Shown: piece after piece, positions 1 to 32,015 of the stretch | How the letters are laid out: every line of letters begins with the position of its first letter | Numbering within the stretch: the stretch's first letter is position 1 | DNA from: a virus | Virus record (IMG/VR): IMGVR_UViG_3300027736_000151 | Coordinates: 1-32,015 of that record | Length of the DNA stretch: 32,015 nucleotides | Reading direction: 5' to 3' (one strand) | Position numbers and translations under genes: made by a program | The notes under the pieces: generated by a model | What the model was told of the DNA's origin: nothing | Seen by the model: only the letters and a program-made list of their open reading frames with translations | The model's database searches: none

Positions 1-784
1 TTGTGGGGGGGGGGGGGGAGGAATCCTTGCAGGACATTTGCTCGGATGGAGAACTGTGTGTGCCGTTGAAATCGAAGATTACCCACGCAGAGTTTTACTG
101 CAACGGCAAGCTGATGGATTCTTACCTAGATTCCCTATCTGGGACGACATTTGTACATTCGATGGAAAACCTTGGAGAGGAAAAGTCGATGTCATCTCAG
201 GTGGATTTCCATGCCAAGATATTTCTGCCGCAGGAAAAGGCGCAGGACTTGACGGAGAAAGGTCGGGACTCTGGGGAGAAATGGCAAGGGTCATTCACGA
301 AGTACAGCCCAGATTCGTGTTCGTGGAAAACTCACCAATGCTCACTTCTAGGGGACTTGGACGAGTTCTCGGAGACTTGGCCACAATGGGGTTTAATGCA
401 AGGTGGGGAGTGCTGGGAGCATCAGACGTTGGAGCGAAGCATGAAAGGAAGCGAATCTGGATTGTTGCCAGACAACCAAAATTTCTTTCACACGCCCAAC
501 ACAACAGGATTAGATGGTGGGAGCAACAGCAGAAAAGCCTTGAAGAAAAGAATTTCAACTTGGCCAACACCAACGACTCCAACTGGAGGCGGGAATGTAG
601 GCGGTTCTGGAGCGTACAAAAATGCAATCAAGAATGGGACTCACATTCCACATTCAATCAACCCGAACCTATACGAATGGTTGATGGGGTGGCCAACAGG
701 GTGGACAGACTTAAAGCCATTGGTAACGGACAAGTTCCACTTTGCGCTGCAACAGCATGGAGAATCCTAAGTGAATCACTTTGA
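1..784 (+). CDS. dcm: C5 cytosine DNA methyltransferase (body; start lies across the circular junction at 31867)
   Basis: This frame encodes a DNA (cytosine-5) methyltransferase, which transfers a methyl group from S-adenosylmethionine to cytosine, probably to protect phage DNA from host restriction. Counting from the TTG codon at 38, the frame shows a GGFPCQ motif with catalytic Cys59, the ENS version of motif VI at 97-99, HERKR (motif VIII) at 135-139 and IGNGQVP (motif X) near 228-234. The target-recognition region between VIII and X is short. The true start is the ATG at 31867, which overlaps the stop of the DUF1376 gene. Joining needs 9, 12 or 15 G in the poly-G tract, and with 12 G the motif I reads FAG followed by a Gly run and IL, about 266 aa in all. 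The two tract lengths in this contig (14 and 11) are both out of frame. The whole gene overlaps a second open frame. Confidence 0.9.
   Translation, partial: CGGGGGGILAGHLLGWRTVCAVEIEDYPRRVLLQRQADGFLPRFPIWDDICTFDGKPWRGKVDVISGGFPCQDISAAGKGAGLDGERSGLWGEMARVIHEVQPRFVFVENSPMLTSRGLGRVLGDLATMGFNARWGVLGASDVGAKHERKRIWIVARQPKFLSHAQHNRIRWWEQQQKSLEEKNFNLANTNDSNWRRECRRFWSVQKCNQEWDSHSTFNQPEPIRMVDGVANRVDRLKAIGNGQVPLCAATAWRILSESL
3..770 (+). CDS. Overprinted open frame inside the methyltransferase gene (about 250-261 aa)
   Basis: A second uninterrupted frame of about 250 codons runs the length of the methyltransferase gene in another phase and stops 14 bases before it. It encodes a Trp/Ser/Thr/Gly-rich protein with segments SWKTHQCSLLGDLDEFSETW, WPTPTTPTGGG, and EWLMGWPTGWTDLKPL near the C-terminus. 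From memory, proteins with the motifs FSETWPxWGLM, LPTPT and VEWLMGWPxGWTDLKPL are common in phage genomes, usually unnamed or labelled methyltransferase-related; I cannot check this here. The FSETW segment sits exactly over the methyltransferase RVLGDLATMG segment, and EWLMGW over motif IX/X. In the 11-G form the ATG at 31867 leads directly into this frame. An internal ATG at 114 (MDSYLDSL) is another possible start without a clear ribosome site. The function is unknown. Confidence 0.55.
   Translation: MGGGGEESLQDICSDGELCVPLKSKITHAEFYCNGKLMDSYLDSLSGTTFVHSMENLGEEKSMSSQVDFHAKIFLPQEKAQDLTEKGRDSGEKWQGSFTKYSPDSCSWKTHQCSLLGDLDEFSETWPQWGLMQGGECWEHQTLERSMKGSESGLLPDNQNFFHTPNTTGLDGGSNSRKALKKRISTWPTPTTPTGGGNVGGSGAYKNAIKNGTHIPHSINPNLYEWLMGWPTGWTDLKPLVTDKFHFALQQHGES
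5..18 (+). repeat. Poly-G tract, 14 G (left contig end)
   Basis: A run of 14 G lies within methyltransferase motif I. The base before it differs from the other copy (T at 4, against C at 31889), which suggests low accuracy at the extreme contig end. Confidence 0.7.
19..133 (+). repeat. Terminal direct repeat, left copy (115 bp)
   Basis: Bases 19-133 are identical to 31901-32015 and are preceded in both places by a G run. This is either the overlap produced when a circular or circularly permuted genome is assembled linearly, or a short physical terminal redundancy. Because the repeat lies inside a coding region and one copy alone completes the gene, assembly overlap is more likely. Confidence 0.95.
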
Positions 785-795
785 ATGGCCTACAA

Positions 796-1011
796 ATGAC
801 TTCAGCAGAATTAGAACACTTCAAGGACTGCGAGGCGAAAGAGTGGATACGCAGGTTCAACCAAAAAAAATTGACGATTGGCTCAAGCAAAGCGTTGCTC
901 TGGTGGCAGGGAGTGTGCGTGGACTTGGAACGAATCAGAGGAAAGTCAGATACTTTGCTTTTGAGGGACAGAATGACGAGGTTACGAAATGAGGAGAGCA
1001 GCAAGAGTTGA
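796..1011 (+). CDS. Small conserved phage protein (71 aa)
   Basis: The product begins MTSAELEHFKDCEAKEWIRR, a mostly helical, charged sequence, and ends with an arginine-rich RDRMTRLRNEE segment. It resembles small phage proteins with a CEAxxW motif placed beside replication genes, which I recall being grouped with DUF7696-like entries; this is not certain. I chose the ATG at 796. A TTG at 781 in the same frame would add five residues. The gene follows the methyltransferase stop by 11 bases and overlaps the next gene by 23 bases, so it sits inside the replication operon. The function is unknown. Confidence 0.6.
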   Translation: MTSAELEHFKDCEAKEWIRRFNQKKLTIGSSKALLWWQGVCVDLERIRGKSDTLLLRDRMTRLRNEESSKS

Positions 1012-1255
1012 TGCTAACCAAGACCAGATAGTTTCTGCCTTGCGTGGTGCAGGTGCATATGTTTGGATTATTGGCTTACCAGTTGACCTTTTGGTTGGCT
1101 ACAAGGGTCACACCTTTCTGGTGGAGATTAAAACGGACTCTAAAAAGCGTTTTACGAAGCTACAAGACAATTTTTTCGAGAATTGGTCAGGTAGTACCTT
1201 AGCAAGAATAGATTGCCCAGAGGCAGCATTAAGAATGATTGGAGTAGTCAAGTGA
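989..1255 (+). CDS. VRR-NUC-type PD-(D/E)XK nuclease
   Basis: The 88-aa product is a stand-alone nuclease of the VRR-NUC/Holliday-resolvase-like type. It shows an N-terminal RVDANQDQIVSALR helix, then GLPVDLLVGYKG with the metal-binding Asp near residue 33, and LVEIKTD with Glu46 and Lys48, which complete the PD-(D/E)XK core. The tail ENWSGSTLARIDCPEAALR is also typical of small phage members. Such proteins are thought to cut branched or flap DNA during phage replication or packaging. The gene overlaps the previous one by 23 bases and the next by 4 (GTGA), which indicates translational coupling. Confidence 0.82.
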   Translation: MRRAARVDANQDQIVSALRGAGAYVWIIGLPVDLLVGYKGHTFLVEIKTDSKKRFTKLQDNFFENWSGSTLARIDCPEAALRMIGVVK

Positions 1256-1584
1256 AAGCACCTTACAAAGCCATTGAATACATCATTGAAAACGCACCCA
1301 AATTTGCAGAGGCTAAAGCACAAAGGATATATCTCGAAGAATTCCGCAAAACTAAGAAGGCATTGCTGATGAAGGAAGCCTTGGAGTTGGGCTTTGAAAG
1401 TGCAGTTGCTCAAGAGAGAGAAGCCTATGCCAGCGTTGACTACCAATTACTTTTGAAGGGTTTGCAGGTAGCAATCGAGAAGGAAGAAACCCTCAAGTTC
1501 ATGTTAGTGGCGGCTCAAATGAAAGCCGACATATGGCGTTCTGAGCAAGCAAGTGAAAGACTTGGCGTAAAAACTACAGAGTAG
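1252..1584 (+). CDS. Conserved phage hypothetical, helical (110 aa)
   Basis: I place the start at GTG 1252. It overlaps the previous stop and has GGAG 7 bases upstream, whereas the longer in-frame opening at 1213 has no such site and would overlap the nuclease gene further. The product is almost entirely helical, with charged heptad-like stretches (YKAIEYIIENAPKFAEAKAQ, LEEFRKTKKALLMKEA, LLLKGLQVAIEKEETLKFML). Similar proteins are, as I recall, common next to phage recombination and nuclease genes, but no function is established. It is the last gene of the replication operon before the promoter at 1.6 kb. Confidence 0.7.
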   Translation: MKAPYKAIEYIIENAPKFAEAKAQRIYLEEFRKTKKALLMKEALELGFESAVAQEREAYASVDYQLLLKGLQVAIEKEETLKFMLVAAQMKADIWRSEQASERLGVKTTE

Positions 1585-1597
1585 GGTAAACACCTAG
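1581..1597 (-). promoter_or_regulatory. Putative operator, copy 3 of a 17-bp imperfect palindrome
   Basis: On the minus strand this reads CTAGGTGTTTACCCTAC. It matches CTAGGTGTTTTCCCTAA at 30407-30423 in 15 of 17 positions and, less well, CTAAGGGTTTGTCCTAA at 30438-30454. The half-sites resemble YTAGG/CCTAA. It lies 21 bases before the -10 element of the promoter for the gene at 1670. Confidence 0.6.
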
Positions 1598-1615
1598 TAT
1601 ATATTGTGTTTAGTT

Positions 1616-1636
1616 TGCTATACTTACATCAGCCCA
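1616..1636 (+). promoter_or_regulatory. Extended -10 promoter and start-region box for the 1670-2588 cluster
   Basis: TGC-TATACT (extended -10, hexamer 1619-1624) is followed by TACATCAGCCCA. No good -35 is visible. The stretch ATACTTACATCAGCCCA is repeated exactly, on the opposite strand, at the minus-strand promoter near 30.37 kb. The leader to ATG 1670 contains AAGGGTAC twice (1647-1654 and 1659-1666), the second acting as the ribosome site. Confidence 0.65.
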
Positions 1637-1669
1637 AGCAATTCGCAAGGGTACTTTTAAGGGTACAAA

Positions 1670-1918
1670 ATGAAATTTGAATTTGACACAACTACTGGTG
1701 AAGGCTCTGTAATCGTTACTGTCGTGATGAGTTGTGAGCGTGACGAAGAAGGTACTTACAACGAGAACATTGATGAAGTCTGGTTTGAGGGACGTAACGT
1801 CATGGGCATCTTTACTGACAAACAATTTCAAGAGTTAGAGATTGAGGGCTGTATGCGTCTTGCAAAACACATCTTGGAAGAAGCAGACGAAGCCAAGATA
1901 GCTGCTTACGAAGGTTAA
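1670..1918 (+). CDS. Conserved phage hypothetical, acidic (82 aa)
   Basis: The product is an acidic 82-aa protein beginning MKFEFDTTTGEGSVIVTVVM, probably a beta-sheet N-terminus followed by helices (KQFQELEIEGCMRLAKHILEEADEA). AAGGG lies 6 bases before the ATG. It is the first gene after the promoter at 1.62 kb and is separated from the next by a single base. I recall similar small proteins in aquatic phage genomes, but no function is known. Confidence 0.7.
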   Translation: MKFEFDTTTGEGSVIVTVVMSCERDEEGTYNENIDEVWFEGRNVMGIFTDKQFQELEIEGCMRLAKHILEEADEAKIAAYEG

Positions 1919-1919
1919 T

Positions 1920-2162
1920 ATGACACAAGATGAAATTATTGAGATGGCTAATAAAGCGGGTAATGGTGACGAAGAATGGTTAATTATTGCAAATCAATTG
2001 TTTAAGCATTTTTCTGAAGAAATGCAACGCTTTGCCAAGTTAGTAGCAGAGCATGAGCGTGAGGAGTGTGCAATAGTGTGTGATGAGTTTCCTGATGCTG
2101 GACATATTGGTAAAAGATTAACAACTAACTATCACTCATATTTGATACGCAACAGGGGATAA
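1920..2162 (+). CDS. Conserved phage hypothetical with helical FAKLVAEHEREECA motif (80 aa)
   Basis: This small acidic helical protein contains FAKLVAEHEREECAIVCDEF, a pattern that recurs in small phage proteins of early regions. It starts at the ATG after TAAT, directly following the previous stop, so it is likely co-translated with it. The two cysteines near the centre could bind a metal, but no full site is visible. The function is unknown. Confidence 0.7.
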   Translation: MTQDEIIEMANKAGNGDEEWLIIANQLFKHFSEEMQRFAKLVAEHEREECAIVCDEFPDAGHIGKRLTTNYHSYLIRNRG

Positions 2163-2164
2163 GC

Positions 2165-2350
2165 ATGACTGAACTTTTAAAAGCGTTTGGCTGGCGCAAG
2201 CGTCAAGCTAACGAGATAGTAGAAAAAATCAGGAACGACACTCTTGAGGAAGTTGCTTTAGAGTTTGATAGGATGAAATCATTTGGTGATACATCTCATA
2301 GTTTTGCTTCTTTTGTAAGAGGCATGAAGCATGAACAACAGACCCAATAA
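2165..2350 (+). CDS. Small conserved hypothetical (61 aa)
   Basis: The product begins MTELLKAFGWRKRQANEIVE and ends with EEVALEFDRMKSFGDTSHSF and a short basic tail. The latter half, EVALEFDxM...FASFVRGMK, looks like a conserved helical module of small phage proteins. A GGGG run lies 5 to 8 bases before the ATG. It overlaps the HNH-type gene by 20 bases in another frame. The function is unknown. Confidence 0.65.
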   Translation: MTELLKAFGWRKRQANEIVEKIRNDTLEEVALEFDRMKSFGDTSHSFASFVRGMKHEQQTQ

Positions 2351-2588
2351 CAGGGAACGGCTGCACTTGGCAAAGATTAAAGAAATGCCTTGTGGGGTCT
2401 GCAATGCTTCTCCTCCAAGCGATGCACACCACATTGTTCAGCATAATCAATACTTATGTATTCCTTTGTGCAAGGATTGCCATCAGGGTAGCTTTAACGG
2501 AATACATGGACAGGCTAGGATTTGGAAGGTAATGAAGCTAGACGAGATGAGTGTTTTGAATCTAACGCTTGCAAATCTTTTCAGATAG
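2331..2588 (+). CDS. HNH/DUF968-like zinc-binding nuclease-type protein (85 aa)
   Basis: The protein carries CGVC at residues 21-24, HH at 33-34, and LCKDCH at 46-51 followed by H59. This is the Cys/His arrangement of small HNH-type proteins (DUF968/recombination nuclease-like), which fold a beta-beta-alpha-metal nuclease core. Such proteins may nick DNA during recombination or packaging. It is the last gene before the terminator at 2625. The family is supported by motif spacing only, so nuclease activity is inferred. Confidence 0.72.
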   Translation: MNNRPNNRERLHLAKIKEMPCGVCNASPPSDAHHIVQHNQYLCIPLCKDCHQGSFNGIHGQARIWKVMKLDEMSVLNLTLANLFR

Positions 2589-2624
2589 GATAAAGTGGTA
2601 ACACCAAGTTGCCATTTGGTTTTT

Positions 2625-2651
2625 AGAGAGACTTGTTCTCTCTTTTTTTTT
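2625..2651 (+). terminator. Rho-independent terminator after the early cluster
   Basis: AGAGAGA (2625-2631) pairs with TCTCTCT (2637-2643) around a 5-base loop and is followed by eight T. The stem is AT-moderate but uninterrupted. Confidence 0.85.
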
Positions 2652-2652
2652 A

Positions 2653-2661
2653 TGTGATAAT
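2653..2661 (+). promoter_or_regulatory. Putative extended -10 promoter for the 2685 gene cluster
   Basis: TGTGATAAT is an extended -10 placed just after the terminator T-run, 23 bases before ATG 2685. AGGGA lies in the short leader. No convincing -35 is seen. Confidence 0.5.
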
Positions 2662-2684
2662 GGTACAAACTCCTAGGGACAACT

Positions 2685-3158
2685 ATGTCTGGATTATTAG
2701 AGCCATCCGTAAAAATTGAGATTGAGATACAAAGCCAAGAGAAAAGTGGCGAAGCGTGTCCAGTTGCCACAGGTGACGTATCAATCAATCTTGAGAATCG
2801 TCAGAAAGCCATTGATAAAGCCAACTATGGCCCAATGAACCCTAACGAGGCAAACGCTGATTACTGGCGTGAAATCTCTAAAGTATGGAGAAACTCTCCA
2901 GAGCAAGCTAAAAAGTCTCGTTGCGGAAACTGCGCTGCTTTTATCCAAACCACTAAGATGCTAGATTGCATCGAATCAGGCTTAAAAACTGGTGACACAG
3001 AAACTGACGCATGGGCAGTTATTGACGCTGGCGACTTAGGCTATTGCGAGATATGGGACTTTAAGTGTGCTGCCAAACGTACTTGTACGGCTTGGGTAAC
3101 TGGTGGCCCGATTACTGACGATTCTGAAAATATGGGAGATGACAATGGGGACTACTAA
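2685..3158 (+). CDS. Cys-rich conserved phage protein (157 aa)
   Basis: The N-terminal third is a low-complexity acidic segment. The C-terminal two thirds contain CGNCAAF, a later LDC, then DLGYCEIWDFKCAAKRTC: six cysteines in a CxxC-C-C-C-C pattern, suggesting a metal or iron-sulfur site. I recall related phage proteins with CGNCxxF and GYCxxxxFxCxxxRTCxxW in structural gene clusters, sometimes compared with high-potential iron-sulfur proteins, but that comparison is unverified. It has its own promoter and is followed by four tiny genes linked by overlapping stops and starts. Confidence 0.72.
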   Translation: MSGLLEPSVKIEIEIQSQEKSGEACPVATGDVSINLENRQKAIDKANYGPMNPNEANADYWREISKVWRNSPEQAKKSRCGNCAAFIQTTKMLDCIESGLKTGDTETDAWAVIDAGDLGYCEIWDFKCAAKRTCTAWVTGGPITDDSENMGDDNGDY

Positions 3159-3291
3159 TATGCAAGCTGCTGAGATGATGGGTCTTTATCCAAGCATGAC
3201 AGCCAAAAAGAAACCAGCGACTAAAGCTAAACCCATGCCTATGCGTGGTGAGCGTACAGCAAAGAACAAAGCAAAGAAGACTAAAAAATGA
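3145..3291 (+). CDS. Small lysine-rich protein (48 aa)
   Basis: GGGAG lies 6 bases before the ATG at 3145, so I prefer it over the upstream in-frame opening at 3103. The gene overlaps the end of the Cys-rich gene by 14 bases. The protein ends in a run of lysine, alanine and threonine (TAKNKAKKTKK), like a small nucleic-acid-binding or virion-internal peptide. No family is recognised. Confidence 0.6.
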   Translation: MGTTNMQAAEMMGLYPSMTAKKKPATKAKPMPMRGERTAKNKAKKTKK

Positions 3292-3446
3292 ACGGCTTAT
3301 ATGCAAATATCGCTGCGAAGAAAAAACGCATAGAGGCTCAAAAGGCCGCAGGGAAGACCCCAGAGCGTATGCGTAAAGTAGGCTCAAAAGGCGCACCGAC
3401 TGCTGATGCTTTTAAACAAGCAGCTAAGACTGCTAAAAAGAAATGA
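3288..3446 (+). CDS. Small basic conserved protein (52 aa)
   Basis: The frame begins MNGLYANIAAKKKRIEAQKA and ends KVGSKGAPTADAFKQAAKTA followed by four basic residues. It begins at an ATG overlapping the previous stop (ATGA) and ends in the same way with the next gene, so the three are translationally chained. Small proteins with NLYANIxAKxKRI and KGAPTAxAFKxSAKTAK are, as I recall, frequent upstream of terminase genes in aquatic phages. The function is unknown, and the lysine content suggests nucleic acid contact. Confidence 0.72.
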   Translation: MNGLYANIAAKKKRIEAQKAAGKTPERMRKVGSKGAPTADAFKQAAKTAKKK

Positions 3447-3694
3447 TTAAGCGTGGTTCTGAGCAGTTTTCTGGCTATAACAAGCCCAAAGCTACTCCTA
3501 GCCATCCTACCAAGTCTCATGCTGTTTTAGCGAAGTCTGGTGAGGATGTAAAACTCATCCGTTTTGGTCAACAGGGTGTAAAAGGTTCTCCTGATGGCAC
3601 GAAGCGTAACGAAGCGTTCAAGGCTCGTCACGCTGAGAACATTGCCAAGGGTAAGATGAGTGCAGCATATTGGGCAAACAAAGTTAAATGGTAA
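3443..3694 (+). CDS. Conserved phage protein, KARHAxNIAKGKMSAAYWANKVKW type (83 aa)
   Basis: This small basic protein begins MIKRGSEQFSGYNKPKATPS and contains IRFGQQGVKGSPDGTKRNEAF and a C-terminal KARHAENIAKGKMSAAYW segment. The whole layout is strongly reminiscent of a conserved small phage protein placed between the early genes and the terminase. The start overlaps the stop of the previous gene (ATGA). A DNA-binding or virion role is possible, but none is established to my knowledge. Confidence 0.8.
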   Translation: MIKRGSEQFSGYNKPKATPSHPTKSHAVLAKSGEDVKLIRFGQQGVKGSPDGTKRNEAFKARHAENIAKGKMSAAYWANKVKW

Positions 3695-3710
3695 ACAACT
3701 GGAGTAATGT

Positions 3711-4025
3711 ATGAGTAAACTAGCACTAGATGACAATGGACAGTTGTCACAGATTTACAACCTTGGAACAACCCAAGTAATGACTGTTACTGCTTCTAGC
3801 GTACAGTCAACAGCAATTGCATCTGATTGCACGATTATTCGTTTAGCAAATGGAGGCGCAGCGCATTGCCACTTTCAAATTGGCACTAATCCTACTGCTT
3901 CTATAACAACGAGTGCTATGCTTCCTGCTAATGCAGTTGAGTACATTAAAGTAACTGGTGGTGATAAAGTTGCTGTTATCCGTAATGCTACTGCTACCGA
4001 TATTTCAATAACTCAGGTGAACTGA
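3711..4025 (+). CDS. Small beta-rich protein, possible virion component (104 aa)
   Basis: The product is Thr/Ala/Ser-rich with alternating hydrophobic residues (TQVMTVTASSVQSTAIASDC, ISITQVN), typical of a single small beta-sandwich. It resembles short decoration or stabilising proteins in sequence style, but no family motif is recognised. A GGAG lies 7 bases before the ATG. It sits between the small basic proteins and the terminase. Confidence 0.65.
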   Translation: MSKLALDDNGQLSQIYNLGTTQVMTVTASSVQSTAIASDCTIIRLANGGAAHCHFQIGTNPTASITTSAMLPANAVEYIKVTGGDKVAVIRNATATDISITQVN

Positions 4026-4026
4026 T

Positions 4027-4200
4027 ATGATGAAAACTAAACTGAATAAAGCAGGTCAGAAAAAAGTTGGTGCTGTAATGCACGAATTTAAAACTGGCAC
4101 ATTGCACTCTGGTAAGGGTGGTAAAGTCGTTAAGAACCCCAAGCAAGCTATTGCAATCGGTATTGCTGAAGCCGCTAAGAAAATGGGCAGAATGAAATAA
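4027..4200 (+). CDS. DUF6496-like small basic protein (57 aa)
   Basis: The protein contains VMHEFKTGTLHSGKGGKVVK followed by NPKQAIAIGIAEAAK, the signature of the DUF6496 family of small basic proteins found in bacteria and phages. The ATG at 4027 follows the previous stop immediately; a second ATG at 4030 is equally possible. The function of the family is unknown. The lysine and glycine content suggests nucleic-acid binding. Confidence 0.75.
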   Translation: MMKTKLNKAGQKKVGAVMHEFKTGTLHSGKGGKVVKNPKQAIAIGIAEAAKKMGRMK

Positions 4201-4205
4201 TTAAG

Positions 4206-4224
4206 TCTGCTCGTTGTGAGCAGA
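4206..4224 (+). other. Hairpin in the terS leader
   Basis: TCTGCTC and GAGCAGA form a perfect 7-bp stem around GTTGT. No T-run follows, so it is not a standard terminator; it may be a processing or regulatory hairpin between the small basic genes and terS. Confidence 0.5.
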
Positions 4225-4257
4225 TACTAACTTGACCAACCCTAGAGGAGTCAAACA

Positions 4258-4524
4258 ATGATTGAAAAACAATCAAACATTTCATATCGTGGTGGCGCAC
4301 GAGAAGGCGCAGGAAGACCGAAAGGAAGTCTTGATAAGGGCAATGCTGTTCTTAGAGAGATGATACTGGAGGCATTAGAGGGCGCAGGTGGCGTTGCTTA
4401 TCTCGTAGAAAAGGCAGAGAGTCACCCACAGGCTTTCATGGGACTAATCGGTAGAGTCTTACCACTCCAAGTAACTGGAGAAGAAGGTAAAGACATTCAG
4501 ATAAGCGTCCAATGGCAGAAGTAA
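4258..4524 (+). CDS. terS: Terminase small subunit, putative
   Basis: The 88-aa protein begins with a flexible segment then RGGAREGAGRPKGSLDKGN, the basic glycine/arginine signature common to many small terminase subunits. A helical region follows (LREMILEALEGAGGVAYLVE). In the family, TerS recognises the packaging site and recruits TerL. The assignment rests on the N-terminal motif, the size, and the position immediately upstream of TerL with a 13-base overlap. GAGGAG precedes the ATG at good spacing. It is shorter than many TerS proteins. Confidence 0.75.
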   Translation: MIEKQSNISYRGGAREGAGRPKGSLDKGNAVLREMILEALEGAGGVAYLVEKAESHPQAFMGLIGRVLPLQVTGEEGKDIQISVQWQK

Positions 4525-5774
4525 TCGAGATAGCCTACAAACCCAGAGAACAACAACTTGCTATCCATGAGCTGATGGACAGTAAGCGTTTTGGCGTTGT
4601 TGTTGCTCATAGGCGCATGGGTAAAACAGTTTCTGCGATTAACCACTTAATCAAGGATGCTCTGCTCAACCAAAAGGAAGCCCCTAGATACGCTTATATA
4701 GCCCCTACATACGGACAAGCTAAAAGGGTGGCATGGGACTACCTTGTGAAGTATGCAGAGCCTCTGGGTGGCACTAGCAATATCTCAGAACTAAGGGTGG
4801 ACTTCTGGGGTAGGCGCATCCAGTTGTTTGGCTCAGACAATCCAGAAACACTCCGAGGTCAGTATTTCGATGGGGTAATCTTAGACGAGATTGGTGACCA
4901 GAATCCTAAAATATGGACAGATATTGTCAGACCTGCACTAGCCGATAGGAAGGGCTGGTGTCTCTTTATTGGTACACCTAAAGGTCACAACCACTTTAAG
5001 GAACTAAGAGACAGAGCAAAAACAGAGGATGGGTGGGGTTTGCTAGAGTTCAAAGCCTCAGAAACTGGTGTAGTGGATGACACAGAACTGAGGGCGGCTA
5101 AGAATGAGATGGGCGAGGATAAATACCGCCAAGAGTTTGAGTGTAGCTTTGACGCTGCTGTAGAAGGCTCTTACTTTGGGCAAATCCTAAACGAGTTGGA
5201 AGAAAAGAAGCATATGCAAGAGATTCCCAGAGAAGAACTGAGCAGAACTTTTACTGCTTGGGACTTGGGAATGGGTGACTCTACGTCTATCTGGGTGGCT
5301 CAGTTAGTGGGTACTGAGGTGCGACTAATCGACTATTACGAGAATCACGGAGTTGGACTAGACCACTACGTTAAGTGGATTAAGGACAACGACTATCTCA
5401 AAGCAGAGCATATTCTGCCTCATGATGTAAGGGTTAGGGAACTTGGTACAGGTAAGAGCAGAATGGAAATGCTTGAGGAATCAGGACTAGAGGTAAAGAT
5501 AGCCCCAAGAATGGGACTAGATGATGGCATCCAAGCGGTAAGACGATTGCTGCCAAGATGTTGGTTTAATGTCCCACAAGTACAAATAGGATTAAACTGC
5601 TTGAGAAACTATCGCAGAGATTACGATGAGAAGCGTAAGATATTCTATGAAAGACCACTACACGATTGGTCTAGTCATGGCTCTGATTCTTTCCGCTACT
5701 TAGCCCTTGGATTGGATGAAGGACATTCAACATGGTCTAAGCCTATTAACCAACTACCGAAATGGATTGTGTAA
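4512..5774 (+). CDS. terL: Terminase large subunit (ATPase and nuclease)
   Basis: This 420-aa protein powers DNA packaging and cuts the concatemer. The ATPase part shows a Walker A variant HRRMGKT (33-39), a Walker B VILDE (122-126) and the coupling motif FIGTPKG (152-158). The RNase H-like nuclease part shows TAWDLGMGDS with Asp251, then HDVRVRE with Asp305, and a C-terminal HGSDSFRYLALG where the Asp completes the acidic cluster. The length is normal for podovirus enzymes. The start overlaps terS. The motifs are complete, so the protein is predicted to be functional. Confidence 0.95.
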   Translation: MAEVIEIAYKPREQQLAIHELMDSKRFGVVVAHRRMGKTVSAINHLIKDALLNQKEAPRYAYIAPTYGQAKRVAWDYLVKYAEPLGGTSNISELRVDFWGRRIQLFGSDNPETLRGQYFDGVILDEIGDQNPKIWTDIVRPALADRKGWCLFIGTPKGHNHFKELRDRAKTEDGWGLLEFKASETGVVDDTELRAAKNEMGEDKYRQEFECSFDAAVEGSYFGQILNELEEKKHMQEIPREELSRTFTAWDLGMGDSTSIWVAQLVGTEVRLIDYYENHGVGLDHYVKWIKDNDYLKAEHILPHDVRVRELGTGKSRMEMLEESGLEVKIAPRMGLDDGIQAVRRLLPRCWFNVPQVQIGLNCLRNYRRDYDEKRKIFYERPLHDWSSHGSDSFRYLALGLDEGHSTWSKPINQLPKWIV

Positions 5775-5950
5775 TGTACGTTCAAATGCAGGGCATAAAT
5801 TTAGCCCCAAAAGTAAAAGAACTTGAAAAACGAGTTGAAATGCTCGAAAATATGGTAAAAGAGTTACAATCCTCACCAAGACCGAAACTTGGTCGCCCTC
5901 CAAAGGATGCACATGGAAACGAACGACTTGAAGTCGATACTGCAAGCTGA
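5774..5950 (+). CDS. Small coiled-coil protein (58 aa)
   Basis: The ATG at 5774 overlaps the TerL stop (TAATG) and I prefer it to the ATG at 5762, which lies inside terL. The centre, KVKELEKRVEMLENMVKELQ, is a clear heptad coiled coil, followed by a basic proline-rich tail (PRPKLGRPPKDAHG). It overlaps the portal gene by 38 bases. It may be a small packaging or portal-associated factor, but this is only inferred from position. Confidence 0.65.
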   Translation: MYVQMQGINLAPKVKELEKRVEMLENMVKELQSSPRPKLGRPPKDAHGNERLEVDTAS

Positions 5951-8045
5951 GATTGATGACGCTATTGGCTTTATTGAGAGTGAAACAGTAGAGCAGCGCA
6001 AACAGGCTTTAGAAGCGTATCTCCGCCAACCTTATGGGAATGAGGTAGAAGGTAAGTCTTCAATCGTTACAGGTGAAGTTGCAGAAGCCATTGATGGTGC
6101 TTTGCCTTCTCTAGTCCGCATCTTTACAGGCTCAGATGATATTGTAGTTTTTGAGCCTCAAGGCCCGAAAGATGAAGCATCCGCAAAACAAGCGACACAG
6201 TATTGCAACTGGGTTTTTAGCCGTGATAACGAAGGCGTGGCTATTCTCCATGATTGGTTCAAGGATGCTCTACTTCAAAAGAACGGCATCATAAAAGCCT
6301 ATTGGGAAGACAAAGAAGACATTACCAAAGAGCGTTATTTTGACTTGTCTAATGACGAGTTAGCAATGCTGATGAGTGATGAGACAATGGAGATTGTTGA
6401 ACAAGATACGAAAGAGTTTCCGATATTTGACCCAATGGGACAGCCAGTTATAGACCCTATGGGTATGCCTGTGATGGGTGCTACTCATAACGTAGTTGTC
6501 CAACAAAAGAAAAAGTCAGGCAAGGTAACGATTGAGAATGTACCGCCAGAGGAGTTCTTGATTAGCAAGAAGGCTCGTACCATTGCTGATAGCCCATTTG
6601 TGGCTCATAGGCAGATGTTGACTCGTAGCACATTGATTGCTATGGGTTTTAACAAAGACCAAGTAGAGAGTTTACAGATGGGTGATGCTTTGGCTTATAC
6701 GCCAGAGCGTGTGGCACGTTACTCTGCTGGTGAGCAACCCTACCAAGTTCAGACTGATGACCCTTCAATGCAAGAGATTGAAGTCTTTGAGTGTTATGTC
6801 AAAACTGATATAGATGGCAAAGGCATTGCTTCTCTGACTCAAGTTTTCTATGCGGGAAATGAGATTCTTCAAGATGAGAAGGGTAAAGAGATTATTGAGG
6901 AAACAGACTATGTTCCTTTCCACTCAATCTGTCCTATTCCAATACCACATAAATTTTTTGGTAACTCGTTAGCTGACAGAACAGTTGATATTCAGTTAAT
7001 CAAGACGACTATCACTCGTCAGATGTTGGATAACCTTTATCTCACCAACAACGCCAGAGTAGTTGCCGTTGAAGGACAGGCAAATTTAGACGATTTGCTT
7101 ACTTCTACAGCAGGTGGTGTTATTCGTGTTAAGTCTCCTAATGCTGTTCAACAGTTAGTTGTTCAGAACGTGGCAAATCAGGCTTTTCCAATGCTTCAGT
7201 ATTTGGACACAGTTCAGTCTAAGCGTACTGGTGTATCTGATGCCTCACAGGGTTTAGACCCATCTATCTTGCAGAATGTTACGGCAGCAGCAGTAGCTTC
7301 TATGCAACAAGCTGGCGCAGGTAAGATTGAACTTATTGCTCGAATCTTTGCTGAGACAGGTGTTAAGTCTTTGTTTAAAGGTATCTTGCACTTGCTTTGT
7401 AAGTACCAAGACAAGGCTCGCATAGTGCGTATGCGTGGTGAGTTCGTAGAGTTTGACCCTAGAACATGGGCTAATCAATATGATGTGTCTATTAACGTGG
7501 GATTAGGCGCAGGGAATCGTCAGGAACAGATGGCTATGTTGTCGATGGTTCTTGCTAAACAAGAGCAGTTGATTGCTCAGTATGGCCCTGCCAATCCTTA
7601 CGTTTCTCCTGCTCAGTATCGTGGCACATTGGGACGCATGGTAGAAATTGCAGGGTTTAAGGATTCTGCTGAGTTCTACAAAGCGATTACGCCAGAGCAA
7701 GACCAAGCATTGAGCAATCCTCCTCCACAACAACAGCAGATGCCTCCAGAGGTTCAAGCATTGATGGCTAGAACACAGGCTGAGATACAAGCCGCACAAG
7801 CCAAAGCACAAGCTGATATGCAGATGCAACAACAGCAAATGCAAATTGATATGCAGATGGCGCAACAGAAGGCGGCTCTTGAGATGCAATTGCTGCGTGA
7901 GAAGGAAGGTGCTAAGTTGCAATTAGAGCGTGAGAAACAACAGGCTTACTTCTCATTGAAACAACAAGAATTTGAAGCAGAAGCCCAATTAAAAGCAATG
8001 AAGATTGGTGCTGGCATTACATCTAACGTAGAGATTAGGGGTTAA
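5913..8045 (+). CDS. Portal protein, P22 type
   Basis: The 710-aa protein forms the dodecameric channel for DNA entry and exit at the capsid vertex. The N-terminal half contains EVAEAIDGALPSLVRIFTGS and NEGVAILHDWFKDALLQKNG, the hallmarks of the P22-like portal family. The last 110 residues are a Gln/Met/Ala-rich coiled coil, equivalent to the helical barrel that enters the capsid in P22-type portals. I place the start at ATG 5913 because AAAGG lies 6 bases upstream. ATG 5907 and TTG 5889 are alternatives. It follows terL, as usual. Confidence 0.92.
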   Translation: METNDLKSILQAEIDDAIGFIESETVEQRKQALEAYLRQPYGNEVEGKSSIVTGEVAEAIDGALPSLVRIFTGSDDIVVFEPQGPKDEASAKQATQYCNWVFSRDNEGVAILHDWFKDALLQKNGIIKAYWEDKEDITKERYFDLSNDELAMLMSDETMEIVEQDTKEFPIFDPMGQPVIDPMGMPVMGATHNVVVQQKKKSGKVTIENVPPEEFLISKKARTIADSPFVAHRQMLTRSTLIAMGFNKDQVESLQMGDALAYTPERVARYSAGEQPYQVQTDDPSMQEIEVFECYVKTDIDGKGIASLTQVFYAGNEILQDEKGKEIIEETDYVPFHSICPIPIPHKFFGNSLADRTVDIQLIKTTITRQMLDNLYLTNNARVVAVEGQANLDDLLTSTAGGVIRVKSPNAVQQLVVQNVANQAFPMLQYLDTVQSKRTGVSDASQGLDPSILQNVTAAAVASMQQAGAGKIELIARIFAETGVKSLFKGILHLLCKYQDKARIVRMRGEFVEFDPRTWANQYDVSINVGLGAGNRQEQMAMLSMVLAKQEQLIAQYGPANPYVSPAQYRGTLGRMVEIAGFKDSAEFYKAITPEQDQALSNPPPQQQQMPPEVQALMARTQAEIQAAQAKAQADMQMQQQQMQIDMQMAQQKAALEMQLLREKEGAKLQLEREKQQAYFSLKQQEFEAEAQLKAMKIGAGITSNVEIRG

Positions 8046-8047
8046 TC

Positions 8048-10720
8048 ATGGCTATTTCTGATGCAATGCGCTATCGGATGAACACAGGCGGTTCTGCTGA
8101 AGACCTTTATGCAACCATCCGTGATTTCTTGGCTACAAGCCCAGACGCTGCTACGACTCAAGCAGCTATGGCTCAGTATGGAATCTCTGGTGAAGACGTA
8201 GCTAATGCAACAGGTGGTAAGTCAGGCGGTTTGCTTGGTGGCAACATCTTGGCAGGTGCTAGTTGGAATAGTCTGAACACAACTTTAGGTGACCAATTAA
8301 CAGAAGCAACTGGTCAGGCTACTACAAATGTAGCCGTAGGTGGTGCTACTACTGCTGACACTCTTAACCAGTTAAACACATATCTAGCAGGTGGTGGTCA
8401 GTTTGACCCTAACGCTACTGTGTTCTTGCAAACAGGCGGTGTTGATTTTATACAAGGTGTTGACAAGGGGACTATCAAAGACAACATCAATCAGATTGTT
8501 AAGACTTTGGCTGACCAAGGTGTTAATGTTGTCCTTACTGGTTCTCCTTATGCTGCGTCTATCAATGATGTGGTTACAAACAACTTTGACCCTAAAGTTG
8601 ACCCATTGTTTACCGAGATTGCTAAAGAAAACAAGAATGTTGCTTTGGTAGGTACTCAAGGTGAGATTCTGCAAAACAAGAAGTTGTTAGTGGATGCTTT
8701 ACACACTAATGCTGAAGGCACATCACTCTATAACCAATCGGTTATTGATTCTTTGTCTCAGTTTAAGAATGAGGTTCCATCAAGCACTCCTCAAGATATT
8801 GCCAAAGTACAAACATCAAATGTAGTTGCTACATCTACTCCAATAATTACTCAAGCTGCTGCTAATCCTGTAGTTGCTCAGTCATTGGCTACACAAATAC
8901 AAACACCAGAAGTTGATTATTACGCACAACAATTTGCACCAGATATAAATCAAGCAAGTGTGCCAACAAATACTGTTACAGACTATCAAGGCAAAACTTA
9001 CGATAAAACAACATTGCTTAACTTGGCAAAAGAACTTGCCCCTAGCATTGATGCAAACCGATTAAAAGGCGGTGTTTATAGCACTACTGGTCAAAGCATT
9101 GGATTTAATTACGATGAGGCTACAAACGCATTAGGTTATGCGCCTAGTGCTGCTGAACAAGTGGTTTTGGACATGGCTCGTCATTTGATGGATGAGGGTA
9201 TTACAAGTGCTGACCAGATTCAAGCCACAGATACTAATAGACGTTTTGGCTCTACCTATACTGGTGAAGGTGGAACAGTCTATGAAATCAAGCGTGATGA
9301 AAATGGTAACTTAGTTACTTCTACATGGGGTAAGACTACTAGCGATAAAGGAAACATTATTGCTGCGGCTACCATTGCTGCTGCATTTATGGGTGTTCCT
9401 ACTGACATTGGTACGGCTGTTCTTGGTCAAGGGGCATCTACTGCTGCTATCAATACTGTTGGCGGTGCTATCTTTGGTGGTGGTACTGCCGCACTAAGAG
9501 GTGGCGATATAGTTAAAGGCGCATTGCTTGGCGGTGCGGGTGGTGCTTTAGGTGACTATCTAAATACGGCTTCTGGTGCAGTTTTAGGCGATGCTAGTGA
9601 TATTGCTATGACAATGGCTGACGCTGGTTCTTCATTAGCGGAAATTGAAACTGCGTTAACAAATAGTGGATTTAGTGCAAATGTTGTAGCAGAGTCTTTA
9701 AAAGATGCGGCTAACGTATTAGCACCCAAAGCTATAAATATTCCATCTACTGTTTCTGGATTGACAGATGCAGTAAATGTTGTTGGTCAATCTGTTACCC
9801 CATCATTAAGTAGTGTTTTAAGCACCATTGCTGCTACTGCGCCTGTTGCAGTATCAACACCAGTTACTGATGGTGGTACAGTTAAAGTTACAGCACCATC
9901 TAATGTATCGTTAAACAATGTTTTAAGTACCATTGCTTCTACAATACCAGACGCAGGAACTGTTAACGTAGAAACACCTAGACAAGCTGAACAAAGAGTT
10001 ATAGATTTAGTTAACAGTCAGATTGCATCTAATGTAACTACACCTAGCAATCTTGCTAATGTTCAAGTAAACGCACCAAAAACAACAACAACACAAGACG
10101 TAATTAACGCAATTGCTGCTACATTACCTGTTGGAATAAATACACCAGTAAGTACAAAGACAACACCTGAGATAGCTACACAAACAATTACTGCTAAAAC
10201 ACCGCCCAAAATTGGTGATGCTTTGGCGGCAATTACAACAATTCCATCTACGTTAACTCCAACTGCTGTAACTCCAACAAGTACAACTACTACGCCAACT
10301 AAAGAGACAGACCCTTTAAAGGTTGCTCAATTAGCATTGGCTGCCGCTGGTTTGCTTGGCGCAGGTAGTGCTTTGTCTAGTTCTGGAACACCAACAGGCT
10401 TTGACATTGTTCCTATTCCTGAGACTTTCTTAACACCTAAAGCACCTACTGTTGCACCATTTACACCTTTGCCTCCGATTAACTTTGGAGATAGAAACTT
10501 GTTAATTGGTACTCAATGGGAGAAGTTCCTAGACCCTAACTATGGCAAAGTACCAGCACCTGTCCAATACTCACAGCCCTCAAGCCTGAGTTACAACGAT
10601 TTGATGGGAATCTTGGGTAGCAGACAAGGTATGCCTCCTGCAAGCAGTCTAAGTATTAACGACATTATTTCTGGAATACAAAACCAATATGGACAAGCAC
10701 CTGCTCGCACAATGGGCTAA
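8048..10720 (+). CDS. Large virion-region protein with an SGNH/GDSL hydrolase domain (890 aa)
   Basis: Residues about 58-235 resemble an SGNH esterase: GAS with Ser72 in place of GDS, VGGATTAD near 97-104 as the second block, LQTGGVD near 128-133, and a final DALH at 216-219 giving the Asp-His pair. The third block has Val-Asp where Asn is usual. Residues about 435-520 form an Ala/Gly-rich hydrophobic segment (IIAAATIAAAFMGVP, GAIFGGGTAALRGG), which could interact with membranes. A Thr/Val/Pro-rich repetitive section follows, then a compact C-terminal domain (NFGDRNLLIGTQWEKFLDPN). The position between portal and scaffold suggests an internal or ejected virion protein that may modify cell-envelope glycans. 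That role is inferred. Confidence 0.8.
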   Translation: MAISDAMRYRMNTGGSAEDLYATIRDFLATSPDAATTQAAMAQYGISGEDVANATGGKSGGLLGGNILAGASWNSLNTTLGDQLTEATGQATTNVAVGGATTADTLNQLNTYLAGGGQFDPNATVFLQTGGVDFIQGVDKGTIKDNINQIVKTLADQGVNVVLTGSPYAASINDVVTNNFDPKVDPLFTEIAKENKNVALVGTQGEILQNKKLLVDALHTNAEGTSLYNQSVIDSLSQFKNEVPSSTPQDIAKVQTSNVVATSTPIITQAAANPVVAQSLATQIQTPEVDYYAQQFAPDINQASVPTNTVTDYQGKTYDKTTLLNLAKELAPSIDANRLKGGVYSTTGQSIGFNYDEATNALGYAPSAAEQVVLDMARHLMDEGITSADQIQATDTNRRFGSTYTGEGGTVYEIKRDENGNLVTSTWGKTTSDKGNIIAAATIAAAFMGVPTDIGTAVLGQGASTAAINTVGGAIFGGGTAALRGGDIVKGALLGGAGGALGDYLNTASGAVLGDASDIAMTMADAGSSLAEIETALTNSGFSANVVAESLKDAANVLAPKAINIPSTVSGLTDAVNVVGQSVTPSLSSVLSTIAATAPVAVSTPVTDGGTVKVTAPSNVSLNNVLSTIASTIPDAGTVNVETPRQAEQRVIDLVNSQIASNVTTPSNLANVQVNAPKTTTTQDVINAIAATLPVGINTPVSTKTTPEIATQTITAKTPPKIGDALAAITTIPSTLTPTAVTPTSTTTTPTKETDPLKVAQLALAAAGLLGAGSALSSSGTPTGFDIVPIPETFLTPKAPTVAPFTPLPPINFGDRNLLIGTQWEKFLDPNYGKVPAPVQYSQPSSLSYNDLMGILGSRQGMPPASSLSINDIISGIQNQYGQAPARTMG

Positions 10721-10928
10721 AAACCTACTAAATGATGACTTTTTCAAAGAAGTATTAAATAATTTGAAAAATCAACAGATTAGTGTGATAATTAACACAA
10801 GTGCAGAAGAATCTGATAGGCGTGAAGACGCTTACAGGCACATTAAGTCTATTGAACTGATTACAGGACACCTAGAAGGCTTAGCCTCGGAAACTGTGAT
10901 TAGGGATAAAAAGTGGAAGATTCTGTAG
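10689..10928 (+). CDS. Conserved phage protein between portal and scaffold (79 aa)
   Basis: The product is a helical, charged protein (LAQWAKNLLNDDFFKEVLNN, ESDRREDAYRHIKSIELITG). Small proteins of this type with FFKEVLxxLK and REDAYxxIKxIexITG occur, as I recall, beside the portal and scaffold genes of podoviruses. The start at 10689 overlaps the preceding gene by 32 bases. There is no strong ribosome site, so the exact start is uncertain. The function is unknown. Confidence 0.65.
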   Translation: MDKHLLAQWAKNLLNDDFFKEVLNNLKNQQISVIINTSAEESDRREDAYRHIKSIELITGHLEGLASETVIRDKKWKIL

Positions 10929-10947
10929 GGGAAACTCTACCCTCCGT

Positions 10948-10962
10948 CCAGAAGGTTTCTGG
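10948..10962 (+). other. Short hairpin before the scaffold gene
   Basis: CCAGAA, loop GGT, TTCTGG forms a perfect 6-bp hairpin 18 bases before the scaffold ATG. No T-run follows. It could tune expression or processing of the scaffold and capsid message. Confidence 0.4.
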
Positions 10963-10980
10963 CGATTATTGAGATGACAA

Positions 10981-11895
10981 ATGGAAAACACCAACCCTAA
11001 TGGGAGTGAAAGCCTAGATGTAAACCAAGCCGCTTCAGCGTTTGAAAGCATGATGGGTGATTCTGAGGAAGCTGACAACAGCCAAGCCGAAGGTCAACCA
11101 GAGGAAATTCAAGAGACTGATGAAGTTGAATACGATGATGAACCAAAGCCTAGATATAAAGTCAAGGCATCTGGTGAGGAAGTTGAGGTAGAACTTGACG
11201 AACTTATCAAGGGTTATCAACAAGGTACGGACTACACAAAGAAGTCTCAGGCTCTAGCTGAACAACGTAAAGCAATTGAAGCTGAACGTAGTCACTTAGA
11301 GTATGTTAAACAAGAGCGACAGGCATACGCCCAGAAGTTGCAAGCGTTGGATAGCTTCCTTACGCAGCAACATCAGGGTGTGGACTTAGAAGTTTTAAAG
11401 GAAACAGACCCTATCGGTTATGCGGTAGCGGTAGCTGAACAGAGCCAACGTGAGAAGCAGTTAGCAGTAGTCAGGAATGAACAGCAACGCATTGCCCAAC
11501 AGCAACAAGCAGAGCAACAATCCCAACTGCAAAACCATCTCCGCCAAGAATCTGAGAAGCTAGTTAGTCTGATTCCTGAGTTAGCTACACCACAGGGTGA
11601 TGCGGTACGGAAACAAATCCGTGACTATGCGAAGTCTGTAGGTTGGTCTGACCAAGAACTCAGTTCCGTGTATGACAGTCGTGCTGTGCATACCTTGTAT
11701 AAGGCAATGAAGTATGAGCAACTTCAAAAGAGCAAACCTGAGTTAAATAAAAAACTCGTGGCTGCCCCTAAGATGATGCGTAGTGGTACTTCTGCACCTC
11801 CTGCAAGGTCTGCACAAGATAAACAGGTTATGCAGAGGTTGCGTGAGACAGGAAAAGTCTCAGACGCAGCTAAAGCATTTGAACGATTCTTTTAA
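10981..11895 (+). CDS. Scaffolding protein
   Basis: This 304-aa protein is highly acidic at the N-terminus (EEADNSQAEGQPEEIQETDE), then has a long Gln/Glu-rich coiled coil (AEQRKAIEAERSHLEYVKQE) and a basic C-terminal part ending in KAFERFF. A YKVKASGEEVEVELDELIKG motif near residue 60 is typical of podovirus scaffolds. Scaffolds direct coat assembly and leave or are expelled on DNA entry. Its position directly before the major capsid gene supports the call. Confidence 0.88.
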   Translation: MENTNPNGSESLDVNQAASAFESMMGDSEEADNSQAEGQPEEIQETDEVEYDDEPKPRYKVKASGEEVEVELDELIKGYQQGTDYTKKSQALAEQRKAIEAERSHLEYVKQERQAYAQKLQALDSFLTQQHQGVDLEVLKETDPIGYAVAVAEQSQREKQLAVVRNEQQRIAQQQQAEQQSQLQNHLRQESEKLVSLIPELATPQGDAVRKQIRDYAKSVGWSDQELSSVYDSRAVHTLYKAMKYEQLQKSKPELNKKLVAAPKMMRSGTSAPPARSAQDKQVMQRLRETGKVSDAAKAFERFF

Positions 11896-11910
11896 ATTTT
11901 GGAGTAATTT

Positions 11911-12855
11911 ATGGCTACCTATCAAACATACACCGCTATTGGTCAGCGTGAAGACCTTACAGATGTTATTTATAACATCTCACCAACCGACACGCCCATG
12001 ATGAGTTCCATCGGCAAAACTAAAGCAACTGCTGTTTACCATGAGTGGCAGACTGACTCACTTGCGAGTGCTGCTTTAAATGTGGCAGTCGAAGGTGCAA
12101 CGGCATCTGACATTACTATTTCTCCTACGACTCGTGTGGGAAATCGTTGCCAGATTTCACAGAAGACAATCAAGATTTCTAACACCTTGCAAGCTGTAGA
12201 TAAAGCTGGTCGTAAGTCTGAAAAGGCTTATAACTTGGCTAAATCATCTGCTGAAATCAAGCGTGATATGGAATTGACATTGCTCAGCAACCAAGTTGCT
12301 ACTAATGGTAACTCCTCTACTGCTCGTGCTTTGGGTGGTTTGCAAGCATGGTTGGCTACTAGCTACTCTGGTGGTACTTCTGGCGTTGCTGGTGCATCTG
12401 GCACTACTGCTCGTACTAATGGTACTAACCGCACTTTCACAGAAGCAATCTTGCAATCTGTTGTTAAGAGCGTTTATACCGCAGGTGGCAATCCTAAAAT
12501 CTTGATGGTTACACCTGCTCACAAGCAAGTAGTCTCAGGCTTTGCTGGTATTGCTGCACAGCGTTACATGGCCCCAACAAATGCGCCTACGACTATCATC
12601 GGGGCGGCAGATGTTTATTTGTCAGATTTCGGTACTCTGAGCGTGGTTCCCTCGAGGTTCATGAACAGCACTAACTCTGCTGACGATGTTGCGTTCTTGC
12701 TTGACCCTGACATGGCTGCTGTAGCTTATCTGCGTCCCTTTACAACCAATGAGTTGGCTGTTACTGGTGACAACGAATCTACACAACTGTTGGCTGAGTT
12801 CACATTGGAAGTTCGTAACGAAGCTGCACACGGCATTATTGCTGACTTGACCTAA
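11911..12855 (+). CDS. Major capsid protein (SU10/DUF5309-like)
   Basis: The 314-aa protein begins MATYQTYTAIGQREDLTDVI and continues YNISPTDTPMMSSIGKTKAT, the classic start of the SU10-like (DUF5309) major capsid family with the HK97 fold. It continues with YHEWQTDSL, SQKTIKISNTLQAVDKAGRK and a C-terminal NEAAHGIIADL. It forms the icosahedral shell. GGAG precedes the start by 7 bases. A strong terminator follows, so a surplus of this transcript over the downstream genes is expected. Confidence 0.95.
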   Translation: MATYQTYTAIGQREDLTDVIYNISPTDTPMMSSIGKTKATAVYHEWQTDSLASAALNVAVEGATASDITISPTTRVGNRCQISQKTIKISNTLQAVDKAGRKSEKAYNLAKSSAEIKRDMELTLLSNQVATNGNSSTARALGGLQAWLATSYSGGTSGVAGASGTTARTNGTNRTFTEAILQSVVKSVYTAGGNPKILMVTPAHKQVVSGFAGIAAQRYMAPTNAPTTIIGAADVYLSDFGTLSVVPSRFMNSTNSADDVAFLLDPDMAAVAYLRPFTTNELAVTGDNESTQLLAEFTLEVRNEAAHGIIADLT

Positions 12856-12872
12856 TAGTTAGGTGACTCTCA

Positions 12873-12910
12873 AAATGCCTCAGACTAATCCTCTGGGGCA
12901 TTTCTTTTTC
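12873..12910 (+). terminator. Strong rho-independent terminator after the capsid gene
   Basis: AAATGCCTCAG (12873-12883) pairs with CTGGGGCATTT (12893-12903) in an 11-bp stem with one G-T wobble and a 9-base loop, followed by CTTTTTC. Confidence 0.9.
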
Positions 12911-12919
12911 TAGCAAAAC

Positions 12920-12928
12920 TGATAGAAT
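12920..12928 (+). promoter_or_regulatory. Extended -10 promoter with a near-leaderless start
   Basis: TGATAGAAT (TGN plus TAGAAT) ends 6 bases before ATG 12935, so the transcript would start at or very near the ATG. The -35 is weak. It would restart transcription of the tail genes after the capsid terminator. Confidence 0.45.
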
Positions 12929-12934
12929 TAGTGT

Positions 12935-13249
12935 ATGCAAAACCCTGTTAAATTTAGAGATTCTGTAGTCCATTCTGATGGAGATGGCGGGATTGTCATT
13001 GAAACTCGTCAGGATGTAACTGGCATCATTGAGCAGAACAAAAAGGAATATAACTCCTTTGATGAACGTGCTAAGTGGTCAGATGAGTTGTTTGGCAATA
13101 AGATAGCCTCAATTCCAATGACTGTGATTGATGAACTAAATAAGCAAGGAATTATGCGTGGCTTTGCTGTGCTTGATGACAAGCGTTTTAAAGCATGGCT
13201 AAACGAACGCAATAACAGAGTTTTTAGAACTCGGACAGGAGTTGTATGA
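12935..13249 (+). CDS. Conserved phage head-tail region protein (104 aa)
   Basis: The product contains FDERAKWSDELFGNKIASIP, then AVLDDKRFKAWLNERNNRVF and a basic end RTRTGVV. This C-terminal pattern, FKAWLNxxxNRxFRTRxGxV, is known to me from small proteins placed between capsid and adaptor genes in SU10-like podoviruses. The start at 12935 has no Shine-Dalgarno site, in keeping with a leaderless message. It overlaps the adaptor gene by 4 bases (ATGA). A capsid-portal accessory role is inferred from position only. Confidence 0.7.
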   Translation: MQNPVKFRDSVVHSDGDGGIVIETRQDVTGIIEQNKKEYNSFDERAKWSDELFGNKIASIPMTVIDELNKQGIMRGFAVLDDKRFKAWLNERNNRVFRTRTGVV

Positions 13250-13866
13250 GTTTTGCTACCTACTCTGATTTACAGACTTCAATAGCCAATTATTTGGCTA
13301 GGTCTGACCTGACAAGCATAATTCCAGACTTCATTACTTTGGCTGAGAATCGTTTGCGTAGAGAACTGCGTATTCGTCAAATGTTAAAGTCTGTAACGAC
13401 TGCAACTGTTAAGGATGACTCAACTGTTGAGTTGCCTAGTGACTTCTTACAAGTGCGTGATTTTGTGGTGATGACAAACCCAATAACTCCACTAAGTTAC
13501 TCCAGCCCTTCAGCTTTGTCTAATGACCCCAAAGCATTGTGGGTAGGTGTTCCTAGGTCTTACACAATCTTGGCAAGCGAGTTTCAGTTATCTCCTATTC
13601 CTGATGCAGTCTATACAGTAAAAATGTTGTACTTTGCTGCGCCAGCATATTTGTCTGCAAGTAATACAACAAACGTATTTTTAACTTCTGCACCTGATGG
13701 TTTGTTATATGGCGCATTAGTTGAAGCAGAGCCGTATCTAATGAACGATGCTCGAATCAATACATGGGGTTCTATGTACGACAGAGCAATTTCTTCTCTC
13801 ACCAAGTCTGACGAAGAAGGTCAATACTCTGGTGTACCCCTGTCAATTAAATTAACTTCAAGGTGA
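13246..13866 (+). CDS. Head-tail adaptor protein (SU10/gp4-like)
   Basis: The 206-aa protein begins SFATYSDLQTSIANYLARSD and continues IIPDFITLAENRLRRELRIR, typical of the SU10-type adaptor family, which forms a ring below the portal in short-tailed phages. Characteristic segments include VELPSDFLQVRDFVV and GLLYGALVEAEPYLMNDARI. It lies between capsid and tail genes, as expected. The start codon overlaps the previous stop. Confidence 0.88.
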   Translation: MSFATYSDLQTSIANYLARSDLTSIIPDFITLAENRLRRELRIRQMLKSVTTATVKDDSTVELPSDFLQVRDFVVMTNPITPLSYSSPSALSNDPKALWVGVPRSYTILASEFQLSPIPDAVYTVKMLYFAAPAYLSASNTTNVFLTSAPDGLLYGALVEAEPYLMNDARINTWGSMYDRAISSLTKSDEEGQYSGVPLSIKLTSR

Positions 13867-13870
13867 AATC

Positions 13871-14257
13871 ATGGCTGAAATGAGCAACTATCTTGAGAAC
13901 GCTTTAATTAACGTAACTCTACGAGCAACAAGCTACACAGCACCAACAACTGTGTATTTAGCTTTATACACAACTGACCCAACAGATGCGGATACTGGAA
14001 CTGAGTGTTCTGGCACTAATTATGTTCGTCAGGCTGTTACTTTTGGTGCGCCTTCTAATGGTGTTTCAACAAACTCTGCTGTGATAGATTTTCCTCAAGC
14101 TGGTAGCGCATGGGGAACAATCACACACATTGGAATCCGTGATGCTTTGACAGTAGGTAATTTGTTGTATCACACACCACTAGACGCTTCTAAGACCATT
14201 GCATCTGGTGATGTGTTCCGAGTTGCCTCTGCTTCATTGAGCGTTACTTTGGCGTGA
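13871..14257 (+). CDS. Conserved phage virion protein, often labelled tail fibre protein (128 aa)
   Basis: The protein starts SNYLENALINVTLRATSYTA and continues PTTVYLALYTTDPTDADTGT, ITHIGIRDALTVGNLLYH and a beta-rich end. This LENALxNxxLRxTxYTxPxxVYLALYTxxPT family is very common in phage and prophage tail regions. Database names vary (tail fibre, hypothetical). The role is probably structural, at the neck or tail tip. The last 4 bases overlap the GTG start of the next gene. Confidence 0.82.
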   Translation: MAEMSNYLENALINVTLRATSYTAPTTVYLALYTTDPTDADTGTECSGTNYVRQAVTFGAPSNGVSTNSAVIDFPQAGSAWGTITHIGIRDALTVGNLLYHTPLDASKTIASGDVFRVASASLSVTLA

Positions 14258-14904
14258 GTGATTTACTACCTCCGTGGACAATTGACTCGCTAGACAATTT
14301 AAAGTCTAGCATTGATGACTTAACACTCACACTCGATAGTCCACTCTACACAACCTCGGTAACCCTATGGGATGCCTATGGGTCTGTGTCTGCGTCTGCA
14401 AGCGTTACGGCTGATGGAACAAGGATTCAGAGTGGTGTGGGGGTAATAAATGCAACAGCGACAGTTGTGGCGGATGGCACAAGAATACAAGGCGCAAGTG
14501 CAAGCATTACTTGTTCTGCTAGTTGTGTGGTTGATGCAACTAGAATTCAGTTTGCCTCTGGTTCTATTGATGCCAATGCTACTGTAACTGCTAACGCAAT
14601 ACGAATTCAGTTAGATAGTGGCAGTATTACAGTTAACGCTGATGTAACTGCAATAGGCATTTTGATTCAATCAGGAGTTGCATCAGTAACAGGAACTGCA
14701 ACTATTGTTGCTAAAGGGGTTATTCTTGGGGATAATTGGACACCAGTTCCTCAAGACGCAAACACATGGACACCAGTTGCGAGTGACACAAATACTTGGA
14801 CACCTATCAATGGTGACACAAATACTTGGTCACTTGTGTCTGCAAACAGCAACACATGGGCTATACAGGCGCAAGGAAATAACACATGGCTACGACAAAA
14901 CTAA
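14254..14904 (+). CDS. Repeat-rich beta-structured virion protein (216 aa)
   Basis: The GTG at 14254 overlaps the previous stop. After a short N-terminal part (PPWTIDSLDNLKSSIDDLTL), residues about 45-160 are six near-repeats of about 20 residues on the pattern VxADxxRIQxxxGxIxAxA, which suggest a beta-solenoid. Residues about 165-216 have repeats built on NTW(T/S)PV about 10 residues apart (DANTW, DTNTW, DTNTW, NSNTW, GNNTW). It is probably a tail-tip or fibre-attachment protein. No homologue is firmly recognised. Confidence 0.75.
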   Translation: MSDLLPPWTIDSLDNLKSSIDDLTLTLDSPLYTTSVTLWDAYGSVSASASVTADGTRIQSGVGVINATATVVADGTRIQGASASITCSASCVVDATRIQFASGSIDANATVTANAIRIQLDSGSITVNADVTAIGILIQSGVASVTGTATIVAKGVILGDNWTPVPQDANTWTPVASDTNTWTPINGDTNTWSLVSANSNTWAIQAQGNNTWLRQN

Positions 14905-16325
14905 CTTTTGGTGAGTGGATGCCTGACCAACCTAGCGTATCAGGTGCTTTGACTGATGCTAAGAACGTGGTTTCTCAAGCTATCGGTTATGGCCCATTTC
15001 CTACGCCTGTGACATTCTCCACAAGCGATGCGGCTGAGAACTTAACTTCCCTTTATGCTGCCAAGCAACCCAATGGCGATACTGCTTTGTTTGCGGCTGG
15101 AACTACCAAGATTTATACAGTAACTGGTGTTGGTGCTATTACGCAAGTTAAAACAGGCATGACAACAGGAACTAATGATAGGGTTCGTTTTACTCAGTTT
15201 GGCAAGACTGTAATTACTGCTAACAATGCTGAGAAGCTCCAAGCATGGACATTAGGAACTTCTACATCGTTTGCTGACTTATCTGCTACTGCTCCTATTG
15301 CTAAGTACATTACAGTAGTTCGTGATTTTGTCGTGGTTGGAAATACGCTAGAAACGACACAACAGCAATATCGTGTACGCTGGTCAGCATTAAACGATGA
15401 GACAGATTGGACTGAGAATGTAAATACACAGTCTGATTATCAGGACATTCCTGATGGTGGACAGATTGTAGGAATCCGTGGTGGTGAGTTTGGGCTTATC
15501 TTTTTAGAGCGAGCCATTCACCGAATGAGTTATGTAGGTACTCCGTTCATTTTCCAGTTTGACAATATCTCTCGTGGTAAGGGATGTATGGTAGCTGGCT
15601 CTCTTGCTCAGTACCAAGGCATCACATTCTTTCTATCTGATGATGGTTTCTATATGTGTGATGGACAAAATGTCACACCTATAGGCGCAGAAAAGGTAGA
15701 TAGATTCTTCTTAGCAGATGCGTCTGATTCAGACTACGGAACAATGTCAACGGCTGTTGACCCTATCCGTAAACTTGTAATATGGAATTACAAATCTGTT
15801 AATGGAACTCGTAATCTGTTAATTTATAACTTTAAGACACAAAGATGGACTTATGGTGATGCAGGTACAGACTACCTAGCAGAAGCCTCTACATCGTCTG
15901 TAACGCTTGAACAGTTGGATAGTATTTCTGCTTCTATTGATGCTTTGACTACATCCTTAGACTCTAGGCTATATATCGGTGGTAAGTATTTCTTAGGTGG
16001 AACTTACGGCACTCGTGTAATGACTTACACAGGAGCTAGTCAAACAGCCGTAATTTCTACTGGTGATTTGGACATTGGTGCTAACTCAGTAGTAACCCTA
16101 GCTAGACCTATTGTTGACAATGGCTCTGCAACTGTGGCTATTGCTTCTCGTACATTGCTAAACCAAGGTGTTAGTTTTAATACTGCGGTGGCGGCTAGTA
16201 CAGAAAATAGGGTATCGCTTAGAAGCGCAGGTAGGTATCACAGACTAAAAGTGACCCCTACAGGTGCTAACTGGAATAACGCTATCTCTGTGGATGTGGA
16301 TGTAACTCCACAAGGGGTTCGCTGA
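14886..16325 (+). CDS. Tail hub / DNA stabilisation protein (P22 gp10-like)
   Basis: This 479-aa protein contains FGEWMPDQPSVSGALTDAKN, LERAIHRMSYVGTPFIFQFD, GITFFLSDDGFYMCDGQNVT, and YNFKTQRWTYGDAGTDYLAE. They are beta-propeller-like blades of the kind seen in the gp10-like proteins that close the portal channel and carry fibres in short-tailed phages. Length and order fit. The ATG at 14886 overlaps the previous gene by 19 bases. The assignment is by pattern; no search was run. Confidence 0.85.
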   Translation: MATTKLTFGEWMPDQPSVSGALTDAKNVVSQAIGYGPFPTPVTFSTSDAAENLTSLYAAKQPNGDTALFAAGTTKIYTVTGVGAITQVKTGMTTGTNDRVRFTQFGKTVITANNAEKLQAWTLGTSTSFADLSATAPIAKYITVVRDFVVVGNTLETTQQQYRVRWSALNDETDWTENVNTQSDYQDIPDGGQIVGIRGGEFGLIFLERAIHRMSYVGTPFIFQFDNISRGKGCMVAGSLAQYQGITFFLSDDGFYMCDGQNVTPIGAEKVDRFFLADASDSDYGTMSTAVDPIRKLVIWNYKSVNGTRNLLIYNFKTQRWTYGDAGTDYLAEASTSSVTLEQLDSISASIDALTTSLDSRLYIGGKYFLGGTYGTRVMTYTGASQTAVISTGDLDIGANSVVTLARPIVDNGSATVAIASRTLLNQGVSFNTAVAASTENRVSLRSAGRYHRLKVTPTGANWNNAISVDVDVTPQGVR

Positions 16326-16633
16326 TGTTTAGAAGCCTACCTGCTTTTGGTGGTGACCAGAGGGTTGTGGCTGAAGTCGTCCGTAATATCATGGACGGAA
16401 AGACCAATAACACAGGCTCAATTACTTTAGCTGTTGGCGGTGCTACGACTACCACTTTGACAGACAGAAGGATTGGTCCAGACAGCGTGATTGTATTTGT
16501 ACCTGCTTCTGCCTTGGCTAATGCTGATTCTGCAAGAATTTACGCTAGTTCACAGGGTCAAGGAACGGCTACTGTAAACCATGTGGCTAATATCTCTGCA
16601 AATAAAACGTATAGATATGCAGTTATTGGTTGA
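16325..16633 (+). CDS. Small beta-rich tail protein (102 aa)
   Basis: The product has an N-terminal segment FRSLPAFGGDQRVVAEVVRN followed by a compact beta domain (GSITLAVGGATTTTLTDRRI, ANKTYRYAVIG). I recall similar small proteins with the pattern TGTxTLxxxAxxTTxTDxRxGxxSVIxFxP just after gp10-like genes in SU10-like podoviruses, where they may decorate the tail. The start shares a base with the previous stop. The exact role is unknown. Confidence 0.75.
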   Translation: MFRSLPAFGGDQRVVAEVVRNIMDGKTNNTGSITLAVGGATTTTLTDRRIGPDSVIVFVPASALANADSARIYASSQGQGTATVNHVANISANKTYRYAVIG

Positions 16634-16654
16634 TTTTGATTATTTATGTATAAT
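16626..16654 (+). promoter_or_regulatory. Putative sigma70-type promoter for the ejection-protein genes
   Basis: TTGGTT (16626-16631), a 17-base spacer and TATAAT (16649-16654) lie at the end of the previous gene, 48 bases before ATG 16703. An inverted repeat ATTCCG/CGGAAT (16657-16662 and 16677-16682) overlaps the predicted transcription start. AGGAG precedes the ATG. Confidence 0.55.
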
Positions 16655-16702
16655 GTATTCCGTGGATGACCCATCTCGGAATCCGAAACTCTAGGAGTAA
16701 AG

Positions 16703-17590
16703 ATGGCTACTACCACTACGTCACAAATTGACCCAACAATCCAACCATATTTAGGTTATGGGTTGCAACAGGCTCAACGTCTGTATCAGGGCGGTGGCCC
16801 ACAGTATTATGGTGGCCCTACCTTTGTTAGCCCTACGACAACCACTCAAACAGGATTACAGGCTTTAGAGGCTCGTGCTTCTTTAGGTAACCCATTATTG
16901 CAGTCTGCACAGAATCAGTTGCAGAATACAGTTTCTGGTGGTTTCTTGGGTGGTAATCCATTCTTTCAAGGTGCGTTTCAACCTGCTGCACAAGCGGCAG
17001 AGACTCAGTTTAAAACAACTTTAGGTGATATTGCATCTAAGTCTAGCCTAGCAGGGCGTTATGGCTCTGGTGCTATGGGTTCTTTGCAAGACAGGGCTAC
17101 TGGTGCATTTGGTCAACAGTTGGCTAATACTGCTGGACAGTTGGCTTACCAGAACTATGCTGATGAGAGAGCAAGACAGCAAGCGGCTACGATGGCTGCG
17201 CCTCAGATGGCTGCTGCTGATTACCAAGACATTCAAAATATGTTGCAAGCTGGTCAAATCCGTGAGGGTTACCAAGGTCAGCAAATGCAAGGTGACATTG
17301 CTAAGTTTAACTTCTTGCAAAACCAACCACAACAGAACTTACAGAACTACCTATCGTTGGTATATGGCAATCCATTAGGACGAGTTGCAAGCCAAACAAC
17401 TAGTGGTTCTGCTGACACATCTGCATTGCAAAATGCTTTGGGATTGGCTGCTGTTGGTGGTGGCTTGTATAAGAACTTAGGTCAACCTGATTTAAGTTAC
17501 ATAAACCCATTTAGTTCAAGTTTCCTCGGTGGTAACTTTGGTAATGCTAATGCAAATGCGGTTCTTAATCCTTACTTTAATGTAGGTTAA
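16703..17590 (+). CDS. Putative internal/ejection protein 1 (295 aa)
   Basis: The protein is Gln/Ala/Gly-rich with a helical centre (LQSAQNQLQNTVSGG, YADERARQQAATMAAPQMAA, DYQDIQNMLQAGQI). The start PTIQPYLGYGLQQAQRLYQG and the GRYGSGAMGSLQDRATGAFG segment recall a family of podovirus proteins that lie between tail hub and fibre. By analogy with P22 gp7/gp20/gp16, such sets are ejected with DNA to cross the envelope. It is the first of three consecutive genes of this style. Function by position only. Confidence 0.7.
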   Translation: MATTTTSQIDPTIQPYLGYGLQQAQRLYQGGGPQYYGGPTFVSPTTTTQTGLQALEARASLGNPLLQSAQNQLQNTVSGGFLGGNPFFQGAFQPAAQAAETQFKTTLGDIASKSSLAGRYGSGAMGSLQDRATGAFGQQLANTAGQLAYQNYADERARQQAATMAAPQMAAADYQDIQNMLQAGQIREGYQGQQMQGDIAKFNFLQNQPQQNLQNYLSLVYGNPLGRVASQTTSGSADTSALQNALGLAAVGGGLYKNLGQPDLSYINPFSSSFLGGNFGNANANAVLNPYFNVG

Positions 17591-17592
17591 AT

Positions 17593-18927
17593 ATGGCTGG
17601 ACTATTAGACATTTTTGGAACTAGCGGTGCAGACACAATGGGTCTGCTCGGTATGTCACCTGCTGACATTGCTCGTAATCGTGAAGACGCACAAGCACAA
17701 GCCTTGTATGCCCTAGCAGGGCGTTTATTCCAAGGTGGTAATACTGGACAATCAATTGCTGAAGGTTTGCAACTTGGTCAGAAAGCCTATAAAGGCGGTA
17801 TGAACGAGGCTATGCAAACACAATTGCAAAACTACCAACTGCAAGAATTGTTAAAGAAGCGTCAATTAGAGCAACAAGCATTGATGCGCCAGCAAGGTAT
17901 TGAGAGCGAAATTACCAAAGCATATCGTCCTCAGACGTTTGCTGAGACACCAGTAACAAACTTGATGGGTCAAGAGATTGCAGGGCCAAATCAACCACAG
18001 GAAGCAGGTCTTGGTTTGGCTGCACTTGCGCCTAAGTTAATGGGTAGCCCAGAGGGTCGTAAAGCACTAAATGAATTGCTTACGTCTAACAAAATGATGA
18101 TGGGTGAGCCTACAAAACTTGGTAAGAATGAGCAACTTGTCAGGATAAACCCAATAACTCAAGCAGTTGAAGTTGTTGCTGGTGGTCAGAAACCTGCACA
18201 AATTGCAGAAAATCCATTTGATATTTTTTCTAATGACCCAAATGTACCTCCTGCTTTGAGGGCAACTGCACAAAGATATAGCAAGAGCTATGCAACTGGT
18301 GCTATTGACGATGAAACTGCTGACAAGCGTTTTGCAGAATTGTCAAATAGGATTCAATCGTCTGAGCAATTTAAATTAGCACAAGCGCAAACCAAAGCAA
18401 TATCAGAAGGAAGCCAAGCAACAAGCAGAATGTTGGCTGAATTTAATATTAGTCAGAAACAAGAAAAAGCACAAGAAAAAGCTGATACCAAAACTCAAGC
18501 TAAACAGCAACTTTCTGATATTGTTGGTCAACTAAAAACAAGTTATGACACACTTCTTGAAGGTGGTGGAATTACAAGTACAGGTGCTGGCGGTCGTGAA
18601 AATCTTGGTGCAAAGATGGGTACTTCACCAGTTGGTCAGTTTATGGGTAGTGCGCTTGGAACTAAAAACCAAGAACAACGTCAAGTAATTGAACAAACTA
18701 GACCTTTGTTGTTGAACTTAATTAAAGAAGCAACAGGAATGTCTGCGTCACAAATGAATTCAAATGCTGAAATGCAAATGTATTTAAAGGCTGCTACAGA
18801 CCCCAAACTTAGCTATGAGGCTAACGTAACTGCTTTGCAAAACTTAGACAAAACATTTGGTCTTGGCCTTTTGAAGGATATTACTCCTCCTAAAAAGAAG
18901 CAACAAGCAACATCTAGTGGATGGTAA
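17593..18927 (+). CDS. Putative internal/ejection protein 2 (444 aa)
   Basis: The N-terminus, GLLDIFGTSGADTMGLLGMS, is glycine-rich and amphipathic, then comes a long helical Gln/Ala-rich region (DAQAQALYALAGRLFQGG, TQLQNYQLQELLKKRQLEQQ) and a Lys/Gln-rich coiled coil (QKQEKAQEKADTKTQAKQQ). This composition is typical of internal virion proteins of short-tailed phages. The gene begins 2 bases after the previous stop and ends beside the next start, so the three are one translational unit. Confidence 0.7.
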   Translation: MAGLLDIFGTSGADTMGLLGMSPADIARNREDAQAQALYALAGRLFQGGNTGQSIAEGLQLGQKAYKGGMNEAMQTQLQNYQLQELLKKRQLEQQALMRQQGIESEITKAYRPQTFAETPVTNLMGQEIAGPNQPQEAGLGLAALAPKLMGSPEGRKALNELLTSNKMMMGEPTKLGKNEQLVRINPITQAVEVVAGGQKPAQIAENPFDIFSNDPNVPPALRATAQRYSKSYATGAIDDETADKRFAELSNRIQSSEQFKLAQAQTKAISEGSQATSRMLAEFNISQKQEKAQEKADTKTQAKQQLSDIVGQLKTSYDTLLEGGGITSTGAGGRENLGAKMGTSPVGQFMGSALGTKNQEQRQVIEQTRPLLLNLIKEATGMSASQMNSNAEMQMYLKAATDPKLSYEANVTALQNLDKTFGLGLLKDITPPKKKQQATSSGW

Positions 18928-18929
18928 AC

Positions 18930-20558
18930 ATGGCTGATATTACAGTAACCTTTAATGATGGTACTTCTCATGTTTATCGTGATGCGCCAGAAAGCCTTAC
19001 TAAAGACGATGTGATTGCTCGTGTTACCAGAGACTTTTCTGGCAAACAGATTACTGGTCTTGATAGAGTTGCTGGTGGACAAAAGTTATCTGGTGAAGAA
19101 GTTTTAACAGGTGCTGTTACAAACTTTCCTAGTTCTGTTGGCTCAATGCTTGGAGATATTTATCAAGCAGTTACAAGCCCTATTCAAACAACTAAGGCTG
19201 TTTTAGACCTTGGTGCTGGCATACTGCAAAACGCATTGCCTGAGCGACTTGTTAAAGCTGTAGGTGAAGACAAAGCAAGCCGTGACTTAGCTTCTAAAGT
19301 TGGTCAACACTATGTAGAGCGTTATGGTAGCGTAGAAGGTGCTAAACGAGCATTGGCAACTGACCCTGCTGGTGTTATGGCAGACCTATCTACTGTCCTT
19401 ACAGGAGGTGCTATGTTGCCTACTAGGGCAGCACCTGCATTGGCTACTGCTGCTCGTGCTATTGACCCTTTAATGTTGTCTGCTCGTGCTATTGGAAAAA
19501 CTGCTGATGTTACTGGTTCTATTGCCAAGCCTTTATTGGGTTTGCAAACAGGGGCAGGAACACAAGCTATTGAGCAGGCTTATAAGTCAGGTAGAACTGG
19601 TGGTGATATTTCTGAAATGTTTAAAGCAAATATGCGTGGAGAGATTCCACAAGTTGAAGTTTTAGATGCCGTTAAAGAAAACTTAGTTGCATTAGGTCAA
19701 CAACGTCAAAATGCTTATCGCACAGAGATGGCTAATATTAGCAAAGACAAGTCTGTTTTATCTTTTGATGGTATTGATAATGCTGTCAAAAATGCAATGA
19801 ACAAGGTTTCTTACAAAGGACAAATTGTTAATGAAAAAGCATTTGACAAAGTAGTCAAAGCTAAAGCTGAAGTTGACGCTTGGAAGCAACTAGACCCTGC
19901 TGAGTTTCACACTCCAGAAGGTCTCGATAAGCTAAAGCAACAAGTTGGTGCAATTCTTGAGGACATTCCTTTTGAGCAAAGAACATCCTTAACAGTAGTA
20001 AATGATGTTTATAACGGAATTAAAAACGAGATTAAAAAACAAGCACCTACATACGCTAAGACAATGCAATCGTATTCTGAGGCTACAGATTTAATCCGTG
20101 AAATCGAAAGAACATTGTCGCAAGGTAAAAACGCCTCTGTAGATACGCAGATGCGTAAATTACAGTCAATCATGCGTAATAATGTAAATACAAATTACGG
20201 ACAACGTTTAAACTTAGCTCAACAATTAGAGCAAGCTGGTGGAAAACCAATTCTTCCTGCATTAGCTGGTCAAGCACTTAACACATATACTCCTCGTGGA
20301 TTGCAAGGTGCTTCATCTATTCCAACATCTTTGCTTGCTGGTAGCTTGTTTGGTAATGTTGCTGTTCCTTTATCATTGGCTACATCATCTCCTCGTTTGA
20401 TGGGTGAAGCTGCTTATGGCGCAGGTCGTGTCGCTAAAGGTCTTCTTGACGTACAGAATAGGATGCCAAACATAGACTATCCAACAATGTTCAATTTGTT
20501 GTATCAGGCTGAAAAGCCAATGAAATTAGATTTAACTGGAATGGCTAACCCCGAATAA
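18930..20558 (+). CDS. Putative internal/ejection protein 3 (542 aa)
   Basis: I prefer ATG 18930 (MADITVTFNDGT) over ATG 18921, which lies inside the previous gene. The N-terminus ITVTFNDGTSHVYRDAPESL resembles the small beta domain common in podovirus ejection proteins. A hydrophobic and Ala-rich centre (GGAMLPTRAAPALATAARAI) and a long helical part (AKAEVDAWKQLDPAEFHTPE) follow. A C-terminal LAGSLFGNVAVPLSLATSSP segment could insert into a membrane. The size and place suggest the last of three ejected proteins. Confidence 0.7.
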   Translation: MADITVTFNDGTSHVYRDAPESLTKDDVIARVTRDFSGKQITGLDRVAGGQKLSGEEVLTGAVTNFPSSVGSMLGDIYQAVTSPIQTTKAVLDLGAGILQNALPERLVKAVGEDKASRDLASKVGQHYVERYGSVEGAKRALATDPAGVMADLSTVLTGGAMLPTRAAPALATAARAIDPLMLSARAIGKTADVTGSIAKPLLGLQTGAGTQAIEQAYKSGRTGGDISEMFKANMRGEIPQVEVLDAVKENLVALGQQRQNAYRTEMANISKDKSVLSFDGIDNAVKNAMNKVSYKGQIVNEKAFDKVVKAKAEVDAWKQLDPAEFHTPEGLDKLKQQVGAILEDIPFEQRTSLTVVNDVYNGIKNEIKKQAPTYAKTMQSYSEATDLIREIERTLSQGKNASVDTQMRKLQSIMRNNVNTNYGQRLNLAQQLEQAGGKPILPALAGQALNTYTPRGLQGASSIPTSLLAGSLFGNVAVPLSLATSSPRLMGEAAYGAGRVAKGLLDVQNRMPNIDYPTMFNLLYQAEKPMKLDLTGMANPE

Positions 20559-20566
20559 GGACTGAT

Positions 20567-23524
20567 ATGGCAAAGACAAAGATTAGTGAATTTAGCGCAA
20601 CCCCTGCTAATAACACAGACATTGACTCGATTAACATCGCAGAGGGCTGTGCGCCATCTGGTATTAACGATGCTATTCGTGAGTTGATGGCTCAGTTAAA
20701 GGACTTTCAGACAGGTGCTGTTGGTGACTCGTTTAACGGCCCTGTAGGTACATCTACGGCTGCTGCTGGTGCATTTACCACTCTGTCAGCATCTAGCACT
20801 GCTACGCTGTCTGGTTTAACTGCCTCTACTGCTTTGGCATTAGATGCTAGTAAGAACGTAGTCTCTGTAACCAATACAGGAACTGGTAGCAATGTGTTGG
20901 CTACCTCTCCTACTCTAGTAACTCCTGCTCTAGGCACTCCATCTGCATTGGTAGGCACAAACATCACAGGCACTGCTTCAGGTCTGACTGCGGGTAACGT
21001 CACTACTAACGCTAACTTAACAGGTGCAGTCACTTCTGTTGGCAATGCAACCTCTTTGGGTTCGTTTAGTTCTGCTAATCTTTTAGGTGCTTTGACAGAC
21101 GAGACAGGAACAGGGTCAGCAGTATTTGCTACCTCTCCTACCCTAGTAACCCCTATCCTTGGAACACCTACTAGCGCAACCTTAACGAACGCTACAGGTC
21201 TTCCTATCAGCACTGGTGTATCAGGTCTAGGAACTGGTGTAGCAACCTTTCTAGCGACTCCATCAAGTGCAAACCTAGCGGCAGCCTTAACAGATGAAAC
21301 TGGTAGCGGTGCTAATGTCTTTGCGACAAGCCCGACACTTGTTACTCCCATACTTGGTACTCCAACAAGTGCAACATTGACCAATGCAACTGGTTTGCCA
21401 ATCAGCACTGGTGTTTCTGGTCTAGGTACTGGCATTGCTACTGCTCTAGCGGTTAATACAGGGTCTGCTGGTGCGCCAGTATTGTTCAATGGTGCTTTGG
21501 GTACACCCTCTAGCGGTACTGTAACTAATCTAACAGGTACAGCCTCTATCAACATCAATGGTACTGTTGGTGCTACTACAGCTACTACTGGTGCTTTTAC
21601 TTCTTTAACAGCATCTACAACTCTTGGAGTAACTGGTGTATCTACCTTAACTGGTGGTGCAGTTGTTCAAGGTTTGACTGTTGGTCGTGGTGCAGGTGCT
21701 GTGGCTACAAACAGTGCGTTTGGTACAAGTGCTTTGGCGGCAGTTACATCTGCCGCTAACAATACTGCAATAGGTTATCAAGCATTAGCTACAAACTCAA
21801 CTGGTGGCGGCAACACAGCTTTGGGTGTTTCGGCTTTACTTAACTTTACAGCCACTAATACTACTGCCGTTGGTTTTAATGCCCTTGGTTTACTTTCTAC
21901 TGGAACTGGAAGTGTGGCAGTAGGCGCAGATGCGTTGGCAAATGTAACTACTGCTAATGATAATACTGCGGTTGGTCGTTCTGCTTTAAGTGTAAATACT
22001 GGCGCATCAAACACAGGAATTGGTAGGTCTGCCCTTGTTACAAATAGCACTGGTGCAAGCAATACGGCATTAGGTGCATATTCACTCAACTCCAACACCA
22101 CAGCATCAAACAACACCGCTGTTGGTTATCAAGCGGCCTATACAAATATAACTGGCACGCAAATTACAGCAGTTGGTTACAGGGCGGCTTATGTAAATAC
22201 CGCAGATTGGACAACAGCTTTTGGTTATGCTGCTTTACAAGCAAACACAACTGGTACTTTGAATGTAGCGATTGGCGGTAATGCACTGGTAAACAATACT
22301 ACTGGTACAGAAAATACTGGTGTTGGCATAGGAGTTTTGGCGGCAAATACAACTGGCAGTTACGTTACAGCAGTAGGTCGTGCGGCCCTTGTATCTAATA
22401 CTTCTGCAACAGACAACACTGCTCTTGGATTTCAAGCTGGCTATTCAAACACTACTGGAACTGTTACTGCTATTGGTTCTGGCGCTTTGTTTGCTAATAC
22501 AACAGGTGTTGGAAACGTAGCAGTTGGTTCTACATATCGTGGAGTAATTGCTGGCGCTTTGAATGCAAACACCACTGGAAGTTACAACACAGCAATGGGT
22601 GTTGGGGCGCTTACTTTAAACACCACAGCATCAAACAACACTGCTGTTGGTTATCAGGCGGGGTATTCAAACAGTACTGGCACAGCTAATACATTTTTAG
22701 GTCATCAAGCGGGATACCCAAATACAACAGGAAGTTACAACGTAGCAATTGGACAAAACTCACTTGCCTCCAACACTACAGGCACTAACAATGTGGTTAT
22801 TGGCAGAGAGGCTGGTTACAGTTTAACAACAGGCGTTGGCAACACATTTGTTGGGGGTGGTGTAGTTGGTTCACAACCTGCCTCTGGCTACGACATCACA
22901 ACAGGCTCTAAGAACACCATCATTGGTAACTACCGAGGCAACCAAGGTGGCCTAGACATTCGCACAGCAAGCAACTACATCGTGCTGTCTGATGGGGACG
23001 GGAATCCACTTATCTCAACCAGTAGCACAAGGTCTGTTGCGCTTAATGGTGCAGTCCCACAAACAGGCACAGGCATCACATTCCCCGCAACTCAATCAGC
23101 ATCATCAGACGCTAATACGTTGGATGATTATGAAGAAGGGACTTTTACTCCCGTGCTTAACTTTGCTGGCGGCACAACAGGTATTACATATACAACCCAA
23201 GCAGGCCGTTATACAAAAATTGGCAGAATTGTTTCTGTTTCTATTTATATTTTGTTAAGTAGCAAGGGTAGTTCAACAGGTGCGGCTGGTATTTCTGGTC
23301 TTCCCTTTACTGCGGCTCCTTCTGGTGGTGGACAAAACCAATCAGGCTGTATTGGCTATTATGGTTCTTTTTCAGTATTAACTGGAGTGCCAATGATTAG
23401 AGCAGATTCTGGGTCAACCAATTTGGCATTTGCTCAATCAGGTGCGGCAAGTGCTGGTAGCGTAACAGACACAAATTTTACAAACACCTCTGTTTTTACA
23501 ATTAACATTACTTACGATATTTAA
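20567..23524 (+). CDS. Tail fibre with tandem repeats and YadA-head-like section (985 aa)
   Basis: The N-terminal anchor, NIAEGCAPSGINDAIRELMA then QLKDF, is typical of phage fibres. Residues about 50-370 hold repeats (TSPTLVTPxLGTPxSA, LTDETGxGxxVFATSPTL). Residues about 375-790 are a Hep/Hag (YadA-head)-like array with NTAxGxxALxxNTTG repeats, suggesting a trimeric left-handed beta-roll. The C-terminal section after DDYEEGTFTPVLNFAGG is a probable receptor-binding head that ends in ITYDI. Fibres of this kind bind surface polysaccharide. AAGGA precedes the ATG. No chaperone or peptidase motif was seen at the C-terminus. Confidence 0.88.
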   Translation: MAKTKISEFSATPANNTDIDSINIAEGCAPSGINDAIRELMAQLKDFQTGAVGDSFNGPVGTSTAAAGAFTTLSASSTATLSGLTASTALALDASKNVVSVTNTGTGSNVLATSPTLVTPALGTPSALVGTNITGTASGLTAGNVTTNANLTGAVTSVGNATSLGSFSSANLLGALTDETGTGSAVFATSPTLVTPILGTPTSATLTNATGLPISTGVSGLGTGVATFLATPSSANLAAALTDETGSGANVFATSPTLVTPILGTPTSATLTNATGLPISTGVSGLGTGIATALAVNTGSAGAPVLFNGALGTPSSGTVTNLTGTASININGTVGATTATTGAFTSLTASTTLGVTGVSTLTGGAVVQGLTVGRGAGAVATNSAFGTSALAAVTSAANNTAIGYQALATNSTGGGNTALGVSALLNFTATNTTAVGFNALGLLSTGTGSVAVGADALANVTTANDNTAVGRSALSVNTGASNTGIGRSALVTNSTGASNTALGAYSLNSNTTASNNTAVGYQAAYTNITGTQITAVGYRAAYVNTADWTTAFGYAALQANTTGTLNVAIGGNALVNNTTGTENTGVGIGVLAANTTGSYVTAVGRAALVSNTSATDNTALGFQAGYSNTTGTVTAIGSGALFANTTGVGNVAVGSTYRGVIAGALNANTTGSYNTAMGVGALTLNTTASNNTAVGYQAGYSNSTGTANTFLGHQAGYPNTTGSYNVAIGQNSLASNTTGTNNVVIGREAGYSLTTGVGNTFVGGGVVGSQPASGYDITTGSKNTIIGNYRGNQGGLDIRTASNYIVLSDGDGNPLISTSSTRSVALNGAVPQTGTGITFPATQSASSDANTLDDYEEGTFTPVLNFAGGTTGITYTTQAGRYTKIGRIVSVSIYILLSSKGSSTGAAGISGLPFTAAPSGGGQNQSGCIGYYGSFSVLTGVPMIRADSGSTNLAFAQSGAASAGSVTDTNFTNTSVFTINITYDI
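21122..21238 (+). repeat. Fibre repeat, copy 1 (39 codons)
   Basis: It encodes the 39 residues starting VFATSPTLVTPILGTPTSAT and ending GVSGLGTG. The same residues recur at 21317-21433 with largely different codons. Confidence 0.9.
21317..21433 (+). repeat. Fibre repeat, copy 2 (39 codons, same protein, different codons)
   Basis: All 39 residues match copy 1, but I count 28 of 39 codons that differ synonymously and none that changes the residue. Confidence 0.9.
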
Positions 23525-23533
23525 GGAGCAATC

Positions 23534-23779
23534 ATGGCTTTATCTGAAATCACATACATCTCTCAGTTTGACATTCAACCCAACGGGTGCATTGGTGTTC
23601 GCAAAAGCACAGATGTTTTAAAAGACGGAGTTGTTATTTCAACAACTTACTGGCGTACAACCCTAGTACCCAATGACCCACAAGCATCAACAGTATTGGA
23701 TGAGGCTTATTACTTGAGCATTGCCACCTACGCTTGGACTCAAACATCTCCACAACCTTACAACCCTACTGAGGCTTGA
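23534..23779 (+). CDS. Conserved phage protein downstream of the fibre (81 aa)
   Basis: The product contains ISQFDIQPNGCIGVRKSTDV, STTYWRTTLVPNDPQA and a C-terminal YLSIATYAWTQT. The AAGGAG ribosome site is excellent. Such small proteins downstream of fibre genes are frequent in aquatic phages, and some act as fibre-assembly or virion proteins, but none is assigned here. The last 2 bases of the coding stop region abut the next gene. Confidence 0.7.
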   Translation: MALSEITYISQFDIQPNGCIGVRKSTDVLKDGVVISTTYWRTTLVPNDPQASTVLDEAYYLSIATYAWTQTSPQPYNPTEA

Positions 23780-23781
23780 AC

Positions 23782-24099
23782 ATGACAACATTTACCACTC
23801 GCATCACCTCGATGTACACTTTGAATACCCCATCACCTGACTACGTTGTAAACGTACTGTATGAAGTCACTGGCGTAGATGGCACTTACACTGCCTCTAT
23901 CGGTGGCAACACTCAATTTAATTCTGCTGACCAAGAGGGTGCAATAGTGCCTTATGCAAGCCTGACAGAAAGCATCGTTATTGGTTGGATTCCTGAGTCT
24001 GCCATTACAAGCGCACAAGCGTGTGTGCAGGGTCAAATCGACAGCATGATTACTCCTCCTGTTAGCCCATCCAACACAGCTTTGCCTTGGAGTGCATGA
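23782..24099 (+). CDS. Conserved phage protein (DUF7936-like, 105 aa)
   Basis: I prefer the ATG at 23782, two codons after an in-frame TTG at 23776. The protein reads TTFTTRITSMYTLNTPSPDY, VNVLYEVTGVDGTYTASIGG and ASLTESIVIGWI. It matches, from memory, a small widespread phage family (DUF7936-like). A fold with beta strands is likely. Its position after the fibre suggests a structural or accessory role. The stop overlaps the next ATG (ATGA). Confidence 0.72.
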   Translation: MTTFTTRITSMYTLNTPSPDYVVNVLYEVTGVDGTYTASIGGNTQFNSADQEGAIVPYASLTESIVIGWIPESAITSAQACVQGQIDSMITPPVSPSNTALPWSA

Positions 24100-24245
24100 T
24101 GAATTTAGAGTTAGACGTTAACGAGATTAACTTTGTATTACAGACCCTTGGTGAACTGCCAAGCAAGTCAGGCGTGTGGCCTCTGATTCTTAAAATAAAA
24201 GAACAAGCAGAAACTCAGTTACCTAAAGAAGCACCAACGGAGTGA
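24099..24245 (+). CDS. Small conserved phage protein (48 aa)
   Basis: The frame begins MNLELDVNEINFVLQTLGEL and continues PSKSGVWPLILKIKEQAETQ, a two-helix protein of a type I know from many aquatic phages, located between structural and lysis genes. The ATG overlaps the previous stop (ATGA). The function is unknown. Confidence 0.78.
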   Translation: MNLELDVNEINFVLQTLGELPSKSGVWPLILKIKEQAETQLPKEAPTE

Positions 24246-24248
24246 GTT

Positions 24249-24476
24249 ATGGAAAACGAAGTCACCCACAAGCAAATCTACGACAGGCTCATTGAAGTTG
24301 AAACCAAGGTAGATAGCATAGACAAGAACACTAAAGGGCTTGTAGAGGCTTTTGATGCCTTGCAGGGTGCTTTTAAAGTCTTGGGCTGGATTGCTTCTGC
24401 TGCTAAACCTATTCTATGGGTGGGTGGGTTAATTATGGCTGCTGGTGCAGTTTGGCAGACTTGGATTAAAAAATGA
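24249..24476 (+). CDS. Small membrane protein, possible holin or antiholin (75 aa)
   Basis: An N-terminal coiled coil (QIYDRLIEVETKVDSIDKNT) is followed by one hydrophobic segment, ILWVGGLIMAAGAVW, near the C-terminus. This arrangement (soluble N-terminal helix, C-terminal membrane segment) is common among phage holin-like and pinholin-associated proteins. It is the first of several membrane proteins in the lysis region. The role as holin is inferred. Confidence 0.7.
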   Translation: MENEVTHKQIYDRLIEVETKVDSIDKNTKGLVEAFDALQGAFKVLGWIASAAKPILWVGGLIMAAGAVWQTWIKK

Positions 24477-24565
24477 TGGATTGGCTAGAAGCTATTGTGG
24501 CTCTAGCCTTTTTGTTTTGTTTTGTCATGTTCTGTAGTAATGTCATTCTTTGGGCGATGCCGTGA
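24473..24565 (+). CDS. 30-aa single-membrane-segment peptide
   Basis: The ATG at 24473 overlaps the previous stop (ATGA), and the frame encodes MMDWLEAIVALAFLFCFVMF plus ten more residues (CSNVILWAMP): one continuous hydrophobic segment of about 22 residues. The stop overlaps the next gene's GTG start. Tight overlap on both sides supports translation by coupling. It could be a small lysis regulator; nothing else is known. Confidence 0.5.
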   Translation: MMDWLEAIVALAFLFCFVMFCSNVILWAMP

Positions 24566-24849
24566 AATGGCTTATTGCACTTGTCCTAATTTTCTCACTT
24601 CACTCCACAGGGCAAGACCTATGCAGTGTTCGTGAGTTTTACAACATTTCATTTTCTAGGCACAACCCATCAGAACGTCATCAACAACTTTCAATATGGC
24701 TGACAAATAATGCGCCACATTGTAAAAGTCAGGACTTGGTGGTTATTTGGAATAACGTATCAGCATGGGCGGGAACAGCAGACTCGGCAGAAATAAGAAG
24801 CAAAATAATTAAGGGATATGAAGATGCAATTGCGAGGGAGAAAAAATGA
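24562..24849 (+). CDS. Secreted small protein with signal peptide (95 aa)
   Basis: I choose GTG 24562, which overlaps the previous stop (GTGA), because it places an N-terminal signal sequence (KWLIALVLIFSLHSTGQ) right at the start. The mature part has two Cys (LCSVREFYNISF, HCKSQDLVVIWNN), likely a disulfide, and a conserved-looking HNPSERHQQLSIWL segment. A periplasmic role during lysis, such as a spanin-related or immunity-type protein, is possible but not shown. Confidence 0.65.
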   Translation: MKWLIALVLIFSLHSTGQDLCSVREFYNISFSRHNPSERHQQLSIWLTNNAPHCKSQDLVVIWNNVSAWAGTADSAEIRSKIIKGYEDAIAREKK

Positions 24850-25079
24850 TTATCCCCAGCAAGTGGTATCCGATGGTTCAGCCAAGATACGATTTTCAGA
24901 CTGTTGTTTTTGATAAAGCTGCTGAGAAAGTAGATGATGACTACAGACTAGCAATGAAGGCTCACAAGGTTGAGTTAGCGATAGCAGAATTAGAAGTGGA
25001 ACTGTATAACAAGAAGGCTAGAGTAAACCAGCTAGAGATGGAAATGTTTACTAATCACAAACTAGATTTATACATTTAG
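24846..25079 (+). CDS. Hypothetical coiled-coil protein (77 aa)
   Basis: The ATG overlaps the previous stop (ATGA). The N-terminus has aromatic residues (SKWYPMVQPRYDFQTV), then helices with heptads (VELAIAELEVELYNKKARVN). No family is recognised. It lies between the secreted protein and the membrane protein at 25089. Confidence 0.6.
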   Translation: MIIPSKWYPMVQPRYDFQTVVFDKAAEKVDDDYRLAMKAHKVELAIAELEVELYNKKARVNQLEMEMFTNHKLDLYI

Positions 25080-25088
25080 GAGTTTTAA

Positions 25089-25337
25089 ATGGAAGATTTA
25101 AGAGGCAGGCTGACTTTCTATGTGACCTTTATGGTTAGTGCAACATTGTGTATTTGTATTTTAGGAATGGTTGGTGCTTTCATTCTTGGTCTATGGGCAA
25201 AAGAGGTTGATAATGCCGAGATTTTCGCCCTACTTAGCCCTGCTTTTCAGACCATTATTGGCGGCTTTATTGGCCTCTTGGCTGGTGTAAAGCTGTCACA
25301 TGATGAAGATAATAAACATTGTAAAAGGGGCGATTAA
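25089..25337 (+). CDS. Two-membrane-segment protein, holin candidate (82 aa)
   Basis: Two hydrophobic segments are visible: FYVTFMVSATLCICILGMVG and FQTIIGGFIGLLAGVKL, separated by a short charged loop (WAKEVDNAEIF). The AGGAG site lies 7 bases before the ATG. Two-helix class II holins have this size and topology. A second, three-segment holin candidate follows directly, so one may be a regulator of the other. Confidence 0.65.
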   Translation: MEDLRGRLTFYVTFMVSATLCICILGMVGAFILGLWAKEVDNAEIFALLSPAFQTIIGGFIGLLAGVKLSHDEDNKHCKRGD

Positions 25338-25831
25338 TGCTTGATATTCTTTCTGGTGGACTACTAGGCTCTATCTTTGGTGGCATCTTTAGGATGGCCC
25401 CAGAAGTCCTTAAATGGATGGATAAAAAAAATGAGCGTGAGCATGAACTCAATATGTTCAAGTTTCAATGCGACTTGGAAGCCCAACGTGGTCAGCAGAA
25501 GTTAGCTGAGATTGGCGCACAAAGAGAAGCAGCTATTGACGTAGGTGTGATGGATGCCTTCAACAACGCTATTACACAGCAAGCAGAGATGGTTAAAGCC
25601 GCAGGTGGATGGGTAGCCTCACTTTCTGCTTCTGTACGTCCTGTGGTCACCTATTGGGTTTTGTTTGTTTGGTCATTTATCCATGTTTGGTTTGCATACA
25701 ACGCTTGGTTAGCAGGTGCGCCAGCTACTGAAGTCTTCAAAACAATGATGACTCCAGACTTTTCTGCTTTGCTCTCAGGAACTATTAACTACTGGTTTCT
25801 TGATAGAACTCTGTCTAAGCGTGGCATATGA
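25337..25831 (+). CDS. Holin, three-membrane-segment type (164 aa)
   Basis: The N-terminus SGGLLGSIFGGIFRMAPEVL is glycine-rich and amphipathic. A charged helical middle (KKNEREHELNMFKFQCDLEA) leads to SLSASVRPVVTYWVLFVWSF and IHVWFAYNAWLAG, then SGTINYWFLDRTLSKR. The motif SVRPVVTYW...W..G...WFLDR is characteristic of the 3TM holin family of phage and gene transfer agents. It directly precedes the endolysin with a 4-base overlap. Confidence 0.82.
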   Translation: MLDILSGGLLGSIFGGIFRMAPEVLKWMDKKNEREHELNMFKFQCDLEAQRGQQKLAEIGAQREAAIDVGVMDAFNNAITQQAEMVKAAGGWVASLSASVRPVVTYWVLFVWSFIHVWFAYNAWLAGAPATEVFKTMMTPDFSALLSGTINYWFLDRTLSKRGI

Positions 25832-26271
25832 ACTTAGAGTTAGCAGCAGAACTATGTAAAAGGTTTGAGGGCTTTCGTTCTAAACCCTACCTTTGCCCTG
25901 CTAACGTGGCTACGATTGGCTACGGCTCTACCTACTATGCTGATGGGCGAAAAGTAACCCTGCAAGATAGCCCCATAGGTGAGGCTGTAGCTAGTGCCTT
26001 ACTAATGCACGAACTAGAGCATACCTACCTACAAGGCGTTCTCAGAAACTGCCCCATACTTCTGACAGATGTAAAGAAGTGCAATGCCATTGTGGACTTC
26101 TGCTACAACCTCGGTACAGGAAGACTCCAGACTTCTACTCTCAAGAGGAAAATCAATGCCCAAGATTGGGAAGGGGCAAAAGAGCAACTGATGTTATGGA
26201 ACAAGGGCGGTGGTAAAGTTCTAGCAGGTCTGACAAAGCGCAGGGTTGCTGAATGTGCCTTGTTAAATTAA
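25828..26271 (+). CDS. Endolysin, GH24 muramidase
   Basis: The 147-aa lysozyme-like enzyme cleaves the glycan backbone of peptidoglycan to lyse the cell. It shows CKRFEGFR with catalytic Glu14, then C23 and T29 at spacings of 8 and 5 residues between them. This matches the E-8aa-D/C-5aa-T triad of GH24 endolysins, with Cys instead of the usual Asp. GYGSTYYADGR and DFCYNLGTGRLQTSTLKRK follow, and WNKGGGKVLAGLTKRR closes the fold. No signal sequence is evident, so release needs a holin. It overlaps the holin gene by 4 bases. Confidence 0.93.
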   Translation: MNLELAAELCKRFEGFRSKPYLCPANVATIGYGSTYYADGRKVTLQDSPIGEAVASALLMHELEHTYLQGVLRNCPILLTDVKKCNAIVDFCYNLGTGRLQTSTLKRKINAQDWEGAKEQLMLWNKGGGKVLAGLTKRRVAECALLN

Positions 26272-26301
26272 ACTGTAACAATACTTGTATAAGGTGTTGA
26301 A

Positions 26302-26676
26302 ATGCCTAACATTCCTACGCCAGAACAAGCTGAACTGTTTGCACAAAGTGTCAGAAAGTGGCAGCAAGTGCTTAGTCTTGGTGATTGGAGAATTGAGAGG
26401 GGCATAAAGCCAGCTAAAGCAGCGATGGCTTCTGTTGAGTTCACTCCTAACGCAAGATTGGCTGTTTATCGTCTGGGTGACTTTGGTGCTGAGAAAATTA
26501 CACCTGAGAGCATTGACATGACTTGTTTGCACGAGTTGCTTCATGTATTCCTACATGACTTGATGACTGTGGCACAAGACCCCAAATCATCTCAAGATGA
26601 AATTGAAATGCAAGAGCATAGGGTCATCAATTTGCTAGAAAAATTACTCTCAAAGGATTCTTATGGGAAGCAGTAA
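26302..26676 (+). CDS. HExxH metallopeptidase-like protein (124 aa)
   Basis: The protein contains CLHELLHVFLHDL with a zinc-binding HELLH at 77-81 and a helical region with further E/H candidates (EMQEHRVINLLEK). The size and layout resemble small phage and bacterial SprT-like or minimal gluzincin metalloproteins. Whether it is an active protease, and on what substrate, is unknown. It overlaps the next gene by 14 bases. AAGG precedes the ATG by 7 bases. Confidence 0.75.
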   Translation: MPNIPTPEQAELFAQSVRKWQQVLSLGDWRIERGIKPAKAAMASVEFTPNARLAVYRLGDFGAEKITPESIDMTCLHELLHVFLHDLMTVAQDPKSSQDEIEMQEHRVINLLEKLLSKDSYGKQ

Positions 26677-27649
26677 CGAAACCTGTACGGATGCCGAGTT
26701 TATCCAGTTATGGGGTCAACTTCAGTCTGCTCAAAAAGTAGCTGACCATCTTGGCATTGCAAATAGGGCAGTTCATTTGCGTAGAAGATGGATTGAAAAA
26801 GAATACAACATGGCACTTCATGCAAGTGACCATCGTGGTGTTAAATACGATAAAAACAAGCCTAAATCCTTTTCTCCCTTAAAGCAGATAGAACTTGGCA
26901 TACTGGACGGAACAGTTATTGTGTTCTCAGATGCCCACTTTATCCCTGCACAGCGTACAACAGCGTTTAAAGGGCTTCTATGGGCTATCCAAGAGTTCAA
27001 GCCCAAGGCGGTGATATGCAATGGTGATGCGTTTGATGGGGCTTCTATATCAAGGCACGATGTAACTGAACTGCCCCAAACTTCTGTCATTCAAGAGTTA
27101 AAAGCCTGTCAGGGTGCGTTGGGTGAGATTGAGGAAGTAGCTAAAGCTGCTAGACACAATGTAAAGCTACTGTTTACATGGGGAAACCACGATATTCGGT
27201 TTGGCAACAGATTAGCGCAACACGCACCACAATTTAAAGAGGTTCAGGGGTTTAAGCTGACAGACCACATCCCAGATTGGGACTTCTGTTGGGCAGTATG
27301 GGCTACTGAGCAATGTATTATCAAACACCGATATAAGGGTGGAATCCATGCTACGCACAATAATGCGGTTTCAAGCGGGGTCTCAATTTGCACTGGGCAT
27401 CTGCACTCCTTGAAGGTCACGCCATTCTCTGACTATAACGGAGTTCGCTATGGTATTGATTCCGGAACATTGGCTGAGACTGATGGGCCACAATTTAACT
27501 ATGCCGAGATAAATCCAAACAACCACAGGTCAGGGTTTGCTGTACTTAATTTCTTCAATGGACAGTTACTATGGCCTGAGTTAGTCCACAAGTTTGACGA
27601 GGACATGATTCAGTTCAGAGGCGAAGTGATTGACGTAAGTGCCTTTTAA
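26663..27649 (+). CDS. Calcineurin-like metallophosphoesterase with N-terminal HTH (328 aa)
   Basis: The N-terminus has a helix-turn-helix-like part (QKVADHLGIANRAVHLRRRW) about residues 24-43. The catalytic domain carries SDAH (89-92), NGDAFDG (120-126), GNHD (174-177), HATHN (229-233) and GHLH (245-248), the full set of metal ligands of the calcineurin-like phosphoesterase superfamily. Such phage proteins can be DNA-processing nucleases or phosphatases. The HTH suggests DNA association. It sits between the HExxH gene and a small membrane gene. Confidence 0.9.
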   Translation: MGSSNETCTDAEFIQLWGQLQSAQKVADHLGIANRAVHLRRRWIEKEYNMALHASDHRGVKYDKNKPKSFSPLKQIELGILDGTVIVFSDAHFIPAQRTTAFKGLLWAIQEFKPKAVICNGDAFDGASISRHDVTELPQTSVIQELKACQGALGEIEEVAKAARHNVKLLFTWGNHDIRFGNRLAQHAPQFKEVQGFKLTDHIPDWDFCWAVWATEQCIIKHRYKGGIHATHNNAVSSGVSICTGHLHSLKVTPFSDYNGVRYGIDSGTLAETDGPQFNYAEINPNNHRSGFAVLNFFNGQLLWPELVHKFDEDMIQFRGEVIDVSAF

Positions 27650-27792
27650 TGAGTGCTTGGCTAATTATCTTAACTGGTGGCATCTACGCCTACATTGCTG
27701 CTGAACAACTTTACAGAGGCAATCCCTCTATGGCTGTGGTGTACGCAGGTTACGCATTTTCTAATGTGGGGCTTTACCTTTTAGCAAAGTAA
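27649..27792 (+). CDS. Small membrane protein (47 aa)
   Basis: The ATG at 27649 overlaps the previous stop (TAATG). The frame encodes MSAWLIILTGGIYAYIAAEQ and continues with AVVYAGYAFSNVGLYLL: two hydrophobic segments around a short LYRGNPSM loop. I recall similar small phage membrane proteins with AVVYAGYxFSNVGL. The function is unknown. It is the last plus-strand gene before the convergent minus-strand operon. Confidence 0.72.
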   Translation: MSAWLIILTGGIYAYIAAEQLYRGNPSMAVVYAGYAFSNVGLYLLAK

Positions 27793-27804
27793 GCCCCTAT
27801 AAAA

Positions 27805-28002
27805 TCACTCAGCTACTTCTTCTTCTTCTGTATCTTCTTCAAGTTCAATATCAAGTTCGTCAATTGCTTCATATTCAACTGCCCATCCATTTTCTTCTTG
27901 GAACTCAATAAACTCTTGAATGATTTGAATCTTCTCGAAGTCATGGGTTTCAACAACAATTTTCTCACTTCCAATCCAACCAAATTCCATTTCGAATTTC
28001 AT
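27805..28002 (-). CDS. Small acidic protein (65 aa)
   Basis: The product begins MKFEMEFGWIGSEKIVVETH, then has a helical part and a very acidic tail rich in Glu (ELDIELEEDTEEEEVAE). An AGGAG ribosome site precedes the start on the minus strand. Such acidic tails occur in DNA mimics and other protein-binding phage proteins, but no family is recognised. It is the last gene of the minus-strand operon. Confidence 0.68.
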   Translation of the reverse strand: MKFEMEFGWIGSEKIVVETHDFEKIQIIQEFIEFQEENGWAVEYEAIDELDIELEEDTEEEEVAE

Positions 28003-28069
28003 AATGTTCTCCTAGCGCAACCGATTGTTGCAACCAAATCGTAGAACATCTTTATGTCAGAAACAAGAC

Positions 28070-28375
28070 TCAAGGTTCTTTTTGGAAGACTCCGTTAGGC
28101 AAAAGAATACCCTTACGATTCTTAATCTGGTCATACGCAATTTCCATACATTGCACCAAGTTTATGTCTTGCAGCACACAGTAGTTAATAAGGCAGACCA
28201 TGACATCCCCAACAGAATCCACAATAGCATCCTCGTCATCTTTAATCGTGGCATCTGCTAGTTCTCCCATCTCAGACATTGCTTTTAGAAGCTGAACTTC
28301 TGGTGTGCTGTTAGGAATAATTTTCCTAGCTTCTGACCATTGAATTATCTTCATCTCTATATTTGCGTATGACAT
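28070..28375 (-). CDS. mazG: MazG-like nucleotide pyrophosphohydrolase
   Basis: I choose the ATG at 28375 because AAAGGA lies 5 bases upstream; a longer frame exists to 28408. The 101-aa protein shows EMGELADA (E35 and E38) and DSVGD (D53 and D57), matching the metal-binding EExxE...ExxD arrangement of the MazG/all-alpha NTP pyrophosphatase family, and ends with AYDQIKNRKG. Phage MazG enzymes hydrolyse (d)NTPs and may blunt stringent-response signals. It is in the minus-strand recombination and nucleotide operon. Confidence 0.85.
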   Translation of the reverse strand: MSYANIEMKIIQWSEARKIIPNSTPEVQLLKAMSEMGELADATIKDDEDAIVDSVGDVMVCLINYCVLQDINLVQCMEIAYDQIKNRKGILLPNGVFQKEP

Positions 28376-28377
28376 AA

Positions 28378-28758
28378 CTATCCTTTCGAGTTTGCAAATT
28401 CGTACCACATAACATAAAAATCTTTTAAGTAATCAAGACCTTCTCCTATCCTTACACACTTACCTAGAACAACTTGAAACACATCTCCAACTTCAGTTTG
28501 TTCGTTGTCTGTGTTACCGATAATGACTAACACAGTAAATTTAGGTACTTGAGCAAAAGCCTTGAGTAGCAATTGCTGACCAGTAGCCATGTTCTCGTTA
28601 GGTTTCTTCCACTCTCCAATTAGGAAGTGTCCCTTTCTCTCACAAATCATGTCTATATTGCTAGGCAAGAAATGCGAGTTACTAGGAATCAAACCTTGGA
28701 AATCACGGAAGTCAGTATGAGTTGCATACTGATTTCTCATAGTGGTGAGGGTACTCAT
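28378..28758 (-). CDS. PD-(D/E)XK-like protein, putative nuclease (126 aa)
   Basis: Starting at ATG 28758, the protein has LPSNIDMICERKGHFLIGEW followed by KKP: Asp36, then Glu49 and Lys51 thirteen residues on, as in the PD-(D/E)XK nuclease core, with GQQLLLKAF forming a following helix with a Gln. A TTG at 28779 in frame is less likely to be used. It sits between MazG and the SSB-like gene, next to Erf, and could supply the nuclease for recombination. This is motif-level evidence only. Confidence 0.62.
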   Translation of the reverse strand: MSTLTTMRNQYATHTDFRDFQGLIPSNSHFLPSNIDMICERKGHFLIGEWKKPNENMATGQQLLLKAFAQVPKFTVLVIIGNTDNEQTEVGDVFQVVLGKCVRIGEGLDYLKDFYVMWYEFANSKG

Positions 28759-28806
28759 TGCTCGCCTACTAGCTTTCAAAAAGTAAAAAACAACTTTCCC
28801 CTCGTC

Positions 28807-29049
28807 CTAGAATGGTACATCATCCTCATGAATCACATTCTTTTTGGGTTTATTTAAGGCAGCATCAGCGTTCTTATTCTTGATAGACAAGGACATGAAC
28901 TTCTGACCATCCTTGCTAAGTTTAAGCCAAGCAGAGAGCCAATACTCCACACCATCTACATTGAGTGACCCTTTGTAATCAGGAAACTTGGCATCGTCCT
29001 TTCTATCGTTCTTAAAAAGACTTCCTCGGTTTGTATTGTCGTATTCCAT
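28807..29049 (-). CDS. Small protein with SSB-like acidic tip (80 aa)
   Basis: The protein begins EYDNTNRGSLFKNDRKDDAK and contains FPDYKGSLNVDGVEYWLSAW and MSLSIKNK, resembling small phage proteins of DUF736-like type. It ends in HEDDVPF, very close to the DDDIPF tail with which single-strand-binding proteins recruit partners. AAAGGATAAAT joins the stop of erf and this start, so the two are coupled. A single-strand DNA-binding or recombination role is inferred. Confidence 0.75.
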   Translation of the reverse strand: MEYDNTNRGSLFKNDRKDDAKFPDYKGSLNVDGVEYWLSAWLKLSKDGQKFMSLSIKNKNADAALNKPKKNVIHEDDVPF

Positions 29050-29051
29050 AT

Positions 29052-29660
29052 TTATCCTTTAGCGTTCTTTAACGCACTTCTAACTTTACTAGGAAGCAAT
29101 GTCCATAGAGCAACTTTTTGTTCGCTGTCTAAGTTCTCTGCTTCCAACTTCACCCAAGCACTCTTAGGTTCTTCTTTATCACAAATAGCAATTAACTCCA
29201 TTGCTAACTCTCTGAGATAATTCTGTTCATCTTCTGGGATGGTATCCATTGCACCCTGAGTAGGAGTGATGATTATTTTTTCTTCCTTGATAGGTGCAGA
29301 GGAATCCAGAGCGTCATGCTCAACAATCTCCATTGCTGTAACCCATAGGTATCTTCTTGTGTACGTTTCTACAGCCCCTAGGTTCTGAATTGGATGGCAA
29401 CCTTTAAGGTTAGCCTCTGCCATTGGTGATGTGATGATGATGTTTGTGCCATCGTCTGTGTCTGTGATGGTCAGGCTTGCTATCTCTGTATCGTAAGAAA
29501 CTACACCACACAAACCAACTTCATTAAAGATTTGGTTAATCGTGGGGATAAAGTCACCGAGTTCAAAGTAACTGTAGCCAGCAAACTTATTGTGACCAGA
29601 CTTCTTGAGGGGTGCGTTTTGCAACATGATTCGTGCTGCCATTAACTTCTTGTGTACCAT
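29052..29660 (-). CDS. erf: Erf-family single-strand annealing protein
   Basis: The 202-aa protein has GYSYFELGDFIPTINQIFNE and then QNLGAVETYTRRYLWVTAME with EIVEHDALD, hallmarks of the ERF superfamily (P22 Erf-like) that anneals single-stranded DNA for recombination or circularisation. The C-terminal half is acidic and helical (QNYLRELAMELIAICDKEEP), typical of the linker and binding tail. It is directly followed by the SSB-like gene. It likely helps genome circularisation or concatemer formation. Confidence 0.9.
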   Translation of the reverse strand: MVHKKLMAARIMLQNAPLKKSGHNKFAGYSYFELGDFIPTINQIFNEVGLCGVVSYDTEIASLTITDTDDGTNIIITSPMAEANLKGCHPIQNLGAVETYTRRYLWVTAMEIVEHDALDSSAPIKEEKIIITPTQGAMDTIPEDEQNYLRELAMELIAICDKEEPKSAWVKLEAENLDSEQKVALWTLLPSKVRSALKNAKG

Positions 29661-29661
29661 T

Positions 29662-29838
29662 TTATTTTCCTTTACTTAAATATTCTTCAATCATTGCTTC
29701 TTTGTCATCATCGTATAAATCCTCGAAAGGTACGAAGTGATTTTCTCCACAGCATGAGCCAGATGTTTTAGGCTCAGTACAGTAGCAGCAGTAGTCACCA
29801 TGCGATAAATCCTTGATTGCGTCTTGTCTTGTAATCAT
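29662..29838 (-). CDS. Cys-rich small zinc-binding protein (58 aa)
   Basis: I prefer the ATG at 29838 (MITRQDAIKDLSHGDYCCYC), which overlaps the stop of the gene upstream, to a GTG at 29871. The protein has DYCCYC and SCCGENH, four or five Cys plus a His in a zinc-ribbon-like cluster, then an acidic helical tail (DDDKEAMIEEYLSKG). It precedes erf by 1 base. The function is unknown; zinc binding is inferred. Confidence 0.68.
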   Translation of the reverse strand: MITRQDAIKDLSHGDYCCYCTEPKTSGSCCGENHFVPFEDLYDDDKEAMIEEYLSKGK

Positions 29839-29990
29839 TGGATTCTTTCGATAGGCTTTGCTACAAGCCACTTGTCACCCAACTGGCGTACTGACTTCAC
29901 CCATTGCTTTTGATAGCTTCTAATGACCTCTGGGGGGGCATCGTAGGTGCGGAATATCTTACGGACATGGGTTAGGTAGTGTGTGTTCAT
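29835..29990 (-). CDS. Small conserved-looking protein (51 aa)
   Basis: The ATG at 29990 overlaps the stop of the upstream peptide, and its own stop overlaps the next ATG. It encodes MNTHYLTHVRKIFRTYDAPP then EVIRSYQKQWVKSVRQLGDK and WLVAKPIERIQ. The overlaps on both sides and the LGDKWLVAKP pattern support a real gene. A run of seven G (plus strand, 29932-29938) lies within it. The function is unknown. Confidence 0.65.
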   Translation of the reverse strand: MNTHYLTHVRKIFRTYDAPPEVIRSYQKQWVKSVRQLGDKWLVAKPIERIQ

Positions 29991-30082
29991 TAGCCTCTCC
30001 AAGCCAGTAGTACACCGATACCGCCAAAGATAACGATGGCTAACACATACTCGACTAGCGTTTGAATAATCTTACTTTTCAT
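29990..30082 (-). CDS. 30-aa single-membrane-segment peptide
   Basis: GGAGAACCAAATG gives a good ribosome site before the start at 30082. The peptide, MKSKIIQTLVEYVLAIVIFG followed by GIGVLLAWRG, is one hydrophobic segment with charged ends. It overlaps the start of the next gene (TAATG). The role is unknown. Confidence 0.6.
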   Translation of the reverse strand: MKSKIIQTLVEYVLAIVIFGGIGVLLAWRG

Positions 30083-30099
30083 TTGGTTCTCCTTAAAGC

Positions 30100-30115
30100 G
30101 GGGGCTTTCGCCCCC
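30100..30115 (-). other. GC-rich hairpin between minus-strand genes
   Basis: On the minus strand GGGGGC-GAAA-GCCCCC forms a 6-bp stem capped by a GNRA tetraloop, followed by GCTTTAAGGAGAA. The T-run is short, so this may be a partial terminator (attenuating the genes below) or a processing site that stabilises the downstream message. Confidence 0.6.
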
Positions 30116-30122
30116 TATTGGT

Positions 30123-30320
30123 TTAGACTTTGGCTGGCTTATCAAGGTACTCACTTAAAGGTCTGCTATGACGTTCTGGGTTACGTCCCATTGACATACC
30201 TAAAGCAAATATGGCATCTTCTTTTTTCTTGGTTGAAAAACCTGTACCAAGTTTGCCAAGACTGTCTTCATAGTATGCGTGCCACATTTTTAACTCTTTG
30301 CAATATTCAACTGTAATCAT
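30123..30320 (-). CDS. Small conserved hypothetical (65 aa), first gene of the minus operon
   Basis: The protein starts MITVEYCKELKMWHAYYEDS and continues LGKLGTGFSTKKKEDAIFAL then MGRNPERHSRPLSEYL. It reads like a small beta-alpha protein of the HicB-like or DUF-type phage set, without a firm match. It is the first gene behind the minus-strand promoter near 30.37 kb, about 48 bases downstream of its -10. The ribosome site is AAGAAAG, rather weak. Confidence 0.65.
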   Translation of the reverse strand: MITVEYCKELKMWHAYYEDSLGKLGTGFSTKKKEDAIFALGMSMGRNPERHSRPLSEYLDKPAKV

Positions 30321-30368
30321 TTGCTTCTTTCTTAATTACCCACTTACGTTTTGTTATGGGCTGATGTA

Positions 30369-30396
30369 AGTATATCAAAGTAAACACACAAGTCAA
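30369..30396 (-). promoter_or_regulatory. Minus-strand sigma70-type promoter with extended -10
   Basis: Reading leftward: TTGACT (30391-30396), 16-base spacer, TATACT (30369-30374) with TGA just before it. The transcribed start region ATACTTACATCAGCCCA is identical to that of the promoter at 1.62 kb. Confidence 0.82.
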
Positions 30397-30406
30397 CAAC
30401 TATTTT

Positions 30407-30423
30407 CTAGGTGTTTTCCCTAA
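30407..30423 (+). promoter_or_regulatory. Putative operator, copy 1
   Basis: CTAGGTGTTTTCCCTAA, an imperfect palindrome lying between the two divergent promoters, 10 bases upstream of the minus-strand -35. Confidence 0.6.
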
Positions 30424-30437
30424 TGTTGTATTTTTAT

Positions 30438-30454
30438 CTAAGGGTTTGTCCTAA
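30438..30454 (+). promoter_or_regulatory. Putative operator, copy 2
   Basis: CTAAGGGTTTGTCCTAA abuts the -35 of the plus-strand promoter. Its centre is 31 bases from copy 1, close to three helical turns. Likely site for the Cro-like protein or the winged-helix protein. Confidence 0.55.
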
Positions 30455-30482
30455 TTGTTTATCTTGTAAACTTTGCTATACT
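30455..30482 (+). promoter_or_regulatory. Plus-strand early promoter with extended -10
   Basis: TTGTTT (30455-30460), 16-base spacer, TGC-TATACT (hexamer 30477-30482). The ATG of the Cro-like gene begins only 7 bases after the -10, so the message is probably leaderless. Confidence 0.78.
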
Positions 30483-30488
30483 TGTTAA

Positions 30489-30641
30489 ATGAACGTAAAA
30501 AAAGCTATCACACTTGCTGGCTCACAGAGTGAGCTTGCTAGAATATTAGGTATCACAAGGGCAGCAGTCAACCATTGGAAGACAATCCCTAAACTACGCA
30601 TTTATCAACTAAAAGAACTCAGACCAGAGTGGTTCAAATGA
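30489..30641 (+). CDS. Cro-like helix-turn-helix regulator (50 aa)
   Basis: The frame encodes MNVKKAITLAGSQSELARIL followed by GITRAAVNHWKTIPKLRIYQ and LKELRPEWFK. The central SELARILGITRAAVNHWK is a clear HTH of the P22 Cro/YdaS type, and the LKxLRPEWF ending is also typical. It is the first gene of the early operon, opposite the recombination operon, like cro beside the divergent promoters of lambdoid phages. No CI-like partner was found. The stop overlaps the next start (ATGA). It probably binds the 17-bp operator copies. Confidence 0.85.
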   Translation: MNVKKAITLAGSQSELARILGITRAAVNHWKTIPKLRIYQLKELRPEWFK

Positions 30642-31006
30642 CCCAAGAAGCAATTATTCGCATACTACAAAACGGCTCACTCACATCTTACGAAATGGAA
30701 AATTTAACAGGAATACCCAGAACTTCTATTGTGGCTGCTTGTAAAAAGCTATACCACAAGAAGCAACTAACCTATGAAAAGATTAGGAGTGGGCGTTCTT
30801 GGATTTCTAGGTACACGCTAGAGCCACACATGATTGAAGCCACAAAAGCCGCCAATGATGAGCCTCTGAACAAGCTAAATCCCTTTGACGTTAGGAACGC
30901 ACAGGGCATCTTTTCTAAGGCTGAATATGCTGTAATGAACTCGCAAGCCAGAAGACTGCTTGGTAAACCATTTACAGAAGAAATTACAAACAATCAGTTT
31001 ATTTAG
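30638..31006 (+). CDS. Winged-helix DNA-binding protein (122 aa)
   Basis: I choose ATG 30638, which overlaps the cro-like stop, over GTG 30629. Residues 1-70 form a winged-helix domain (RILQNGSLTSYEMENLTGIP, RTSIVAACKKLYHKKQLTYE with a following beta wing, RSGRSWISRYTL). The C-terminal part, NPFDVRNAQGIFSKAEYAVM, resembles a conserved tail found on phage replication-region regulators. It is probably a transcription regulator or a primosome-type adapter for the DUF1376 protein next to it. Confidence 0.75.
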   Translation: MTQEAIIRILQNGSLTSYEMENLTGIPRTSIVAACKKLYHKKQLTYEKIRSGRSWISRYTLEPHMIEATKAANDEPLNKLNPFDVRNAQGIFSKAEYAVMNSQARRLLGKPFTEEITNNQFI

Positions 31007-31012
31007 TATAAT
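30984..31012 (+). promoter_or_regulatory. Promoter for the DUF1376/methyltransferase genes
   Basis: TTACAA (30984-30989), exactly 17 bases, TATAAT (31007-31012), inside and just after the end of the winged-helix gene. Confidence 0.75.
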
Positions 31013-31029
31013 GTTTTGAAACACGGCTA

Positions 31030-31095
31030 AGTACGAAGTCATGAGCGTACTGAAAAGAGAAGTCTCCCCTCCTGCCGCAGTTTCTTTCTGGGAGA
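31030..31095 (+). other. Structured leader of the DUF1376 gene
   Basis: Two hairpins are possible: AGTACG/CGTACT (31030-31035 with 31046-31051) and TCTCCC/GGGAGA (31063-31068 with 31090-31095). The second would bury GGGAG, the only good ribosome site in the leader, so translation could be controlled by folding. Confidence 0.5.
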
Positions 31096-31114
31096 ATTGG
31101 AACATGAGACAGCT

Positions 31115-31870
31115 ATGCACTATTACCAGTTTAATATTGGTGACTACCACAGTCACACTTTGCACCTTTCCGAGATTGAGGACTTGACCTACAGGCGATT
31201 ACTTGATTGGTACTACCTACATGAATCTCCAATTCCCCTCGACTTAAATGAAGTTTCTAGGCAGATTAGGATGCGTTCGCATAGCGATTGCATTGCGACT
31301 GTATTGCTAGAATATTTTGAGCGCACTCCAGACGGATGGGTTCACCATCGTGCTGACAAGGAAATTGAGAAGATTGGAGAGAAATCTACTAAGGCAAGCA
31401 AGAGTGCCAAGATTAGATGGGATAAGGTTAAGGATGCGAACGCATTGCCAACGCAATCCGAAGGCAATGCTACACAGAACACAGAACACACTACACATAA
31501 CATAAAAGAGAAGAAGGCACTCGGCAAACGCCTCGCTTCTGATTTTAGTTTTCCAAAAGAATGGGAAGACTTCTGCCAACAGACAAGACCAGAACTTAGC
31601 CCTGTCAGAACCTTTGACCAGTTCAAGGATTACTGGATAGCCCAAGCAGGTCAGAAGGGTGTGAAGCTGGATTGGTTTGCAACTTGGCGTAATTGGGTGA
31701 GAAGCACTAACGCACCTAAACAAAATCCCTACGATGTTGTGAGGCTCACAGTTGCATCAAAGAATGAGCCTGACCCTGCTTTGGAAAAGATTAAAGCTGA
31801 TGCGAAAAAGGCTGCGCCATTGCCAGACCATATTCGTCTGATTATGCAAAACATGAAAGGCAGGTCATGA
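31115..31870 (+). CDS. DUF1376 replication protein
   Basis: The product begins MHYYQFNIGDYHSHTLHLSE and continues IEDLTYRRLLDWYYLHESPI, the DUF1376 signature of phage replication-initiation (O-like) proteins, with a wing-like domain (SRQIRMRSHSDCIATVLLEY) and a variable middle. The C-terminal half (FPKEWEDFCQQTRPELS, FDQFKDYWIAQAG, WFATWRNWVR) resembles the DnaC/loader-interacting end of such proteins. The best ribosome site is 20 bases upstream of this ATG and fits the out-of-frame ATG 31104 better, so the start is unsettled; an in-frame TTG at 31097 is another option. The stop overlaps the methyltransferase ATG. Confidence 0.85.
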   Translation: MHYYQFNIGDYHSHTLHLSEIEDLTYRRLLDWYYLHESPIPLDLNEVSRQIRMRSHSDCIATVLLEYFERTPDGWVHHRADKEIEKIGEKSTKASKSAKIRWDKVKDANALPTQSEGNATQNTEHTTHNIKEKKALGKRLASDFSFPKEWEDFCQQTRPELSPVRTFDQFKDYWIAQAGQKGVKLDWFATWRNWVRSTNAPKQNPYDVVRLTVASKNEPDPALEKIKADAKKAAPLPDHIRLIMQNMKGRS

Positions 31871-32015
31871 ATGAGTTGGCATTATTTGCGGGGGGGGGGG
31901 AGGAATCCTTGCAGGACATTTGCTCGGATGGAGAACTGTGTGTGCCGTTGAAATCGAAGATTACCCACGCAGAGTTTTACTGCAACGGCAAGCTGATGGA
32001 TTCTTACCTAGATTC
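31867..32015 (+). CDS. dcm: 5' end of the C5 methyltransferase gene (continues at position 19)
   Basis: The ATG at 31867 overlaps the TGA of the upstream DUF1376 gene (ATGA) and has AAAGG/AGG upstream, so translation is probably coupled. It encodes MNELALFAG, a typical motif I beginning of phage C5 methyltransferases, and then enters the G tract at 31890-31900. With 11 G the reading continues into the alternative frame (EESLQDIC...), not the methyltransferase frame (GILAGHLLGW...). With 10 or 13 G it would stop after about 28 codons. The segment from 31901 duplicates 19-133, so this is the same gene seen at the other contig end. Confidence 0.8.
   Translation, partial: MNELALFAGGGEESLQDICSDGELCVPLKSKITHAEFYCNGKLMDSYLD
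31890..31900 (+). repeat. Poly-G tract, 11 G (right contig end)
   Basis: A run of 11 G begins as the third base of the Ala codon GCG in the methyltransferase start and is followed by AGGAATCC as at position 19. It differs from the left copy by three bases, so both give the same downstream frame. Confidence 0.8.
31901..32015 (+). repeat. Terminal direct repeat, right copy (115 bp)
   Basis: This is the second copy of the repeat at 19-133, with no mismatch seen. Removing it leaves a unit of about 31,882 bases plus or minus the length uncertainty of the G tract. Confidence 0.95.

Follow-up and report, generated by a model that had tools for sequence, protein, structure and literature searches.

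How do two neighbouring repeats of one phage gene come to encode exactly the same protein segment in largely different codons? The question is raised by the window, by which we mean the whole 32,015-nucleotide stretch analysed here (IMG/VR virus record IMGVR_UViG_3300027736_000151, positions 1 to 32,015), where a fibre-like open reading frame of 985 aa (20567-23524, plus strand) contains VFATSPTLVTPILGTPTSATLTNATGLPISTGVSGLGTG, a run of 39 residues encoded in frame both at 21122-21238 (copy 1, DNA lineage A) and at 21317-21433 (copy 2, DNA lineage B), exactly 195 nt apart and on the same strand. Recounting the copies gives exactly the figures of the preliminary description, with 39 of 39 residues identical and 28 of 39 codons changed; at the DNA level 31 of 117 nt differ (73.5% identity), and diagnostic sites and exact tracts place the longest exact in-register tract, of 14 nt, at 21206-21219 (21401-21414 in copy 2). 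These 39 residues form the longest stretch free of protein differences in a tandem unit of 65 residues; over the whole unit the copies match at 51-54 of 65 positions, according to where it is cut. Synonymous divergence is saturated (pS 0.79 in the core and 0.80 in the unit) and nonsynonymous divergence is low (pN 0.04 and 0.15, respectively), the protein differences over the full unit being as expected if these are old paralogues. We are confident, short of certainty, that the two copies are long-separated versions of a widespread 65-residue shaft module, in which the protein is kept by purifying selection, synonymous sites are free and modules are shuffled.

The fibre and its shaft modules

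From N- to C-terminus, the reading frame is laid out as an N-terminal part, the shaft modules, a series of 17-aa repeats and a C-terminal domain. Its translation matches virion structural and tail spike profiles (PHROG 6002, 23837 and 4636; 2e-56 to 9e-37), and the genes upstream encode portal, scaffold and major head proteins, a phage structural gene cluster; together, the profile matches and the adjoining virion genes point to a fibre role. Sequence searches of Pfam, NCBIfam and PDB gave no match to the fibre protein, and an AlphaFold model, of the single chain only (pLDDT 68, pTM 0.33), was too weak to serve as a structure-search query. The PHROG matches and the repeat character of the module suggest a structural shaft role, and it is on this role that purifying selection would act. 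A partial copy of the module start, VLATSPTLVTPALGTP (20894-20941, plus strand; repeat family D7, 79% identity over 47 nt), lies 228 nt before copy 1 and shares a 14-nt exact tract with it at 20900-20913. The last module is followed on its 3' side by IATALAVNTGSAGAPVLFNGALGTPSSG (21434-21535, plus strand), a segment common to one-module and two-module relatives. Further downstream, at 21740-22860, runs a series of 17-aa repeats following the pattern NTTGxxNTAxGxxAL, which by eye resemble trimeric adhesin head repeats and have no Pfam match.

The module occurs in many metagenomic phage fibres, for which scans of viral contigs give counts that are at-least values, and at 33 loci in bacterial genomes. 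Our sample, among the matches listed, ran from 265 loci through 243 fibres to 566 core copies, with 65 residues as the commonest copy spacing (134 cases). Among these matches the exact 39-mer of the window is the most frequent core (20 of 566 copies, a frequency inflated by the fact that the loci were fetched with that very 39-mer), and identical cores were found in 7 of 600 within-fibre pairs. As the commonest core is also the one that the window carries twice, the identity of its two copies means that both match a conserved consensus.

Codons at random equilibrium

The preliminary description held 28 changed codons of 39 to be extreme for neighbouring repeats, a judgement that chance expectations do not bear out. 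Drawn at random from the codon usage of the fibre itself, two back-translations of the 39 residues differ in 24.8±3.0 codons (P=0.18 for the 28 observed), with the same result when the codon usage of the other genes is used. A second null, in which synonymous codons are shuffled within each copy over the 65-codon unit, gives 36.9 differing codons against 37 observed (z=+0.03). The same shuffle applied to the 134 tandem pairs among the matches listed returns a mean z of -0.95, and of -0.10 for the 103 saturated pairs. The longest exact tract in the window's unit, at 14 nt against 9.3 expected, indicates more identity than chance and no shortening. In the 17-aa repeats at 22028-22690 (plus strand), which served as an internal control, codon agreement exceeds the chance level (z of about -2.2 to -3.2 in four pairs of repeats, of which some overlap; about -2.7 overall), and this likeness suggests recent internal duplication. 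Synonymous sites of the twin copies are thus saturated and their codons stand at random equilibrium rather than scrambled, as follows if lineages A and B have long been separated with synonymous sites free. The codon-draw and within-copy-shuffle nulls are reusable elsewhere, as a guard against mistaking saturation for selected codon scrambling.

Diverged lineages and shuffled arrays

Each copy has its closest kin in other fibres. Among the matches listed, the nearest foreign copies to copy 1 differ by 5-9 nt of 117 (7-8 nt for those at six loci, including L003 and L008), and copy 2 lies nearest to the second copy of L001, 8 nt away, against 31 nt between the window's own copies. Lineage A has 34 members and lineage B four in the same sample, the lineages being set by distance without a supported tree, since 39 codons hold little tree signal. 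The pattern is general among the matches listed: of 479 copies with a sibling in the same fibre, for 401 some foreign copy lies closer than any sibling does, and for only 70 is a sibling the nearest copy. The check proposed in the preliminary description, a comparison of distance within a genome with distance between orthologues, finds the former greater in 51 of 54 orthologous tandem comparisons among the matches listed (comparisons that share fibres and are non-independent), and so speaks for old divergence. Copies are not more alike within genomes than between them, as concerted evolution would have it; instead, paralogues exceed orthologues at synonymous sites, the protein is conserved while those sites saturate, and fibres with one, two and several modules occur among the relatives, so that copies are gained and lost, all of which are marks of birth-and-death evolution.

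The modules also keep varied company. Lineage A is followed by B in the window, L003 and L008, by lineage 8 at seven loci and by modules of 48-residue spacing belonging to lineages 5, 9 and 11, and at six further loci it stands directly before the downstream segment without B; conversely, L001 carries B without A before the same segment (21434-21535). Among the matches listed, the 134 tandem pairs represent 107 different lineage combinations. In the single-module relatives, the diagnostic bases match copy 1 as far as about 21200-21247 and copy 2 thereafter, and this region contains the only two exact tracts of at least 8 nt (21206-21219 and 21224-21231); these relatives may share ancestral events and were not counted as independent. 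L003 is mosaic in another way, matching 20567-20893 and then 21122-21289, with a jump that adjoins the 14-nt tract of the partial upstream copy and copy 1. The codon-path mosaic scan is noisy in low-complexity parts; from it we kept long segments alone, at an identity of about 0.87 or higher. What is directly observed is that synonymous sites are saturated, that the copies belong to distinct lineages, that the modules are mosaic and that switches fall at residual identity; judged from their junctions, the relatives show module repeats that do recombine.

On the explanation that we prefer, purifying selection would keep the module protein while leaving synonymous sites free, and lineages A and B would have separated long before the phages that now carry them, to be recombined since then in different orders with other modules. 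The tandem A-B would then be an old duplication or, more likely, the product of homologous recombination joining two already diverged modules, since A and B each occur alone before the same downstream segment; the agent may have been an Erf/Rad52-like or a host recombination system. Of the old duplication under strong purifying selection that the preliminary description had offered, the age and the selection stand, upheld by paralogue distances above orthologue distances and by random codons. Its duplication in place does not follow, since A and B sit in different module contexts across phages and the tandem may have been assembled from modules already diverged.

Two other histories deserve weighing. 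A simple old duplication in place, inherited vertically and followed by loss of one copy in relatives, accounts equally well for the single-module fibres, and it agrees with the shared A-B order of L003 and L008, where the copies within a fibre differ by 39 and 33 nt while their A copies lie 7 and 8 nt, and their B copies 18 and 19 nt, from those of the window. However, lineage A is joined to many different right-hand partners, so the arrays do not form a single vertical series; the evidence favours a later joining of diverged modules, and we consider the simple duplication somewhat doubtful. Alternatively, identical duplicates may arise often and be lost by recombination, so that the tandems that persist are those that are old or were diverged when joined, with no selection on codons. 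Tandem pairs of at least 90% identity are indeed few (3 of 134 among the matches listed), and the single-module relatives are copy 1/copy 2 hybrids with switches where some identity persists, the kind of product expected from deletion by homologous recombination. Short-read metagenome assembly, however, itself removes near-identical 195-nt tandems, so their shortage cannot be read directly, and the few near-identical copies that do exist are found also in a bacterial genome record (L087), with L237 probably a likewise case. As a full account such a filter is possible but unlikely; as an added process it is compatible with birth-and-death and shuffling. More doubtful still is an extended version in which arrays are built from diverged alleles of a shared pool, identical duplicates are purged by phage recombination and the divergence of codons between modules passively stabilises fibre length.

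Codon divergence as a proposed defence

The preliminary description had also proposed that codon scrambling is itself favoured, as a means of preventing recombination and deletion between repeats. In its favour, among the matches listed, the DNA of tandem copies has mostly diverged widely (median 39 of 117 nt), with not one of the 134 tandem pairs differing by 6 nt or less; in a first set, centred on the window sequence, no within-fibre pair fell below 20% codon difference. That apparent absence of near-identical copies vanished in the larger sample, where near-identical tandem or nearby copies were found at six loci and near-identical tandems outnumber what random re-pairing yields (at 20 nt or less, 9 observed and 0.55 expected; at 12 nt or less, 3 and 0.2), even though short-read assembly bias works against seeing them. 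Such copies in relatives were what the proposal itself had named as counting against it. Pairs from one fibre do not exceed foreign pairs in difference (0.451 against 0.461 where 38-39 residues are alike; 0.515 against 0.630 where 36-37 are), and codon-usage draws, pooled permutation, within- versus between-fibre comparison, within-copy shuffling and random re-pairing all gave no excess scrambling. With codon differences at chance, exact tracts longer than expected, relatives whose repeats recombine and 17-aa repeats of the same fibre tending the opposite way, where the proposal had looked for the same scrambling, we regard selection for scrambling as very improbable. A literature search found, among the hits listed, no report of natural codon scrambling of repeats.

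The phage does encode the annealing protein that the proposal invoked, an Erf-like single-strand annealing protein at 29052-29660 on the minus strand (PHROG 155, E=1e-19). For phage D3, Erf has been shown to recombine substrates of 78% identity with roughly the efficiency of lambda Red (PMC3945230), so divergent codons would give the repeats little protection, and by inference the 26% divergence seen here would only reduce exchange between the copies.

Least credible of all is a constraint on codon choice from an antisense reading frame or an RNA element: a 283-aa frame does lie open opposite the shaft modules (20707-21558, minus strand), but the third bases of 28 of the 39 codons have been substituted, the number that chance would give, so wobble positions offer no hint of being constrained a second time. 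The frame owes its openness to the composition of the shaft, from which Tyr and His are absent and in which Gln occurs once. In phage record MW202701.1 (L269, 2400-3671), a frame antisense to the same repeats carries the annotation 'ribonuclease E', which is probably spurious.

Known systems and wider occurrence

The twin copies are best read as a good illustration of an already known mode of evolution, the birth-and-death and shuffling of an old, purified module. Polyubiquitin is a close likeness, as its identical tandem protein repeats with many synonymous differences are explained by purifying selection on the protein, in the birth-and-death view of Nei et al. 2000 (discussed in PMC10457151). 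In Plasmodium, polyubiquitin repeats are more alike within a genome than between species, a case of concerted evolution (PMC10457151), whereas the fibre copies are usually less alike within a fibre than orthologues are, and their modules move between phages. Fragments of tail fibres and tail spikes are known to be shuffled among phages, both recently and long ago (PMC10684548); the likeness lies in that shuffling, the unit here being a 65-residue tandem shaft repeat traced at the codon level. Rad52-like phage recombinases, Erf of D3 included, carry out relaxed homologous recombination across diverged DNA, tail-fibre genes among it (PMC3945230), and exchange across diverged DNA is what the fibre shares with them, known here from junctions at residual identity only. 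Synthetic genes offer the contrast, since codon scrambling or diversification there gives identical protein repeats different codons by design, against recombination (at least in the available portions of PMC12365220 and PMC10094428), whereas the codon differences of the fibre, set beside what those portions describe, are not above chance. The locus thus provides a clean example of a conserved repeat module circulating among phage fibres, in which the codons become random, the protein is preserved and the arrays are reassembled in new combinations.

Two occurrences of the module stand apart from the rest. On a contig binned to Patescibacteria (L090, MAG contig JAIETW010000001.1), several copies of it, spaced by hundreds of residues, lie in a single 3413-codon open frame. 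The frame could encode a large surface protein, or the finding could reflect a prophage or a binning effect. L237 (IMGVR_UViG_2627853856_000004) carries six copies at alternating spacings of 55 and 65 residues, giving a higher-order period of 120 residues; copies separated by one such period are only 3 and 12 nt distant from each other, which, on the repeat structure, points to a recent duplication of a two-module block.
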